A DNA stretch of 64,000 bases from Priestia megaterium (GTDB taxonomy: Bacteria > Bacillota > Bacilli > Bacillales > Bacillaceae_H): contig NZ_CP023317.1 of NCBI RefSeq assembly GCF_009497655.1, forward strand, positions 4,183,501-4,247,500. Reading direction: 5' to 3'. The position numbers were made by a program, and so were the translations under genes. Below are positions 1-64,000 of this stretch, one piece after another. The number at the start of each line of letters is the position of its first letter. Positions within the stretch are counted from its first letter, which is position 1. Under the pieces are notes generated by a model. The model worked only from the letters and a program-made list of their open reading frames with translations. It was not told where the DNA came from and made no database searches.

Positions 1-156
1 GAGCTCGTTTCCTTTTAGCAGCTCATTAATGCGCGTCACTTCCATCACGTGCACCCACTTCACAGAATTAGTAAGCCCTTTCTCTCCAGCTATTACTTCA
101 CAGTTTACAAAATGTTTCCTTGTTAAAATCTCTGTTACTGTTAAATATGATTTCAA
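1..156 (-). CDS. PucR-type transcriptional regulator, N-terminal fragment (cut by window edge)
   Basis: An open frame on the minus strand starts at a TTG at 156 and runs off the window at base 1, giving 52 residues. An AGGGGCGG ribosome-binding site lies about 7 nt upstream. The visible part contains VIAGEKGLTNSVKWVHVMEV and then a VTRINELLKGNEL stretch. This is the typical opening of the PucR purine-catabolism regulator N-terminal domain (family knowledge). Full PucR-like proteins have about 500 residues with a C-terminal helix-turn-helix, which is not visible here. The neighbouring pyrimidine-degradation operon suggests a regulator of nucleobase catabolism, which is inference. Confidence 0.75.
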   Translation of the reverse strand, partial: MKSYLTVTEILTRKHFVNCEVIAGEKGLTNSVKWVHVMEVTRINELLKGNEL

Positions 157-296
157 GTCAACACCGCCCCTAGCGAATTTCACATCATGTCTCCTGGATC
201 ATTAACGCGTATTTCGCATATGTGTAGAACAAAAGCTATATCTTCTTACATTATATTAAATATTTAGAAGAAATAAAATATTTAATAAAAGAAACG

Positions 297-331
297 AAAA
301 AAGCTGTAACGATAATGGATCGTTACAGCTT
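297..331 (-). terminator. Rho-independent terminator of the small gene at 323-514
   Basis: A perfect 13-bp stem (arms 301-313 and 319-331, loop AATGG) is followed on the minus strand by a T-rich run. The stop codon of the upstream small gene lies inside the stem. Confidence 0.85.
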
Positions 332-514
332 CTGAGCCGTTTGCTGTAATTTATTAAAAAAACCGTGGCGCTTAACCGCTTGTTCTTTAATTCGGTGAAT
401 TTCTTTTTTATAAAAACGCAAATCTTGTAGTGACACTGCATTTAACATTTCCATTTTTAATTTATCAATAATTTTTGTTTCTTCTTGTGTCATACACTGC
501 GTAGCTTGATCCAT
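323..514 (-). CDS. Small hypothetical protein, 63 aa
   Basis: I do not recognise this protein. An ATG at 514 is preceded at good distance by AAGGGTG. A GTG three codons earlier (523) is open but sits on top of the ribosome-binding site. The product is charged, has no membrane segment and looks largely helical (TQEETKIIDKLKMEML, then KKEIHRIKEQAVKRH). It ends inside a clear terminator, which supports a real monocistronic gene. Function unknown. Confidence 0.55.
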   Translation of the reverse strand: MDQATQCMTQEETKIIDKLKMEMLNAVSLQDLRFYKKEIHRIKEQAVKRHGFFNKLQQTAQKL

Positions 515-751
515 CCGTGTCACACCCTTTTTATATTTAATAGATTTATTGTGAAAACGTTCTACTATAATATTTACTACAATTTACTAGATAACTAAAC
601 CTTTTCTCTTTCGATGTAAACGAAATGTAACAACTGTAATACAGTCAATGGATAATATCTAGTTATTTTGTTTCACATCCAAAACGAAAAAAACACAAAA
701 ACGGATCACTTTTGTCAGCCAATATAGTAAAAAACTTATAGGTCTTAGTAA
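515..751. other. AT-rich intergenic stretch
   Basis: No credible reading frame or RNA is visible here. It must contain the promoter of the small minus-strand gene that starts at 514, but I could not pick a convincing -35/-10 pair. Confidence 0.5.
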
Positions 752-903
752 ACAAAGAAAGGGATTGAGACATAACTAAATTACTTCCATCAACATCTAG
801 GAGCTCCTGCATACGTGAAACCTACGTTCACCCTACCAATAAAAAAATCCGAACGATTCATCGTTCGGATCTTCCTTCAGCTAAAATAATTTTGTCTCAG
901 CCT
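752..903. repeat. Possible small inverted-repeat (MITE-like) element
   Basis: The left end reads TGAGACATAACTAAATTA (from about 756). The right end, read on the minus strand, is TGAGACAAAATTATTTTA (from about 900). The ends match at 7 of 7 outer positions and partly further in. The roughly 150-bp interior is non-coding and includes a GGAGCTCC palindrome and the hairpin terminator at 841-870. The form resembles short dispersed palindromic elements of Firmicutes genomes, but only one copy lies in this window, so mobility is inference. Confidence 0.35.
841..870 (-). terminator. Rho-independent terminator downstream of the 70-aa gene
   Basis: Perfect 10-bp stem (847-856 with 861-870, loop TTCA) followed on the minus strand by seven T residues. 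It lies 40 nt downstream of the stop of the gene at 910-1122. Confidence 0.85.
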
Positions 904-909
904 TCGTTT

Positions 910-1122
910 TTATACTTGTTGAATCAGTAAGGATGAAAAATACTTTCTAGCATCCGCCGTCAATATATGAAGCGTTTCTTGTTCGGTTTGATTCTTTTCG
1001 ATGCGTTCAAACGTCACAAACGCCCCGCTTAGATTCTCTGTTACAGCCGTTATTTTAAATCCTTTTTGCAGCAAAAAATCAATCTTTTCCCGCTCTGCCA
1101 TATATTCATGGTAACTTGACAT
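910..1122 (-). CDS. Small conserved-looking hypothetical protein, 70 aa
   Basis: The ATG at 1122 follows a strong GGAGGCAGGGG ribosome-binding site. The protein has a basic/acidic N-terminal helix (MSSYHEYMAEREKIDFLL), then likely beta strands (FKITAVTENLSGAFVTFE) and a C-terminal helix. There is no signal peptide or membrane segment. It lies directly downstream of the hydantoinase gene (33 nt) and before a terminator, so it is probably the last gene of the preT-preA-hydantoinase operon. I do not recognise the family. Confidence 0.65.
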   Translation of the reverse strand: MSSYHEYMAEREKIDFLLQKGFKITAVTENLSGAFVTFERIEKNQTEQETLHILTADARKYFSSLLIQQV

Positions 1123-1155
1123 TCCCCTGCCTCCAATCTATTTTGGCATCTGTTT

Positions 1156-2574
1156 TTATAACGTTAATTTTTCAGCTTCGTTAGCCGTGTTTAACTCATT
1201 AAACTTTGCTCTTTTTGTATACTGTCCATAGCCTTTTTGACCGACAAACTGCTTATCTTTTACGACAAATTCTCCTCGGCAAAGCACTGAAACCGGCTCA
1301 CCTGTAACTTTCATTCCCTCAAATGCGCTATAATCAACTGCCATATGATGCGTTTTAGCTGAAATCGCACGTTCAACAGAAGGGTCAAATATAAGCAGAT
1401 CCGCGTCTGCACCAACTGCTATCGTTCCTTTTTTCGGATACAGTCCGAACAGCTTCGCGATTTTTGTTGACGTTATATCCACAAACTGATTGATATTAAT
1501 TCGGTTTTTCACTACTCCTTCTGAAAATAAAAGGCTCATGCGATCCTCGATAATAGGTCCTCCGTTTGGAATCTTTGTAAAATCTCCTTTTCCTAGATCT
1601 TTTTGACCGTTAAAATCAAACGAGCACTGATCTGATCCAATCGTTTGCAAGTCGCCATTACGCAGGGCATTCCACAAAACATCTTGGTTCCATTTTTCAC
1701 GTAAAGGCGGCGACCATACGTATTTTGCTCCTTCAAAATCCGGTTTCTCTAAATAGGTTTGGTCAAGCGTCAAATACTGCGGACACGTTTCGCCCCAGAT
1801 ATTTACGCCTTTTTCCCTTGCTTCAGCAATCTTTTTAACTGCTTCAGCGCAAGATACGTGAACAACATAGAGCTGTGAGTCAGCAAGCTCGGTTAGCACT
1901 GCGGCTCTTCCCGTAGCTTCTCCTTCTATTTCCGGAGGACGAGTGAGTGCATGATAGATAGGATCAGTTTGTCCTTGCTCCAGCGCTTTTGCCGTTAAAT
2001 ACTCAATAACATCTCCATTTTCAGCATGTACCATCACAAGCGCCCCTAGTTTTTTAGCTTGCACTAGCGTTTGGTAAAGGGTAGCATCGTCTGCTTGAAA
2101 AACATTTTTATAGGCCATGAACACTTTAAAAGAAGTAATTCCTTCTTTTTCAATAATCGTAGGAAGCTCATTTAATACATCTTCCGTGATTTCTCCAATC
2201 ATTAGATGAAAGCTGTAATCGATAGCCGCTTTTCCTTTTGATTTTTCATGCCATGTGCCGATCGCTTTTTGGAGCGGTTCGCCTTTATTGGTTAAGCAAA
2301 AATCAATAACAGTTGTCGTACCTCCAAAAGCTGCTGCTCTTGTACCTGTTTCAAAGTCGTCTTTTGTAACGGTCCCTCCAAACGGCATATCCAAATGAGT
2401 ATGGGGATCGATGCCTCCTGGGAATACATAGTTGCCTTTTGCATCAATCACTTCGCATCCCTGTTCTTCAAAAGCTGAGCCAATTGCCGAAATCACTCCA
2501 TTCTCAATTAAAATATCGGCTTTATACGTATCTGTTGCTGTGACTATGACACCATTTTTAACGATTTTCTTCAT
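1156..2574 (-). CDS. hydA: Dihydropyrimidinase / D-hydantoinase
   Basis: Zinc-dependent cyclic amidohydrolase that opens dihydrouracil or dihydrothymine (and hydantoins) to N-carbamoyl-beta-amino acids, the second step of reductive pyrimidine breakdown. The 472 residues match the family size. Visible metal ligands are H58 and H60 in GIDPHTHLD, the carboxylated lysine K150 in TSFKVFMAYK, the histidines of MVHAENGD and VVHVSC, and the aspartate of SDQCSF. The start MKKIVKNG at 2574 is chosen because AAAGGGGATGAAGAA precedes it; a longer frame reaches 2646 but overlaps preA. It sits 19 nt downstream of preA, which supplies the substrate. Exact substrate preference cannot be read from sequence. 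Confidence 0.9.
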   Translation of the reverse strand: MKKIVKNGVIVTATDTYKADILIENGVISAIGSAFEEQGCEVIDAKGNYVFPGGIDPHTHLDMPFGGTVTKDDFETGTRAAAFGGTTTVIDFCLTNKGEPLQKAIGTWHEKSKGKAAIDYSFHLMIGEITEDVLNELPTIIEKEGITSFKVFMAYKNVFQADDATLYQTLVQAKKLGALVMVHAENGDVIEYLTAKALEQGQTDPIYHALTRPPEIEGEATGRAAVLTELADSQLYVVHVSCAEAVKKIAEAREKGVNIWGETCPQYLTLDQTYLEKPDFEGAKYVWSPPLREKWNQDVLWNALRNGDLQTIGSDQCSFDFNGQKDLGKGDFTKIPNGGPIIEDRMSLLFSEGVVKNRININQFVDITSTKIAKLFGLYPKKGTIAVGADADLLIFDPSVERAISAKTHHMAVDYSAFEGMKVTGEPVSVLCRGEFVVKDKQFVGQKGYGQYTKRAKFNELNTANEAEKLTL

Positions 2575-2593
2575 TTCTTCATCCCCTTTGTAT

Positions 2594-3874
2594 TTATACG
2601 TCCAATCGCTGTGCAGCCGTCGCTTGTAAAGCAGCTTGGCGTTCATTCCACGTCATTGGCGGTTGTTCATTTGGTAATTCAACCATAGATATAGCTCCGT
2701 CCACAGGACATACAATCGAACATAAATTACAGCCTACACAATCTTCTTCTCGTACTTTTAAATAAGGTTTCCCTGAAGGATCTTTCAACATATCAATACA
2801 TTGGTGAGAAGTATCTTCACAAGAAATATGACACTTATTGCAGTTAATACACGTATCAGGGTCGATGCGAGCCACTACTTTATAATTGAGATCTAAGTTG
2901 CCCCAGTCGGAATATTTTGAAACGGCTTTCCCTACAATATCGCTTACTTTTTCGATTCCTCTTTCATCCAAGTAATAGTTGAGACCTTGAATCATATCCT
3001 CTACAATGCGGAATCCGTGATGCATAGCAGCTGTACATACTTGCACACCTGTAGCACCCATGAGCATAAATTCCACTGCTTCTTGCCAGTTCGAAACGCC
3101 CCCCATACCAGATATTGGAACGTTAATAAACGGACTTCTTGCACATTCAGCAACCATGTTTAATGCAATCGGCTTAACAGCCGGGCCGCAATAGCCTCCG
3201 TGAGCGCCTTTTCCCGCTACGTGTGGAATTGTATTCCATGAATGAATGTCTACTCCTGCTAAACTATTAATGGTGTTAATCATACTAACAGCGTCGGCAC
3301 CACCTCGAACCGCTGCTTCTGCTGTAACGGTAATATCTGTGATATTTGGGGTTAGCTTAACAATGACCGGCGTTTGGGCTACTTCTTTAGCCCAATACGT
3401 TTGTTTTTCAACTAAATCAGGGACTTGCCCAGAGGCAGCACCCATCCCTCGTTCTGCCATTCCATGCGGACAGCCAAAGTTCAGCTCTAATCCATCTACT
3501 CCTACATCTTCTACTTTTTTGACAATCTCATGCCATTTTTCTTGCTGAGGCTCTACCATAAGAGAGGCAATAATTGCGTGGTTAGGAAACTTCTTTTTCG
3601 TTTCATAGATTTCCTTCAAATTAACTTCAAGCGGACGATCGGTGATTAGCTCAATATTGTTAAAGCCGGCTACGCGCTGACCGTTGAAGCCAACGGCAGC
3701 AAATCGAGAGGAAACATTTAAAATCGGATCACCAAGCGTTTTCCAAACTGCGCCTCCCCATCCTGCTTCAAATGCACGCTGCACTTGATAACCTGAATTG
3801 GTTGGCGGTGCGGATGCCAGCCAAAACGGATTTGGTGATTGAATACCTGCTAAATTTGTTGTTAAATCTGCCAT
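2594..3874 (-). CDS. preA: NAD-dependent dihydropyrimidine dehydrogenase, subunit PreA
   Basis: FMN and iron-sulfur subunit of the enzyme that reduces uracil and thymine to their 5,6-dihydro forms, with electrons from NADH via PreT. Residues 1 to about 310 form a dihydroorotate-dehydrogenase-like barrel, with INTINSLAGVD and SGMGGVSNWQEA visible. A C-terminal ferredoxin domain has two 4Fe-4S clusters: C342, C345, C348, C352 (CINCNKCHISC) and C379, C382, C385, C389 (CVGCNLCSIVC). A strong AGGAGGAG site precedes the ATG at 3874. It lies between preT (21 nt upstream) and the hydantoinase gene, which supports the pathway assignment. Confidence 0.93.
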   Translation of the reverse strand: MADLTTNLAGIQSPNPFWLASAPPTNSGYQVQRAFEAGWGGAVWKTLGDPILNVSSRFAAVGFNGQRVAGFNNIELITDRPLEVNLKEIYETKKKFPNHAIIASLMVEPQQEKWHEIVKKVEDVGVDGLELNFGCPHGMAERGMGAASGQVPDLVEKQTYWAKEVAQTPVIVKLTPNITDITVTAEAAVRGGADAVSMINTINSLAGVDIHSWNTIPHVAGKGAHGGYCGPAVKPIALNMVAECARSPFINVPISGMGGVSNWQEAVEFMLMGATGVQVCTAAMHHGFRIVEDMIQGLNYYLDERGIEKVSDIVGKAVSKYSDWGNLDLNYKVVARIDPDTCINCNKCHISCEDTSHQCIDMLKDPSGKPYLKVREEDCVGCNLCSIVCPVDGAISMVELPNEQPPMTWNERQAALQATAAQRLDV

Positions 3875-3895
3875 AGATTTCTCCTCCTCCTGATT

Positions 3896-5257
3896 TTAAG
3901 CTGTTTCCATTGTTTCTTTTGTTAACTGCATATGAATATTTAACGCCGTTTGTTTTCCTTGCTGAGCAGCGGTCACAACCATTGCTTCTCCTTGTCCTTT
4001 ACCAAAAATGACGTCTCCACAAGCAAATACTTTTGGATTTGATGTTTGGAACGTCTCTTGATTGATTAAGACAACTCCGTCTTCATGGTTCAGCTGGAAT
4101 TGTTGAATCAAAGACAGGTAACGTTCTTGACCAATTGCTTTAACAACAGCATCGACTGGAATCGTAAACGTTGAACCTTCAACAGGAACAGGCTTCCTGC
4201 GGCCGTCTGCATCTGGATCTGTTAGGGTCATTTTTACACATTCAATCCCGCTCACCTTACCATTTTCATCTCCAATAATTCGTATAGGAGCCGTTAACCA
4301 GCGGAATTCAACACCATCTTGTTTCGCAAATTCAAATTCAAAATCATAAGCCGTCATTTCTTCTCGTGTACGACGGTATAAAATTTGAACATTTTCAGCC
4401 CCCAAGCGCACGGAACACGTAGCACCATCAATCGCAGTATTTCCCGCTCCAATGACGGCTACACGCTTACCAACAAATTCTGTTGATAGCGCTTTTGACT
4501 TCGTTTTTTTCACAAAATCAATCGCATCATACACACCGTCTAGCTCTTCACCTTCAACATGTAGAGAAGGCACCTTACTCATACCAATAGCTAATACAAC
4601 CGCGTCATATGACTGCAGTAATTCGCTTGGAAGAATATCTTCTCCAATTCTTACGTTTGTTTTAATTTTTACATCTAAGCTTTTTACTTGTTCAACTTCC
4701 CAGAATGAAATCGCTTGAGGAAGACGAAACGACACGATTCCATATGTATTTAACCCTCCTGCTTGTTTTTCCGCTTCAAAAATGGTTACGTCGTACCCGA
4801 ATCGGGCCAGTTCTCTTGCTGCAGAGAGACCAGCCGGACCTCCCCCAACAATCGCTACCTTTTTGCCGTTGGCTTTTCCTTTCTCAAACAGCACCTGTTC
4901 ATTTTGAATAGCCCAATCCGTTGCGTAGCGCTGCAAATCTCCAATCATAATTGGTTTGGTTGAATGGTTTAGCACACACGCTCCTTCACATAGTTCATCG
5001 GTTGGACAGACTCTCGAACAGCTTGCTCCTACTGGATTCGAAGACATAATCGTTTCGGCAGAGCCCTTTAAATTGCCCGATGCAATTTTTTTAATAAACG
5101 TCGGGATGTCAATTCCTGTAGGGCATGCCTGAATACAGGGTGCATCATAACAGTACAAACATCGATTAGATTCTTCGACTGCTTCTCTATTGGACAACCC
5201 TTTTTCTACTTCATTAAAGTTTTGAATGATGGACTGCAAACTTTCCGGTGATCGCAT
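3896..5257 (-). CDS. preT: NAD-dependent dihydropyrimidine dehydrogenase, subunit PreT
   Basis: Flavoprotein subunit that takes electrons from NADH and passes them to PreA. The 453-residue product has an N-terminal double-cluster cysteine domain (CLYCYDAPCIQACPTGIDIP, then CSRVCPTDELCEGAC), an FAD-binding GGGPAGLSAARELA motif and a second nucleotide-binding GAGNTAIDGA motif, as in GltB-small-subunit-like reductases. The start MRSPESLQ at 5257 follows GGGAGG by 8 nt. A frame open to 5404 would run through the promoter and cre site, so it is rejected. First gene of the preT-preA-hydantoinase operon. Confidence 0.92.
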   Translation of the reverse strand: MRSPESLQSIIQNFNEVEKGLSNREAVEESNRCLYCYDAPCIQACPTGIDIPTFIKKIASGNLKGSAETIMSSNPVGASCSRVCPTDELCEGACVLNHSTKPIMIGDLQRYATDWAIQNEQVLFEKGKANGKKVAIVGGGPAGLSAARELARFGYDVTIFEAEKQAGGLNTYGIVSFRLPQAISFWEVEQVKSLDVKIKTNVRIGEDILPSELLQSYDAVVLAIGMSKVPSLHVEGEELDGVYDAIDFVKKTKSKALSTEFVGKRVAVIGAGNTAIDGATCSVRLGAENVQILYRRTREEMTAYDFEFEFAKQDGVEFRWLTAPIRIIGDENGKVSGIECVKMTLTDPDADGRRKPVPVEGSTFTIPVDAVVKAIGQERYLSLIQQFQLNHEDGVVLINQETFQTSNPKVFACGDVIFGKGQGEAMVVTAAQQGKQTALNIHMQLTKETMETA

Positions 5258-5298
5258 TGCATCAACCTCCCAAGAATATCTGTTGATAAAACTTAAAT

Positions 5299-5337
5299 TG
5301 AAAGCGCTTACATATTTTTTATATACGTTATTTTCAA
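5299..5337 (-). promoter_or_regulatory. Sigma-A promoter with overlapping cre (CcpA) site, preT operon
   Basis: On the minus strand TTGAAA (5332-5337) and TATGTA (5309-5314) are 17 bp apart. The sequence TGAAAGCGCTTACA at 5299-5312 matches the catabolite-responsive element consensus TGWAARCGYTWNCW. It overlaps the -10 box and start region, the position from which CcpA blocks transcription. The preT start codon is 42 nt further on. CcpA repression is inferred from the site. Confidence 0.75.
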
Positions 5338-5445
5338 CTTCTACTTTGTAAAATGTATTACTAACTTTATTGTACAAAACGACCGTCTTTTCTTCATTAT
5401 ACATTATGTTAAAAAATTCAGACTATTTACTATTCACTATGTAAA

Positions 5446-5475
5446 AAGCCTTGCTTTTATATAAAAGCAAGGCTT
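5446..5475 (-). terminator. Rho-independent terminator after yqjE
   Basis: A perfect 30-base palindrome (two 15-nt arms) just downstream of the yqjE stop, followed on the minus strand by TTTTT. Confidence 0.88.
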
Positions 5476-5481
5476 CAACTA

Positions 5482-6600
5482 TTATTTTGCTACTTCTTTA
5501 ATAATCGACACTACTAGTTCAGATGTCTTCACCAGTTCTTCTACCGGAATTTTTTCATTGGTTGTATGAATGTCTTCATAACCAACTGCTAAATTTACTG
5601 TTGGGATATCAAACCCTGCGATTACATTTGCATCGCTTCCGCCTCCGCTTTGAAGCAGGCGTGAAGGACGATCGATATTAGCCACAGCTTTTTTAGCAAC
5701 TTCGACAACATGATCTCCATCGCCAAATTTAAAGCCTGGATACATCACTTTAATATCAACTTCTGCACGTCCGCCCATTTCTTGTGCAGCTGTTTCAAAC
5801 GCTTCTTTCATTTTCGCTACTTGTGCTTCCATTTTTTCTGGAATTAATGAACGAGCTTCTGCTAAAATATCGACGCGGTCACACACGATATTCGTTTGCG
5901 TTCCACCTTCAAAACGTCCAATATTCGCTGTAGTCTCTTCATCAATACGTCCAAGCGGCATTTTAGAAATGGCTCTTGAAGCAATCGTAATAGCAGAAAC
6001 GCCTCGTTCAGGAGCTACACCTGCATGAGCTGTTTTTCCATAAATTGTTGCATTTACTTTTGCTTGCGTCGGCGCAGCAACAATAATGTCTCCCACTTTG
6101 CCATCGCTATCTAAAGCATAGCCGAATTTTGCCGTTACGAGACTAGAATCAAGAGCTTTAGCGCCCACTAAGCCAGATTCTTCTCCTACTGTAATAATAA
6201 ATTCAATTTTGCCGTGCGCGATGTTTTCTTCTTTTAATACGGTAATGGCTTCTAGCATTGCTGCTAAGCCTGCTTTATCATCCGCTCCAAGAATTGTCGT
6301 GCCGTCACTTTTAATATAGCCATCTTCAATAGACGGTTTAATACCGTTTCCAGGTACGACTGTATCCATATGAGAAGTAAAGTAGATTGTGTCTACTCCT
6401 TCTTTTGTAGCTGGCAGTGTGCAGATTAAGTTGTTGGCTCCGTGTCCGGTTTTTTCTTTGGCATCATCTTCTACTACTTCGACGCCTAATGCAGTAAATT
6501 TTTCTTTTAGTACAACAGCAATTTTTTCTTCATGCTTTGTTTCTGAGTCTACTTGTACTAATTCAATAAATAAATCAACGATTCGTTGTTCATTAATCAT
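5482..6600 (-). CDS. yqjE: M20 family peptidase, PepT-like (YqjE)
   Basis: Dinuclear-zinc aminopeptidase of the M20/peptidase T-like group, predicted cytosolic. The 372 residues fit B. subtilis YqjE. Visible motifs are TSHMDTVVPG (first metal His/Asp), LGADDKAGLAAMLEA (bridging Asp), TVGEESGLVGAK (catalytic and metal Glu) and SGGGSDANV near the C-terminus. The start MINEQRIV at 6600 follows TTGGAGGG. The longer frame to 6690 overlaps yqjD and is rejected. It is the last gene of the yqjC-yqjD-yqjE transcript and is followed by a strong terminator. Its substrate is unknown. Confidence 0.85.
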   Translation of the reverse strand: MINEQRIVDLFIELVQVDSETKHEEKIAVVLKEKFTALGVEVVEDDAKEKTGHGANNLICTLPATKEGVDTIYFTSHMDTVVPGNGIKPSIEDGYIKSDGTTILGADDKAGLAAMLEAITVLKEENIAHGKIEFIITVGEESGLVGAKALDSSLVTAKFGYALDSDGKVGDIIVAAPTQAKVNATIYGKTAHAGVAPERGVSAITIASRAISKMPLGRIDEETTANIGRFEGGTQTNIVCDRVDILAEARSLIPEKMEAQVAKMKEAFETAAQEMGGRAEVDIKVMYPGFKFGDGDHVVEVAKKAVANIDRPSRLLQSGGGSDANVIAGFDIPTVNLAVGYEDIHTTNEKIPVEELVKTSELVVSIIKEVAK

Positions 6601-6625
6601 AATATGTAATCCCTCCAAAAATAAC

Positions 6626-8176
6626 CTACAATGGTATGTTACCATGTTTTTTTGCTGGACGCTCTTCCTTTTTATTGTGCAACATTTCAAGCGCTTGTAT
6701 TAATTTTATTCGTGTTTCCCGAGGATCAATAACATCATCCACCATTCCAGCGCTTGCTGCTACGTAAGGATTAGCAAATTTCTCGCGATACTGTTCAATT
6801 TTTTCATGTCTTGTTTCATCTGGGTTTTCACTGCCTCGAATGTCGTTTGCAAAGATAATATTTGCAGCACCTTGAGGACCCATAACAGCGATTTCTGCAT
6901 TCGGCCACGAATACACAAGGTCCGCTCCAATCGATTTACTATTTAAAGCTACGTATGCACCTCCGTACGCCTTTCGCAAAATCACTGTGATTTTCGGAAC
7001 GGTAGCTTCGGAGTATGCATATAAAATTTTAGCACCATGACGTATAATTCCGCCATGTTCCTGCTTGATACCTGGGAAAAAACCTGTAACATCTTCAAAT
7101 GTAATAAGTGGGATATTAAATGAATCGCAAAATCGAATAAACCTTGCTGCTTTATCTGAGGAGTTAATATCTAAACTGCCTGCCATTACTTTAGGCTGGT
7201 TACACACAAGTCCGACAACTTTTCCATCTATGCGAGCAAAACCAATGACAATATTTCTTGCAAAGTCTTTTTGCACTTCAAAAAATGAGCGCTCGTCCAC
7301 TACTTGCTGAATAACTTGACGCACATCGTAAGGGCGCACGGCATCAAACGGGACAACGTCTAATAAATCCGGACGATAATGATCAGACTCTGCTTTTGAG
7401 GCTAAAGGAGGCTGCTCTTGACTAGACTGAGGAAGATAGCTTAAGAGCGTTCGTACTTGTTCTAGCACCTCTTGTTCTGTTGCACCTCTAAAATGGGCAT
7501 TACCGCTAATTTCGTTATGAACAGCTGCTCCTCCAAGATTTTCAGAGGAAATGCTTTCTCCCGTTACCGTTTCAATTACTTTTGGTCCTGTAATGAACAT
7601 TTGACTTGTTTCTTCTACCATAAAAACAAAGTCCGTAATCGCCGGTGAGTACACGGCTCCGCCTGCACAAGGACCCATAATAACAGATATTTGAGGCATG
7701 ACACCCGAATAAATGGCATTTCGATAAAAAATATGACCGTATCCATCAAGAGACATGACGCCCTCTTGAATACGAGCCCCGCCTGAATCATTTAAGCCAA
7801 TAAACGGCACGCCTGTTTTAGCCGCTAAGTCCATTACGTGCGCAATTTTTTTAGCATGCATTTCACCTAACGCGCCTCCGAATACTGTAAAATCTTGCGA
7901 AAACAAGTAGACTGAGCGACCGTTTATCTTGCCGTAACCTGTTACTACCCCGTCTCCTGGTCCTACTTGATTATTCATACTGAAATCCGCACACCGATGT
8001 TCAATAAACGGATTTAATTCCACAAATGTATGTTCGTCCAAAAGAATTTCAATTCGTTCGCGCGCCGTTAGCTTTCCTTTATGGTGCTGTTTTTCAATTT
8101 TTTCGTCTCCACCGCCTAACTCGATCTTCCGACGCTTATCGTACAATTCATTTAATTTATCATAAATGTCAACCAT
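6626..8176 (-). CDS. yqjD: Acyl-CoA carboxyltransferase, propionyl/methylmalonyl-CoA type (YqjD)
   Basis: Carboxyltransferase (beta) subunit of a biotin-dependent carboxylase, 516 residues, the usual size for PccB/MmdA proteins. Typical motifs are visible: GKLTARERIEILLDEHTF near the N-terminus, the oxyanion-loop GPCAGGAVYSPAITDF in the N half, and RKAYGGAYVAL in the C half. The ATG at 8176 follows GGAGGAGAAG and overlaps the end of yqjC by 8 bases, so the two are coupled. With YqjC and MutAB it would convert propionyl-CoA to methylmalonyl-CoA. Sequence alone does not exclude a decarboxylase or another acyl-CoA substrate. No biotin carboxylase or carrier is encoded next to it. Confidence 0.85.
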   Translation of the reverse strand: MVDIYDKLNELYDKRRKIELGGGDEKIEKQHHKGKLTARERIEILLDEHTFVELNPFIEHRCADFSMNNQVGPGDGVVTGYGKINGRSVYLFSQDFTVFGGALGEMHAKKIAHVMDLAAKTGVPFIGLNDSGGARIQEGVMSLDGYGHIFYRNAIYSGVMPQISVIMGPCAGGAVYSPAITDFVFMVEETSQMFITGPKVIETVTGESISSENLGGAAVHNEISGNAHFRGATEQEVLEQVRTLLSYLPQSSQEQPPLASKAESDHYRPDLLDVVPFDAVRPYDVRQVIQQVVDERSFFEVQKDFARNIVIGFARIDGKVVGLVCNQPKVMAGSLDINSSDKAARFIRFCDSFNIPLITFEDVTGFFPGIKQEHGGIIRHGAKILYAYSEATVPKITVILRKAYGGAYVALNSKSIGADLVYSWPNAEIAVMGPQGAANIIFANDIRGSENPDETRHEKIEQYREKFANPYVAASAGMVDDVIDPRETRIKLIQALEMLHNKKEERPAKKHGNIPL

Positions 8177-8594
8177 GTTTCTTCTCCTCCTCTAGTGTTT
8201 TTTCACAGAGCTCATAAAGAACACCGTTTGCTGATTTTGGATGCAAAAAAGCAATGGATGCTTCCCCTGCGCCTTTTCGCGGAACATCGTCAATCATTTG
8301 TACACCCTTTTCCTTTAACTCGTTAATCCGTTCTTCAATCGTGCGCACACCTAAAGCAACATGATGAAGACCTTCACCTCTCTTTTTGATAAACGCGCCG
8401 ACCGCACTGTCTTCAAAGAGTGGCTCTAATAATTCAATTTTTACGTTGCCGCACTGAATAAAAGCAACTTTTACTCCTTGTTCTTCTACTTCTTCTACTT
8501 TTAATAGAGACAGTCCTAATACCTTTTCATAAAATGGGAGGCTGCCTTCAATTGATTTTACAGCTATTCCTATGTGGTCAATTCCTTTTATCAC
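8169..8594 (-). CDS. mce: Methylmalonyl-CoA epimerase (VOC fold, YqjC)
   Basis: Converts (S)- to (R)-methylmalonyl-CoA, the form used by the mutase. The 141 residues form two beta-alpha-beta-beta-beta modules. Metal-ligand positions are visible: H in KGIDHIGIAV, E in KIELLEPL, H in LHHVALGV, and E in NGVLYELCEK. The GTG at 8594 is chosen because AGAGGTGAGAAA precedes it and the protein then begins at the conserved IDHIGIAV. The longer frame to 8828 overlaps the opposite-strand prli42 gene. First gene of the yqjC-D-E unit. Confidence 0.88.
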   Translation of the reverse strand: MIKGIDHIGIAVKSIEGSLPFYEKVLGLSLLKVEEVEEQGVKVAFIQCGNVKIELLEPLFEDSAVGAFIKKRGEGLHHVALGVRTIEERINELKEKGVQMIDDVPRKGAGEASIAFLHPKSANGVLYELCEKTLEEEKKHG

Positions 8595-8742
8595 TTTCTC
8601 ACCTCTTAAAAAAGCGTTTTCATTTACACATATTCTTGAAAACAAAAGAAATCTCCTGCTCGCGTATCTACAGAAAGTTGCTTGTCTAAGCAGCGGAAGA
8701 CATGTAAAATAAGAAAAAAACGTGTAGGAGGACTTTGGTTGT

Positions 8743-8838
8743 ATGTCTAATAAGAAAATCCAAAAAACCATTGTGTTTTTAATGCTTCTTGTCATGTTAA
8801 TATCCACGCTTTTAGCGGGACTTGCCATGTGGTTTTAA
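8743..8838 (+). CDS. prli42: Stressosome-associated membrane micropeptide Prli42
   Basis: A 31-residue protein (MSNKKIQKTIVFLM then a hydrophobic helix ending AMWF). It consists of a short basic cytoplasmic end and one transmembrane helix. This layout and the SNKK start match Prli42, the tiny Firmicutes membrane protein reported to anchor the stressosome in Listeria. An AGGAGG site (8726-8731) lies 11 nt before the ATG. It is encoded opposite to its neighbours, in the gap between yqjC and the L,D-transpeptidase. Too short for most gene callers. Confidence 0.7.
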   Translation: MSNKKIQKTIVFLMLLVMLISTLLAGLAMWF

Positions 8839-8899
8839 TCGGGACTGATGACGAAAAACATAGCTGCACTGCTGTTTCTGTGTGCAATGCAAACATATA

Positions 8900-8929
8900 A
8901 AAAGACTGGTGACTAGTCACCAGTCTTTT
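8900..8929 (-). terminator. Terminator between the L,D-transpeptidase and prli42 (possibly bidirectional)
   Basis: A perfect 30-base palindrome AAAAGACTGGTGAC/its complement, with a T run on the minus strand and a shorter TTTT on the plus strand. It can serve both convergent genes. The L,D-transpeptidase stop lies inside it. Confidence 0.8.
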
Positions 8930-9437
8930 GCTGTATATTCACAATCCCTTTTTGGGCGGCTAACTCTTCAAAAGATTGATCTGTAGATACAATCCATACT
9001 TTTGTACCTAACGGGACTTGATCATATAGATGGCTTACTTCACGATTTTCTACGCGAATACAGCCATTCGATACATATTTACCGATGGAATCCGGCTGAT
9101 TTGTACCATGGATGCCATAAATACGTCCGTCAGTCTCTCTTGCATCAAATCCAATCCACCTTACACCTAGAGGATTTTGAGGAGCGCCTCCTTCAATGTT
9201 ACTTCTCCGATAATAAGGATTAACAGCTTTTACTGTTACCGTGAACTCTCCTTCGGGCGTCAGATTAACTGTTTTCCCCGTTGCTACTTTAATAATTTGT
9301 TTAATTTCTTTATTTTGAATATAAGCAAGCTCATTGCTTTGTTTATTAATAATAATATAAGGATCATTTGGCAACGGATTTTCTCCTAATGGCCAAACCG
9401 GAGATAGTAGTAAAAGGATAAAAGCAAACACATGCAC
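8913..9437 (-). CDS. Exported L,D-transpeptidase (YkuD domain)
   Basis: Cell-wall enzyme that forms 3-3 peptidoglycan cross-links or modifies stem peptides. About 174 residues. An N-terminal hydrophobic stretch (VFAFILLLLSPVWPLG) probably exports it. The YkuD domain follows with TPEGEFTVTV, GIHGTNQPDSIG and the catalytic SNGCIRV (conserved His and Cys-Arg). There is no LysM domain. The start is uncertain: a GTG at 9437 sits 5 nt after GGTGG, whereas the frame is open from a GTG at 9449. It occupies the place of yqjB in B. subtilis and stands alone between two terminators. Confidence 0.82.
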   Translation of the reverse strand: MHVFAFILLLLSPVWPLGENPLPNDPYIIINKQSNELAYIQNKEIKQIIKVATGKTVNLTPEGEFTVTVKAVNPYYRRSNIEGGAPQNPLGVRWIGFDARETDGRIYGIHGTNQPDSIGKYVSNGCIRVENREVSHLYDQVPLGTKVWIVSTDQSFEELAAQKGIVNIQQKTGD

Positions 9438-9469
9438 GTAATCCACCACCTTACGTTAGTCCTAAGTAA

Positions 9470-9495
9470 AAGACAAGAGAGATATCTCTTGTCTT
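9470..9495 (-). terminator. Rho-independent terminator after yqjA
   Basis: Perfect 26-base palindrome built on AAGACAAGAGAGA, followed on the minus strand by TTTT. It lies about 40 nt past the yqjA stop. Confidence 0.75.
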
Positions 9496-9535
9496 ATTTA
9501 GTGTTCGTAAGCAAGATAAACAACATGCATGCTGT

Positions 9536-10486
9536 TTAACTTATTTTTAAGGTTTGTTTAATAACCAAATATTGTTCAATTTCTTTGACTACGTGCAGTA
9601 AATCGGCACGCGCTTCAAACTCTTCCCGCGTTTTAGGAAGCGGCATCTCTGCAAACGCTTCTCGTAGATGCTGAAGTTTGGCTAAAAATAATTTTGCTGT
9701 ATTACCAGGGTGGATGGATAGACTTAATTCTTCAATGAAATCGGCAATCATGTAGCGCTGTTCTACTACCAGATCAATAGCGGTAATGAGAGGAAGCGTG
9801 CGTTCAATAATTTCAAGCTGTTTTTCACGAATTTTAAAATAGCGGTAATAATAATTTTCCCCACGAACAAAATGATTTTCTACATCACGAAACGCAAGGC
9901 TTTTTGCTTTTTCTAAAATTTTTACCGTATCTGCAATTTCCTTACCGTCCCAACTGCTGTCATTGGTTCTGAGATACAGGGCGATTTCCTTTAACATCGA
10001 CCGGAAATTTTCTTCAATTTCTTGCTGATACGTGCGAAGCTCTTGATCTAAACTTGGCATATATAAATTCACAAGCAGGGCAACACCTATCCCAATTACA
10101 ATTAAGCCAAGTTCATTAAAGACGATTCCCCATGTCATATTGCCTTTGGAGTAAATATGAAGCAAAATAACGGAGCTTGTAACAATGCCTGCATTAACTT
10201 TGAATATAACCGTAACCGGGATAAACAAAAGCAGCATCAGTCCTATAACAAGTGGATGATAAGCAATCCCTTCAAAGAATATAAACGAAAACAGAATGGA
10301 TAAAGAACAAGCAATAAAACGATCGCTTGCACTTCGCAACGATTTTTTCTTTGAATTTTGAATGCACAAAATGGTGATAATTCCAGCTGATACAAAAAAC
10401 TCGAGGTGAAAGAACTGAGCTATAATAATAGCCAGTGATGTACCGACGGCTGTTTTAATTGTCCGGTACCCAATTTTAAATTTCAT
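9536..10486 (-). CDS. yqjA: Aromatic-acid-exporter family membrane protein (YqjA)
   Basis: Integral membrane protein of 316 residues with four to five N-terminal transmembrane segments (residues about 12-140, e.g. GTSLAIIIAQFF, SILFSFIFFEGI, LIVIGIGVALLV). A charged helical cytoplasmic domain of about 170 residues follows. This is the layout of the aromatic acid exporter / DUF939 family and of B. subtilis YqjA. Transported substrate unknown. The ATG at 10486 follows TAGGAG. It is monocistronic and convergent with nothing nearby. Confidence 0.8.
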   Translation of the reverse strand: MKFKIGYRTIKTAVGTSLAIIIAQFFHLEFFVSAGIITILCIQNSKKKSLRSASDRFIACSLSILFSFIFFEGIAYHPLVIGLMLLLFIPVTVIFKVNAGIVTSSVILLHIYSKGNMTWGIVFNELGLIVIGIGVALLVNLYMPSLDQELRTYQQEIEENFRSMLKEIALYLRTNDSSWDGKEIADTVKILEKAKSLAFRDVENHFVRGENYYYRYFKIREKQLEIIERTLPLITAIDLVVEQRYMIADFIEELSLSIHPGNTAKLFLAKLQHLREAFAEMPLPKTREEFEARADLLHVVKEIEQYLVIKQTLKIS

Positions 10487-10603
10487 TTTCTAGACTCCTA
10501 CATGTTGGTTTCTTTTTAGTGTGATAAAATACTCTATTCTTTATTAACACGAATAGAAAAATAACACAACCTTAAATCTTGCTGTACCGTATAAATTTCA
10601 ATA

Positions 10604-10644
10604 AAAAAAGTGCAGAAAAGATCGTACTCTTCCTGCACTTTTTT
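10604..10644 (-). terminator. Terminator of the artPQR operon
   Basis: Stem AAAAAAGTGCAG paired with CTGCACTTTTTT around a 17-nt internal section, directly after the artR stop, with U-rich flanks on both strands. Confidence 0.85.
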
Positions 10645-10645
10645 A

Positions 10646-11368
10646 TTATAAAATCTTTTCTAAGAAATCTTTAGCACGCTTGCTTTTAGGCGCTGAAAAA
10701 AATTCAGCCGGAGGCGCATCTTCAACAAGCACACCGCCGTCTAAAAACAGCACGCGATCTGCTACTTCTCGTGCAAATCCCATTTCATGCGTTACAATGA
10801 CCATCGTCATTCCTGTTTCTGTTAGCGACTTCATTACATCTAGTACTTCTTTTACCATCTCTGGATCCAATGCTGATGTTGGTTCGTCAAACAGCATTAC
10901 TTTCGGCTCCATTGCCAATGCTCTTGCAATAGCTACACGCTGCTTTTGACCGCCCGATAAGCGACTTGGAAACTCGTTGGCTTTTTGAGCAAGTCCAACT
11001 TTTTGGAGTAATTCTTTGCCTTTAGCAACAGCCGTTTCTCTTGACACGCCTTTTACCGTCATCGGAGCATACGTCAAATTTTCAAGCACTGTCATATGTG
11101 GAAACAAGTGAAAATGCTGAAATACCATTCCTACATTTTCACGCACACGCATAATGTTTGTTTTTTTATCTGTAATCACTTGACCGTTAATGGAAACTAA
11201 TCCGCTCGTCGGTTCTTCAAGCAGGTTCATACAGCGTAAAAAAGTAGATTTACCAGAACCAGAAGGGCCAATAACAGCTACGACTTCTTTTTCCTTAATC
11301 GTAGTTGAAATACCTTTTAAAACGTCATTCTTACCAAATGATTTGTGTAAATTTTCAACGTTAATCAC
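10646..11368 (-). CDS. artR: Polar amino acid (arginine-type) ABC transporter ATP-binding protein
   Basis: ATPase subunit, 240 residues. It has Walker [10 protein letters not shown] (about residue 34), Q-loop [16 protein letters not shown] signature [15 protein letters not shown], Walker [14 protein letters not shown] and H-loop VTHEMGF. These features and its length are typical of the GlnQ/ArtR subfamily. It overlaps the end of artQ by 8 bases and is the last gene before a terminator. It corresponds to B. subtilis ArtR (YqiZ). Arginine as substrate is inferred from synteny. Confidence 0.92.
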
Positions 11369-12032
11369 CTTTTCTCATTCTCCTCTCGACTGCTTTACCA
11401 AGGAGCGTTAAGCCCATTACCATTACATAATAAATCAACCCTGCAAAAATTAACGGTTCAAGGTAGGCGAATTTTTCTCCCCCTACAATGTAAGCACGGC
11501 GCATAATGTCGAGTGCTCCAATAACTGTAACGATAGCTGATTCCTTTGTTAATGTAATGAACTCATTCATTAAAGCAGGTAAAATATTTTTAAGTGCCTG
11601 TGGCAAAATAATTTGTCCCATCATGCGGCGATAAGGAATTCCTAACGCTAATGCCGCTTCACGCTGTCCTTTATCAACAGCTAAAATACCAGCGCGAATA
11701 ATTTCAGATATATATGCTGCAGAGTTTAGCCCGAACGCAGCAACGGCCGCTGGAAACGGGGCAATATCAAACCCGAGCAGCTGAGGTAATCCAAAGTATA
11801 TTAATAATAATTGCAGTACAAGCGGTGTTCCGCGAAACACGGACGTATATGCATCCGCAAACCATTGAAGAGGTTTATTGCGGCTGATTTTACATAAAGA
11901 TAAAATAACTCCCAGCACAAACCCTAAAATTGCTGAAGCTAGGACTATCTGTATCGTTACCCCTATCCCTTTTAAAATATAAGGCATAGAAGGCACGATT
12001 TGCGAAAAATCCAAATTCATGCCTAGTTCCAT
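11361..12032 (-). CDS. artQ: Amino acid ABC transporter permease
   Basis: Membrane subunit of about 219-223 residues with around five transmembrane helices. The permease EAA-type loop reads [24 protein letters not shown], where the ATPase docks. It lies between artP (19 nt upstream) and artR (8-base overlap). Two starts are possible: ATG 12032 directly after GAGAGGA, or ATG 12020, which gives MNLDFSQI and better spacing. Corresponds to B. subtilis ArtQ (YqiY). Confidence 0.9.
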
Positions 12033-12051
12033 TCCTCTCTAACTATCATTC

Positions 12052-12861
12052 TTATTTTTGGTCGTCAAACCACTTAACGATTAATTTATCCAATTCACCG
12101 TTTTCTTTCATTTTCTTTAATTCACGGTTAAAGTCATTCGTTAGCTTGCTGTCTTTAGGAAATGCGATTGCTGATCCTTTACTTGAATCGGGACGTCCTG
12201 TATCAGACATTTGCAAGCTTTTGTCTTTGTTCACATACCCTTTAGCTACTGTATCTTCAATAATCGCTGCATCGATACGATTTGATTTCATTTCTTGAAT
12301 TAGTTCTGGAATACGGTCACGCGTTGTTACATTTACTCCGTCAACTTCTTTTGCAATTTCTTTTGCTTCGTCTGCTTGAATAGAAGAAGTTTGTACACCG
12401 ACTGTTTTTCCTTTTAGTTCTTCTGCGTTTTTAATTGGCGCATCTTTCTTCGATACAATCATGTTTTTTGCTTCGTAGTATACGTCTGAGAAGTCCACGT
12501 TCTTTTTACGCTTTTCAGTTGGCGTCATACCGGCTAAAACTAAATCGACTTTATTAGATTGTAAAGCTGGAATTAATCCGCCAAATTCCATATCCTTTAC
12601 CTGCACGTCATAGCCTAACTTTTTACCGATTGTTTTTGCTAAATCTACGTCAAATCCGATTGCTTCACTATCACCTTTTGCCGTATCAATATATTCAAAG
12701 GGTGGGTAATCTGCTGATGTTCCCATTACAAGTACTTTTTTATCTTTGTCGTCGCTGCTTGCTCCGCCATTAGACGTTCCTTCTCCTGCTCCGCATGCAG
12801 CTAAAACGCCTGCTGTTAAGAGACCAATTGCCGTTACCGATAACCACTTTTTCAATTTCAT
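12052..12861 (-). CDS. artP: Amino acid ABC transporter substrate-binding lipoprotein
   Basis: Extracellular solute-binding protein, 269 residues. A lipoprotein signal (MKLKKWLSV...) is followed by lipobox LAAC with cysteine at about residue 23 and a Gly/Ser-rich linker. The mature part is a family 3 periplasmic-binding fold, with SADYPPFEYID at its start, AIGFDVDLAK and GMTPTEKRKKNVDFSDVYY visible. It is the first gene of artPQR and corresponds to B. subtilis ArtP (YqiX). The 240-bp upstream gap is AT-rich and must hold the operon promoter. Confidence 0.92.
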   Translation of the reverse strand: MKLKKWLSVTAIGLLTAGVLAACGAGEGTSNGGASSDDKDKKVLVMGTSADYPPFEYIDTAKGDSEAIGFDVDLAKTIGKKLGYDVQVKDMEFGGLIPALQSNKVDLVLAGMTPTEKRKKNVDFSDVYYEAKNMIVSKKDAPIKNAEELKGKTVGVQTSSIQADEAKEIAKEVDGVNVTTRDRIPELIQEMKSNRIDAAIIEDTVAKGYVNKDKSLQMSDTGRPDSSKGSAIAFPKDSKLTNDFNRELKKMKENGELDKLIVKWFDDQK

Positions 12862-13104
12862 CTTCGTTCCCCCTAGTTTATTCCTTACATTATTTTTTAA
12901 AAATTAATAATATTATGAAATAAGTTTTTTACTATTGCAAGTAAATGTCGAAATTTAAATATATATTCATATAAATGTATTTTAACACAACATTATAAAT
13001 ATGCAATATCTTTTTTAAATATAAGTTTCACTATTTGAAAATACCTTTTCTCAACATTTTCCACTCATTAGAAAGCCTGCATACAGACGGATAAAAAAAT
13101 GCAT

Positions 13105-13133
13105 AAAAAAAGAAGCCGTTCAAAACGGCTTCT
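13105..13133 (-). terminator. Rho-independent terminator after brxB
   Basis: Stem AGAAGCCGTT with AACGGCTTCT just after the brxB stop, followed on the minus strand by TTTTTTT. Confidence 0.9.
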
Positions 13134-13136
13134 CTC

Positions 13137-13574
13137 TTACACTTCTTCACAGTTCTGTTCGAACGCTTCTTGCAGCTTCATCACAACTGACATTGGCTCA
13201 TGGCCTTCAATTTCGTGACGCTCTACCATTGTGATAATTTTTCCGTCTTTTAATAAAGCGAAAGATGGAGATGAAGGCGGATAACCTTCAAAGTATTCGC
13301 GTGCACGCGCAGTTGCTTCTTTATCTTGCCCAGCAAATACTGTAACCAAGTTTGTTGGACGTTTATCATAATGTACAGCGTGCGCTGCAGCAGGTCTTGC
13401 AATACCTCCTGCACAACCGCAAACTGAATTCACCATTACAAGCGTTGTGCCAGGCTGTTTAAACGTTTCATCTACCGCTTCAGCCGTCGTTAATTCTGTA
13501 TAACCAGCAGCTGTAATTTCTTTACGGGCCTGACGAACAACGTCGTTCATAAACAAGTTAAAATCGATATTCAT
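13137..13574 (-). CDS. brxB: Bacilliredoxin BrxB (YqiW)
   Basis: Thioredoxin-fold protein of 145 residues that removes bacillithiol from S-bacillithiolated proteins. The CXC active site is visible in [14 protein letters not shown] (about residues 51-53), followed by the conserved [14 protein letters not shown]-like stretch (here [15 protein letters not shown]). The start MNIDFNLFM at 13574 is 7 nt from GGGAGG and matches the B. subtilis protein as I remember it. An upstream in-frame ATG at 13580 overlaps the ribosome-binding site. Its place next to artP matches yqiW-yqiX in B. subtilis. Confidence 0.93.
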
Positions 13575-13737
13575 TTTCATACCTCCCTTTTGCTATCTAT
13601 CCTTTATCATAGCAAACGAAAACTAAAAAGGCGATTGCTTTGACTCATTTTTTCTTGGTAATCAAGATTAAACAAGAAAAGAAATGGTGATACTGTTTTT
13701 ACAGCTAGAAAACCATACTCTTAACTCCCTAGTGTAG

Positions 13738-13765
13738 AAGGATCCGCATAAAATGCAGGATCCTT
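13738..13765. terminator. Hairpin after meaB, T-tract on the plus strand
   Basis: AAGGATCC and GGATCCTT pair around CATAAAATG-like bases immediately after the meaB stop. The run of T residues that normally completes a terminator is on the plus strand, while meaB is on the minus strand, where only CTACAC follows. It may be a weak minus-strand terminator. Confidence 0.4.
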
Positions 13766-13767
13766 TT

Positions 13768-14766
13768 TTACATTTCTTTCATCGCCTGCTGATAGATTTT
13801 AATCAAGTGTTGGAGAGCTTCAGCCATTGTGGCATCTCCGGTCATCATTTGTTTTTCAACATCCCCTAATGTTTGCTTAACTAAAGGATGTTCATAAAAT
13901 GATTCTTGTAAATATTCATTAACACTTGCTTGTAACCATGCCTTCATTTGCTTTTGTCTTACTGCATAAAACAGATCTTTTTTATTCATCCATTCCTTAT
14001 AGTCACAAATTATCTGCCATAAATGTTGAAACGACGCTTCTTCATAAGCAGAAGTTGTGATGACCTGTGGTTTCCACCCTCCGGAATGACCGTGAAGAAA
14101 ACCGATGACACTTTTGTATTCTTTTGCAGTCACTTCTGCTTTTAGCCGGTTATCCCCGTCTGCTTTATTTACACAAATTAAATTAACCCATTCAAGCAGC
14201 CCTTTTTTAATTCCTTGCAAATCATCTCCTGCTCCGGTTAAAGCAAGTAAAACAAAGAAGTCTACCATCTCTTTTACAATCATTTCACCTTGGCCAACAC
14301 CCATCGTTTCGACAAATATGATGTTATACCCAGCCGCTTCACAAAGAAAAATGGCTTCTCTCGTTTTAAGATGAACACCTCCAAGCGTTCCTTGAGAAGG
14401 TGAAGGACGGACAAAAGCGTTCTCTTGTTTGGCAAGCAGCTCCATTCTGGTTTTATCTCCTAAAATACTTCCTCCAGACAAGGTACTGCTTGGATCGACT
14501 GCTAAAACTGCAACGGAATGGCCATTTTTGCATAGATACGATCCAAATTTGTCAATCAGCGTACTTTTTCCTGCTCCTGGTACGCCAGTAAAACCAATGC
14601 GCACTGAATGCCCCGTATGGGGATAGATTTCTTTAATCAGCTGTTGTGCTATTGCTTTATGCTTCGGCGCTTTACTTTCAATTAAAGTAATGGCTTGAGC
14701 TAACGCTGTTCTTTTCCCTTCAAGCAGCCCTTGTTTATAATCTTGTACCGTTTTTAATTTCACCAA
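13768..14766 (-). CDS. meaB: Methylmalonyl-CoA mutase-associated GTPase MeaB (ArgK-like)
   Basis: G-protein chaperone that gates adenosylcobalamin loading into methylmalonyl-CoA mutase and protects it from inactivation. 332 residues. P-loop GVPGAGKST (about residue 61), GILGDKTRM, the E-T-M-G-V-G-Q-G motif (FVETMGVGQGE) and NKADGD base-recognition motif are visible. The start is a TTG at 14766 after GGTGAAG. It lies 13 nt downstream of mutB and is the third gene of mutA-mutB-meaB. Older databases often call this family ArgK, but the context makes the mutase role clear. Confidence 0.92.
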   Translation of the reverse strand: MVKLKTVQDYKQGLLEGKRTALAQAITLIESKAPKHKAIAQQLIKEIYPHTGHSVRIGFTGVPGAGKSTLIDKFGSYLCKNGHSVAVLAVDPSSTLSGGSILGDKTRMELLAKQENAFVRPSPSQGTLGGVHLKTREAIFLCEAAGYNIIFVETMGVGQGEMIVKEMVDFFVLLALTGAGDDLQGIKKGLLEWVNLICVNKADGDNRLKAEVTAKEYKSVIGFLHGHSGGWKPQVITTSAYEEASFQHLWQIICDYKEWMNKKDLFYAVRQKQMKAWLQASVNEYLQESFYEHPLVKQTLGDVEKQMMTGDATMAEALQHLIKIYQQAMKEM

Positions 14767-14779
14767 TTGTCTTCACCAA

Positions 14780-16930
14780 CTATTCTTCTAACCGTTTCTT
14801 TATTTCATGTAAGACGGAAACGGCCGCTTTTGGGATTACTGTTCCAGGTCCAAAGATTGCAGAAGCGCCGTGCTCTAAAAGAAATGAGTAGTCTTGTTTA
14901 GGAATAACGCCTCCGACAATAACAACGATATCGTCGCGCTCTAATTTCTTTAACTCATCAACAAGCTGCGGCAGTAACGTTTTATGCCCGGCTGCCAAAG
15001 AGCTTATGCCAATCACATGTACGTCGTTTTCTACAGCTTGCCTTGCTGTCTCTTCAGGCGTTTGAAATAAAGGGCCAATATCCACATCAAATCCAAGGTC
15101 AGCAAAGGCTGTTGAAATCACTTTTGATCCTCTGTCATGACCGTCTTGCCCCATTTTCGCCACTAAAATCCTTGGGCGTCTTCCTTCTTCCTCTAAAAAT
15201 TCAGCCGTGAGCTTTCGAACTTCTTCGATTTGATCTCGATGCGCAAACTCCGCACTGTATACCCCGCTGACTGACTTAGAAGTAGCCTGATGTCTTCCAG
15301 CCACTTTCTCAATGGCTTCTGAAATTTCACCTAGTGTAGCTCTAGCTCTTGCAGCTTCAACCGCAAAAGCAAGGAGATTCCCTTCGCCTGTTTTGGCACA
15401 AGTGGTCAGTCGATTAAGCGCTTCGAGTACCGCTTGTTCGTTACGTTCACTGCGTATTTTCTTTAGCTTTTCCAGCTGCTTCATTCGAACTGCTGTGTTA
15501 TCAATATCAAGAATATCGAGCGGTTCTTCTTGCTCCGGCTGAAACTGATTCACACCTACAATAATTTCTACCTGCGAGTCTATTCTTGCTTGTCTGCGCG
15601 CAGCAGCTTCTTCTATCTTCATTTTAGGTACGCCTGCTTCTATTGCTTTTGTCATTCCGCCGAGCTGCTCTATTTCTTCAAGGTGCTTCCACGCTTTTAT
15701 CATTAATTCATTCGTTAATGATTCCACATAATAAGAGCCTCCCCAAGGGTCAATGACGGAACAAATCTCCGTTTCATTTTGCAAATAAAGCTGCGTATTT
15801 CGAGCAATTCTAGCTGAAAAATCAGTCGGAAGAGCAATCGCTTCATCCAGTGCGTTTGTATGAAGCGATTGCGTATGTCCTGACACTGCAGCCAGAGCTT
15901 CGACGCATGTTCTAATAACATTATTAAATGGATCCTGCTCGGTTAAGCTCCATCCGGACGTTTGAGAATGCGTTCTAAGAGCAAGTGATTTAGGGTTGTC
16001 CGGCTCAAACTGTTTCATGAGTTTTGCCCACAGCAGCCTCCCCGCTCTCATTTTCGCTACTTCCATAAAGTAGTTCATTCCAATTGCCCAGAAAAAGGAT
16101 AGTCTCGGTGCAAACGCGTCAATTGAAATTCCTGCTTTCAAGCCGGTTCGTACATATTCAAGTCCATCTGCAAGCGTATAAGCAAGCTCTAAGTCTGCTG
16201 GAGCGCCTGCTTCTTGCATATGATAGCCTGATATACTAATACTGTTAAATTTCGGCATATGCTCCGCTGTATATTTAAAAATATCCGCAATGATTCGCAT
16301 GGACATTTCAGGAGGATAAATATACGTATTGCGCACCATATATTCTTTTAAAATATCGTTTTGAATCGTTCCAGCCAGCTTTTCTTTTTTTACTCCTTGT
16401 TCTTCAGCTGTTACGATGTAGAAAGCTAAAATAGGAAGAACCGCCCCGTTCATCGTCATCGACACGGACATTTGATCAAGCGGAATCCCTTCAAACAGCT
16501 GCTTCATATCAATCATTGAATCAATTGCCACTCCTGCTTTCCCTACATCTCCAACAACTCTTGGATGATCAGAGTCATAGCCGCGGTGGGTAGCTAGGTC
16601 AAAAGCAACAGACAGCCCTTTCTGTCCAGCAGCTAGGTTTCGGCGGTAAAAGGCATTGCTTTCCTCCGCCGTTGAGTATCCTGCATACTGTCTAATCGTC
16701 CAAGGCCGATTCACATACATCGTTGCATACGGTCCTCTCACAAACGGTGGAATACCAGGTGCAAAGTGAATAAAGTCGAGGTCATCTCTGTCTTTTTTTG
16801 TATATAATGATTTTAATTCAATTTGTTCATTTGTTTGAAAAGCAGTGAATGAACTTTGAGTCACGTCCTCTTCCCTTTGCTGCTTTGAAAATGATAATGG
16901 AATATTAGAAAAAGAAGGCTTTTTATACAT
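14780..16930 (-). CDS. mutB: Methylmalonyl-CoA mutase, large (catalytic) subunit
   Basis: Adenosylcobalamin enzyme that rearranges (R)-methylmalonyl-CoA to succinyl-CoA. 716 residues. An N-terminal TIM-barrel substrate domain shows [20 protein letters not shown], a typical substrate-pocket segment. The C-terminal cobalamin domain (from about residue 590) has the base-off histidine motif in [11 protein letters not shown] (DXHXXG) and later GISSLAAGH and VIVGGVIP. The ATG at 16930 follows GGAGGTAGAAG and overlaps the end of mutA by 8 bases. It forms a heterodimer with MutA. Confidence 0.95.
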
Positions 16931-18959
16931 GAACTTCTACCTCCAAAGCACATAATAACTTCTTAACGCATTGAATAACATTTGTCTTAGGATGTATGAC
17001 GCTCATTACACCTTTTTGCTGCCACTGCGTTTTGCGTGATACGTGTTCTTCCCCTACTACGTACACATAAACAGAATCTTCCTCAAAATAAGTCATCGCT
17101 TTTGTTAAGAGCTTTTCCACGAGTTCATCACTTCCACAGATTACATATGCTTCGTGCTTTTGTTCATTCATCCAATCTGCTATCTCGACGTAGGAATCTA
17201 TGTTTTTAATTGTTTCACACGCAAAGCCTGCGCTTTCAAATAAAGACCGGGCAATCTCAGCTTTTTTATGGCTGCTAGGATCGGCGAGCTCCATAATGCC
17301 AATGCTCATTCCCTTTGTATAAACCCGTATTTTTTCAAACTTCTCTGCTGCTCTCCACTTAGTGAGCGGCACAACACTGTCTGGCTGTGACTGCTTCGCC
17401 ATTTGTTTTAGCATCCACCCTGCTGTTACCCCTTTAGATGCTAGCTTTGTATAGTCCTCTAGCGAAAGATTTGATGAAAATTCCGAAGTGTTCTGGTCAC
17501 TGTATTTATTCATTTTTCTTTCTTCTTTTTTAGACAGAGTGCTTTTTATCTCTTCAGATGCAGCGTGTTGCTTAGGAGCATAGTGTGTGACTCCGATCAA
17601 GCGCTCAATTCGGCACTCTATATCTCCTTGTCTTTTTACTCTCATTTGTTCAACTTCATCTTGAATTCGCCCTTGTTTTAAAGCTTCTTCCATTCCGCCG
17701 TGGTCTTCAATGTTGCCAAATAACTCCCAAGCTTTTGTCATTAATTCATGTGTGTAAGCTTCAACGTACCAAGAGCCTCCGGCAGGATCCATTACTTTTG
17801 ATATATGTGTTTCGTGCTGCAAAATTAAGTGAGTATTACGGGAAAGGCGATGAGCGAACTGAGAAGATGAGGATGTAACGGAATCATATGGTTCAATATG
17901 CAGACTATCCGCTCCTCCTACAATAGAAGCAAACGCTTGAACCGTGCTCCTTAATGCATTTGTATACATATCTTCTTTAGACTGTGTAAGACGTGACGTT
18001 TCCGTATGAATAAACGGCACTGAAACGGCCGTGTCATCAAAAGCACGAACCACATTTGCCCAAAGCATGCGAAAAGCACGAAGTTTTGATATTTCCATAA
18101 ATAAATGTGAGCTAACTGAAAAAGAAAAGGTCATGTGAGGTAAAACTTGATGTAAGGACAGACCGCGTTTCATGCATTCATCAATATACTGCACTCCTGT
18201 AGCAAGCATATAAGCTAGTTCTTGAACAGCGTTTGCACCGCTGTTATGGTAAGGAATGCTTGATACAATGATCGTTTTGAGCTCTGGAACATTACTGTGA
18301 GCCAAACGCGTTGCGTAAGCTAAATGATCGTATAAATCTCGAGTAGAAAGTGGAACTCTCCCGTATTCAGCAAGAGTGCCGAGCGGATCCATTCCAACCG
18401 TACCTGTTAGCTGTCTCATATCAAAGTTATGATCAACACAGTATGCTTTTAGAAACGAAAGAAGTGGAACGGATGTACATCCCGTATTTAAAAATAAAGG
18501 CACAGCTTCAAGAGCTACATGCTGAAACAAATGAGCAACATCCTCTAAAGTAGAAATTGTAGCGCCTGAGGCTACTTCAGCTTCAGTTGCTTCATCAACG
18601 TCTTTTCCTTGCCTCATTGCTTCACTGCACGTAAAAGCGGCCGTATTTTGCCCATTTCTCAAACTGTGTAAAAGAAGTTTATTGCTTTCTTTAATAGAAG
18701 GTAAGTCGATTTTTTGGGTGATTTCCCATTCCCCTAGTATGTATGATTCTTTACCGGCTCCTCTTAAACAATCTATTCCCGCCGGACTCTGCTGCAAGTA
18801 GTCTAAATGTGCCGTATCACTTTCAAAATAAAGCGGTTTCAAAAAGATGTTTTCTAACGTTTCTTTTGAGCGGAGCGCGGTGTTTTTGCTAACTTCCTGT
18901 GCCCAATCTTCTTTAGGTGTACGTGTAAATTCATGAAATGATAATGTATTTGTTTTCAT
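16923..18959 (-). CDS. mutA: Methylmalonyl-CoA mutase, small subunit
   Basis: Non-catalytic partner of MutB, 678 residues from the ATG at 18959, which is well spaced from AAAGGGG. An ATG two codons upstream (18965) sits against the site. The barrel domain is recognisable ([46 protein letters not shown]). The C-terminal cobalamin-type domain lacks the DXHXXG motif (here [11 protein letters not shown]), as expected for the small subunit that does not bind B12. First gene of mutA-mutB-meaB, with no riboswitch seen upstream. Confidence 0.92.
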
Positions 18960-19082
18960 TTCCATGCCCCTTTACAGTTAATAGCTGCCTGCTAGACCTA
19001 GATGATTACACTTTGAAGTTTGATGATTCTTCTTTTATTTTAATACATCTTTTACAAATTGTTCAATCATTGCTTCAAAATA

Positions 19083-19117
19083 AAAAAGCAAATGGAGAAA
19101 GCTCCATTTGCTTTTTT
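19083..19117 (-). terminator. Terminator of the bkd operon
   Basis: Stem AAGCAAATGGAG with CTCCATTTGCTT and loop AAAG, flanked by A/T runs on both strands. It lies at the bkdB stop codon and separates bkd from mutAB. Confidence 0.9.
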
Positions 19118-20376
19118 TAATAGACGGACGTATTCTCTTTAGACGTAGATTCTAAAATCTCTTTAACTCTTTCCAAGAACCTGCCGCACACCAAGCCGTC
19201 CAACACGCGGTGATCAAGTGATAAACATAAGTTAACCATATCTCGAACAGCAATCATGTTATCAATAATAACCGGACGTTTTACAATAGATTCTACTTGT
19301 AAAATAGCCGCTTGCGGGTAATTAATAATCCCCATTGATTGCACGGAACCAAATGAGCCTGTGTTGTTAACAGTAAATGTTCCGCCCTGCATGTCTTCAG
19401 ACTTCAATGAACCCGTACGAACTTTTTGCGCAAGCTCTGTAATTTCACGCGCAATGCCTTTGATTGTCTTTTCATCGGCTTGTTTAATAACCGGCACAAA
19501 TAAAGCATCGTCTGTTGCAACAGCAATAGATACATTAATATCTTTTTTCTGAACAATACGGTCTCCTGCCCACATTGAATTCATTTGAGGGAATTCTTTT
19601 AAAGCCTGAGCCACTGCTTTTACGAAGAACGCAAAATAAGTTAAGTTAAAACCTTCTTTTTGTTTGAACTCCGTCTTTAATGCATCACGATAAGAAACTA
19701 AGTTCGTTACATCAACTTCAACCATTGTCCATGCATGCGGAATTTCGTGTTTACTGCGAAGCATATTTGCTGCAATAGCTTTACGCACGCCTGAAACAGG
19801 GATTTCTTGATCTCCGGCTGCAGACACAACCGGCGCGGGTTGCTTCGTTTTCGGAGCAGCTGCCGCTACGGGTGCTTCTGGCTGAACTGTTGATGCAGGT
19901 GTTTCTTTCACTTCAGAAGCTCCGCCTTTTTCGATAACAGCTAAAATATCTTTTCTCGTAATGCGGCCGCCCGCACCTGTTCCTGTCACGGTATCTAAAT
20001 TAATATTATGCTCTTGTGACAGACGCATAACAGCTGGAGAGTATCGGCTTTTATTGGATTGACTGTCCGCTGTTTTTGGCGCTGATTCTTCTACAGTCTT
20101 ATCAGACGTTTTCTGTTCTTTTTGAGGGACAGTTCCTTCTACTTCAATTAAACAAATCACTTCTCCCACGGGTAAAGTATCATCTTCACCTGCAATTAAC
20201 TCTTTAATTGTTCCGCTAAAAGAAGAAGGCACTTCAGCATTTACTTTATCCGTCATGACTTCAGCTAACGGGTCGTACTTATTTACGTGATCTCCAACAG
20301 AAACGAGCCATTTGCTAATTGTACCTTCTGTTACACTTTCACCGAGCTGCGGCATCGTAATTTTTTCAATAGCCAA
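19117..20376 (-). CDS. bkdB: Branched-chain 2-oxoacid dehydrogenase E2 (lipoamide acyltransferase)
   Basis: Core of the complex that turns branched 2-oxoacids into acyl-CoAs. 419 residues in three parts. A lipoyl domain (residues 1-80) carries the lipoyl lysine in EVMTDKVNAEVPS. After a Pro/Ala linker there is a peripheral subunit-binding domain (SPAVMRLSQEHNINLDTVTGTGAGGRITRKDIL). The catalytic domain ends with the active-site LSLDHRVLDG. A TTG at 20376 (MAIEKITMPQLGE) is chosen because AAAAGGAG lies 9 nt upstream and the N-terminus then matches the family. Last gene of the operon. Confidence 0.95.
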   Translation of the reverse strand: MAIEKITMPQLGESVTEGTISKWLVSVGDHVNKYDPLAEVMTDKVNAEVPSSFSGTIKELIAGEDDTLPVGEVICLIEVEGTVPQKEQKTSDKTVEESAPKTADSQSNKSRYSPAVMRLSQEHNINLDTVTGTGAGGRITRKDILAVIEKGGASEVKETPASTVQPEAPVAAAAPKTKQPAPVVSAAGDQEIPVSGVRKAIAANMLRSKHEIPHAWTMVEVDVTNLVSYRDALKTEFKQKEGFNLTYFAFFVKAVAQALKEFPQMNSMWAGDRIVQKKDINVSIAVATDDALFVPVIKQADEKTIKGIAREITELAQKVRTGSLKSEDMQGGTFTVNNTGSFGSVQSMGIINYPQAAILQVESIVKRPVIIDNMIAVRDMVNLCLSLDHRVLDGLVCGRFLERVKEILESTSKENTSVY

Positions 20377-20391
20377 TTGATACAACTCCTT

Positions 20392-21375
20392 TTAAAATTG
20401 AGCTAATTCTCTCATTGCTTTTTCTACTTTATCTGGATTCACCATAAAATATTTTTCCATTGTTGGTGCATACGGCATAGCTGGAACATCAGGGCCAGCA
20501 AGGCGCTGAATTGGCGCATCTAAATCGAATAAGCAGTGTTCAGCAATAATAGCTGCTACTTCGCTCATAATGCTGCCTTCTTTGTTGTCTTCCGTTAAAA
20601 GCAGGACCTTACCTGTTTTAGAGGCTGCTTCAATAATAGCTTCTTTATCAAGCGGATAGACCGTTCTTAAATCTAAGATGTGTGCTGAAATACCGTCTGC
20701 TTCTAGTTTTTCAGCAGCTTGAAGAGCAAAGTGTACACAAAGACCATATGTAATAACCGTGATGTCGTCTCCTTCTCTCTTTACATCTGCTTTGCCAATC
20801 GGCAGTACATACTCATCTTCAGGGACTTCTCCTTTAATCAAACGGTACGCACGCTTATGCTCAAAGAAAAGAACTGGGTCATCATCACGAATAGCTGCTT
20901 TTAATAATCCTTTTACATCATAAGGCGTAGAAGGCATCACAATCTTTAACCCTGGCGTATTGGCAAAGAGTGCTTCAACAGATTGAGAATGATAAAGAGC
21001 ACCGTGAACTCCCCCGCCGTAAGGAGCTCGAATTGTAATTGGACAACTCCAATCATTATTAGAACGATAGCGAATTTTTGCTGCTTCTGACACAATTTGA
21101 TTGACTGCAGGCATAATAAAATCAGCAAACTGCATTTCAGCAATTGGACGCATGCCGTACATTGCCGCTCCGATTCCTACCCCCGCAATGGCGGACTCTG
21201 CAAGAGGTGTGTCAATGACTCTTTCTTCTCCGAACTGTTCGTACAGTCCGTTGGTTGCTTTAAATACGCCGCCTTTTTTCCCTACGTCTTCTCCTAATAC
21301 AAACACGCGGGAATCTCTTTCCATTTCTTCACGAATGGCCATTGTTACTGCATCAATATATGAAATAACCGGCAT
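20392..21375 (-). CDS. bkdAB: Branched-chain 2-oxoacid dehydrogenase E1 beta subunit
   Basis: 327-residue transketolase-like beta subunit that pairs with BkdAA to bind thiamine diphosphate. Visible features are GEDVGKKGGVFKAT, the cofactor-activating Glu region (DTPLAESAIAGVGIGAAM), the potassium/structural core RAPYGGGVHGALYHSQS, and a C-terminal domain with TEDNKEGS and PYAPTMEKYFM. It lies 12 nt after bkdAA and 15 nt before bkdB. The ATG at 21375 follows GGAGGAGA. Confidence 0.95.
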   Translation of the reverse strand: MPVISYIDAVTMAIREEMERDSRVFVLGEDVGKKGGVFKATNGLYEQFGEERVIDTPLAESAIAGVGIGAAMYGMRPIAEMQFADFIMPAVNQIVSEAAKIRYRSNNDWSCPITIRAPYGGGVHGALYHSQSVEALFANTPGLKIVMPSTPYDVKGLLKAAIRDDDPVLFFEHKRAYRLIKGEVPEDEYVLPIGKADVKREGDDITVITYGLCVHFALQAAEKLEADGISAHILDLRTVYPLDKEAIIEAASKTGKVLLLTEDNKEGSIMSEVAAIIAEHCLFDLDAPIQRLAGPDVPAMPYAPTMEKYFMVNPDKVEKAMRELAQF

Positions 21376-21387
21376 ATATTCTCCTCC

Positions 21388-22380
21388 TTACTCACCGTAC
21401 ACGTATTTTAAAGCCGATTCCGCTTCTGCATAAGGAGCGTTTTCAGCATAATCTGTTGCATCATTAACGATATTCATAATATCATCAAGCATTTGTTTTT
21501 CTCGTTCATCGGTTAACACGTTAACCTCTTTTAAATAAGCCGCAAAGTACGCAAGCGGATCACTCTTTTTAGCTTCAGACAATTCTTCTGCTCCGCGATA
21601 TGCACGATCATCGTCATCACTTGAATGGGCAGTCAAGCGCTCTGAAACAGTTTCAATAAGAGTAGGCCCTTCTCCTCTAGATGCACGATCTCTTGCTTCT
21701 TTTACCACTCGGTATACTTCAAGGACGTCGTTTCCATCAATTGTGTAGCCCGGCATACCATATCCAATCGCACGATCAGATACTTTTGCGCATCCTAGCT
21801 GCTTTTCAACCGGAACAGAAATCGCATACTTGTTATTTTCACACATAAAGATAACAGGAAGCTTATGAACACCTGCAAAGTTCGCGCCTTCATGGAAATC
21901 TCCTTGGTTAGAAGATCCTTCTCCAAACGTGACAAACGTGACTAAGTCTTTTTTCTCCAACCGTCCTGCTAAAGCGATTCCTACTGCATGAGGCACCTGT
22001 GTTGTAACGGGAGAAGATCCTGTTACAATTCGCTTTTCCTTATGGCCAAAGTGACCTGGCATTTGACGACCTCCTGAGTTTGGATCTTCTGCTTTAGCAA
22101 ACCCAGAAAGCATTAAATCGCGCGCAGTCATTCCAAATGCCAGCACAACACCCAGATCGCGGTAATAAGGTAATATGTAATCATTCTCTCTGTTTAAGGC
22201 AAAAGCTGCGCCAACTTGAGCGGCTTCTTGACCTTGACATGAAATAACAAAAGGCACCTTCCCTGCACGGTTTAATAGCCACATACGCTCATCAATTTTT
22301 CGTGCAAGCAGCATAGTGCGGTACATTTCAAGTACTTGTTCATCAGTTAATCCTAATGATTCATGACGGTTTTTTGTCAT
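21388..22380 (-). CDS. bkdAA: Branched-chain 2-oxoacid dehydrogenase E1 alpha subunit
   Basis: 330-residue thiamine-diphosphate alpha subunit. The cofactor motif GEGSSNQGDFHEGANFAGVHKLPVIF-type region (GEGSSNQGD then NNKYAISVPV) is present, as are the serine phospho-loop-like stretch ERLTAHSSDDDD and R in YYRDLG. The start MTKNRHES at 22380 lies 8 nt after AAAGGAGG. A frame to 22404 would start inside lpdV. It sits directly downstream of lpdV in the operon. Confidence 0.95.
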   Translation of the reverse strand: MTKNRHESLGLTDEQVLEMYRTMLLARKIDERMWLLNRAGKVPFVISCQGQEAAQVGAAFALNRENDYILPYYRDLGVVLAFGMTARDLMLSGFAKAEDPNSGGRQMPGHFGHKEKRIVTGSSPVTTQVPHAVGIALAGRLEKKDLVTFVTFGEGSSNQGDFHEGANFAGVHKLPVIFMCENNKYAISVPVEKQLGCAKVSDRAIGYGMPGYTIDGNDVLEVYRVVKEARDRASRGEGPTLIETVSERLTAHSSDDDDRAYRGAEELSEAKKSDPLAYFAAYLKEVNVLTDEREKQMLDDIMNIVNDATDYAENAPYAEAESALKYVYGE

Positions 22381-22400
22381 GTTTAAACCTCCTTTAATCA

Positions 22401-23822
22401 TCAAAAATGAATCGCTTTTCCATCTACAGCTAATGAAGCTTCTCCCATCGCTTCTGAAAGGCTAGGATGAGGATGAATGGTATGAGCAATTTCCCATGGT
22501 GTAGCATCCAATACCTTTGCAAGACCCGCTTCAGAAATCATATCCGTCACGTGAGGTCCAATCATATGCACACCAAGAACATCATTTGTGTCGGCATCGG
22601 CAATAATTTTAACAAATCCCTCTGCCTCTCCATATACAAGAGCTTTTCCAACGGCCTTAAACGGAAACTTTCCAACCTTCAGCTGAAATCCTTGCTGTTT
22701 TGCTTCTTGTTCTGTTAATCCTACACTTGCTGCCTCCGGGCTGCTGTATACGCATTTAGAAATTGTTGTGTAATCAATCTTCAAAGGCTTGTCACCGTGT
22801 AAATGCTCAACAGCTACGATTCCTTCGTGAGAAGCTACATGTGCAAGCTGCAGTCCGCCAATCACATCTCCAATTGCGTAGATATGAGATTCTTTCGTTT
22901 GATAAAAATCATTTGTGGCAATCACACCGTTTTCTACTACAATATCGGTATTCTCGAGACCAATTCCTTCGACATTCGCTTGACGCCCTACAGATACAAG
23001 CAGCTTTTCTGCTTCATATTCTTGCATATCGTCTCCTACTTGAGCAGAAATTTTCACCTGACCACCAACAGACAGTGTATCAGCCATTACTTTAGCAGAA
23101 GTAATAATGGTCACTCCTTTTGCTTTTAAAAGCTTCGTCATTTCACGGGAGATATCTTGATCTTCTGTTGGTAAAATTCGATCGCTGTATTCAACAACCG
23201 TTACATCAACATCAAAATCTGTGAGCATTGACGCCCATTCAATTCCAATGACGCCGCCTCCCACAATAATAATAGAAGCAGGAAGTGTTTCCATCTTTAA
23301 TGCTTCATCTGAAGTGATTACTTTCTCTCCATCGATTGTTAAACCAGGTAATGTTCTAGGGCGAGACCCTGTTGCGACAATTACATTCTTTGGAATAAGC
23401 ATTTCGTTTTCTTCACCGCTTTTTAATTCAACGGAGATGGTTCCTGGCATAGGAGAAAAAATAGAAGGTCCTAAAATACGTCCAATTCCTTCATATACGT
23501 CAATTTTACCTTTTTTCATTAGCTGTTTGACACCATTATGTAACTGTGAAACAATTTCTGACTTTCGTTCTTGTACACGAGCATAGTTCAATAGTACATT
23601 GGACGTTTCTACGCCAAATTCACTGCTTTTCTTAGCCGTTTGATAGACTTCTGCACTTCTTAGTAAAGCTTTGCTTGGGATACACCCTGCGTGCAGGCAT
23701 GTGCCGCCTAACTTATTTTTTTCCACAACCGCTACCGATAGACCTAACTGAGAGGCACGAATAGCTGCTACGTACCCTCCGGTTCCACCGCCGAGAATGA
23801 CCAAATCATATTCTTTTGCCAC
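22401..23822 (-). CDS. lpdV: Dihydrolipoamide dehydrogenase of the Bkd complex (E3)
   Basis: Flavoenzyme that reoxidises the E2 lipoyl groups with NAD+. 473 residues. FAD-binding GGGTGGYVAAIRA, redox disulfide GGTCLHAGCIPSKALL (C42/C47-type), NAD-binding GGGVIGIEWASML and the C-terminal catalytic His-Glu in HPHPSLSEAMGEA are visible. The start is a GTG at 23822 after GAAAGGTG. It lies between buk and bkdAA, as in B. subtilis. Confidence 0.95.
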   Translation of the reverse strand: MAKEYDLVILGGGTGGYVAAIRASQLGLSVAVVEKNKLGGTCLHAGCIPSKALLRSAEVYQTAKKSSEFGVETSNVLLNYARVQERKSEIVSQLHNGVKQLMKKGKIDVYEGIGRILGPSIFSPMPGTISVELKSGEENEMLIPKNVIVATGSRPRTLPGLTIDGEKVITSDEALKMETLPASIIIVGGGVIGIEWASMLTDFDVDVTVVEYSDRILPTEDQDISREMTKLLKAKGVTIITSAKVMADTLSVGGQVKISAQVGDDMQEYEAEKLLVSVGRQANVEGIGLENTDIVVENGVIATNDFYQTKESHIYAIGDVIGGLQLAHVASHEGIVAVEHLHGDKPLKIDYTTISKCVYSSPEAASVGLTEQEAKQQGFQLKVGKFPFKAVGKALVYGEAEGFVKIIADADTNDVLGVHMIGPHVTDMISEAGLAKVLDATPWEIAHTIHPHPSLSEAMGEASLAVDGKAIHF

Positions 23823-23850
23823 ACTGCTTCACACCTTTCTGCAAACGCTA

Positions 23851-24939
23851 TTAAGCGCCTTTATATTCCTTTACTTCTTCTTCACCTGTAAGCACTCGGA
23901 GAGCCCCTTCAGCTAGCGCTTGAAGCTCATTTTCTCCAGGATAAACAATGACATCTGCAATCCACTTTACATGATTAATAATCAGCTCAACAAACGCTTT
24001 TGAATAAGCAATGCCTCCCGTTAGAATAATGGCATCTACTTTTCCATGCAATACCGTACTGGCAGCTCCAATTTCCTTCGAAATTTGATAAGCCATTGCT
24101 TCGTAGATAAGCTTAGCTTTTTCGTTTCCATTTTTCACTAGCGCTTCGACTTTCTGCACGTCAGATGTGCCCAAATAACCGACAAGTCCGCCTTTTCCTA
24201 CAAGCATTTTCATAATCTCCTCGCGGTAATACTGACCTGAAAAGCAAAGACGAACTAATTCACCAACCGGTACACCGCCAGCGCGCTCTGGACTAAAAGG
24301 ACCGTCGCCGTGCAGGCCATTGTTCACATCAATTACTTTTCCGCACTTGTGAACTCCAACCGTAATGCCCCCGCCCATATGGGTAACAATAACGTTCATT
24401 TGTTCGTATGTGCTATTCATTTCTTTGGCCACTTTTCGAGCCACCGATTTTTGATTCAGCGCATGAAAGATGCTTTTCCTTTCCATAAAAGGAGTTCCTG
24501 AGATACGAGCGATGTCACTTAGCTCATCTACCACCACTGGATCAACAATGTATGCTGGAATATTTAATCCAGACGCAATCTCAAACGCTAAAATCCCGCC
24601 TAAATTTGAAGCATGATGGCCGGCATAACCGTCTTTTAAATCTTTGAGCATGGCTTGATTTACTTCGTATGTGCCGCCTTCAATCGGGCGTAAAAGCCCT
24701 CCTCTTCCACATACTGCACTTAATTTAGATAAATTAATCCCTTCTTCATCAAGTGCCTCTAAAATCGAGTTTTTACGGAACTCATACTGTGCATATATCG
24801 TCTCAAACTGATTCATTTGCTGTGAATCGTAGCGGATTGTTCGATCAAAAATTGGTTTATCGTTGTGAAACACGCCAATTTTTGTGGACGTTGAACCCGG
24901 ATTTATTATCAGCATTCGATATTCGTGCATATCCAACAC
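23851..24939 (-). CDS. buk: Butyrate (branched-chain fatty acid) kinase
   Basis: Acetokinase-family enzyme that converts isobutyryl-, isovaleryl- or butyryl-phosphate plus ADP to the acid plus ATP. About 362 residues. The family ATP/phosphate motifs [13 protein letters not shown] at the N-terminus, [11 protein letters not shown] and [12 protein letters not shown] in the middle are visible. The start is a GTG (24939) or the next TTG, both after AGGAGG. It acts after Ptb in the same operon. Confidence 0.93.
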
Positions 24940-24969
24940 ATGTCCTCCTACCTTATCATTCTCATAAAC

Positions 24970-25016
24970 GAAGGCTAGGTCGAAAGGATTTCATTTATTC
25001 CTTTTGCCTAGCCTTC
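24970..25016 (-). terminator. Strong hairpin between bcd and buk
   Basis: GAAGGCTAGG pairs with CCTAGCCTTC, with further CGAAAGGA/TCCTTTTG pairing inside. The minus-strand tail is CGTTTATG, a poor U-tract, so this is more likely a partial terminator or processing hairpin that sets expression within the bkd operon. Confidence 0.55.
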
Positions 25017-25026
25017 AGCTCAAACA

Positions 25027-26130
25027 TTAGCGCGTATGACGTCTACTTAAAATATGCTGTCCATTTTGTAAAAATTGACTGCGTGAACGACGCAGCTTTT
25101 CAATTCTTTCTTCAGCTAAGCGATCTGCTGCTAGATAGGTTGGAATGCCATCTCGCTTTGAGATTTCAACTACCTTTTCAATATTATCATAAATACCTTC
25201 AACTTTTTTCAGCGCACGCTCACGGTTATATCCAACTAGCTCATCAGCTACGTTAATAACGCCTCCTGCATTAATAACATAGTCCGGTGCATATACAATG
25301 CCTAATTCATGAATTAAATCACCATGACGCGTTTCTTTCAATTGATTATTAGCTGCCCCTGCAATAACTTTTGCTTTTATTTGAGGGATCGTTTCATCGT
25401 TAATCGTTGCTCCGAGTGCACAAGGAGCATAGATATCACATTCTACACCATAAATATCATTTGGGTCTACTGCTTGCGCACCAAATTCTTCTACCGCACG
25501 CTGAACAGCTTCTTTATTAATATCCGTTACAATAAGTTTTGCCCCTTCTTCGTGAAGGTGGCGGCATAAATTATATGCTACGTTTCCTACACCTTGGACA
25601 GCTACTACTTTTCCTTCAAGCATATCTGTTCCAAATGCTTCTTTTGCTGCTGCTTTAATTCCTCGGTATACGCCGTAGGCTGTGACTGGTGATGGATTGC
25701 CTGATGAACCGAAGGCAGGAGATACACCCGTTACATAATCCGTTTCCTCATATACAATATCCATATCCTCTACCGTTGTGCCCACATCTTCTGCTGTAAT
25801 ATATCGACCATTTAACCCTTGAATAAAGCGGCCAAATGCACGGAACATCGCTTCATTTTTGTCTTTGCGAGGATCTCCGATAATAACCGTTTTTCCTCCT
25901 CCTAAATTCAAGCCTGCTGCTGCATTTTTATAAGTCATTCCGCGTGATAAACGAAGCGCATCTTCAATTGCAGCCTCTTCTGATTCATATGTCCACATTC
26001 TCGTACCGCCTAGAGCTGGTCCAATTGTTGTATCATGAATCGCAATAATGGCTTTTAAGCCTGAATCTTTATCTTGGCAAAATAATAACTGCTCATAATC
26101 GTATGTTTCCATATAGTCAAAAATTTTCAT
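25027..26130 (-). CDS. bcd: Leucine/branched-chain amino acid dehydrogenase
   Basis: NAD-dependent deamination of leucine, valine and isoleucine to their 2-oxoacids, feeding the Bkd complex. 367 residues. The catalytic glycine-rich motif ALGGTRMW and lysine in [17 protein letters not shown] are visible, as is the Rossmann motif [28 protein letters not shown]-like and basic C-terminus (RRHTR) are typical of the Glu/Leu/Phe/Val dehydrogenase family. It lies 12 nt downstream of ptb. Confidence 0.95.
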
Positions 26131-26142
26131 TGTTAGTGCCTC

Positions 26143-27054
26143 CTAAGAATTCTGTTGAGCGACGCTTATAGCAAGCGCCAGTGAGTATAATTTACTTTCT
26201 GATGAATCTGCTCTGGATGTTAAGACGACCGGAGCTTTTGCCCCCGCTAGAATAGCTCCAACTTTTGCTTTAGCAAAATAAATAAGGGATTTATATAAGA
26301 CGTTCCCTGTTTCAATTGCTGGAACGAGTAATATATCTGCTTGACCGGCAACTTCACTTTGAATGCCTTTTTGCTTGGCTGCTTCTATGTTAATGGCATT
26401 GTCGAGTGCTAAAGGTCCATCAATAACGCAGCCTTTAATTTGTCCTCTGCGGTTCATCTGTGTAAGAAGTGCAGCCTCTACTGTGGCAGGCATCAAAGGG
26501 TTCACAACTTCAACCGCTGCAACAGGAGCTACCTTTGGCACCTCTATCCCAATCGAGTGAGCAACGTTCACCGCGTTTTGAATGATTTGAACTTTCTCTT
26601 CCAGAGATGGCGTAATATTCATAGCTGCATCTGTTACAAGAATAGGGCGGTCATAGTGAGGAACATCAAACACAGCTACGTGTGATAAAACATTTCCCGT
26701 ACGCAAACCATGCTCTTTATTTAACACAGCTTTTAAAATAAGCGATGTGGATAAATTCCCTTTCATTACGATATGAGCTTGACCTTGCTGAACTGAACGC
26801 ACAGCCAATTGAGCCGCTTCTAAAACGGACTCCGTATGTACGACCGTCACAGCCTTATGAGTGAGTAAGGATGGGCGGTACTGCCTGAATAATTCATTAA
26901 TTGTTGTTTCGTTGCCAAACAAAATAAATTCAGAAACTTCCCTTGACACAGCTTCATACACTGCCTCAATTGTTTCTAAGTCTTCAGCTGCAGCAACAGC
27001 AACAGTCAAAGAAGACTGCTTAGCAACCCGAGATAAGATGGTAGCAAGAGTCAT
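26143..27054 (-). CDS. ptb: Phosphate butyryltransferase
   Basis: Converts (branched) acyl-CoA plus phosphate to acyl-phosphate for Buk. 303 residues with the phosphotransacetylase-type fold. VMKGNLSTSLILKAVL, HVAVFDVPHYDRPILVTDAAMN and DGPLALDNAI are visible. The ATG at 27054 follows GGAGAGG. First structural gene of the bkd operon, about 75 nt downstream of the sigma-54 promoter. Confidence 0.93.
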   Translation of the reverse strand: MTLATILSRVAKQSSLTVAVAAAEDLETIEAVYEAVSREVSEFILFGNETTINELFRQYRPSLLTHKAVTVVHTESVLEAAQLAVRSVQQGQAHIVMKGNLSTSLILKAVLNKEHGLRTGNVLSHVAVFDVPHYDRPILVTDAAMNITPSLEEKVQIIQNAVNVAHSIGIEVPKVAPVAAVEVVNPLMPATVEAALLTQMNRRGQIKGCVIDGPLALDNAINIEAAKQKGIQSEVAGQADILLVPAIETGNVLYKSLIYFAKAKVGAILAGAKAPVVLTSRADSSESKLYSLALAISVAQQNS

Positions 27055-27140
27055 GGAATGTTCGACCTCTCCTTTTTCATTCTTTCTTTTGCCCCTTTTT
27101 AAAGAGCATACTGCGCGTTTATGCAGTCACTTAAAATATA

Positions 27141-27156
27141 TGCAAGATTTGTGCCA
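27141..27156 (-). promoter_or_regulatory. Sigma-54 (SigL) promoter of the bkd operon
   Basis: The minus strand reads TGGCACAAATCTTGCA, an exact match to the -24/-12 consensus TGGCAC-N5-TTGCW. It lies 85-100 nt upstream of ptb and next to bkdR, the sigma-54-dependent activator gene. Confidence 0.92.
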
Positions 27157-27267
27157 CACTCTGCATATATTACATAATATAGCTGCTTATATCCGTTTCT
27201 ACGCACAAAAAAATTTTTTTATTGATTCTAACGACAAACAGAAAAAAAGAATACCTCTCTATTTATA

Positions 27268-27281
27268 TGCAATAACTTGCA
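27268..27281 (+). promoter_or_regulatory. Candidate BkdR upstream activating site, ptb side
   Basis: TATGCAATAACTTGCAC contains TGCAATAACTTGCA, about 115 nt upstream of the -24 box. The same pattern TATGCAATANNTTGCAC recurs before bkdR. A related inverted copy (TGCAAATAACAGCA on the minus strand) follows at about 27300-27316, inside the end of bkdR. Distance and repetition suit an enhancer site for BkdR; this is inference. Confidence 0.5.
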
Positions 27282-27292
27282 CACCATGCATT

Positions 27293-29362
27293 TTATTGCA
27301 TGCTGTTATTTGCAAGATTGTATTTTTCCAACTTATAATACAGAGAACGCAGGGAAATATTGAGCTGTTTTGCTGTTTTCGTTCGGTTATACTTGTTTGC
27401 AATCAGCACTTTTTGAATAAGTTCAGCTTCATAATTTTCCATCATGTGCGCTAAAGTCTTCCCTTCGAATACTACCTCTTCATTCGCCTGATTTTTTTCT
27501 TTTTTGCCCTTGCCTTCAAGTGAAGGGAGATGAACAGAATCAATCATTGTTTCCGTATAGTGCATATAAATAATAGCTCTTCCTAATATGTTTTCAAGCT
27601 CTCTGACGTTTCCTGGCCAGTCGTATGATCTCAATGATTGTAAGGCCCGCTCTGTTACCCCTTCAACATGTCGGCCGTAATCTTGATTAATTTTTGTAAT
27701 TAAGTGTGTAACAAGCGCTCCAATATCCTCTTTTCTCTTCCGAAGAGGAGGTATGTGAATCGGAATTTTGTTTAGCCGATAATACAAGTCCTGTCTGATG
27801 CTTCCATCAGCCATTCCTTTTTCTAAATTCACATTCGTAGCTGCAATCACGCGAACATTCACCGGAATAGGGGTCGTGCCTCCAACGCGAATAAGCTCTT
27901 TTTCTTGAAGCACTCGAAGCAGCTTAGCCTGCATATGAGCTGAAAGCTCCCCGATTTCATCCAAAAAGATGCTACCGTTATTGGCTTCTTCAAAAACACC
28001 TCGTTTTCCGCCTCGTTTTGCCCCGGAAAAAGCTCCTTCTTCATACCCAAAAAGTTCACTTTCAAGCAAAGACTCAGAAAGTGCAGCACAGTTGATCCGA
28101 ACAAATTTATTAAACTTTCGGCTGCTCGCATTATGAATCGCATGTGCAAACAGCTCCTTACCCGTCCCAGATTCACCTCTAAGCAAAACAGTAGCTGGTG
28201 TTTTAGCAGCAAGTCTAGCCTGCTCAATTGCTAACTGAAATTCTTCAGACTGACCAATGATATCAGCAAATGAATATTTCGCTTCAAGCGTTCGGATAAT
28301 TTGACGCGCTCTTTTGAGTTCATTTGTAAGCTCTTGAATTTCAGACATATCATGAATAACTCCAACGCTGCCTTTTAATTTTCCATCGACAATAACGGGG
28401 GCAACATTCACAACTACGTCTCTTTTACTCGGACCAAGCCTCATTCTTACACCTCGAACAGGACGTCTTGTTTGCAGCACCTTCATGTGCATACTGTCTC
28501 CTTCAGAGATATCGGCAGTCGCGGGCTGACCAATAATATCCGTCTTTTTTAAACCCGTAATTCTCGTATAAGCAGGATTAATTAAAATCCCTCTTCCTTC
28601 TTCATCGACAACCGAAATAGCTTCTTCAGAAGATTGAATAATAGCTTGAAGCATAGTTTGTACTTCTTTTAAGTTCGTAACTTCTTCTGCCAATCCGACA
28701 ACGTCCGTAATATCTTTAAAAATCGAAAAGGCACCAAACAGCTCTCTATTCTCGTCGAGTATTGGTATTCTAGTCGTAATGACCTTCCGTCCGCTATCTA
28801 ACACAAATTCACTATTTTGATCAATCGTTTTTGTATGAAGAACATCAACAAGTTTACTATTTGGAATAACTTCATGAAGATGCTTACCAATTACATCTCT
28901 GTGTGAAAAGTTCGTCAAACGCTCGGCGCTTTGATTAAATAGCGTAATATATCCATTCTTATCAATCACGACCATCGCATCATGAGCCGCGTTAAAAATA
29001 AGATCATATTTATACGATTCTTGCTTTAACCGCTGAATTAACTCTTCTTTTTCCTCCATCAGATTGGCCATAATTTCAGCAACCAATCCCGGAACTACCA
29101 GTGCATCAGCAGGTTTGCTTCTCTGCAATTGTTGAAAAACACCTTGTTTACCTGTTGTTTCAACAATGACATCGAGCTGCTTTGTCATATAAGGATCCCA
29201 ATTCATTCCAGTTGAAATATCTTGTTCTTGCGCATGCAAAACAGCCGGCGCGTCAGCTCGTACGTCTACTACACCAATCACTTTCATAAATTCTGTTTCC
29301 AACAAGATTTTCAGAATAGCTAATCCGCCTTTTCCTCCTCCAACGATCAACACTTTTTGCAT
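27293..29362 (-). CDS. bkdR: Sigma-54-dependent activator of branched-chain catabolism BkdR
   Basis: Enhancer-binding protein, 689 residues. The N-terminus ([18 protein letters not shown]...) is a Rossmann-like domain. Two PAS domains follow (about 125-240 and 240-345), then an AAA+ domain with Walker [12 protein letters not shown] (about residue 395) and a sigma-54 contact loop that reads GAFSGA rather than GAFTGA. A Fis-type helix-turn-helix ends the protein ([26 protein letters not shown]). It corresponds to B. subtilis BkdR (YqiR). It lies directly upstream of the operon and probably senses branched-chain metabolites. Confidence 0.93.
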
Positions 29363-29400
29363 ATTTTTTCACCTTTTCTACTTAATATGTACATATTCCG

Positions 29401-29414
29401 TGCAAAATATTGCA
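29401..29414 (-). promoter_or_regulatory. Candidate BkdR-binding site upstream of bkdR
   Basis: The minus strand reads TATGCAATATTTTGCAC, 40 nt upstream of the bkdR start, matching the site at 27268-27281 at all but the two central bases. It suggests autoregulation (inference). Confidence 0.45.
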
Positions 29415-29537
29415 TATACCTATCATATAAAAAAAGAAACGCTCTTGACAATTTATTTAGTTCTTTTATGATTCAAGTATAACGGTTTTATAATGTAAAC
29501 GCATTCATTTTAAAAAAGAGAAGCGAAAGGAGAAGCT

Positions 29538-29789
29538 ATGGTTCGAATTATCGCACTGCTAATCTTACTTATTCCTGGTATACTCGCTGGATATGGCATT
29601 AAACTTATGAGAGATATGATTTTTGGCATCCTGCAATCCCCGTTCCCTTCTTTATTTTTGCAATTTTCAGTCGGTCTTCTATTATTTTTAGTCGGTCTTG
29701 GATTTGTTGCTGGCTTTATTCTTCACAGAGACCGCAAGCGAAACAAAGTTCAAAACAGATTTCAAAAAGATAAAAAAACATCGCATTAA
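29538..29789 (+). CDS. yqzF: Small membrane protein YqzF (DUF2627)
   Basis: 83 residues with two transmembrane helices (about 3-20, IIALLILLIPGILAGYG, and 40-63, QFSVGLLLFLVGLGFVAGFI) and a basic C-terminal tail rich in Lys/Arg. This fits the DUF2627 family, which lies next to bkdR in Bacillus. AAAGGAGAAGCT precedes the ATG. Function unknown. It is transcribed divergently from bkdR and ends in a shared terminator. Confidence 0.85.
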   Translation: MVRIIALLILLIPGILAGYGIKLMRDMIFGILQSPFPSLFLQFSVGLLLFLVGLGFVAGFILHRDRKRNKVQNRFQKDKKTSH

Positions 29790-29803
29790 TGCGATGTTTT
29801 TTT
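29772..29803. terminator. Bidirectional terminator between yqzF and yqiK
   Basis: AAAAAAACATCGCATTAATGCGATGTTTTTTT is a perfect palindrome with A and T runs on both sides, serving the two convergent genes. Confidence 0.92.
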
Positions 29804-30530
29804 ACGAAAAGCGCCCTCCAAATTGCTTCACCATTTTTTCTGGATAATCGGTAATAACGGATTCACATCCATATTTCCGAAGCTGCTCAGCTACTTTTAC
29901 ATCATTTACTGTGTAAGGTCGCACTGGAATTTGACAATCTTTTGAAGCGGCTACATTTACTTCATTAACGGTACGCTGATTAGGGTGAAGAGCTTTTGCG
30001 CCAAGATGCTGAGCATATACCCAAGGCTCATACATCGGATAAGAATATAAAATAGCTGTTTCAATCGTAGAATCCAGGGAACTAATTCGGGCTAAGCTGT
30101 TATGATTAAAAGATGAAATCATCGTTCGATCCTTCATCTTGTATAAATAAATTAAATCCAAGACTTTCATTTCCAAGTATGGATAGTCAAATATATTGTT
30201 TTTCAACTCGATATTTACGCTAATTCCTTCACTTGAAGCCCACTCCATTACTTCATTTAACATGGGAATTTTACATACTCCATACTTTTTTTTGAACTTA
30301 TAGCTCGCATCTAATTTTTGTAAATCTTGATACGTAAAATCTTTTACATACCCTTTTCCATTCGTCGTTCGATCTACTTTTTCATCATGAATTACAGCAA
30401 GTTCTCCATCCTTTGTCATATGCACATCAAGTTCAATTCCGTGTGCTCCGACTCTCGCTGCTTCTTTGAAGGAAATCATCGTATTTTCAGGAAACGTTCC
30501 AGCTGCGCCGCGATGACCTATTACAAACAT
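29802..30530 (-). CDS. yqiK: Glycerophosphodiester phosphodiesterase (YqiK)
   Basis: Hydrolyses glycerophosphodiesters to glycerol-3-phosphate plus an alcohol. 242 residues with the GDPD TIM-barrel. N-terminal catalytic GHRGAAGTFPENT (His-Arg and Glu) and the metal-binding EDLDVHMTKDGELAVIHD (here GIELDVHMTKDGELAVIHD) are visible, then DRTTNGKG. There is no signal peptide, so it is probably cytosolic. The ATG at 30530 overlaps no other gene. Confidence 0.92.
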   Translation of the reverse strand: MFVIGHRGAAGTFPENTMISFKEAARVGAHGIELDVHMTKDGELAVIHDEKVDRTTNGKGYVKDFTYQDLQKLDASYKFKKKYGVCKIPMLNEVMEWASSEGISVNIELKNNIFDYPYLEMKVLDLIYLYKMKDRTMISSFNHNSLARISSLDSTIETAILYSYPMYEPWVYAQHLGAKALHPNQRTVNEVNVAASKDCQIPVRPYTVNDVKVAEQLRKYGCESVITDYPEKMVKQFGGRFS

Positions 30531-30654
30531 ACTTGCTCAACTCCTCTATTATCACTTATTATTAACTTTAGCATTACTTAATAGTGAAAGCACGAATTTA
30601 CTGTTTATACTTTTTCACTTTCATTACTTTATATGCAAAAGGAGGTCGTTGTGT

Positions 30655-30807
30655 ATGAGACCACTGCAAATTTCACCGGATACAGCCGTAAAATTAGCAG
30701 AACAATTAAATATCCCTCTCGAGCAATTAATGCATATGCCTCAGCATATTTTGCTACAGAAACTTGCTGAATTAAATGCGAGCGAAGATAAAAAAGGATC
30801 TGAATAA
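30655..30807 (+). CDS. YycC-like small protein, 50 aa
   Basis: Encoded after a textbook AAAAGGAGGT ribosome-binding site (30637-30646) and before a strong terminator. The 50-residue protein begins MRPLQISPDTAVKLAEQL and continues with NIPLEQLMHMPQHILLQKLAEL, which I recognise as the YycC family. It is soluble and mostly helical, with no known function. Below the usual length cut-off of gene callers. Confidence 0.78.
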   Translation: MRPLQISPDTAVKLAEQLNIPLEQLMHMPQHILLQKLAELNASEDKKGSE

Positions 30808-30820
30808 CAGATCCTTTTTT
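30790..30820 (+). terminator. Terminator of the YycC-like gene
   Basis: AAAAAAGGATCTG pairs with CAGATCCTTTTTT around AATAA. The stop codon is in the loop. Confidence 0.9.
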
Positions 30821-30989
30821 CTTTCGAATTTTCGTTTCCAAAAATAGTATTACTTTCTTACTTCATTTCCCATAACATATATTAGAATATTTAATAATAT
30901 AAATGTATTTTTAAAAATGCTTTTAAATAAGTAATTTAATACTTTTTTGTGTATATTTAATTATTTTTTGATTTTTCCATATAATTTCA

Positions 30990-31019
30990 TTGACGAAATT
31001 ATTGTTTTTCTACTAAAAT
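30990..31019 (+). promoter_or_regulatory. Likely sigma-A promoter of dtpT
   Basis: The 310-bp gap before dtpT is very AT-rich and holds no gene. TTGACG (30990-30995) and TAAAAT (31014-31019) are 18 bp apart, about 100 nt before the start codon. I saw no clear CodY box. Confidence 0.5.
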
Positions 31020-31120
31020 AAAAATACATTATATTTATTCCAGTACTTATATTCTGATTTTTTGATCAATTCAAATAAAAGAATTAAATAGTATGAGAGA
31101 AATTTTAGGGGGACTTCATT

Positions 31121-32452
31121 ATGCAAGCAGCTGTACAACACGAAAATCAGCAGCAAAATGAGTCTAGGAAAAAACACCCTCCTGGACTGTACTTATTATT
31201 CGCGACTGAGGCATGGGAAAGATTTAGTTATTATGGAATGAGAGCCATTCTGGTTCTTTATTTAACTGCTACCGCTGCTCAAGGTGGACTCGGGGTAGAT
31301 AAAGCAACTGCACTGAGCTTATATGGAACATTCACTAGTGCTGTTTACATTACGCCGATGATTGGCGGATATTTAACAGACCGCTTCCTCGGAAGAAGGC
31401 TAGCCATCACAATCGGTGGTGTGATTATGGCACTCGGGAATTTTTCCATCTTCATTCATCAAAGCGTAGCCGCTTTGTATATCGGACTTGCTTTATTAAT
31501 TATCGGAAACGGATTTTTCAAACCAAATATCTCCACATTGGTCGGAGATCTTTATGCAGAAAATGATCCTCGCCGTGACGGTGCTTTTACCATTTTTTAT
31601 ATGGGTATTAACTTTGGTGCATTTTTCGCCCCATTAGTTGTTGGATTAATGAGTTATAAATACGGATTTTTAACAGCAGCTATCGGAATGGTTGTTGGAC
31701 AAATTTTATTTAACCTACTGGCTAATCGCTATTTAGGTGATATTGGGAAAGAGCCTACAGGAAAAGTTCATGCAGCAGCATCTCAAACATCAACTGCTCC
31801 GCTGACAGCACGAGAAAAGAAAAGAACGGTTGCTATCGTTATTCTAGCTTTCGTTGTTATTGCTTTCTGGACAGCTTTTGAACAGGCTGGAAGTTCTTTA
31901 ACGCTATATGCTCAAGATCAAATTGATCGTCAAATCGGTAGTTTTACGGTTCCAACAGAGTGGTTCCAATCATTGAATCCACTGTTTATCATGATTTTAG
32001 CACCAATTATGTCACTTGTTTGGTACAAGCTAGGAAATTCAAAACGCGGTGATTTTAAAACACCAACAAAAATGGGTATGGGACTTGTAACAGTCGGATT
32101 AGGATTCTTAATTTTAATTCCAGCCGTTATGTATACTGGTAATGACCCAGCTTTAAAAGTAAATATCCTATTTATGATTTTCACTTACTTCCTGCACACG
32201 CTAGCTGAGCTTATGATTTCGCCAGTAGGGTTGTCTATGGTAAGTAGACTGGCTCCATTAAAGCTTGCTTCTCTTTTAATGGGCGTATGGATGGCAAGCT
32301 CTGCTGTTGCTAATAAGCTAGCGGGTGTTCTTGCATCTTATACACAGTCGTTAGGTTATTTCGACATCTTCAGCTTAATCGGAGCTGTAACAATTGTACT
32401 TGGAATTATTGTTTTGTTCCTTTCAAAATCGATTGCTAAATTAATGGATTAA
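31121..32452 (+). CDS. dtpT: Proton-dependent di/tripeptide transporter (POT family)
   Basis: Membrane symporter that imports small peptides. 443 residues with about 12-14 transmembrane helices. POT signatures are visible: ATEAWERFSYYGMRAIL (E-x-x-E-R-F-x-Y-Y), GGYLTDRFLGRR and FTIFYMGINFGAFFAPLV. AGGGGG precedes the ATG at 31121. B. subtilis YclF/DtpT is the closest family member I know, but it sits elsewhere in that genome, so this copy may have moved here. It ends in a strong terminator. Confidence 0.92.
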   Translation: MQAAVQHENQQQNESRKKHPPGLYLLFATEAWERFSYYGMRAILVLYLTATAAQGGLGVDKATALSLYGTFTSAVYITPMIGGYLTDRFLGRRLAITIGGVIMALGNFSIFIHQSVAALYIGLALLIIGNGFFKPNISTLVGDLYAENDPRRDGAFTIFYMGINFGAFFAPLVVGLMSYKYGFLTAAIGMVVGQILFNLLANRYLGDIGKEPTGKVHAAASQTSTAPLTAREKKRTVAIVILAFVVIAFWTAFEQAGSSLTLYAQDQIDRQIGSFTVPTEWFQSLNPLFIMILAPIMSLVWYKLGNSKRGDFKTPTKMGMGLVTVGLGFLILIPAVMYTGNDPALKVNILFMIFTYFLHTLAELMISPVGLSMVSRLAPLKLASLLMGVWMASSAVANKLAGVLASYTQSLGYFDIFSLIGAVTIVLGIIVLFLSKSIAKLMD

Positions 32453-32485
32453 AAAAAGCAGCCTTTTCTGAAGGCTGCTTTTTTT
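32451..32485 (+). terminator. Terminator of dtpT
   Basis: AAAAAAAGCAGCCTT and AAGGCTGCTTTTTTT pair around TTCTG. Confidence 0.93.
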
Positions 32486-32825
32486 ATCATTTACTTATCC
32501 ATATATGTAGATGAATTTTTTAACACATCTTCTAAATCTTCTTTCAAACACAAAGCCCTCATAACAATTAAATAAATTATTTCAATAAAATACACTACTA
32601 TGGATCACAAGATGTACATTCCCTTAACCTCCCTATTTCCAACTCTTAAAACAAAATGAAAGGACCCATGAATGATTAAAATTCATCGGCCCTGCAGTAA
32701 AAAGTTTATTGATTTGCAGTTTGCTATCTAGTGTAAATTCCAAAAGTTTATCGGCATGTACTACTCTGTATTACAAAAGGTATCAGCTCACTCAAAACCC
32801 CGTAATTCCAGCAGTCCTATCCCTT
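32486..32825. other. Gene-free stretch between dtpT and spo0A
   Basis: About 340 bp with no supported gene and no clear terminator for spo0A. The longest minus-strand frame is a 23-codon piece (MRALCLKEDLEDVL...) at about 32500-32570 without a ribosome-binding site. It may be a remnant. Confidence 0.5.
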
Positions 32826-33614
32826 TCAACTCGCTTTATGTTCAAGGCGTAATTTATCCGCAACCATGGCGATAAATTCACTATTTGTCGGCTTTGCTTT
32901 TGACATGCTGACAGTATATCCGAATAATGAAGAAATAGAATCAATGTTCCCTCGGCTCCATGCTACTTCAATGGCATGACGAATGGCGCGCTCAACGCGG
33001 CTTGCTGTTGTATTGTATTTTTTTGCAATGTCAGGATACAGCACTTTTGTAATCGACCCAAGCAGCTCAATATCCTTATATACCATTGAAATGGCTTCTC
33101 TCAAATATAAATAGCCTTTAATATGAGCAGGTACACCAATTTCGTGAATGATGCTCGTAATGCTTGCATCTAAATTTGCTGGTTTGCTGTCGCGATGCGA
33201 ACGCATGGAAGAAGATGAACGTTGCATAAATGAAGATGTTTGTCCGCTAACTTGACGAATATGATTCACTAAGTTTTCCATATCAAACGGCTTTAGAATA
33301 AAATAAGCAGCTCCTAAATCAACCGCTTTTTTCGTTACGTCTTCTTGCCCAAATGCTGTTAGCATGATGACATTTGGATAATTTTCTTTTTTCATTTCTT
33401 TTAACTGACCTAAAACTGCTAATCCATCTAGATGCGGCATAATAATGTCTAATACAAGAACATCCGGATCTTTATCTTTTAAAATGGATAAACACTCTTG
33501 TCCATTGTAAGCTACTCCGATTACTTCCATGTCTTCTTGCTCTGAAATATAATCTTCAAGCAAACCAATTAGTTCCCGATTATCATCAACCAAGCATACT
33601 TTAATTTTTTTCAA
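32826..33614 (-). CDS. spo0A: Sporulation master response regulator Spo0A
   Basis: Two-domain transcription factor, 262 residues. The receiver domain (1-125) has the acidic pocket VDDNREL, the phosphorylated aspartate in [13 protein letters not shown] (about residue 55), T in MLTAFG and K in ILKPFDM. After a Ser-rich linker, the sporulation-specific C-terminal DNA-binding domain shows [19 protein letters not shown] and [22 protein letters not shown] (recognition helix). The start is a TTG at 33614 after GAGGAAG. It lies downstream of spoIVB as in all Bacillus. Confidence 0.97.
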
Positions 33615-33684
33615 TGCAGCTTCCTCCTCAGTCCTTTATGTTATACGTCGTTTCCTACGTGTCTCTATTCTTTATTCTAAAGGA

Positions 33685-33715
33685 CAAATTCGACAATGCA
33701 ACATTATTTCCTTTA
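33685..33715 (-). promoter_or_regulatory. Candidate sigma-H promoter with Spo0A box, spo0A
   Basis: The minus strand has AAAGGAAATA and, about 14 nt further, GAATTT, which fits the sigma-H pattern RnAGGAwWW/RnnGAAT. Between them is TGTCGAA (33689-33695), an exact Spo0A-box core. B. subtilis spo0A has a sigma-H promoter controlled by 0A boxes, so the arrangement is expected. Confidence 0.6.
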
Positions 33716-33817
33716 TTTTTTTAGAAAAAAGTCTTTTAAATGGAATTTATTCGATTTTCTCTTATTTTCTTTGTTTTTCGACGTTTTTCTCGTACATTTA
33801 CGACAATAATTTTTATC

Positions 33818-33857
33818 AAAAAAAGCGAACTAATGACAACATTAGCTCGCTTTTTTT
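33818..33857 (-). terminator. Terminator of spoIVB
   Basis: AAAAAAGCGA and CTAATG arms pair with CATTAG and TCGCTTTTTT around ACAA. It overlaps the last codons of spoIVB. Confidence 0.9.
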
Positions 33858-35122
33858 CGATTATTTTTATAAATATCGATTCCTGCTTCGTTAAGCATCC
33901 ATTCAATATGGACACCGTAACCGGAGGTAGGATCATTTACAAAAACATGGGTAACCGCTCCAACGACTTTACCGTTTTGAATAATCGGACTCCCGCTCAT
34001 TCCTTGAACAATTCCACCTGTTTTCTTTAACAATTTAGGATCTGTAATTTTAATAACCATTCCTTTAGTAGCCGGAAACTTTTGAGGTATAGTACTCATA
34101 ATTTCAATATCAAATTCTTCCACTTGATCATCATCTACTACCGTTAGAATTTTAGCCGGTCCTTCTTTTACTTGATGAGATAGAGCAATTGGCATTGCTT
34201 TATCCATTATTCCGTTTTCCATCGTTGAAGACAATTTTCCAAAAATACCGAAAGGACTATTTCGTGTAATATTTCCAATGATTTGTCTATCTTCAGAAAA
34301 CCTCGCTAGCTTTTCGCCGGGAACGCCGTTCGAACCTTTCTCAATTGATGTAACGGTCGAACGGACAATTTGTCCATCTTCTACTACGATTGGCTTTTTT
34401 GTATCCATATCCGAAATAACATGGCCTAAAGCGCCGTATTTTTTAGATTTTGGATCATAAAAAGTCATTGTGCCAATTCCTGCAGCTGAATCACGGATGT
34501 ATAAACCGATTCTGTACGCATAATCTTGCTTATCTTTTAACGGATACAGCTTCGTGTCAAACTGCTTTTTTTCTCTTAAAATATGCAGATTTAATGGTTC
34601 ACCCGTTTTCCCTGCCTGCTGAATAAACGGTGTAATATCACTCATTTTTTCAATGGTTTTACCATTAATCTTCGTAATCATATCTCCAACTTGAATACCC
34701 GCAATTTCGCCAGGAGATTTTTTACCTTTTGCTGTATCTACCTGATGATAGCCTACAACAAGAACACCTTTTGAATTTAATTTCACACCGATTGATTGTC
34801 CACCAGGAATGACTTTAAAATCAGATAATACCTGCACGTCTACACGCTTTACAGGAATACCGGCCAAATGAAGCATCAACTCTTCTTTGCCTACCTGTTT
34901 GCCTGCTACGGTCAGCTTCGCCTTGTTACTTGTTACATCGTAAACAGGTGATGAAGCTTCTACGCTAAGCGGTAATGTCGTATTAATTTTTTCTTTTTGC
35001 TGTTCAAATAAGACGATTTGTTTTGGAATGTGTATATATTGTTGCACAACTGGAATAAATCCTACAAAAATGAACGAAACAAGGAGAATCGCACCAATTA
35101 TATGTCTGTATCGATTTTGCAT
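33842..35122 (-). CDS. spoIVB: SpoIVB serine peptidase
   Basis: Forespore-secreted protease that triggers pro-sigma-K processing by cleaving SpoIVFA. 426 residues: an N-terminal transmembrane anchor ([20 protein letters not shown]), a PDZ domain (about 110-200, with [20 protein letters not shown]) and an S55 protease domain. Catalytic His in [12 protein letters not shown] and Ser in [15 protein letters not shown] are visible. It lies between recN and spo0A as in B. subtilis. It is expected to be sigma-G controlled. Confidence 0.96.
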
Positions 35123-35260
35123 GTTTTCACTCTCCTCGCTTCCTCGCCTAAATGGCTACACATTTAATTTAGCCTTCTTAGAGCGCATTTATAACAGAAG
35201 TTCAGAGAAAAATGAAAAGAAGTGCAAGGAAACATTTTCAGTTCCTCCATTTTGTATAAA

Positions 35261-35303
35261 AAAACACCTTTAACACATACTGTTACGTGTTAAAAGGTGT
35301 TTT
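35261..35303 (-). terminator. Terminator of recN
   Basis: AAAACACCTTTAACAC pairs with GTGTTAAAAGGTGTTTT, followed on the minus strand by TTTT. It is just before the recN stop. Confidence 0.9.
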
Positions 35304-35304
35304 G

Positions 35305-37032
35305 TTAAATGGTCTGCTTCATCTTATCCGCTAAATCTAAAAGCTCTTTGGCATGCTCCTTCGTTAAGCTTGTAATTTCAGCTCCTGCAATCATTCGACC
35401 AATTTCTTTTACTTTTTCATCAAGAGTTAATGGAAGAACAGATGTCGTTGTACGATCACCTTTTATCTCTTTAGCAATAAAGAGATGAGTATCTGCCATA
35501 GCTGCTACCTGCGGCAAATGAGATATGCAAAGAACCTGCGAATCAACGGAAATGGCATGTATTTTTTCACCGATCGATTGAGCTACTCTTCCACTTACGC
35601 CTGTATCAACTTCATCAAAGATAATGGACGTCACGCCTTGATGCTTAGAGAAGATGCTCTTTAACGCCAGCATGATCCTTGACAGTTCTCCGCCTGATGC
35701 TACTTTCGCAAGAGGCTTTAACGGTTCACCAGGGTTGGTAGAAATATAAAACTCTACGTTGTCAATGCCGTCTTTGGTGAATTTTATTCTTTCGCCATTT
35801 ACTTCAACGTCATTTTTACCTGCATTTACGACAGAGAATTTAATTTGAAATACGGTTTTAGCCATATAGAGTTCTTGAAGCTCATGATGGATGCTGTCCG
35901 TTAACTCCTGAGCAAGTTTTTTTCGAATAGCTGAAACGTTGTTAGCTTCTACTAATAAATCCTGTGCTACGCTGTTTAACTGTTCTTTGATCTTGCTCAC
36001 GTGCGTATCTCGATTTTCAATACGATCAATTTCATCTTCAATTTGTGCTGCATATTCTAGAATTTCATCTACACTTTGACCGTATTTACGCTTTAAGTGA
36101 TTAATTTCATTTAAACGCGCTTCAATAAAGTCTAAGCGTTTCGGATCAAATTCTAATAAATCCAGCTGCTGACGAATTTTATAAGATGCGTCTTCTAACT
36201 GATAGAAGCTCGATGAAATAATCTCCGAAATTTCGGCATAGTTTTTTTCCAGTGACGAAATATCCTCCGTATGATTCATTGCTACGCCTACCCAATCCAG
36301 ACCTTGATGTTCACCGTGCAGCGCATTGTACGCATCGTTTAGCGACGTATAGATCTTTTCAAAGTTGGAAATCTTCAAACGCTCTTCATTTAGTTCCTCG
36401 TCTTCATTGAGCTGCAAATTTGCGGCTTTGATTTCATCTAATTGAAATTGAATAAGATCGAGGCGATGTGCCATCTGCTGCTCATTTTCAGTTAATTGAT
36501 CCAACTGCTTTTTTAGCGACGTATACCTCGAAAATACCTCTCGATACTCCGTCAAAGCCTCTTCTACTTTTTCTCCTCCATATTGATCAAGAAGAGTTAA
36601 GTGACGATCTTGATTCATTAAATCTTGGTGCTCGTGCTGTCCATGTATATCAATTAACGTCTGTCCGACTTCACGTAGGATAGCTAACGTGACGAGCTTC
36701 CCATTGATACGGCAAATACTTTTCCCATTTGTAGTGATATCTCGGCGAAGCACAATCATTCCATCTTCCACTTCCAAACCGACTTGTTTGGCTTTTTCGT
36801 GACTCGGATGCTGTTCTTCATCAAATAAGAAAAGCCCTTCAATTTCGGCTCTGTCTGTTCCATGGCGGACAAACTCCGAAGAGCCTCTTCCACCTACTAA
36901 CAATGAAATGGCATCAATAATAATCGACTTTCCCGCTCCTGTTTCGCCTGTTAATACCGTTAAGCCTTTTTCAAATGAAACAGAAAGTTCATCAATAATC
37001 GCAAAGTTTTTAATGGATAATTCAGCTAACAA
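35305..37032 (-). CDS. recN: DNA repair protein RecN
   Basis: SMC-like ATPase that binds DNA ends and helps recombinational double-strand break repair. 575 residues. Walker A GETGAGKSIIIDAISLL (about residue 30), long central coiled coils (about 150-380, LKKQLDQLTENEQQMAHRLD), signature LSRIMLALK within GGELSRIML, and Walker B SIIFDEVDTGVSG are visible. The start MLAELSIKNFAI at 37032 fits the family. It lies 16 nt downstream of argR, matching the Bacillus argR-recN order. Confidence 0.96.
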   Translation of the reverse strand: MLAELSIKNFAIIDELSVSFEKGLTVLTGETGAGKSIIIDAISLLVGGRGSSEFVRHGTDRAEIEGLFLFDEEQHPSHEKAKQVGLEVEDGMIVLRRDITTNGKSICRINGKLVTLAILREVGQTLIDIHGQHEHQDLMNQDRHLTLLDQYGGEKVEEALTEYREVFSRYTSLKKQLDQLTENEQQMAHRLDLIQFQLDEIKAANLQLNEDEELNEERLKISNFEKIYTSLNDAYNALHGEHQGLDWVGVAMNHTEDISSLEKNYAEISEIISSSFYQLEDASYKIRQQLDLLEFDPKRLDFIEARLNEINHLKRKYGQSVDEILEYAAQIEDEIDRIENRDTHVSKIKEQLNSVAQDLLVEANNVSAIRKKLAQELTDSIHHELQELYMAKTVFQIKFSVVNAGKNDVEVNGERIKFTKDGIDNVEFYISTNPGEPLKPLAKVASGGELSRIMLALKSIFSKHQGVTSIIFDEVDTGVSGRVAQSIGEKIHAISVDSQVLCISHLPQVAAMADTHLFIAKEIKGDRTTTSVLPLTLDEKVKEIGRMIAGAEITSLTKEHAKELLDLADKMKQTI

Positions 37033-37048
37033 CCTGCTTCACTCACCT

Positions 37049-37498
37049 TTATAACATTTCTAAGAATCGGTCTGATATAATTTGCGTATCTTCAGGAGTA
37101 CGGCAAATAATCAAACATGTATCGTCTCCACAAATTGTTCCTAATATTTCATCCCAGTCCAAATGATCAATCAATGCGCCAATCGCATTTGCGTTTCCCG
37201 GCAATGTTTTCATCACCAGCATATGCCCGGCTGAATCAATTTTTACAAATGCGTCCATAAGAGAGCGCTTTAACTTTTGTAAGGGATTAAAACGCTGATC
37301 TGCAGGCAAGCTGTATTTGTATCGTCCGTCCATCAAAGGCACTTTGACTAAGTGCAGTTCTTTAATATCACGAGAGATTGTTGCCTGTGTTACATTAAAA
37401 CCTTGGTTTTTTAAAATATCTACCAATTCATCCTGTGTTTCAATATCATTATTCGTGATAATGTCACGAATTTTAATATGTCTTTGCCCTTTATTCAT
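37049..37498 (-). CDS. argR: Arginine repressor ArgR (AhrC)
   Basis: 149 residues. The N-terminal winged helix (residues 1-70) is visible in [28 protein letters not shown] and [18 protein letters not shown]. The C-terminal hexamerisation and arginine-binding domain follows, with [33 protein letters not shown]. It represses arginine synthesis and activates catabolism when arginine is high. The artPQR transporter genes in this window are plausible targets, but no ARG box was clear. Confidence 0.96.
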
Positions 37499-37624
37499 GT
37501 TGGCACCTCACATTAATATGTAATCTTCTTTTTGTTTTGTTGTTTATAAGTCTTTCACTAATTAAGTATCATAATGTGTTCAACTTGATTATGCACCTTT
37601 TGTATAAAGAGTCATAATCAAATC

Positions 37625-37654
37625 GCCAATGCTAAGTTTTTGCTTAACATTGGC
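37625..37654 (-). terminator. Hairpin after tlyA
   Basis: GCCAATG and TAAG arms (one bulge each) around CAAAAA immediately after the tlyA stop. The minus-strand tail is GATTTGATT, so termination may be partial, with some read-in to argR absent or weak. Confidence 0.6.
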
Positions 37655-37659
37655 CATTA

Positions 37660-38487
37660 TTACTTTTTCTCTTTTAACGTCTTATGTGCTTCTTCGACCA
37701 CTTCACGCACAGTAAGCGGAGCTTGATTTTCACCAAGTTCACGCTCGCCTTTCCAGCTCAGATGAAGAAGAAATTCGATATTTCCATCTCCTCCTGTTAT
37801 CGGTGAATACGACATGTTATATACATCGTATCCTTGACGAAGGGAGAAATCCACCATTCCTTGAAGGACTTCTTCATGCACTTTTGAGTCACGCACGATT
37901 CCTTTTTTCCCAACTTGCTCTCTTCCAGCCTCAAACTGTGGCTTAACAAGTGCAACAACATCGCTGTATGGAACAAGAAGTGTTTTTAACACAGGGAGAA
38001 TGAGTCTTAAGGAAATAAACGATACATCAATAGAAGCGAATTCAGGCAAGCCTCTTGATAAATCAGCTGGTGTCACATAACGGAAATTTGTTCGTTCCAT
38101 TACTTCTACTCGCTCATCTTGACGAAGCTTCCAAGCTAGCTGATTATAGCCTACGTCTAGCGCATAGGACATCTTCGCTCCATTTTGAAGCGCACAATCG
38201 GTAAAGCCTCCAGTAGAAGAACCAATATCAATCATGATTTTATCCGCTACATGGACATTAAATTCTTTAATCGCTTTTTCAAGCTTAAAGCCGCCTCTGC
38301 TGACGTAAGGCATCACTGCACCTTTAATTGTCAGCGGCGTATCGCGTTCAATTTTCTCTCCCGGCTTATCCAAACGGACTTCATTCGCATAAACAAGTCC
38401 TGCCATCACTGTACGCTTTGCTTTTTCTCTTGTTTCAATCAAACCTCGTTCTACTAATAATACATCTACTCGTTCTTTTTTTGTCAC
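37660..38487 (-). CDS. tlyA: TlyA family rRNA 2'-O-methyltransferase (YqxC)
   Basis: 275 residues. An N-terminal S4 RNA-binding domain ([24 protein letters not shown]) is followed by a FtsJ-like methyltransferase domain with SAM motif [20 protein letters not shown] and [17 protein letters not shown]. It probably methylates cytidines of 16S/23S rRNA, as TlyA does in other bacteria. It overlaps the end of dxs by 4 bases, which indicates translational coupling. Confidence 0.9.
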
Positions 38488-40385
38488 TTAACTTCAAGCC
38501 TCTTTTGTGTTGGTGTTACGAGTTTTTTAACTCGATTTATAATCTCTTCTTTGGTTAAGCCAATTTCTTCTAAAAGTTTTGTTACGCTGCCGTGCTCGAT
38601 AAAGCGATCAGGAATACCCATACGTTCAACGCGAGTATTATAATAGCCGTGCTCTGATGCAAACTCTAACACCGCACTTCCAAAACCGCCTTGAAGTACC
38701 GCTTCTTCCACCGTAATCACAGGCTTATTCGTTTGGAAAATCTCGTGAAGCATTTTTTCATCCAGCGGTTTAATAAAACGAGCATTGACCACTTTGACGC
38801 TGATTCCTTGCTTCTCAAGTTCTGCTGCTGCATCCATCGCCATTGAAATCGTTGTACCAAACGTTAAAATGGTTGTATCCGAACCTTCTTTTAATACGTC
38901 CCATGTACCGATCGGAATGTTTTTCAGTTCTGAATCTAGTTCAACACCTAATCCGTTTCCTCTCGCATAGCGCATCGCAATCGGACCTTCTTCATAAGTC
39001 AAAGCAGTGTGAACCATGTGCTGACCTTCATTTTCGTCTTTTGGCATCATAATAACAAGGTTAGGCAAATGACGTAAAAACGCAATGTCAAATACACCTT
39101 GGTGCGTTTCACCATCAGCACCTACTAGTCCAGCTCGATCAATCCCAATAAATACATTTAGCTTCTGACGGCAAATATCATGAACCACTTGATCGTATGC
39201 ACGCTGTAAAAACGTCGAATAAATAGCTAAAAAGGGCTTCATATTTTGAGTTGCAAGACCAGCGGCCATTGTTGTTGCATGCTGCTCTGCAATCCCAACA
39301 TCAAACATGCGATGCGGAAACTCTTTTTGAAACGCTTCAAGTTTTGAACCTACAGGCATTGCTGGCGTTACTGCTACGATACGCTCATCTTCCCTAGCCA
39401 TTTCCAATACCGTATCACTTACTAATTTACTCCAAGCAATCGGAACATTTTTGTCTTTAATAAAGTCACCGGACTCAATTTTGTAAGGGCCTGTACCATG
39501 CCACGCTCCGCTTTTATCGCTTTCCGCTGGCAAGTACCCTTTCCCTTTTTTCGTAATCACATGAATCAGTACCGGTCCTTTTGTTTTCTTTGCATATTGT
39601 AACGTTTCCAATAAATCGTCATAGCTATGGCCGTCAACCGGTCCTAAATACGTAAAGCCAAGATCTTCAAAGAACATGCCTGACACAACCATGTACTTTA
39701 GGCCATCTTTTACACGTTCTGCCGTTGCCGCGAGCTTACCGCCTACCGCAGGCACTTTTTTCAGTAGAACTTCAAGCTCATCTTTTACCCAGTTGTATTT
39801 GCCCGCCGTGCGCAAACGCCCCAGAATGCTGTGTACAGCCCCGACGTTAGGAGCGATAGACATTTCATTGTCATTTAAAATAACGGTCATATCCGTTTGC
39901 TCGTGCCCGATGTGGTTAAGCGCTTCAAGAGCCATACCACCTGTTAAAGCTCCGTCACCAATGATAGGAACAATGTGAGCTTTTGTTTTTTGCAAATCTC
40001 TTGCAGCAGCCATTCCCATTGCGGCTGAAAGAGATGTAGAACTATGTCCCGTTTCCCATACATCATGCTCACTTTCATCTCGCTTTGGAAAGCCGCATAA
40101 TCCTTTATATTGACGGATTGTATCAAACTCTCCCGCTCGTCCTGTTAAAATTTTATGGACATACGACTGATGCCCGACGTCCCATAAAAATTTATCTTTT
40201 GGACTGTCGAACACTTTATGGAGTGCAAGCGTTAACTCAACAACCCCTAAATTTGGCCCTATATGACCACCAGTTGCAGAAAGCTTTGTAATTAAAAAAC
40301 GACGAATCTCTTCACTTAGTTCTTCTAATTGTGTTACTGACATTTTCTTTAAAAACTCAGGATTTTTTATCGTTGTAAGATCCAA
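38484..40385 (-). CDS. dxs: 1-deoxy-D-xylulose-5-phosphate synthase
   Basis: Thiamine-diphosphate enzyme that makes DXP from pyruvate and glyceraldehyde-3-phosphate, the first step of the MEP isoprenoid pathway. 633 residues. [26 protein letters not shown], cofactor motif [15 protein letters not shown], and the E in [16 protein letters not shown] with [12 protein letters not shown] are visible. The start is a TTG at 40385 ([12 protein letters not shown]). It is in the isoprenoid block with ispA and is preceded by a sigma-A promoter. Confidence 0.96.
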
Positions 40386-40430
40386 GGTGGATCACTCACT
40401 TTCGTACTTGTTATAAAGTTACCTTAATAC

Positions 40431-40459
40431 ATTGTCTATTGTTTTATACGTATAGTCAA
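40431..40459 (-). promoter_or_regulatory. Likely sigma-A promoter of dxs
   Basis: The minus strand has TTGACT (40454-40459) and GACAAT (40431-40436) with a 17-bp spacer, about 45 nt before the dxs start. Confidence 0.55.
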
Positions 40460-40536
40460 TTTTTAGTATTTCCTTATTACTTACAATACCTTTGATATTC
40501 TATCAGTAAACCAGTGATATTCAAAGGAAAATAGTG

Positions 40537-40626
40537 AAAAAATAGCCGCTAACACAAATGTGATAACGGCCACCAAGATATTGTATATGTCTTTCAAACC
40601 TATGCACTACGCTTTTATACAGTAGT
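40537..40626 (-). ncRNA. Candidate stand-alone small RNA between ispA and dxs, about 90 nt
   Basis: A sigma-A promoter (40633-40661) points away from ispA. About 55 nt after its predicted start there is a terminator: stem GCCGTTATCACA/TGTGTTAGCGGC-type pairing (40545-40570) followed by TATTTTTT. No start codon with a ribosome-binding site lies in between. The 5' part can form a small hairpin ACTAC...GTAGT. A separate dxs promoter lies downstream, so this is not simply the dxs leader. The 5' and 3' ends are estimated from promoter and terminator, and the function is unknown. Confidence 0.55.
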
Positions 40627-40632
40627 AAAATC

Positions 40633-40661
40633 ATTATAGCATAGCCCCTATTGGGACTCAA
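40633..40661 (-). promoter_or_regulatory. Strong sigma-A promoter of the ispA-dxs small RNA
   Basis: Minus strand TTGAGT (40656-40661), a 17-bp spacer, and a perfect TATAAT (40633-40638). Confidence 0.75.
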
Positions 40662-40705
40662 TCTTATTTTACTGTATCACTCAAAAAACCTGACAGAAAT
40701 CGTCA

Positions 40706-41602
40706 TTAACTATCACGTTTTGCTATATATAAACAAATTTCTTCTAGTAATCCGTGCTTAATTTGAGCTTGACGTAACGAGAGAAGTGCTTGTTCAACAT
40801 GATACTGTAACTTTTCTTTGGCCGCTTCCATACCTAATAAAGAAGGATATGTCGTTTTTTCATTTTCTGTATCACTGCCAATTGGCTTTCCTAACTTTTC
40901 TTCAGACCCTTCCACATCCAAGATATCATCTTGAATTTGAAACGCTAACCCTACATGCTTACTGAATTCTTCTAATAATTCTTGCTGTAGAGGCGTAGCT
41001 TTTGCAAGAATTGCTCCTGCTTTTACACAGAATCCTAGCAGCTTCCCCGTTTTATGAAGATGAATATATTCAAGCTCATCTAGCGTGAGCTGCTTTTTTT
41101 CACCTTCCATATCTGCAACCTGTCCGCTGATCATACCTTCTGTTCCGCTTGCTTTTACCAGTTCTGTAATGAGCTGAAGTTTCATATGTGATGTAATTTC
41201 AGGATGTACCGCTTCAGAAATGAGCTGAAAGCTATTTGTTAAAAGAGCATCTCCAGCTAATATAGCCGTTGCTTCGCCGTACACCTTGTGATTTGTCGGT
41301 TTACCTCTTCTTAAGTCGTCATCATCCATACTAGGTAAATCATCATGAATGAGCGAATATGTATGAATCATTTCCACTGCACAGGCTGTTTCTAGTCCGA
41401 TGCTCTCGTCTTTTCCAAATGCATGTAGCGTTGCAAACAACAGCACTGGGCGAAGTCGCTTTCCTCCTGCCGTAAGCGAGTAAAGCATGGATTCCTTTAA
41501 GTTAACCGGAGCATGTAATGCCTTTACCACTTCAGGCAAGCGTGTTTCTACTCGATCTTTTGTAAAAGAAATATACTCTTTTAAATTCATTTCATTCACC
41601 AT
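40706..41602 (-). CDS. ispA: Farnesyl diphosphate synthase
   Basis: Trans-prenyltransferase that condenses DMAPP/GPP with IPP. About 298 residues. First aspartate-rich motif DDLPSMDDDDLRRGKPT, second QIQDDILDVEGSEEKLGKP and GGKRLRPVLL are visible. The start ATG at 41602 overlaps the xseB stop (TGATG) and follows AGGAGGAAGAG. A GTG one codon earlier also exists. It lies in the xseA-xseB-ispA cluster as in B. subtilis. Confidence 0.95.
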   Translation of the reverse strand: MVNEMNLKEYISFTKDRVETRLPEVVKALHAPVNLKESMLYSLTAGGKRLRPVLLFATLHAFGKDESIGLETACAVEMIHTYSLIHDDLPSMDDDDLRRGKPTNHKVYGEATAILAGDALLTNSFQLISEAVHPEITSHMKLQLITELVKASGTEGMISGQVADMEGEKKQLTLDELEYIHLHKTGKLLGFCVKAGAILAKATPLQQELLEEFSKHVGLAFQIQDDILDVEGSEEKLGKPIGSDTENEKTTYPSLLGMEAAKEKLQYHVEQALLSLRQAQIKHGLLEEICLYIAKRDS

Positions 41603-41835
41603 CACTCTTCCTCCTGTACCGAGAATGGCTCAAGCGTTCCGTCTTCACGTAAAATAGTTTCCATTTGCTTTTCAATATGCTGAAGACGATCGTGACAGAA
41701 TTTTGAAAGAGTCATTCCTTCTTGGAATTGTTGAATTGCTTCTTCTAAAGGCACGTCGCCTTCTTCTAGCTTGTTTACGATGGTTTCTAACTGCTCCATC
41801 GCCTCTTCAAACGTATACTCTTTATTTGTCGCCAT
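41602..41835 (-). CDS. xseB: Exodeoxyribonuclease VII small subunit
   Basis: 77 residues, helical, with the family pattern [34 protein letters not shown]. Several copies bind each XseA. It starts 3 nt after the xseA stop and ends in a TGATG overlap with ispA. Confidence 0.96.
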
Positions 41836-41838
41836 TTT

Positions 41839-43182
41839 TCATCGCTCCTCTATTTTCGAAACTTCACACTGCAACTGTCCATCGGTCAAACGAACGTTTA
41901 CCACATCACCTTTGGATACTTGTTTGGTTGATTTAATTAACTCTTTTTCTTTATCGTATACTAAGCTGTAGCCTCTTTCCATTGTTTTTAATGGACTAAG
42001 CGTATGTAATTTTGACGTTGCCGTGGCAAATAAAAGCTGTTTTTGCTTTAGCAGCTGCTGCATCTCTTTTGTCAGCATTTTCGTCAGCTGCTGTTGACGG
42101 TCTGCCGCTTTCGTTAACTGATGCTCGGGGTGATTGCGCAACAAAGCGGCTGTTAGCTGCTCGTAGTTCGTCCGTTTATGCTCAATGTACCTTCTACCTT
42201 CACGATAAAAACGCTCCATCAGCTGATCTAACTGCTGCTCTTTTTGCTCGACCAACTTTTGAGGGTAACGAAAAGCATATGATTTCTGAGATCGTTCAAG
42301 CCTGCGGCTACTAGACTGAAGCATCTCTTTCATCGAACGAAGAAGACGGATATTTCGCTGAGTCAATCTTTCTGTAATTTCACTGATATGAGGTACGGCC
42401 AGCTCCGCAGCACCCGTTGGAGTAGGGGCTCGCAAATCTGCTACAAAGTCTGCAATTGTAAAATCGGTTTCATGTCCAACCGCTGAAATAACGGGAATAG
42501 TAGAAGTGAAAATTGCACGAGCTACGCTTTCTTCGTTAAACGCCCAAAGCTCTTCAATTGACCCGCCGCCGCGGCCGACAATTAATACGTCTGCTTCTTT
42601 ACGACGGTTTGCTTCTTCAATTGCCTTGATGATAGACGGTGCCGCATTCACTCCTTGAACAAGAGCGGGCATAACAATAATGTTCGCGTTATATCTGCGC
42701 TTTAATGTCGTAATAATATCACGTACGGCGGCTCCAGTAGGAGATGTAATCACACCTATTGTTGTTGGATACTTCGGAAGTTTTCGTTTTCTAGCATGAT
42801 CAAACAAGCCTTCTTTTTCCAGCTTTTTTTTCAGCTGTTCGTAGGCCAAGTATAAGTTTCCAACGCCGTCAGGCTGCATTTCTTTTACGTACATTTGATA
42901 ATTTCCGCTTGGTTCATAAACCGAAATTTCAGCTCGAATCAGTACATTCATTCCTTCTTCAGGCTGAAAATTAAGCTGACGGTTATGCCCAGCAAACATA
43001 ACGGCTGCGATACGAGCATTTTGATCTTTTAAGGTGAAATACATATGTCCTCGACTATGACGTTTAAAGTTAGAAATTTCTCCTTTAATCCATACATCTT
43101 GCATGTGAGGGTCTACGTCAAACTTGCGCTTGATGTATCGTGTAAGAGCCGTAACGGTTAGATAACGCACTTCACTCATCAT
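41839..43182 (-). CDS. xseA: Exodeoxyribonuclease VII large subunit
   Basis: Single-strand-specific exonuclease subunit, about 447 residues. An N-terminal OB-fold ([24 protein letters not shown]) is followed by a catalytic domain with [36 protein letters not shown] and [31 protein letters not shown]-terminal coiled coil ends it. Two adjacent ATG codons (43182, 43179) follow AAAGGAGG; the first is used here. Confidence 0.95.
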
Positions 43183-43263
43183 TTTGCCTCCTTTGCAGTC
43201 ACCCTCTCCCCTTTATATAAAGGAGAGAAGCATTTTAGTCACTTGATTTGGCAAGATGAACGT

Positions 43264-43656
43264 TTATTTAGATAAAGTTGTTAACACTTTAGACAATACG
43301 CCGTTGATAAACTTGCTTGATTGATCATCGCCAAATGTTTTTGCTAATTCAATCGCTTCATTTAACGTAACGCTCGTAGGAATTTCTTCTTCATACTTCA
43401 TTTCGTATACGGCAATACGCAGGATTACGCGGTCTACAGTAGCTACGCGGTCTAACGTCCATTTTTCTAAATGATTGCGTAAAAGTTCATCAATTTCTTG
43501 CTGATGCTCAACTACACCTAGCACAAGACTTTCTAAAAATTGATCAGACTTTTCGTTTTGTACAACATTTCCGATTGCCTCCATTGGCTCGGTTTGCCCT
43601 AAATCATGCTGAAATAGTGCTTGTAATGCTTTTTGGCGTGCTGTATGTCTTTTCAT
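43264..43656 (-). CDS. nusB: Transcription antitermination factor NusB
   Basis: 130 residues, all-helical RNA-binding protein that acts with NusE/S10 at boxA in rRNA operons. Typical [19 protein letters not shown] start and [23 protein letters not shown]-terminus. The ATG at 43656 follows AAGGAGC; the frame is open to 43686 but without a better site. It lies between yqhY and xseA. Confidence 0.95.
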
Positions 43657-43757
43657 TATTTTTGCTCCTTTATTTATCTTCTTCAACTAGTATACCTAGA
43701 TAATAGCATAGTTTATGAAACGATACTTGATTGTTCTTATACGAAGTTTGTAGAACA

Positions 43758-43795
43758 CGAAAAAGACCGTCTTTATGACGAGACAGTCTTTTTCA
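43758..43795 (-). terminator. Terminator of the accB-accC-yqhY operon
   Basis: GAAAAAGAC-TCT arms pair with AGA-GTCTTTTTC around TTATGACG, about 85 nt after the yqhY stop. It is a symmetric hairpin with U-rich ends. Confidence 0.75.
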
Positions 43796-43877
43796 CTTTA
43801 CCATAGCTTGTGTTGAAAAGGAACAAGTAATCATACGTTATTCCATTTTAGCAACAGCCGTTAGGTAAACGTTTGTT

Positions 43878-44279
43878 TTATTCAACTTCTTCAATATCAG
43901 TTTTTTGCGTATCAAACTGAATCCCTACGATATGAATGTTTACTTCATCGAGATCAATAGCTGTCATATTTTTAAGGGCTTGACGAATGTTATCTTGTAC
44001 TTGCTGCGCTACGTTTGGAATAGACACACCAAACTTCATCATACAAAACACGTCTACTTTTATCCCGTTTTCTGTTAAGTCCACTTTTACACCTTTACCG
44101 TGGTTTTTCTTTCCTAGTTTCTCCACAACGCCAGCTGCAAAATTTCCTCTCATTGCAGAAACGCCTTCTACTTCAGAAGCAGCAATACCCGCAATGACTT
44201 CAATAACCTCAGGAGCAATTTCTACTTTGCCAAGAGAATTTGGGTGTTCTTCCATTTCTAATACATGATTTTCATTCAT
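43878..44279 (-). CDS. yqhY: Asp23/Gls24 family protein YqhY
   Basis: 133 residues. The Asp23 domain is recognisable in GKVEIAPEVIEVIAGIAASEVEGVSAM and YGVSIPNVAQQVQDNIRQAL-like sequence (here FGVSIPNVAQQVQDNIRQALKNMTAI). In Bacillus it is co-transcribed with accBC and has been linked to control of acetyl-CoA carboxylase and fatty acid supply. The start MNENHVLEM at 44279 follows AGGAGGTGCTG. Confidence 0.9.
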   Translation of the reverse strand: MNENHVLEMEEHPNSLGKVEIAPEVIEVIAGIAASEVEGVSAMRGNFAAGVVEKLGKKNHGKGVKVDLTENGIKVDVFCMMKFGVSIPNVAQQVQDNIRQALKNMTAIDLDEVNIHIVGIQFDTQKTDIEEVE

Positions 44280-44308
44280 GTACAGCACCTCCTATAGTTT
44301 ATATTATA

Positions 44309-45661
44309 CTAAGAATTCATTACGTCATATAGCTCAAGAAACTTCGTGTTGAATTCACCGCTAACAAATTTTTCATGATTTAATAGCTTTTGGTGAAAAG
44401 GAATAGTGGTCGCAACGCCATCGATAACAAATTCATCTAACGCGCGCTTCATTCGTTCAATAGCTTCCTCACGAGTTGGCGCATGAACAATCAATTTAGC
44501 CACCATTGAATCATAGTAAGGTGGGATTGCATAGCCCGGATATGCAGCAGAGTCTACGCGCACTCCGTAGCCACCTGGCGGCAAGTACATTTGAATCGTA
44601 CCTGGTGATGGCATAAAGTTTTTCTCTGGGTTTTCTGCGTTGATTCGGCACTCAATTGCCCATCCGTTAAACGTCACTTCTTCTTGCGTAAACGGTAAAG
44701 TTTCACCATTTGCCACGTTGATTTGTTCTTTAATTAAGTCAACTCCTGTCACCATCTCTGTAACAGGATGTTCTACTTGGATACGCGTATTCATTTCCAT
44801 GAAGTAAAATTTGTTTTCACGATAATCATAAATGAATTCCACGGTTCCGGCTCCTGTGTAATTAACGGCTTGAGCGGCTTTAACAGCAGCGTCGCCCATT
44901 AATTCACGCGTTTTTTCGTCCAACGCTGGAGAAGGCGTTTCTTCAATTAATTTTTGAAGACGGCGTTGAATCGAGCAATCACGCTCTCCTAAATGTACAG
45001 TATTTCCATGAGAATCAGCCAACACTTGGATCTCAACGTGACGGAAATCCTCAATGAACTTTTCAATGTACACACCAGGGTTACCGAAAGCTGTAGCAGC
45101 TTCTTGCTGCGTAATTGTAATACCTTTAATAAGCTCTTGTTCATTTTTCGCAACGCGGATTCCTTTTCCTCCGCCTCCTGCCGTTGCTTTAATAATAACA
45201 GGATAGCCAATATCATTAGCGATTGACATACCGTCTTCCACTGACTCTACAATTCCAGTGGAACCAGGAACAATTGGAACACCCGCTTCACGCATCGTTT
45301 CTCTCGCTACGTCTTTTGTTCCCATTTTGTTAATGGCTTCAGGACTTGGTCCTACAAATGTAACGTTACACTCTCTGCATAGCTCTGCAAAATCAGCGTT
45401 TTCAGCTAAAAAGCCGTATCCAGGGTGAATAGCGTCACAGCCCGTTAGCATCGCAACACTCATAATGTTTGTAAAGTTTAAATAGCTGTCTTTAGATGAC
45501 GTTGGTCCAATACAATACGCTTCGTCTGCTAATTGTACATGCAAAGAATCGCGATCAGCTTGAGAATGAACAGCTACTGATTCTACACCTAACTCTTTAC
45601 ACGCTCGAATAATTCGAACCGCAATTTCTCCTCGATTCGCAATTAATAGCTTTTTAATCAT
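44309..45661 (-). CDS. accC: Acetyl-CoA carboxylase, biotin carboxylase subunit
   Basis: ATP-grasp enzyme that carboxylates biotin on AccB. 450 residues: N-terminal [26 protein letters not shown]-binding [10 protein letters not shown], catalytic [28 protein letters not shown], and C-terminal [16 protein letters not shown]. It lies 12 nt downstream of accB, first step of fatty acid synthesis. It might also serve the YqjD carboxyltransferase (inference). Confidence 0.96.
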
Positions 45662-45673
45662 ATTTACCGCTCC

Positions 45674-46180
45674 TTATTCAGGCTTTACTAAGAAAAGAGG
45701 TTGACCGTATTCTACAAGTTGTCCATTTTCAACTAATACGTCAACGATTTCACCTTTAACTTCTGCTTCGATTTCATTAAATAATTTCATTGCTTCTACG
45801 ATACATACAACCGAATCTTTTTGTACTTTATCTCCAGGCGTTACGTATACATCTGTTTCTGGCGATGATGACGCATAGAATGTCCCTACCATCGGAGATG
45901 TAATTTTATGTAAGCTTTCATCAACCGCTGGGGCCGCTTGTTCTTCTTTTGGCTGTGCAGACTGTGCTGCCGGGGCTGGCGCTGGAGCCGCTGCTGCCTG
46001 CGGTGCAGGTGCTGCTGCTTGTTCAGGTGCCGAAACCACTACTTGCTGCGCTTGTTTGGAAACAATTGCGTCTTTTTTCTTCATCTTGATTTTGGAGCCT
46101 TCGTGCTCATAGGTGAACTCCTCGATTGATGATTGATCAACTAGTTTAATGATCTCACGGATCTCTTGAATTTTTAACAT
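45674..46180 (-). CDS. accB: Biotin carboxyl carrier protein of acetyl-CoA carboxylase
   Basis: 168 residues. N-terminal helix [16 protein letters not shown], a long Ala/Pro/Gln-rich flexible linker (about 55-85), and a biotinyl domain with the biotinylated lysine in [15 protein letters not shown]. The start at 46180 follows TAGGAGTG; a GTG-type start at 46189 is open but less well spaced. First gene of accB-accC-yqhY. Confidence 0.96.
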
Positions 46181-46475
46181 ATTGAACACTCCTACCTCAT
46201 GAAAATAGAATTCTCTACAATGTTAATAATACGATAAATGGCTACAGCCATTCAATTCGTTTGGCAAACATTAAAAAGAAGTTCCACTTACTCTATAATA
46301 ACTTTTTAGCGTTATTGTTTTATAAATGGAAACATAGCTTTACAGATGACAATACTTATGAAAACATTTGTCACCTAGTACTAATATAAGATTATGAAAC
46401 CTATTATAACCGAAGTAAAAAAAGAAAGCCATGTTAAAATTTTTCCCGTCTCGCTTAGATTTTAGTCATTTCATA
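46181..46475 (-). promoter_or_regulatory. Long leader and promoter region of accBC
   Basis: About 350 bp separate accB from spoIIIAH and hold no gene. A perfect TATAAT lies at 46403-46408 (minus strand), though its -35 (TGGCTT) is weak. If used, the leader is about 215 nt. It includes a short GGCTGTAGCC hairpin near 46240. No known riboswitch fold was recognised. Confidence 0.35.
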
Positions 46476-46525
46476 AAAAAAGAAGTGTAAACAACCCCAA
46501 TTTGCGGCTGTTTTACACTTCTTTT
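46476..46525 (-). terminator. Terminator of the spoIIIA operon
   Basis: AAAAGAAGTGTAAAA pairs with TTTTACACTTCTTTT around a 20-nt internal part, directly after the spoIIIAH stop and followed by TTTTTT on the minus strand. Confidence 0.88.
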
Positions 46526-46532
46526 ATTCCCT

Positions 46533-47183
46533 TTATTTAGTTGGCTGAAACTCTACCGCTACTTCTTTTGGACCCATTTCTTTTTTGACTAGCTGAATGA
46601 TTTGATTGGCTTTTGTTTTTGAGTGTTTTTCTGTCTTAACGGTAATTTGCACTTGTTTTCCATCTGCTCTTACTAGCGCGTCGCTGTATCCTTTTGCTTT
46701 AATTAATGTTTCCAGCGTTGCTTCTTTTTCCCCGAGCTTTGATAATTCATCGATTTTATCCATCGCTTTGCTTACTTCTGCAGGCGTTACATTTTTTGAT
46801 GCCGCTACTTCCTGATACTCTTCTTTCAGCTGACTTCTTTCATCATTTAATTCCAAGCGGAGCGCCGTAAATAGCTCGTCGCTATCTGTGCTTGATACAA
46901 CCGCTGATTCTTTTGCATTTTTAGCCGTTTCCTTTTTTACATCTTCTGCTGAGCCTTCGGTTTTTGAATCTTCTTTTGTTCCTGATTTCTCATCTGCCTG
47001 TTGTTTTGTATCTTCTGCAGGAGCCTTGTCATCAGCCTGTTTTTCGCTTTGTTTTTCATTGTCTACTAGCGCAACATTACTCTGAGGATTTTCTGGCGTT
47101 GTCATATAGTACACCGATAACACAACAACTAAACTTAACATTGTTAATAACCAAACCGTTTGCTTTTTTAATAACATATTCAT
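46533..47183 (-). CDS. spoIIIAH: Stage III sporulation protein SpoIIIAH
   Basis: Mother-cell membrane protein whose extracellular YscJ/FliF-like domain binds forespore SpoIIQ to form the intercellular feeding channel. 216 residues: one N-terminal transmembrane helix (TVWLLTMLSLVVVLSVYYM), a low-complexity Glu/Lys/Asp/Ala linker (about 35-95), then the ring-building motif domain (ELFTALRLELNDERSQLKEE onward). Last gene of spoIIIAA-AH. Confidence 0.95.
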   Translation of the reverse strand: MNMLLKKQTVWLLTMLSLVVVLSVYYMTTPENPQSNVALVDNEKQSEKQADDKAPAEDTKQQADEKSGTKEDSKTEGSAEDVKKETAKNAKESAVVSSTDSDELFTALRLELNDERSQLKEEYQEVAASKNVTPAEVSKAMDKIDELSKLGEKEATLETLIKAKGYSDALVRADGKQVQITVKTEKHSKTKANQIIQLVKKEMGPKEVAVEFQPTK

Positions 47184-47190
47184 TTCCCCC

Positions 47191-47853
47191 TCATCCTTTT
47201 TTCGCTAATACTGCTACTCTATGACTTGGTATATCGAGCGCTCTTGTCACGGCTTCAATAATAGATTTCTTTACCTCGATATTATCAGCTCCTTTAGCGA
47301 CAACTAACACACCTCTGACTTTTGGCTTTTCGGTTTTGACTACAACAGGCTTTTCTTGTTCTCCACTTCTTACAATGACCAGCTGTTCATCTGTTGAGGA
47401 ATCTTCAACTTTACGAGTCCCTCCTTCACGGTCCGTCTCGTTGGTCGTTTGCGATTTTGTCACGCTGTTTTTTTCATATATTTTGGATTCTGTTGCATCT
47501 AGGTTCACAATTACTTTTACCTTACTTACGCCTCTAACTTGATCTAAAATATCTTTCAATTCTTCCTCATACCGCTCTTCATAACCTGTCATCGTTGTTG
47601 TCTTTTTGGAGCTAAAAGCGGGAACATCCTGTGATACGGGTGGTGCGCTGGTTTCTTTGCTTGCACTCTTTAATAATCCGCCTGAATTCATAGATGTTGT
47701 GAGTGAGTTGCTAAATACCATAAAGATAACGCCTGCAGCTAGTAAAATACCTATATACATTAACTTTGAAGGTTTCTTCGTAGTTGATGACTGTTTAAGT
47801 GAAAAGAACCGCTGAAAAAATGATGGGTCACCTTTTTCTGGCTTTTGACTCAT
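47191..47853 (-). CDS. spoIIIAG: Stage III sporulation protein SpoIIIAG
   Basis: 220 residues. One transmembrane helix (about 27-48, LMYIGILLAAGVIFMVFSNSL) and an extracellular ring-building domain with KDILDQVRGVSKVKVIVNLDA and VRGVLVVAKGADN. It forms a large ring in the channel complex. The start MSQKPEKG at 47853 follows GGAGGGAGACA and overlaps spoIIIAF by 4 bases. Confidence 0.94.
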   Translation of the reverse strand: MSQKPEKGDPSFFQRFFSLKQSSTTKKPSKLMYIGILLAAGVIFMVFSNSLTTSMNSGGLLKSASKETSAPPVSQDVPAFSSKKTTTMTGYEERYEEELKDILDQVRGVSKVKVIVNLDATESKIYEKNSVTKSQTTNETDREGGTRKVEDSSTDEQLVIVRSGEQEKPVVVKTEKPKVRGVLVVAKGADNIEVKKSIIEAVTRALDIPSHRVAVLAKKG

Positions 47854-48470
47854 TTCGTGTCTCCCTCCTCCATATTCACAACAACTTGGCCTTGTTTTAC
47901 ATCCCATTTTGCTGCTAAATAGTTGGATAATTTCTTGGATTCTGTTGGTTTGTTTGTTTCGATCGGTGTGGAGGTATCAATAGAAATAACTTTCACAGCT
48001 GAAACAACCTCGGAATCACCCGATGCTTTTTTACTTACGGCAACTGAAATGGATTTAATATTATCAGCGGTAGGTTCGTCGTTCGGCTTTTTTGTTTCAA
48101 TGTGAATTCGATCAATTGCTACACCATACTGATCCATCAACTCCTCTTTTACATCTGCCTCCATTTGGACAGCCATTTGTTCTAAAATATATGCACGTTG
48201 TGAAGCTTGTATTTCTTTTTTCTGATTTTCTATTGAATTTTCTACCTGTTGATCGGATCGAATAGATGATAAGCTAAGTGATTTCAGCATTTGATTAACA
48301 TCCACTTTAAAAATTTGAAAAACGGGTGTAATAATAATCAGCATCAAAAGAAGTCCAACCACCAGCTTCGTATACTTTTGAAAACTAGAATTGGGCAACA
48401 GTAAATTAATAATGGTAGCTAATAAGATAAAAAGAACGATATTCGTAATCCACGTCGTTAAGGCCTGCAA
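47850..48470 (-). CDS. spoIIIAF: Stage III sporulation protein SpoIIIAF
   Basis: 206 residues from a TTG at 48470 (preceded by GAGGTGAAGAAA). Two N-terminal transmembrane helices (WITNIVLFILLATIINLLL, LVVGLLLMLIIITPVFQIF), then a cytoplasmic/extracytoplasmic domain with a small beta-alpha fold. The frame is open upstream to 48527 inside spoIIIAE. It overlaps spoIIIAG by 4 bases. Confidence 0.9.
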   Translation of the reverse strand: MQALTTWITNIVLFILLATIINLLLPNSSFQKYTKLVVGLLLMLIIITPVFQIFKVDVNQMLKSLSLSSIRSDQQVENSIENQKKEIQASQRAYILEQMAVQMEADVKEELMDQYGVAIDRIHIETKKPNDEPTADNIKSISVAVSKKASGDSEVVSAVKVISIDTSTPIETNKPTESKKLSNYLAAKWDVKQGQVVVNMEEGDTK

Positions 48471-48475
48471 TTTCT

Positions 48476-49660
48476 TCACCTCACCATCATTGTGACGTTG
48501 CTCGCTGTAATGATGACCGTTAAACATAAGAAAAACATAAGCGAGACAACAGCAAGCGCCGCAAAAATATAGATGACGCTTTTGCTGATAATGCTCAAGC
48601 AGGAAATAACCGGTCCTCCTCCAATGGGTTGAAGAAGAGCTGCTGCTAGCTTATAGATAAAAGCGAGCGTTAACACTTTAATAGCCGGAAATGCGACGAT
48701 TAACAGTAAGACTGCTACTCCAGCAATCCCTACTGAATTCTTTAATAGAAGCGAGGCACTGATGACTGTATCAGCCGCATCTGTGAACACACGCCCTACA
48801 ACAGGTATAAAGTTCCCTGTGACGAACTTTGCCGTTCGAATCGTAATACCGTCAGCAACAGCTGATGTGGCACCTTGGACGGATAGCACACCTAAAAAAA
48901 CAGTTAGGAATATTCCAAGCACGCCAATGCTTATATTTCTCAACAGCTGAGCAAGCTGTGTAACCTTATGCTCATCTGAAATCGTACTCACAATGCTAAG
49001 CAGTGCTGAAAGAAAAAGCAGCGGCATCACTACGTATTGAATAAGCAAACCGCTGGTGTTCATTAAAAACAAAATCATCGGATGAAAAAAGGCTGCCGAT
49101 ACAACTCCTCCTGATGATGCCATTAAGGCAAGCAGCAGCGGCACCAGAGCTAAAATGAATTTAGTCATGGTCTCGATCGCTCCTGTTGCATAAGAAATAG
49201 CAATTTGAAAACTATTAAGAGCAATGATGATCAAAACCATATATACAAGCGCATACGCTACTTTACTTACGGTTTGCTGATTAAACGCACTTTGGAGCGT
49301 TTGCAAAAACACGCTAAAAACCGTTAGCATAATGAGTGTACCGAGGAGCTTTCCATTCGCTAATACTTCGTGAAATAAAAACTTTACAAGACCTCCTAGC
49401 CATTCTTTAAGAGAGAACTCTTTTTCTCCTTTTAAAAAATCGACTAAACTTCCCTTCTGACTCTCGGGTAAAAAGCCGCCGTATTGGGTAATAATATCGT
49501 CCCAAAACTGTTTGACTTCATCGATACCGAGCTTATCAATTTGTTCATTGACAAGTTCTTGCTGCTTCGGGGGTTCGGAAGCTTGTACATTTTCTGGAAA
49601 GAAAAAAAAGAGGAACAAAAGAAGAGCGAGTATATTCACTTTAAACGTCCACCGCTTCAT
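48476..49660 (-). CDS. spoIIIAE: Stage III sporulation protein SpoIIIAE
   Basis: 394-residue polytopic membrane protein with a signal peptide (TFKVNILALLLFLFFFFPENVQA) and about eight transmembrane helices. It is considered part of the membrane platform of the channel. GIAGVAVLLLIVAFPAIKVLTLAFIYKLAAALLQPIGGG is split over two helices near the C-terminus. The ATG at 49660 follows GAGGTGACG. Confidence 0.94.
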   Translation of the reverse strand: MKRWTFKVNILALLLFLFFFFPENVQASEPPKQQELVNEQIDKLGIDEVKQFWDDIITQYGGFLPESQKGSLVDFLKGEKEFSLKEWLGGLVKFLFHEVLANGKLLGTLIMLTVFSVFLQTLQSAFNQQTVSKVAYALVYMVLIIIALNSFQIAISYATGAIETMTKFILALVPLLLALMASSGGVVSAAFFHPMILFLMNTSGLLIQYVVMPLLFLSALLSIVSTISDEHKVTQLAQLLRNISIGVLGIFLTVFLGVLSVQGATSAVADGITIRTAKFVTGNFIPVVGRVFTDAADTVISASLLLKNSVGIAGVAVLLLIVAFPAIKVLTLAFIYKLAAALLQPIGGGPVISCLSIISKSVIYIFAALAVVSLMFFLCLTVIITASNVTMMVR

Positions 49661-49684
49661 TTCGTCACCTCATATTAAGTAAAA

Positions 49685-50068
49685 TTAATTGGGCAGCATT
49701 GAAATAATCGTTTCAATAATGACCGTCAAAATAGGAATTGCCATGGAGAGAATCAGCACTTTTCCACCTAATTCAATTTTAGAAGCAATGGCACCTTGTC
49801 CTGCATCTTTCGTAATTTGAGCACCAAATTCGGCGATATAGGCAATACCAATGATTTTCAAAATGGTTTCCACATAAATCATGTTAACGTGAGCATTGAT
49901 CGACAGCCGCTCGACCATCTTAATAATCTCGTAGATTTGATCAATTAAAAAAAGAAAGATCACGGATCCCACGAATACGACAAGTAAAAAAGCAATAGGT
50001 GATTTATGTTCTTTTAAAATGAGTGCCAAAAATGTCGCTACTAATCCTAAGCCCACAATTTGAAGCAT
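49685..50068 (-). CDS. spoIIIAD: Stage III sporulation protein SpoIIIAD
   Basis: 127 residues with three to four transmembrane helices (LQIVGLGLVATFLALIL at the N-terminus, SPIAFLLVVFVGSVIFLFLI). Homologous in layout to SpoIIIAC. Member of the spoIIIA channel operon, 20 nt from spoIIIAC. Confidence 0.93.
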   Translation of the reverse strand: MLQIVGLGLVATFLALILKEHKSPIAFLLVVFVGSVIFLFLIDQIYEIIKMVERLSINAHVNMIYVETILKIIGIAYIAEFGAQITKDAGQGAIASKIELGGKVLILSMAIPILTVIIETIISMLPN

Positions 50069-50088
50069 TTCAATGGCAAATCACCCCT

Positions 50089-50295
50089 CTACCCTTGAAA
50101 TAAAAAAACCGATTTGATTTTTTGAAATAAGTCCTCCACAATCGAAGCAACCATAAATAAAATATAAATAAAACCGATGAGGGTAACCCAATTCGCGTAA
50201 TCTTTTTTTCCCATCTGTTCGAGTACGGTGACTAAAAAAGCTACGACGATACCAATCCCAGCAATCTGAAAAATGGTGTTCATATCAATTCCCAC
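50089..50295 (-). CDS. spoIIIAC: Stage III sporulation protein SpoIIIAC
   Basis: 68 residues, two transmembrane helices (TIFQIAGIGIVVAFLVTVLE and TLIGFIYILFMVASIVEDL). The GTG at 50295 (MGIDMNTIF) is chosen because GGAGG is 7 nt upstream. A TTG two codons earlier overlaps the site. Part of the channel operon. Confidence 0.93.
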   Translation of the reverse strand: MGIDMNTIFQIAGIGIVVAFLVTVLEQMGKKDYANWVTLIGFIYILFMVASIVEDLFQKIKSVFLFQG

Positions 50296-50314
50296 ATTCA
50301 ATCCTCCTCCATCG

Positions 50315-50827
50315 CTACATCAATAGGATGACCAGTAGCAATCCAGATAGAAAGCCTAAACTTTTAACCATTTTTTCATAGCGATTCTGCTTATCAACTG
50401 CATCTTGTTCTTCGCGTTCGAGATGGTTCAGCGTCAGCAAAATATGCTTTTGCTGCGAATAACGATCATGCTGACCAAGCGTTTCACCAAATTGTTTTAA
50501 GATTTCCAGTTCTCCTGTTTTAAGTGCGGTTTGTTTCCAAAATTGGTCCAACGTCTTTTCCCAAGCTTCCTTGACACTTTCAGTACCTTCTTTTAATTTC
50601 ATTGAAAACTCACTAAATAAAGAAGCTAAAGGGTTAGGAAGCTGTAGAGATAACAAATGAGCAACTTCTTGAAGAGGCCGGTTGCTATACATAATTTCCG
50701 CTTCTAACGACCGAAGAGCCGTTTTTAATTGCCTGAGCTGCCTAGGTCTTTCGCTAAGCTGCTTTGCAAACTCAAATCCTGTGTAAGTGGAAGCAAATAA
50801 GATAAAGATGGCACCAAACAGTTTCAT
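50315..50827 (-). CDS. spoIIIAB: Stage III sporulation protein SpoIIIAB
   Basis: 170 residues. N-terminal and C-terminal hydrophobic segments flank a helical domain (RQLRQLKTALRSLEAEIMYSNRPLQEVA) related to GspF-type platform proteins of secretion systems. It lies 6 nt downstream of spoIIIAA. Confidence 0.93.
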   Translation of the reverse strand: MKLFGAIFILFASTYTGFEFAKQLSERPRQLRQLKTALRSLEAEIMYSNRPLQEVAHLLSLQLPNPLASLFSEFSMKLKEGTESVKEAWEKTLDQFWKQTALKTGELEILKQFGETLGQHDRYSQQKHILLTLNHLEREEQDAVDKQNRYEKMVKSLGFLSGLLLVILLM

Positions 50828-50833
50828 ACACCA

Positions 50834-51781
50834 TCACCCTTTACTATTTTCAATAAGCGACTTTTCAGCGGTCAATTTCATGGAGTTATAATGCTCATCA
50901 TAGATAGCCTGAAGTGTTCCAGGACCTCGGCTGTTCGATAGCACAACATACTTTTTAAATACGTGAAGTTTCATTAAAGCTTGCAAAGTGGGACGCTTCA
51001 TTAAATCGTCAATGTCATACCCATGAACAGTCATAATGACACGAACACCAGCATTAACGGCTTCAAGTACGGCCTTACAATCTTCTTCACTTCCAACTTC
51101 ATCCACGATCAGTACATCGGGACTCATGGAGCGAATCATCATCATCATGCCTTCAGCTTTCGGACAGCTATCTAATAAATCCATTCTAGATCCGAATGTA
51201 TGCTGAGGAACCCCTTTAACAGCCCCAGCAATTTCTGATCGTTCATCTACAATCCCTACTTTAAACGGAGGAATCTTAGAGCGCTCTATGCCAGTGCTTA
51301 TTACTCTGGCTAAATCACGAATCATGGTTGTTTTTCCTGTTTGAGGAGGTCCTATAATGACCGTACTTTGCCAATAGCGATTGTATAAAAAAGGAATAAG
51401 CTGATTCGAAATGCCAATCTTTTGTTTAGCAATCCGGATATTAAAGGATGATACATCACGAATCACACGAACCTGTCCATTTTCCGTTACAACTTTTCCC
51501 GCTAGTCCAACCCGGTGTCCGCCTTCAATGGTGACATATCCTTTTTTTAATTCTTCTTCAATCATATAAATCGAAAACTGGCTTAGTTTATTTAAGATAA
51601 ATAAAGCATCTTCTGCACTTGGAAGATACGATTCGAAATAAGGCTGATTGTTGATTGTAAATTCGACAGGTCTTCCTATGCGCACTCGAATTTCTTCTAG
51701 CACATGAGAATGGTTTGTGACATAAAATTCAACAGTCTTTTTTAAATTAGGCGGAAAAATTGCAAGTATTTCGTTTAACAT
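50834..51781 (-). CDS. spoIIIAA: Stage III sporulation protein SpoIIIAA (ATPase)
   Basis: 315-residue secretion-type ATPase that powers the SpoIIIA-SpoIIQ complex. Walker A GPPQTGKTTMIRD (about residue 147) and Walker B VLIVDEVGSEED are visible, as is GVPQHTFGSRMDLLD. The ATG at 51781 follows GAGGGGATGAAT. First gene of the operon. Confidence 0.95.
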   Translation of the reverse strand: MLNEILAIFPPNLKKTVEFYVTNHSHVLEEIRVRIGRPVEFTINNQPYFESYLPSAEDALFILNKLSQFSIYMIEEELKKGYVTIEGGHRVGLAGKVVTENGQVRVIRDVSSFNIRIAKQKIGISNQLIPFLYNRYWQSTVIIGPPQTGKTTMIRDLARVISTGIERSKIPPFKVGIVDERSEIAGAVKGVPQHTFGSRMDLLDSCPKAEGMMMMIRSMSPDVLIVDEVGSEEDCKAVLEAVNAGVRVIMTVHGYDIDDLMKRPTLQALMKLHVFKKYVVLSNSRGPGTLQAIYDEHYNSMKLTAEKSLIENSKG

Positions 51782-51809
51782 ATTCATCCCCTCATATTTG
51801 AACTCACTT

Positions 51810-51840
51810 CAATGTATTATGAGCTTGACCATTTTATGCC
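51810..51840 (-). promoter_or_regulatory. Candidate sigma-E promoter of spoIIIA
   Basis: The minus strand has GGCATAAA and, about 11 nt later, CATAATACAT, which partly fits the sigma-E -35 (KMATATT) and -10 (CATACAnT) patterns. It lies 30-60 nt before spoIIIAA, where a mother-cell promoter is expected. Confidence 0.4.
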
Positions 51841-51846
51841 TACCTT

Positions 51847-52128
51847 TTATTTAAAAACACCGATTAAAATGAAGAGCACTCCTATTACAATCATGATTAA
51901 TTTTCCAAAAGATAATTGATCTGCTACGGACACTAAACCAATGGTGAAAGAACTCACCATTACAATCGGACCAACAAGCGCTAGCATTCCATTAATCATT
52001 AACGCTTTTTTCACATCATTGTTTGTGACAATTAAAATAGCGGCAATAAACTCAATAAATGAAGAAATAAATCGAAGGCACGCCATCGTTAATACCGTAC
52101 CGTTTAAATGATCCAACCACTGCTTCAT
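51847..52128 (-). CDS. yqhV: Small membrane protein YqhV (DUF2619)
   Basis: 93 residues with three transmembrane helices (ACLRFISSFIEFIAAILIV, MLALVGPIVMVSSFTIGLVSV, LIMIVIGVLFILIGVF). It corresponds to yqhV between efp and spoIIIAA in B. subtilis. Function unknown. AGGAGGGGCTT precedes the ATG. Confidence 0.85.
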   Translation of the reverse strand: MKQWLDHLNGTVLTMACLRFISSFIEFIAAILIVTNNDVKKALMINGMLALVGPIVMVSSFTIGLVSVADQLSFGKLIMIVIGVLFILIGVFK

Positions 52129-52203
52129 AAGCCCCTCCTATATCTCTGCGTTGTTTAGTACAACCTATGCAAAATAAGGAAGGGTTAGCACAAAAAAACA
52201 CAC

Positions 52204-52235
52204 AAAAAAGGCAGAGAATCATTCTCTGCCTTTTT
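52204..52235 (-). terminator. Terminator of the aroQ-yqhT-efp unit
   Basis: AAAAAAGGCAGAGAAT and ATTCTCTGCCTTTTT pair around C, about 30 nt after the efp stop. Confidence 0.92.
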
Positions 52236-52266
52236 CGTGTGTTTGCAGCTTGCTTACACGACCGAA

Positions 52267-52824
52267 TTACGCGCGTGATACGTAGCTGCTGTCTGTTGTG
52301 TTAATAATTAATACGTCGCCTTCATTTACGAAGAAAGGAACGTTTACTGTTAAACCAGTTTCAACAGTTGCCGGTTTTGTACCGCCAGAAGCTGTGTCAC
52401 CTTTAATACCAGGTTCAGTTTCTGTTACTTTAAGCTCAACTGTGTTTGGAAGTTCAACACCTAATGTCTCACCTTGGTACATCATAATTGCTACTTCCAT
52501 ATTTTCTTTTAAGAATTTTAGTTCATATTCAATTGTACTTGCCGGAAGCTCTAATTGCTCATAAGACTGGTTGTCCATGAATACGTGCTGATCGCCGCTT
52601 GCGTATAGATATTGCATTTTACGATTATCAATTTGAGCTTTTCCTACCTTTTCACCTGCACGGAACGTTTTTTCTTGCACAGCTCCTGTACGAAGGTTAC
52701 GTAGTTTTGAGCGAACGAATGCAGCGCCTTTACCAGGCTTTACGTGTTGGAAATCCATTACACGCCAAATACCCCCGTCTACTTCTACTGTCAAACCTGT
52801 ACGAAAATCATTTACTGAAATCAT
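52267..52824 (-). CDS. efp: Translation elongation factor P
   Basis: 185 residues, three OB/KOW-like domains. It rescues ribosomes stalled at polyproline. [20 protein letters not shown], the tip loop [18 protein letters not shown] with lysine (about residue 32), and the C-terminal signature [18 protein letters not shown] are visible. It lies 19 nt downstream of the Xaa-Pro peptidase gene. Confidence 0.97.
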
Positions 52825-52843
52825 GAAGAAATCCTCCTACATT

Positions 52844-53902
52844 TTATAAAATAATGAACTCTTTTGATGAGTGCGATAATGCCTCATTACCTTCTGCTGT
52901 GACGACCGTATCATCTTCAATACGAACGCCCCCTAAGTCTGGTATGTAAATACCTGGTTCAACGGTTACAATCATACCTGGCTGCAGTACATCTGTAGAT
53001 TTCACAGAAAGCGATGGGCCTTCGTGTACTTCTAACCCTACGCCGTGACCGGTCGAATGTCCAAAATACTGGCCGTATCCGTGTTCTGTAATATAATCAC
53101 GCGTTAGCGCATCTGCTTCTTTACCCGTCATACCTGCTTTGATACCGTTCATTCCGTTAAGCTCTGCTTGCAGTACGACATTATAAATTTCTTTTAGCTT
53201 ATCACTTACTTCACCGACGGCAAATGTTCGTGTGATATCTGAACAGTAACCATTATAGTATGCGCCAAAATCAAGCGTTACAAGTTCGCCTTTTTCAATT
53301 ACTTTGTCAGAAGCAACACCATGCGGTAAAGCCCCGCGATGCCCTGAAGCAACAATTGTATCAAAAGATGAAGATGTTGCGCCTTGTTTTCTCATAAAGA
53401 ACTCCAGTTCATTCGATACTTGAAGCTCTGTTAAACCAGGACGAACAAAGGTTAAAATATGTTCATATGCTGCATCTGCTATTTTTGCAGCTTCCTTTAA
53501 TATCTTAATCTCTGAGTCACTCTTTATCAAGCGTAAGTTTTCGATTGCGTGCGAGATTGGAACAAGTTCCGCTCCGATATGCTTATCAAATAATTGATGC
53601 TGTCCATATGTAACATAATTCTGTTCAAAACCAAGCTTTTTAATTCCAAATTGTTTCACTACATTCGCTACTTCTTCTACAATAGGACCCTTGTGCTGAA
53701 CGATATCAAAACCTTCTGTTTGACTAGTTGCTTGTTCAACATAACGAAAATCTGTTACAAATGCCGCTTTGTCTTCAGAAATGATAACGACACCAGCAGA
53801 TCCTGTAAAATTGGTCATATAGCGTCTGTTATATTCACTTGTAACGACAACACCGTCTACATTCAACTTTGAAAACTGTTCGCGTAGTTTTTCGATTTTC
53901 AT
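52844..53902 (-). CDS. yqhT: Xaa-Pro aminopeptidase/dipeptidase, M24 family (YqhT)
   Basis: 352 residues in two domains: a creatinase-type N domain (1-125) and a pita-bread catalytic domain. Metal ligands are visible in VTLDFGAYYNGYCSDITRTF (two Asp), GHSTGHGVGLEVHEGPSLS (His) and VTVEPGIYIPDLGGVRIEDD (two Glu). It releases or cleaves X-Pro peptides. The start overlaps aroQ closely (1 nt gap), and efp follows, a synteny shared widely in Firmicutes. Confidence 0.93.
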   Translation of the reverse strand: MKIEKLREQFSKLNVDGVVVTSEYNRRYMTNFTGSAGVVIISEDKAAFVTDFRYVEQATSQTEGFDIVQHKGPIVEEVANVVKQFGIKKLGFEQNYVTYGQHQLFDKHIGAELVPISHAIENLRLIKSDSEIKILKEAAKIADAAYEHILTFVRPGLTELQVSNELEFFMRKQGATSSSFDTIVASGHRGALPHGVASDKVIEKGELVTLDFGAYYNGYCSDITRTFAVGEVSDKLKEIYNVVLQAELNGMNGIKAGMTGKEADALTRDYITEHGYGQYFGHSTGHGVGLEVHEGPSLSVKSTDVLQPGMIVTVEPGIYIPDLGGVRIEDDTVVTAEGNEALSHSSKEFIIL

Positions 53903-53903
53903 T

Positions 53904-54341
53904 TTATTTCCCCCTTAATTGTAAAAGTGCCTGCAGAGCAAGCTCGTATCCGTATAAACCTAACCCGACAATTTGACCATGCGTAACAGGTGCCGTCACC
54001 GAATGGTGGCGAAACTCTTCACGCTTATGTACGTTCGAAATATGCACTTCAATAACAGGAACAGATATACTGGCAATCGCATCTCGAATGGCATAACTGT
54101 AGTGAGTAAAAGCACCAGGATTGATCATAATCCCATCAAACTTCTCATCCGCTTCGTGAATCCAGTCGATAATTACACCTTCGTGATTAGACTGTACGCA
54201 CTCAACTTCTACCCCATGGTCTCTGCCTGCTCGCTGAAGCTTCTCTTCAAGATTTTGAAGATTATCTGTCCCATATACCGCTGGTTCGCGTACGCCTAAA
54301 CGGTTTAAATTAGGACCGTTTATTACTAAAATCTTATTCAT
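53904..54341 (-). CDS. aroQ: 3-dehydroquinate dehydratase, type II
   Basis: 145 residues, shikimate pathway enzyme of the dodecameric type. ILVINGPNLNRLGVREPAVYG with the catalytic Tyr, SNHEGVIIDWIHEA, NPGAFTHYSYAIRDAI and EVHISNVHKREEFRHHSVTA with the catalytic His are visible. First gene of the aroQ-yqhT-efp unit. B. subtilis calls it yqhS. Confidence 0.96.
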   Translation of the reverse strand: MNKILVINGPNLNRLGVREPAVYGTDNLQNLEEKLQRAGRDHGVEVECVQSNHEGVIIDWIHEADEKFDGIMINPGAFTHYSYAIRDAIASISVPVIEVHISNVHKREEFRHHSVTAPVTHGQIVGLGLYGYELALQALLQLRGK

Positions 54342-54462
54342 CTTATTTCAACACTCTCCCCTACTACGAACCCTTTATGCAGCTCACTTGTGTGAATTTA
54401 CACTTTATTTTTCTTTTTAAATCATTATATAGAATATATTAGCATACGTTGGAACATTCACA

Positions 54463-54999
54463 CTACTTATTCGCCGTTTGAAAATCTGTAGATTCATCTT
54501 TTGTTTGAAGCTCTGCCGCTTCAAAAGAAATGGAATATCCGATGAATACACCATATAAAATATAAATACAGAGGGATGAAATAATTGTGTTAGCTGGAAG
54601 CTCTCCAATTGTTTTCAAGTTAGGAAAGAGCGGATTCAAAACAACGAATACGATTGCCCACCATAATAAGCCGTAAGCAAAACCTATCCAAATTGTTTTA
54701 AACTTCTTTAATAGGACGTAGTATAACAACCCGACAACAATAGATAATACCCCTATGAGAAAAATACTGACGATAACACCTATTCCTTTATCCTTCCAAT
54801 CACCTAATGCCCATGGATCTAAAAGCATATTTGGATTGATAACACTAAAGCTAAACAGATAATTTAAATAGCCAATAAAGCTCCAGAAAACCCCTCCAAA
54901 AAAGGAAATAAAGATGGCTTTAAATAAAAAAGATATTTCCTGTTTATGCGTAGGTTGGTTATCCTGTTTTTTTTCATGCTGTTCTTTAGGTTCTGACAT
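54463..54999 (-). CDS. yqhR: Conserved membrane protein YqhR
   Basis: 178 residues with four transmembrane helices (AIFISFFGGVFWSFIGYLNYLF, GVIVSIFLIGVLSIVVGLLYY, IGFAYGLLWWAIVFVVLNPLF, NTIISSLCIYILYGVFIGYSI) and hydrophilic ends. It matches YqhR by layout and position next to yqhQ and yqhS. In B. subtilis YqhR is reported as sporulation-linked. The start MSEPKEQH at 54999 follows AGAGGTGATTA. Confidence 0.83.
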   Translation of the reverse strand: MSEPKEQHEKKQDNQPTHKQEISFLFKAIFISFFGGVFWSFIGYLNYLFSFSVINPNMLLDPWALGDWKDKGIGVIVSIFLIGVLSIVVGLLYYVLLKKFKTIWIGFAYGLLWWAIVFVVLNPLFPNLKTIGELPANTIISSLCIYILYGVFIGYSISFEAAELQTKDESTDFQTANK

Positions 55000-55206
55000 A
55001 TTAATCACCTCTTGATGTAGTATGAACTTTTTTCTCATTTCCTACCGACTCATTTCTAAGTTTTTACGTTTATTACTCTTCCTATACGCAAGAAGGGCGC
55101 CTGATATCGCAGAGACATTTTAAAACTACTTCGCACAGAGTTTCATAAACAAATTTTATAAATGAAAGGAAAAAAATTCATATGAAGGGTGTGGAGATGA
55201 AAAATA

Positions 55207-55290
55207 TTGGCTAAACTAGATAACATGCATCCGCCTAGAGGTTTATTTGATTTTGCTGTAGAATATAAAATACTAAGAAGTCTAGTCTAG
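55207..55290 (+). CDS. Possible micropeptide upstream of yqhQ, 27 aa
   Basis: A TTG at 55207 is preceded by GTGTGGAGATGA and opens a frame MAKLDNMHPPRGLFDFAVEYKILRSLV ending at 55290, 23 nt before yqhQ. It could be a leader peptide or chance. I do not recognise it. Confidence 0.25.
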   Translation: MAKLDNMHPPRGLFDFAVEYKILRSLV

Positions 55291-55312
55291 TTAAGTTAGG
55301 TTGGTGCCTGAA

Positions 55313-56269
55313 ATGTCTAAATTACAAAAACCTGCGTATGGTGGTCAAGCCGTTATAGAAGGTGTCATGTTCGGTGGCAAACGTATGATGGTGACGGCTA
55401 TTCGCCGCAAAGATCAATCTATTGATTATTTTCATTCAAAAAGAAAATCAAATTCCGTACTCACTGCTTTAAAAAAAATTCCTTTTTTACGAGGAATTGC
55501 TGCTATTGTTGAAGCCAGTGCAAACGGTACGCAGCACTTGAACTTTTCCTCTGAACGCTATGACGTGAATCCAGAAGATGATGCTCAAGTAGCAGCAGAA
55601 CAACAAAAAGAGAAAAAAGAATCAAAACTATCTTTAATATTTGGCGTTGCAACTATTGGTGTAATATCCTTTCTTTTCGGGAAAGTACTATTTACATTGA
55701 TTCCTGTGTTTTTAGCACAATTGACACGTCCTGTTTTCACTTCAAGTGTAGCTCAAGTTTTTATTGAAGGAGTATTTAAACTATTATTGCTCCTTGGCTA
55801 TATTTATGTGATTTCACAAACGCCACTTATTAAACGGGTGTTTCAATATCATGGAGCAGAACACAAGGTCATTAATGCATATGAAAACAATGCTGAACTT
55901 ACGGTAGAAGCCGTTCAAGCACAATCTCGACTTCATTATCGCTGCGGAAGTAGCTTTATCCTCTTTACCGTAGTTGTAGGAATGTTTGTCTACCTACTAG
56001 TTCCAACGGATCCTCTTTGGTTACGAATTGTGGATCGCCTTGCATTAATTCCAGTTGTCCTTGGTTTATCATTTGAAGTGTTACAGTTAACCAATAAAGT
56101 TCGTCATGTCCCTCTTCTTCGCTTTTTAGGTTATCCCGGTTTATGGCTTCAGCTTTTAACAACCAAAGAACCAAAAGATGATCAAGTTGAAGTTGCGATT
56201 GCTTCATTTAAAGAACTTTTACGCGTTGAAAATGAACTTTCTTCTACCACTGACGAACAAGTTGTCTAA
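55313..56269 (+). CDS. yqhQ: DUF1385 membrane protein YqhQ
   Basis: 318 residues. The conserved KPAYGGQAVIEGVMFGGKRMM N-terminus and FQYHGAEHKVINAYEN with CHYRCGSSFILF-like segment (here LHYRCGSSFILFTV) are hallmarks of the DUF1385 family, which has four to five transmembrane helices. The histidine/cysteine pattern suggests metal or thiol chemistry (inference). The start MSKLQKPAY at 55313 is used; the frame is open from 55301. Confidence 0.88.
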   Translation: MSKLQKPAYGGQAVIEGVMFGGKRMMVTAIRRKDQSIDYFHSKRKSNSVLTALKKIPFLRGIAAIVEASANGTQHLNFSSERYDVNPEDDAQVAAEQQKEKKESKLSLIFGVATIGVISFLFGKVLFTLIPVFLAQLTRPVFTSSVAQVFIEGVFKLLLLLGYIYVISQTPLIKRVFQYHGAEHKVINAYENNAELTVEAVQAQSRLHYRCGSSFILFTVVVGMFVYLLVPTDPLWLRIVDRLALIPVVLGLSFEVLQLTNKVRHVPLLRFLGYPGLWLQLLTTKEPKDDQVEVAIASFKELLRVENELSSTTDEQVV

Positions 56270-56317
56270 TCCACACCGTTTTGCTTTCTTTTTTTACTAT
56301 TTTAGGAGGTGAACAAA

Positions 56318-56716
56318 ATGAGACGTCCATTCGTGAAACCACTTGTATATGGTCTAATCGGGTTAGGAGTCATTGGCTTTGCATTTACGTTGATTACAGA
56401 TCCAGCTGTTTTATTACGTCAAGCAGGTTATATTTTTCTGTTTATCATTTTGTTTTACTTAGTTTATCGGTTTATTCTCCGCCCTTCTCAGACAAAAGGT
56501 CAAGATAGAGGCTATGTGCGCGCAGTAAAGCAATCGAAACTGCGTCAAAAAGAAAAAGAGCGAGGAAGCAACAAAGTTGATATGCATACGTACCGAAGCT
56601 CAAATAAGCGCCCGGTATCCAAATCAACGAAACCGCTAAAGAAAAAGAAAAACAACTCACACTTGACCGTCATCGAAGGTAAAAAAGGAAAAAAGAAAAA
56701 TAGAGCATTCTTTTAA
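56318..56716 (+). CDS. yqhP: SA1362-family membrane protein YqhP
   Basis: 132 residues: two transmembrane helices (about 13-32 and 38-55, YIFLFIILFYLVYRFIL) and a strongly basic C-terminal half with repeated Lys clusters (KKKKNNSH, KKGKKKN). This suggests an RNA or membrane surface contact. AGGAGGTGAACAAA precedes the ATG at 56318. It follows yqhQ by 48 nt. Function unknown. Confidence 0.82.
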   Translation: MRRPFVKPLVYGLIGLGVIGFAFTLITDPAVLLRQAGYIFLFIILFYLVYRFILRPSQTKGQDRGYVRAVKQSKLRQKEKERGSNKVDMHTYRSSNKRPVSKSTKPLKKKKNNSHLTVIEGKKGKKKNRAFF

Positions 56717-56748
56717 AAAAACAAGGAGAAAAGCCTCCTTGTTTTTTT
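56714..56748. terminator. Bidirectional terminator between yqhP and yqhO
   Basis: AAAAAAACAAGGAG pairs with CTCCTTGTTTTTTT around AAAAGC, with A and T runs serving both convergent genes. Confidence 0.93.
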
Positions 56749-57628
56749 AATAGCACCATTTTTTCAAAAATGCCCTTGTACGCTTTTTGCCAAACGCAAT
56801 CAGCTCTTCCTTCCGTTCTTCTGTGAGGGTAAATTCTGTCGCAAAAACTTGATTAACAGGTAAAAAGATAATATTTTTTTCGTGACGTTTTGAAATATGT
56901 CTTGCATCGTGCGCATCTTTCATCGTCTCAAAAAGCGCACTGAATAAACCAACGGCATTTTTAATTTTATTCCGTTCTCTCTCTTCGTCCTTCGGACTCA
57001 GCTTCACACCAATTACCGGTCGTTTCTTCAAACTTTTATCATCATCAAATAAAAAAATTGGAAAGTTGCTTAACACTCCCCCGTCGACTATTAAACTGCT
57101 TGGAGTAGATTTTAATTTAACCGGCTCAAAAAAATATGGAATGCTGCAGCTCATCCGAACGGCTCTTGCTACAGAAAAACGATTCGGATCAATGTGATAT
57201 TTAGGCAAATCATCTGGAAGAACAAGCATCGTACTGTTGGTCAAATCTGACGCAATAATACGCAGCGACTGATCAGGCAAATCAGCAAATGTACGAATTC
57301 CTCTGCTCCGCAACTTCTCAGCAATCCACTTTTCAAGCCTTTCTCCTTTATATAATCCCATTTTCCAATATAAAAACAGCCATTTTGTCAAGCTCGATGG
57401 TAAAAAGGACATTCTTTGATCTAGGAAAGAAGATAACTCAATTTCATTCATCATTTCAACGATTTCTTCACTTGTATAACCAGCTGCTACAAATGCACAA
57501 ATAATGGAACCCGCACTCGTTCCCGCTAACCGGCGAAAAATAAAGCCTTTTTCTTCTAGAGCTTGTAACGCACCAATCAGTGCAAGCCCTTTAATACCGC
57601 CACCTGAAAATACTCCGTCGACGTACAC
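56747..57628 (-). CDS. yqhO: Patatin-like phospholipase (YqhO)
   Basis: 293 residues with a Ser-Asp dyad. GGGIKGLALIGAL oxyanion motif at the N-terminus, nucleophile GTSAGSI (about residue 40), and VDGGVLSNFPIFLFDD with the catalytic Asp are visible. No signal peptide, so it is cytosolic. It probably hydrolyses membrane lipids. The start is a GTG at 57628 after GGAGAGG. Confidence 0.9.
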   Translation of the reverse strand: MYVDGVFSGGGIKGLALIGALQALEEKGFIFRRLAGTSAGSIICAFVAAGYTSEEIVEMMNEIELSSFLDQRMSFLPSSLTKWLFLYWKMGLYKGERLEKWIAEKLRSRGIRTFADLPDQSLRIIASDLTNSTMLVLPDDLPKYHIDPNRFSVARAVRMSCSIPYFFEPVKLKSTPSSLIVDGGVLSNFPIFLFDDDKSLKKRPVIGVKLSPKDEERERNKIKNAVGLFSALFETMKDAHDARHISKRHEKNIIFLPVNQVFATEFTLTEERKEELIAFGKKRTRAFLKKWCY

Positions 57629-57693
57629 AGCCTCTCCTCCAAACTACCTACTCTACATTTGTAGTCGACTCAGCAACAAGTTATGATAAAAAG

Positions 57694-57728
57694 AAAAAAA
57701 GCAGTGACGCTATTGGCCGCTGCTTTTT
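57694..57728 (-). terminator. Terminator of mntR
   Basis: AAAAAGCAG pairs with CTGCTTTTT around an internal partly paired section, at the mntR stop. Confidence 0.8.
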
Positions 57729-57730
57729 CC

Positions 57731-58162
57731 TTATAATTTTTGCTCTTCTTCATTTCGTTTCTGTACATTGCGAAGATCTTGAATACGGTTATGATTTTCT
57801 TCAAAGTATTGAACCAAGTCCCCAATTCGATCAATGGAATTCCAGCTTAAATGATGTTCAATTCCTTCTACGTCATCATAAATATTCTTCTCATCCACGC
57901 CAATGATTCGCAATAGCTGCTCTAAGAGCTCGTGGCGATAAACAAGACGTTTTCCAATCTTCTGTCCCTTAGCTGTTAAAACAAGGCCTCGATATTTTTC
58001 ATAAATTAAGTACTCATCTTTGTCTAGTTTTTGAACCATCTTTGTTACAGATGAGGGGTGAACCGCCAATGCATCAGCAATATCAGACACTCGAGCGTAT
58101 CCTTTATCTTCAATTAGCATATATATTTGTTCAATATAATCTTCCATACTCGGTGTAGGCAT
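57731..58162 (-). CDS. mntR: Manganese-responsive repressor MntR
   Basis: DtxR-family protein, 143 residues. The winged helix (residues 1-70) shows [38 protein letters not shown]. The metal-binding domain has D8-type [18 protein letters not shown] and EGIEHHLSW (Glu/His ligands). It controls manganese uptake genes. It lies between yqhO and nrdJ as yqhN/mntR does in B. subtilis. Confidence 0.94.
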
Positions 58163-58320
58163 GAAATCTCCCCCAATTAATATTATGTATTGCTAATAAT
58201 AAGTCATAAATGTCTGTTTCTTATAGTGATATCGTGTTCATGTTTGATAATCTATGTGAAAAAAACGTGTAAATAAAGCGATGTCATAAGATAAAACTGG
58301 ATAAAAGACATTCAATTAAA

Positions 58321-58349
58321 ATCATACTACAATGCTTATTCAAATACAA
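58321..58349 (-). promoter_or_regulatory. Likely sigma-A promoter of mntR
   Basis: The minus strand has TTGTAT (58344-58349) and TATGAT (58321-58326), 17 bp apart. The leader is about 150 nt. No riboswitch or other gene was recognised in the 285-bp gap. Confidence 0.5.
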
Positions 58350-58397
58350 GAACCGTTCTCTCCCGCTTCTTATTTATGCCCCATTTTCATACATAAT

Positions 58398-58425
58398 AAA
58401 AGCCGACTCACTTGAGTCAGCTTTT
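58398..58425 (-). terminator. Terminator of nrdJ
   Basis: AAAAGC-GACTC pairs with GAGTC-GCTTTT (one bulged base per arm), about 25 nt after the nrdJ stop. Confidence 0.8.
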
Positions 58426-58447
58426 ACTAGTCAATCATGATTAAAAA

Positions 58448-59569
58448 TTAAAGGCCGCATTTCAGCTGTGCACCACAGTTTGTACATGTGTTGCATCCGC
58501 CCATTTCCTCTACCGTTCCTTGACGGCAAACCGGACACGTATTACCTACTTCAGAACCGATTGTTACATCAGTTGAACGAATTTCATTAATTGTATCAAC
58601 TAACACAACGTGTGGTTTTGTTTCTTCTTTTGGCGCTTCAATTTCTTCATCAAACGTATTTTCTTCTGCTTTTAGCGTTAAGACTTGTGCATCACGGCTT
58701 CCGTCTACGTACACCGTACCGCCTTTTGCTCCGCCTTTATACAGACGCTCGTACACTTTTTGAACTTGCTCTACCGTGTAACCACGAGGAGCGTTTACTG
58801 TTTTACTAATTGAGCTATCAATCCAGCGCTGAATCACACATTGCACGTCCGCGTGAGCTTGTGGTGCAAGTTCCATAGCTGAAATGAACCATTCAGGAAG
58901 ATTGTTTGGATCTGCTTCTGGATGCTGATCTAAATACTCTTGAACGATATCAGCTTTCACTTCAATAAACTTACCTAAACGACCGCTTCGGAAGTATGAG
59001 AATGAGAAATAAGGTTCAAGACCCGTTGATACTCCAACCATCGTTCCAGTACTGCCTGTTGGCGCTACTGTTAATAAATGAGAGTTTCGAATACCGTGCT
59101 CTTTAATGTTTTCACGAATATCTTCAGGCATTTTTTTCATGAAGCCTGTATTTGTGAATGCTTCACGTAAAGAAGCCGTTTCAGCATCTGTTTCGCCCAC
59201 TAAGAACGGGAAGCTTCCTTTTTCTTTTCCAAGCTCTACAGACGCGCGGTAAGCCGTCGTGGCAATTGTTTCAAACACTTTATCTACTAACTCATTGCCT
59301 TTGTCAGAGCCGTATTCTGTTTCACAATAAATAAGAAGATCGTGAAGACCCATTACACCAAGACCAACGCGGCGTTCGCCAAGCGCTTGCTTTTGGTTTT
59401 CTTCTAAGAAATAAGGAGTTGCATCAATAACGTTATCTTGCATTCTAACGCCCGTTTCAACCGTTTGACGTAGCTTTTCAAAGTTAACTGTTTTTGTTTC
59501 TTTATCTGCCATTTGCGCTAAGTTAACAGCAGCTAAGTTACAAACAGAGAATGGTGCAAGTGGTTGTTC
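58448..59569 (-). CDS. nrdJ: Adenosylcobalamin-dependent ribonucleotide reductase NrdJ, exon 2
   Basis: 3' exon, 373 residues. It begins with GAA CAA CCA (EQPLAPFSVCNLAAVNL), which continues NPCG of exon 1. So Glu of the NPCGE radical loop is the first codon, and the cysteine of SVCNL (redox pair) follows. The C-terminus has CPVCRQGTVEEMGGCNTCTNCG and a final CGL, which is a zinc-ribbon and redox-active cysteine tail. A TTG at 59572 could open this frame alone, but the protein would lack the N-terminal half. It is treated as part of a spliced gene. Confidence 0.92.
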   Translation of the reverse strand, partial: EQPLAPFSVCNLAAVNLAQMADKETKTVNFEKLRQTVETGVRMQDNVIDATPYFLEENQKQALGERRVGLGVMGLHDLLIYCETEYGSDKGNELVDKVFETIATTAYRASVELGKEKGSFPFLVGETDAETASLREAFTNTGFMKKMPEDIRENIKEHGIRNSHLLTVAPTGSTGTMVGVSTGLEPYFSFSYFRSGRLGKFIEVKADIVQEYLDQHPEADPNNLPEWFISAMELAPQAHADVQCVIQRWIDSSISKTVNAPRGYTVEQVQKVYERLYKGGAKGGTVYVDGSRDAQVLTLKAEENTFDEEIEAPKEETKPHVVLVDTINEIRSTDVTIGSEVGNTCPVCRQGTVEEMGGCNTCTNCGAQLKCGL

Positions 59570-59854
59570 CAAATTTGTTATCGTAAAGGCTTTTTATCCT
59601 CTACCTCTTACGCTTCATATTTACGTAAGTTCAGCATACGTTTTCGTTACAATTATTCAGCCATTTCTCTCAAGTACTTTTTCAAAGCTTTAAAATTGTA
59701 ACGTTGCGGCCTCGTGGAAGCATTATAGTCTGTTATACAGGATCAGCTTCTATGCGTTGCCCCTGACTAAACCTTTACGTTTAGCCTTCGGTTCAGATTC
59801 CCATCTCAGGGTTCCTGCTTTATTCCGCAATGTTTTACATGAGGCAAACTATTC
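59570..59854 (-). ncRNA. Self-splicing group I intron in nrdJ, no ORF, 285 nt
   Basis: The exon ends in T and the intron in G, as for group I. P1: exon CATGTGGT (59855-59862) pairs with intron GCCTCATG (59838-59845), with G-U at the splice site. P10: intron GTTT (59846-59849) pairs with exon-2 GAAC. P3: TTGCGG with CCGCAA. P4: CAGG with TCTG. P5: CCC with GGG. P6 hairpin CTAAAC/GTTTAG. P7: GCATA in GGCAACGCATAG pairs with TATGC in GTATGCTGAAC. P7.1: GAAGC/GCTTC. P8: perfect 10-bp CGTTACAATT/AATTGTAACG. P9: CTTACG/CGTAAG. The P7.1 stem between P7 and P3' suggests subgroup IA. No homing endonuclease is encoded. Confidence 0.92.
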
Positions 59855-61291
59855 ACCACATGGATTCGTTGCAACAACGTGCTGACCATATGCTTGAGCA
59901 TTTGTCATGTCATTGGCATTGTCGAAGAAGAAAATGCCTGGTTCAGCTGAGTACGTTGCACAAATATTAATTAAGTTCCATAGCTCTTTTGCACGGATAG
60001 TACGGTACGTACGAACTTTGTTTCCTTGTTTTGCCCACTCGCGCACGTCGCCTACTTCGTGCCAGTTTTCATTGTAGTTAGCCATTTCTTCTTTTGAATA
60101 GCTTTCTACGTCTGGGAAGCGAAGTTCGTATTCACCGTCGTTTTCAACAGCATCCATAAAATCTTTTGTTAAGCATACAGAAATGTTTGCTCCTGTTAAA
60201 AACTCTGAGTTATGAACGCTGTACGTTCCGCCAGTTTGCAGCTTTTCTTCTGCATCTTTAATGATTTTTTCATTAAATCCACCAAGACCAGGAATTTGTT
60301 TATAGTTAATGATTCCTTGGTACATTGCTTCTTCAGACTCTGTTAGCGGCGTGAACTTCAATTTATCTTGCGCGTGCTTTTTAATCATTTCGTCATTTGT
60401 GTTTTCAATTAAGAAACGTAAAATGCGAGGGTTTTGCATTTTAGAAATAATAAACTCTACAATGTCAGGATGCCAGTCGGCAAGCATGATCATTTGAGCC
60501 CCACGACGCGACCCACCTTGCTCAACAAGATGCGTCAGTTTAGCAATATCATCTAACCATGAAACCGAACCAGATGATTTGCCGTTTACACCGCGAGCCA
60601 GCGTGTTGCGCGGGCGAAGAGTTGAACCATTCGTTCCAACACCGCCTCCGCGGCTCATGATTTCCATTACTTGTTTGCGGTGTTCTGAAATACCTTCACG
60701 TGAATCTTTTACATAAGGCATTACGTAACAGTTAAAGTACGTTACGTCCGTGTCAGCACCTGCACCGTAAAGAACGCGGCCAGCGGGTACAAAGTTTAGC
60801 TGAACAAGCTCTTGATAGAACTTTTCAAACCACTCTTTGCGCTTTTCTTCTGTTTTTTCCACAGAAGCTAATCCTGTTGCATTACGTTTTGCAATTTGCT
60901 CATAGAAGACCTCTAGAGGTTTTTCAATGACATCTAAAGAACGAGTAATTAACCCATTTTCTGCTTCTTCAGGTGATAAAGCTCCTCTAAACTCATCTTC
61001 TACCTTGACAACAGCGGTTTTTTGCTCAAAATTAATGCTTTCCACATAGCCAAGTCCTCGTGCTGGAAATTTTGGGTCTTCCTTTACAGTTAGAACAACA
61101 AAATCTCCTTCTGATAACGTTAATTTTTCCGTATCTTTAAACGCATAGCGGTCTAACATTACCAATCTTGAAACACCTTTATGAGTTAACTTCATATCCG
61201 GTGTAATCGGATGTACTTGCGGAAAGCGTTCAATATCTGAATTGAGCTTTTCAACATTCATATTCACTTTTTGATTTAACAAAACAGTCAT
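59855..61291 (-). CDS. nrdJ: Adenosylcobalamin-dependent ribonucleotide reductase NrdJ, exon 1
   Basis: Class II reductase that makes deoxyribonucleotides with an AdoCbl radical and needs no oxygen. Exon 1 encodes 479 residues. NFVPAGRVLYGAGADTDVTYFNCYVMP carries the first redox Cys, and SRGGGVGTNGSTLRPRNTLARGVNGKSSGSVSW is the conserved core. It ends in VVATNPCG, the radical-site loop. Without splicing, translation stops at a TAG one codon later. The start ATG at 61291 follows AAGGAG by 8 nt. With exon 2 the protein has 852 residues, normal for NrdJ. Its cofactor need links it to mutAB. Confidence 0.93.
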
Positions 61292-61331
61292 TCTCACAAC
61301 TCCTTACCTATCGAACATCTATAAATTTATT

Positions 61332-61362
61332 AACTCTATTTCCTTTTAAAGGAAATAGAGTT
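61332..61362. other. Perfect hairpin in the nrdJ 5' leader
   Basis: AACTCTATTTCCTTT and AAAGGAAATAGAGTT form 15-bp arms with a one-base centre, 41 nt upstream of the nrdJ start. The T run (TTTTT) is on the plus strand, so it is not a minus-strand terminator. It may stabilise the leader. Confidence 0.6.
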
Positions 61363-61403
61363 TTTCAATCAACTATCAATAACTTACCACACGGCTTGGA
61401 CGA

Positions 61404-61451
61404 ATTCAATATATAGTATTTGACACTTCTCCAAACATCTACATATAGAAG
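61404..61451 (-). promoter_or_regulatory. Tandem NrdR boxes upstream of nrdJ
   Basis: On the minus strand ATACTATATATTGAAT (61404-61419) and CTTCTATATGTAGATG (61436-61451) both fit the NrdR pattern acaCwATATaTwGtgt. Their cores start 32 bp apart (16 bp between boxes), so they lie on the same face of the helix as in known nrd promoters. An inverted repeat TTGACAC...GTGTCAA (61420-61459) overlaps the second. NrdR control is inferred. I could not fix the -10. Confidence 0.65.
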
Positions 61452-61548
61452 GGTGTCAAGTGAAATATTTTTTTTTTCGTAAAAAAAGTGTTTGACTTTT
61501 CTTCCCTATGTATTCTATTAGCCAAGCATTGTTTCTAAAAATTCCAAT

Positions 61549-61580
61549 AAAAAGTGCAACTTATAAGAAGTTGCACTTTT
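61549..61580 (-). terminator. Terminator of lipM
   Basis: AAAAGTGCAACTT pairs with AAGTTGCACTTTT around ATAAG, just after the lipM stop. Confidence 0.92.
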
Positions 61581-61603
61581 ATCTATTTACCATCCGCATT
61601 CGT

Positions 61604-62437
61604 TTAGCGCTTAAAGTTCCATTCATCCGATCCGTACTTTGTGCGCGCTAGTTCTTCTACATATGCTTCCTCTTCTTCAGACAGTGTATACGGTTCTAAA
61701 TCGATATCAAGAGCAGAAGCAAATCCTTTATAAAACGCTTCTTTTGCTTCTTCGATAGAAATTTTGCGGCCCGCAATTGCATTGATGGCTACCGCTTTAG
61801 AACGAAATGCGCGCTGCATTCTTTCTTTCACGCGGTCATTTGGATAATTAAACACGCTGAATAATTTATCTTCATCAATCTCTAACAGAATAGAGCCGTG
61901 CTGTAGAATAACTCCTTTTTGTCTAGTTTGGGCACTTCCAGCAATTTTGCGGCCCTCTACAACAAGTTCATACCAAGAAGGAGCATCAAAGCACACGGAC
62001 GAACGAGGGTTTTTTAAGCTATTTTTTTCTTCTTCTGAACGAGGAATAGCAAAATAAGCCTCGAGCCCTAACGAACGAAATCCTTCCAGTAAACCTTCAG
62101 AGATGACGCGATATGCCTCTGTAACTGTCTTAGGCATATTAGGATACTCTTCAGATACAATGACGCTGTAAGTAAGCTCTTCATCATGAAGCACGCCCCT
62201 GCCGCCCGTTGGACGTCTCACAAAGCCTAATCCTAATTCTTTTACTTTATCAAAGTTAATTTCTTTTTCAGCTTTTTGAAAATAACCGATCGACAGCGTT
62301 GGAGGGTTCCATCCGTAAAAACGAATCGTAGGTGGAATTTCTCCTTTACTATGCCATTCTAATAACGCTTCATCTAACGCCATATTGTAATAAGGCGAAC
62401 GGTTGTTGGAATCAATAAATCTCCACTTTGCTTTCAT
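61604..62437 (-). CDS. lipM: Octanoyltransferase LipM (lipoate-protein ligase family)
   Basis: 277 residues, moves octanoyl from acyl carrier protein to the glycine cleavage H protein at the start of lipoate synthesis in Bacillus. [19 protein letters not shown], the putative catalytic cysteine in [15 protein letters not shown], and [23 protein letters not shown] are visible. It sits in the lipM-yqhL-gcvPB neighbourhood of B. subtilis. Its product pathway serves BkdB and GcvH. Confidence 0.92.
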
Positions 62438-62526
62438 CTACCTCATCCTCAGCTATATGTAATATAAAAAATAAATCCGTTTTTTAGTCTACCAAAAGAT
62501 TGAGCTAAGGAAAAGCAAAGAGCAAC

Positions 62527-62557
62527 ATAAAACTACGAATTCAAATGTGGTAGTTTT
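62527..62557 (+). terminator. Plus-strand terminator-like hairpin between lipM and yqhL
   Basis: AAACTAC pairs with GTAGTTT around a 15-nt loop and is followed by TTTTTT on the plus strand. No plus-strand gene lies upstream, so its role is unclear. Confidence 0.4.
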
Positions 62558-62600
62558 TTCATTTCGGGGAAGAAATACGCTAGATTCAAGGCAAAATCGC

Positions 62601-62630
62601 TTTACTTCTAATTTCATTCACTTATATAAT
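62601..62630 (+). promoter_or_regulatory. Likely sigma-A promoter of yqhL
   Basis: TTTACT (62601-62606) and a perfect TATAAT (62625-62630) are 18 bp apart, 37 nt before the yqhL start. Confidence 0.65.
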
Positions 62631-62667
62631 AAGAGTATGGATTTTGTCGAAGAAAGGAAGAATCAGC

Positions 62668-63051
62668 ATGTCAGCAATTACAGCAGTACTCATTTTACTT
62701 GGAGTAATCATCATATACTCTGTCGTTATGTTCTTTATCCAACGTCGCATTATGAAAACGTTAACTGAAGAAGAATTCCGCAGCGGCTACCGCAAGGCGC
62801 AGCTAGTTGATATTCGCGAACCGAATGAATTCGAAAACGGACATATTTTAGGCGCACGAAATATTCCTCTTTCACAGTTCCGTATGCGCATTAAAGAATT
62901 TCGTGCGGATCAGCCTGTGTACATCTATTGTCAAAGCGGAATGCGCACAGGACGTGCAGCACAAATGCTTCGTCGCCACGGTGTTCAAGAAATCTATGAT
63001 TTAAAAGGCGGCTTCAAAATGTGGAACGGTAAAGTAAAAAAGAAAAAATAA
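62668..63051 (+). CDS. yqhL: Membrane-anchored rhodanese YqhL
   Basis: 127 residues: one N-terminal transmembrane helix (TAVLILLGVIIIYSVVMFFI) and a single rhodanese domain. VDIREPNEFENGHILGARNIPL and active-site loop YCQSGMRTGRAA (Cys) are visible. It moves sulfur from a persulfide donor; the partner is unknown. AAAGGAAG precedes the ATG at 62668. It corresponds to B. subtilis yqhL next to gcvPB. Confidence 0.9.
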   Translation: MSAITAVLILLGVIIIYSVVMFFIQRRIMKTLTEEEFRSGYRKAQLVDIREPNEFENGHILGARNIPLSQFRMRIKEFRADQPVYIYCQSGMRTGRAAQMLRRHGVQEIYDLKGGFKMWNGKVKKKK

Positions 63052-63065
63052 TGGTATGTATATAG

Positions 63066-63094
63066 AAAAACCTCGCCTTTGGGCGAGGTTTTTT
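63066..63094. terminator. Bidirectional terminator between yqhL and gcvPB
   Basis: AAAAACCTCGCC pairs with GGCGAGGTTTTTT around TTTG; it serves both convergent genes. Confidence 0.93.
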
Positions 63095-63095
63095 G

Positions 63096-64000
63096 TTAGA
63101 CGTTTTGAACAGCCTGTTCTTTCTGATAGCGAAGAACTGGTTTTCTCGCTGCCAGCGTTTCGTCAAGGCGCTTCACAACCGTTGTATGCGGAGCTTCCTG
63201 TACGAGTTCAGGCGTCTCTTCTGCTTCTTTTGCAATTTGAATCATCGCATCGATAAACGCATCTAGCGTTTCTTTCGACTCCGTTTCCGTTGGTTCGATC
63301 ATCATGCACTCTTCTACGATAAGAGGGAAGTAGATAGTCGGCGGATGATAGCCAAAATCAAGCAGTCGTTTCGCGATATCCAATGTGCGCACACCAAGCT
63401 TTTTCTGACGTTTTCCTGATAAAACAAATTCGTGCTTACAGTGACGGTCAAACGGCAGCTCATAGTGTTCTGCTAAACGACGCATCATATAGTTGGCATT
63501 TAGCACAGCGTTTTCCGTTACGGCTTTTAAGCCGTCTGGACCCATTGAACGAATATACGTATAAGCGCGAACGTTGATACCGAAGTTGCCGTAAAACGGC
63601 TTTACGCGTCCAATTGACTGAGGACGGTTATAGTCAAAGTGATAGCCTTGTTCTGTTTTCACAAGCACTGGTTTAGGCAGATACGGAATTAAATCTGCTT
63701 TTACCCCTACCGGACCAGAACCAGGACCGCCGCCTCCATGAGGACCTGTAAAGGTTTTATGAAGATTTAAATGAACAACGTCAAATCCCATATCTCCAGG
63801 ACGAGCTTTGCTTAATACTGCGTTTAAATTTGCACCATCATAATAAAGTTTTCCACCTGCTGCGTGAACAATTTCAGCCATTTCTAAAATATCTTCTTCA
63901 AATAACCCTAGCGTATTTGGGTTTGTTAACATTAAAGCGGCTGTATCTTCTCCCACTACGCGGCGTAAATCCTCTAAGTCCACTAAACCATGTTCATTTG
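63096..64000 (-). CDS. gcvPB: Glycine dehydrogenase (decarboxylating) subunit 2, C-terminal part
   Basis: PLP enzyme that decarboxylates glycine and passes aminomethyl to the H protein lipoyl arm. The frame runs past the window end, so the N-terminus is missing (301 codons visible). The PLP-lysine region [23 protein letters not shown] is visible, with [12 protein letters not shown] and [11 protein letters not shown] before it. LipM lies upstream in the lipoate pathway. Convergent with yqhL. Confidence 0.93.

Follow-up and report, generated by a model that had tools for sequence, protein, structure and literature searches.

Group I introns in ribonucleotide reductase (RNR) genes are well known, and splicing in two steps is established for the group I family. 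The P7 helix holds the guanosine cofactor, its G-C pair being the guanosine site, and is one of the best conserved elements of these introns. The stems P7.1 and P7.2 are a feature of the IA subgroups. The closest described systems include the introns of the Staphylococcus phage Twort, which we take to belong to subgroup IA2, and introns in flagellin genes of thermophilic Bacillus, reportedly described by Hayakawa and Ishizuka.

According to the accessible parts of the literature, recA, nrdE and flagellin group I introns are known in Bacillus (PMC3984707), RNR is, among the nucleotide-metabolism genes of phages, the most frequent target of group I introns (PMC3653736), and RNRdb had over 100 curated group I introns (PMC2795772). 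The available portions of two further papers state that a single Rfam model fails to cover the diversity of group I subgroups, and that the Bastillevirinae introns form nine clades, some of them within IA3 and IA1 (PMC11878797, PMC6125680).

The nrdJ insertion and its anatomy

The window, the whole stretch of 64,000 nucleotides of Priestia megaterium DNA that was analysed, carries on its minus strand the gene nrdJ (61297 to 58448), whose product is a vitamin B12-dependent (class II) RNR. The gene is interrupted by 285 nt (59570-59854, minus strand) between Gly481 and Glu482, within the active-site motif NPCG^EQPL. The 5' exon (59855-61297, minus strand) encodes residues 1-481 and ends in NPCG; the 3' exon (58448-59569, minus strand) encodes residues 482-854 and starts with EQPL. 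The upstream frame terminates in ...NPCGE* because the insertion starts with GAA TAG, so that its second codon is an in-frame stop. Deletion of the 285 nt yields an 854-aa NrdJ without internal stop, and the two halves match adjoining positions (3-480 and 481-858) of NF005991, the profile of vitamin B12-dependent RNR. The original prediction had given these coordinates, this strand and the early TAG correctly, and its description of the intron as ORF-less also held. The junction that it had proposed, GGT|GAA, is the placement that gives a U before the intron and a G as its last base. The family model R1 (see below) scores the insertion at 258.2 bits, a value to be read in the light of the window intron being one of the 23 sequences from which R1 was made.

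Splicing at this position had been called essential for enzyme activity, and NrdJ of full length would indeed depend on it. A second RNR large-subunit frame, of 760 aa, is present in the genome (310.7 bits with a class Ib model, below the cut-off of that model), so a need of the cell for it does not follow.

All of the helices that had been drawn by eye (P1, P3 to P9, P7.1 and P10) could be located on the minus strand, and P6a, P7.2 and P9.1 were found as well. P1 consists of the exon strand CATGTGGT (59855-59862), which provides the U at the 5' splice site, and the internal guide sequence GCCTCATG (59838-59845), with 7 of 8 positions paired and a U.G at the site. The intron strand of P10, GTTT (59846-59849), forms 4 bp with the GAAC at 59566-59569 in the 3' exon. 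The 5' strand of P3 (59825-59830) has its partner at 59704-59709, P4 (59814-59817/59794-59797) and P5 (59809-59811/59800-59802) form a stem at 59794-59817, and P6 and P6a occupy 59762-59791. P7 is made of GCATA (59751-59755) and TATGC (59634-59638), confirming that it reads GCAUA/UAUGC in the RNA and not GACUA/UAGUC. The P7.1-P7.2 stem (59717-59750), present between P7 and P3' in the structure of 30 introns described below, is followed by P8 (59645-59703), which has 10 bp and a 39-nt loop (59655-59693) that holds an ORF in relatives. P9 (59607-59629), P9.1 (59583-59604) and the terminal G (omega G, 59570) complete the intron.

The free fold of the window intron has a z score of -2.72, with 1 of 200 shuffles equally or more stable. 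The minimum-energy fold recovers P4, P5, P6a, P7.1, P7.2, P8, P9 and P9.1 unaided; P3 is absent from it. Alignment of the window intron to the family model flagged no broken pair, P1, P7 and P10 being outside that model and paired in the structure written on the window sequence.

This anatomy fits the standard two-step splicing of group I introns, from which we infer the catalysis and the order of its steps. An exogenous G bound in P7 would attack after GGU, whose U pairs with the guide G in P1. Once released, the 5' exon would stay bound through P1, be positioned by P10 and attack after the terminal G, and the joining of GGU to GAA would restore NPCGEQPL. At codon 2, the in-frame UAG may halt ribosomes before the core, so that the ribozyme would stay untranslated; in-frame stops early in introns are viewed as a possible folding aid in the accessible part of an earlier paper (PMC3984707). 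The nrdJ insertion is almost certainly a group I intron, predicted to remove itself from the mRNA by two guanosine-dependent transesterifications.

Homologous introns at the same nrdJ site

Introns at the same site were cut out of 46 genomes and 3 plasmids. All 49 lie between residues 481 and 482, follow GGT and have G as their last base, and in 49/49 the U at the 5' splice site is paired to the guide G of P1. Their lengths range from 238 to 1234 nt (31 below 400 nt, 3 of 400-1000 nt and 15 of at least 1000 nt) and fall into the three classes modulo 3 with 15, 19 and 15 introns; every one of them has an in-frame stop within its first 17 codons. The Gly codon is GGT in 49/49 interrupted genes versus 43/118 uninterrupted sites, the latter being the first 118 listed among 297 matching genomes. 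Exon and guide covary: exon CCGTGTGGT occurs with guide ...CACG in 44/44 cases and exon CCATGTGGT with guide ...CATG in 5/5. P10 has at least 3 of its 4 pairs in only 45 of the 49 introns.

Alignment A1 comprises the 30 ORF-less introns shorter than 320 nt; one intron of 379 nt and the 18 longer ones were left out. A structure of 71 pairs is paired in 97.0% of the cells, versus 82.3% for shuffles and 32.5-40.2% for slides, a comparison that favours the structure over the slides because it was written on the window sequence, itself among the 30. We consider the changes on both sides of a pair, found in 42 of the 71 pairs (covariation score 0.381 vs 0.129), to be a stronger point than the percentage of paired cells versus slides. 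Such changes occur in 3 of 6 pairs in P3, 4 of 7 in P4-P5, 6 of 8 in P6a, 5 of 5 in P7.1, 2 of 4 in P7.2, 4 of 6 in P9 and 7 of 7 in P9.1; in P3 and P9.1, 100% of the cells are paired. The P7 sequence is invariant in all 30 introns and speaks neither for nor against the structure within this set.

The upstream exon frame is open in 48 of the 49 genes (over up to 600 nt), with G047 as the single exception, and the downstream frame in 45 (over up to 900 nt). The four downstream stops (G014, G338, G067 and G140) are at residues 654-666, and the protein match breaks or ends just before, at residues 651-653, consistent with another insertion at this place. In relatives (L021, L022, L025, L026, L027 and others) the match to the nrdJ protein is likewise broken around residues 264-275 and 653. 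Several of these gaps contain introns recognized by RF00028, the Rfam group I model (Intron_gpI), so it seems that introns have targeted nrdJ at multiple sites. The Priestia megaterium plasmid pFDU301A (L075) carries an nrdJ with an intron at the window site. A second group I intron lies at 2134-2474, with a score below gathering (40.4 bits), and a cobalamin riboswitch at 1116-1248 (70.3 bits) lies upstream.

The distribution of the intron is patchy. A DNA search gave matches, part of them outside nrdJ, in 10/61 and 64/397 genomes and in plasmids. A junction pattern, which demands TGTGGT, is present in 49 of 397 genomes of the order. Forty-six of these are the source genomes of the cut-out introns; G296 has a BLAST match too, and G258 and G268 are known from the pattern alone. 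A second match in G270 is probably due to chance; as a control, the pattern read backwards gave 9 matches in the 397 genomes, which indicates the chance background. The uninterrupted nrdJ site was found in 297/397 genomes of the order, and within the genus the site is interrupted in 2/10 and uninterrupted in 8/10 genomes. A stricter pattern matched 118 stretches of named genome contigs, and the 80 matches listed belong mostly to Bacillaceae and relatives (Neobacillus, Sporosarcina, Anoxybacillus, Lysinibacillus, Paenibacillus and others). Among these 80, a single record bears an actinobacterial name, an Arthrobacter contig (L113), which may reflect contamination or inter-phylum transfer.

For 48 of the 49 introns, the mean distance between intron cores is 0.187, versus 0.294 and 0.278 for the two exons. 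The nearest relative of the window intron (distance 0.121) comes from another genus, whereas the nearest relative of its exons (0.169) comes from its own genus (G005), whose intron is at a distance of 0.229. Intron and exon distances agree with r of 0.25 (reached in 38 of 999 permutations) and 0.43 (0 of 999), the exons with each other at 0.56. The closer introns, the weaker intron-exon agreement and the cross-genus nearest intron favour horizontal spread between Bacillales at this site, although a constrained, slowly changing ribozyme core could be an alternative source of the low intron distances.

The Rfam model, the family model R1 and P7 variation

The original prediction had named a covariance search with RF00028 as a check and an absent match as the first half of what would speak against it. 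RF00028 gave no match to the window intron, neither at the gathering score nor at E up to 10, and no Rfam family matches the intron. The genome search with RF00028, which scored 86 of 473 first-look candidates, did not report it either. The same search that reported the Twort introns, used as positive controls, reported none of the class introns in 9 class sources (0/9), and at E up to 1 none of 7 loci with variant P7 was reported. Because this search finds the Twort introns, we attribute the miss to incomplete coverage of this class by the model and not to a failure of the structure. The absence of a match as a refutation of group I identity was set aside, as RF00028 works on the Twort introns and on introns elsewhere in three of the same nrdJ loci (L021, L027 and L075).

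P7 of the Twort introns is CAACGACTA...TAGTC, versus CAACGCATA...TATGC in the window; two adjacent pairs differ, and the first G-C is kept. The family model R1 was made from 23 introns and contains no P7 pairs. It gave 97 matches in 80 viral loci, which were taken from the matches listed for a class pattern holding GCATA and were kept out of the P7 count. That count uses R1 matches at E up to 1e-15, of which there were 95 in 93 sources; patterns avoiding P7 had supplied 89 of these sources. The sources are the window, L029, L030, L078, and 68 of 73 and 21 of 56 new loci from two such patterns (at least 73 and at least 56 new loci among the matches listed); five of the 73 were excluded because the match was near the end of the stretch or the stretch was short. 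The two patterns sit in other conserved parts of the intron, so the sample leans to near relatives.

P7 was GCATA/TATGC in 61 of the 95 matches, including the window, GCGTA/TACGC in 19 and GAGTA/TACTC in 2, with GACTA/TAGTC, GGTCA/TGACC and GCTTA/TAAGC found once each; in the remaining matches it was unpaired (1) or had no letters on the 5' side (9). Five non-canonical sequences thus occur beside the canonical one, giving six in all. On the 85 distinct rows, 99.5% of the P7 cells pair versus 92.6% for shuffles, and three of the five pairs have changed on both sides. The first G-C, which is the guanosine-site pair, and the last A-U are invariant, each being present in 76/76 rows with letters on both sides. 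With P7 slid by -2, 70.3% of the cells were paired, with a covariation score of 0.190 vs 0.172 and no both-sided change. The earlier claim of a paired change that keeps the helix agrees with this covariation among R1 matches.

Two introns tie the class to known group I introns. A flagellin intron (L030/L046, P7 GGUCA/UGACC) scores 64.4 bits by RF00028 and 78 by R1 at overlapping places, and the intron in L380 (P7 GACTA) scores 93.9 bits by R1 and 49.1 by RF00028, just under the gathering score of 50. An RF00028 stretch of 36.1 bits also overlaps the R1 match in L505 (TAGTC). R1 finds neither the Twort introns nor 10 other RF00028-type loci that were tried, and the class is therefore far from those. 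In a small number of cases the P7 change goes together with the misses of RF00028, which suggests it as a main cause of this blind spot; L030, with a non-canonical P7 and yet found by RF00028, is a counter-case, the single exception found among the variant-P7 members. Overall divergence must also contribute, because R1 does not find the Twort introns. Two more group I introns in the genome of the window (G000:C1:1083856-1084635; L032 and L044; 87.9 and 76.4 bits by RF00028) have the canonical P7 CAACGACTA and adjoin a reading frame that is flagellin-like by eye.

Group I identity, as originally proposed, is strongly supported by comparative evidence: the same-site homologues, the exon-guide covariation, covariation in most core helices, P7 in the wider set and the two bridging introns, through which the class is homologous to RF00028 introns. 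A structured RNA insertion of another type, such as a different self-cleaving or protein-dependent intron, would agree with the absence of any Rfam family match, but it is scarcely credible beside P1 with its U.G, the P3/P7 pseudoknot, P4-P6, P8, P9, the terminal G and P10, which make up the group I set, and beside bridging members that RF00028 itself detects. It is also very unlikely that the insertion is a group I intron that has decayed and lost its ability to splice, with nrdJ as a split pseudogene and another RNR serving the cell. The missing ORF of the window copy and the second RNR large-subunit frame of the genome would agree with such a scenario; against this, both nrdJ exon frames are intact, the family-model alignment contains no broken pair (P1, P7 and P10, outside the model, are paired in the window), and the exon frames are open in most of the 49 homologues.

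By its site, the splicing group I intron that we prefer is a new member; the P7 class to which it belongs probably represents a new variant, the namelessness of the class not being proved. A partial literature search that covered few subscription papers returned nothing on this nrdJ site or P7 class, and the accessible parts of papers naming both group I introns and nrdJ held no nrdJ intron of this kind. The claim of an undescribed element therefore holds, within that search, for the site and the P7 class, but not for group I introns in RNR genes, which are well known. We cautiously favour the view that the class is a large unnamed group I subgroup found on many phage contigs as well as on Bacillales chromosomes and plasmids, that compensatory changes have repeatedly swapped its P7 pairs beside the guanosine-binding G-C, and that Rfam is blind to its variant-P7 members, so that many 'split' phage and bacterial genes hide it. 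There is a real possibility, if one we lean against, that a GISSD subgroup beyond RF00028 (e.g. IA1 or IA3) already covers this P7 class and that only the host site is new, which would be compatible with a splicing group I intron in nrdJ. The accessible parts of the papers on the subgroup limits of Rfam, with Bastillevirinae clades partly inside IA3 and IA1, point in this direction (PMC11878797, PMC6125680), whereas the literature search, which did not extend to subgroup models and supplements, found neither this P7 nor a Bacillaceae nrdJ intron.

If the class is such a subgroup, natural variation would show which P7 pairs guanosine binding tolerates. With three of five pairs covarying and the first G-C and last A-U fixed, the P7 series allows a direct test of what the guanosine site can tolerate. 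Because RF00028 missed the variant-P7 members tried, L046 excepted, such introns may escape annotation and make their host genes look broken. In one plasmid record, for example, the annotation of the RNR CDS stops about 50 nt into the intron.

P8-loop reading frames and comparison with known systems

An intact ORF of 309-311 aa starting with MNRGY is present in the P8 loop of 9 of the 14 introns of at least 1,100 nt; in L027 and L054 there are open frames of about this size that begin differently. The nine ORFs share invariant E19, P49-D50, E65 and K67, from which we infer a putative PD-(D/E)xK nuclease-like protein. Searches with this protein gave only a sub-threshold NUMOD3 match in Pfam, nothing useful in NCBIfam and no match among PDB sequences; the matches in PHROGs were weak, the best (E 9.9e-07) being to a nameless family and another (E 1.5e-06, residues 122-219) to an HNH endonuclease family. 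An AlphaFold2 model from the nine sequences reached a pLDDT of 77.0 and a pTM of 0.42. Its best Foldseek match had an E of 0.046, and no match reached 0.001 or lower; the top matches include several restriction-endonuclease-like proteins. A 903-nt nrdJ intron (L082, G184) holds a different ORF with helix-turn-helix repeats, and therefore different ORFs entered introns at this site.

The window copy, with no ORF in its 285 nt, lacks an intron-borne endonuclease, and for this reason mobility of its own is not supported. It most likely represents the ORF-less form in a lineage in which longer relatives have the nuclease-like ORF and which has probably spread among Bacillales at this one site, perhaps by homing. 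The nrdJ introns form a same-site series with and without ORF for the study of homing gain and loss. A reading of the window P8 loop as a relic of the nuclease gene (...ALKKYLREMAE*) was rejected, being by eye unlike the ends of the ORFs in relatives. A 22-nt identity of the loop (59655-59693) with a frame of another genome that is pckA-like by eye is probably chance; a 25-nt piece of the same stretch occurs once in the window's own genome at up to 3 mismatches, as the intron itself.

The Twort introns resemble the window intron in the R and S neighbourhood (CAACG..UAG and CUGAAC) and in the group I core, but differ in having P7 GACUA/UAGUC and in being found by RF00028 and missed by R1. Flagellin introns are represented by L030/L046 from a relative's genome, which both models find and which serves as a bridge to the window class; it has P7 GGUCA/UGACC and another host gene, and may be of the kind published for thermophilic Bacillus.

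As far as the accessible parts of the papers describe them, the nrdE, nrdF and recA introns of Bacillus and phage SPbeta share RNR hosts and phage links with the introns studied here, and the Twort nrdE introns have sites near conserved residues, as does the nrdJ intron (PMC3984707, PMC3653736). By these descriptions they are set apart by their hosts: nrdE and nrdF encode class I RNR, whereas the window intron interrupts class II nrdJ at NPCG^E. The Bastillevirinae introns are, in the available part of their description, mostly IA-like phage introns said to go beyond current subgroups, with P7 rarely predicted (PMC11878797). By this description they resemble the window class, from which they differ in having been detected with RFAM/GISSD models (PMC11878797).
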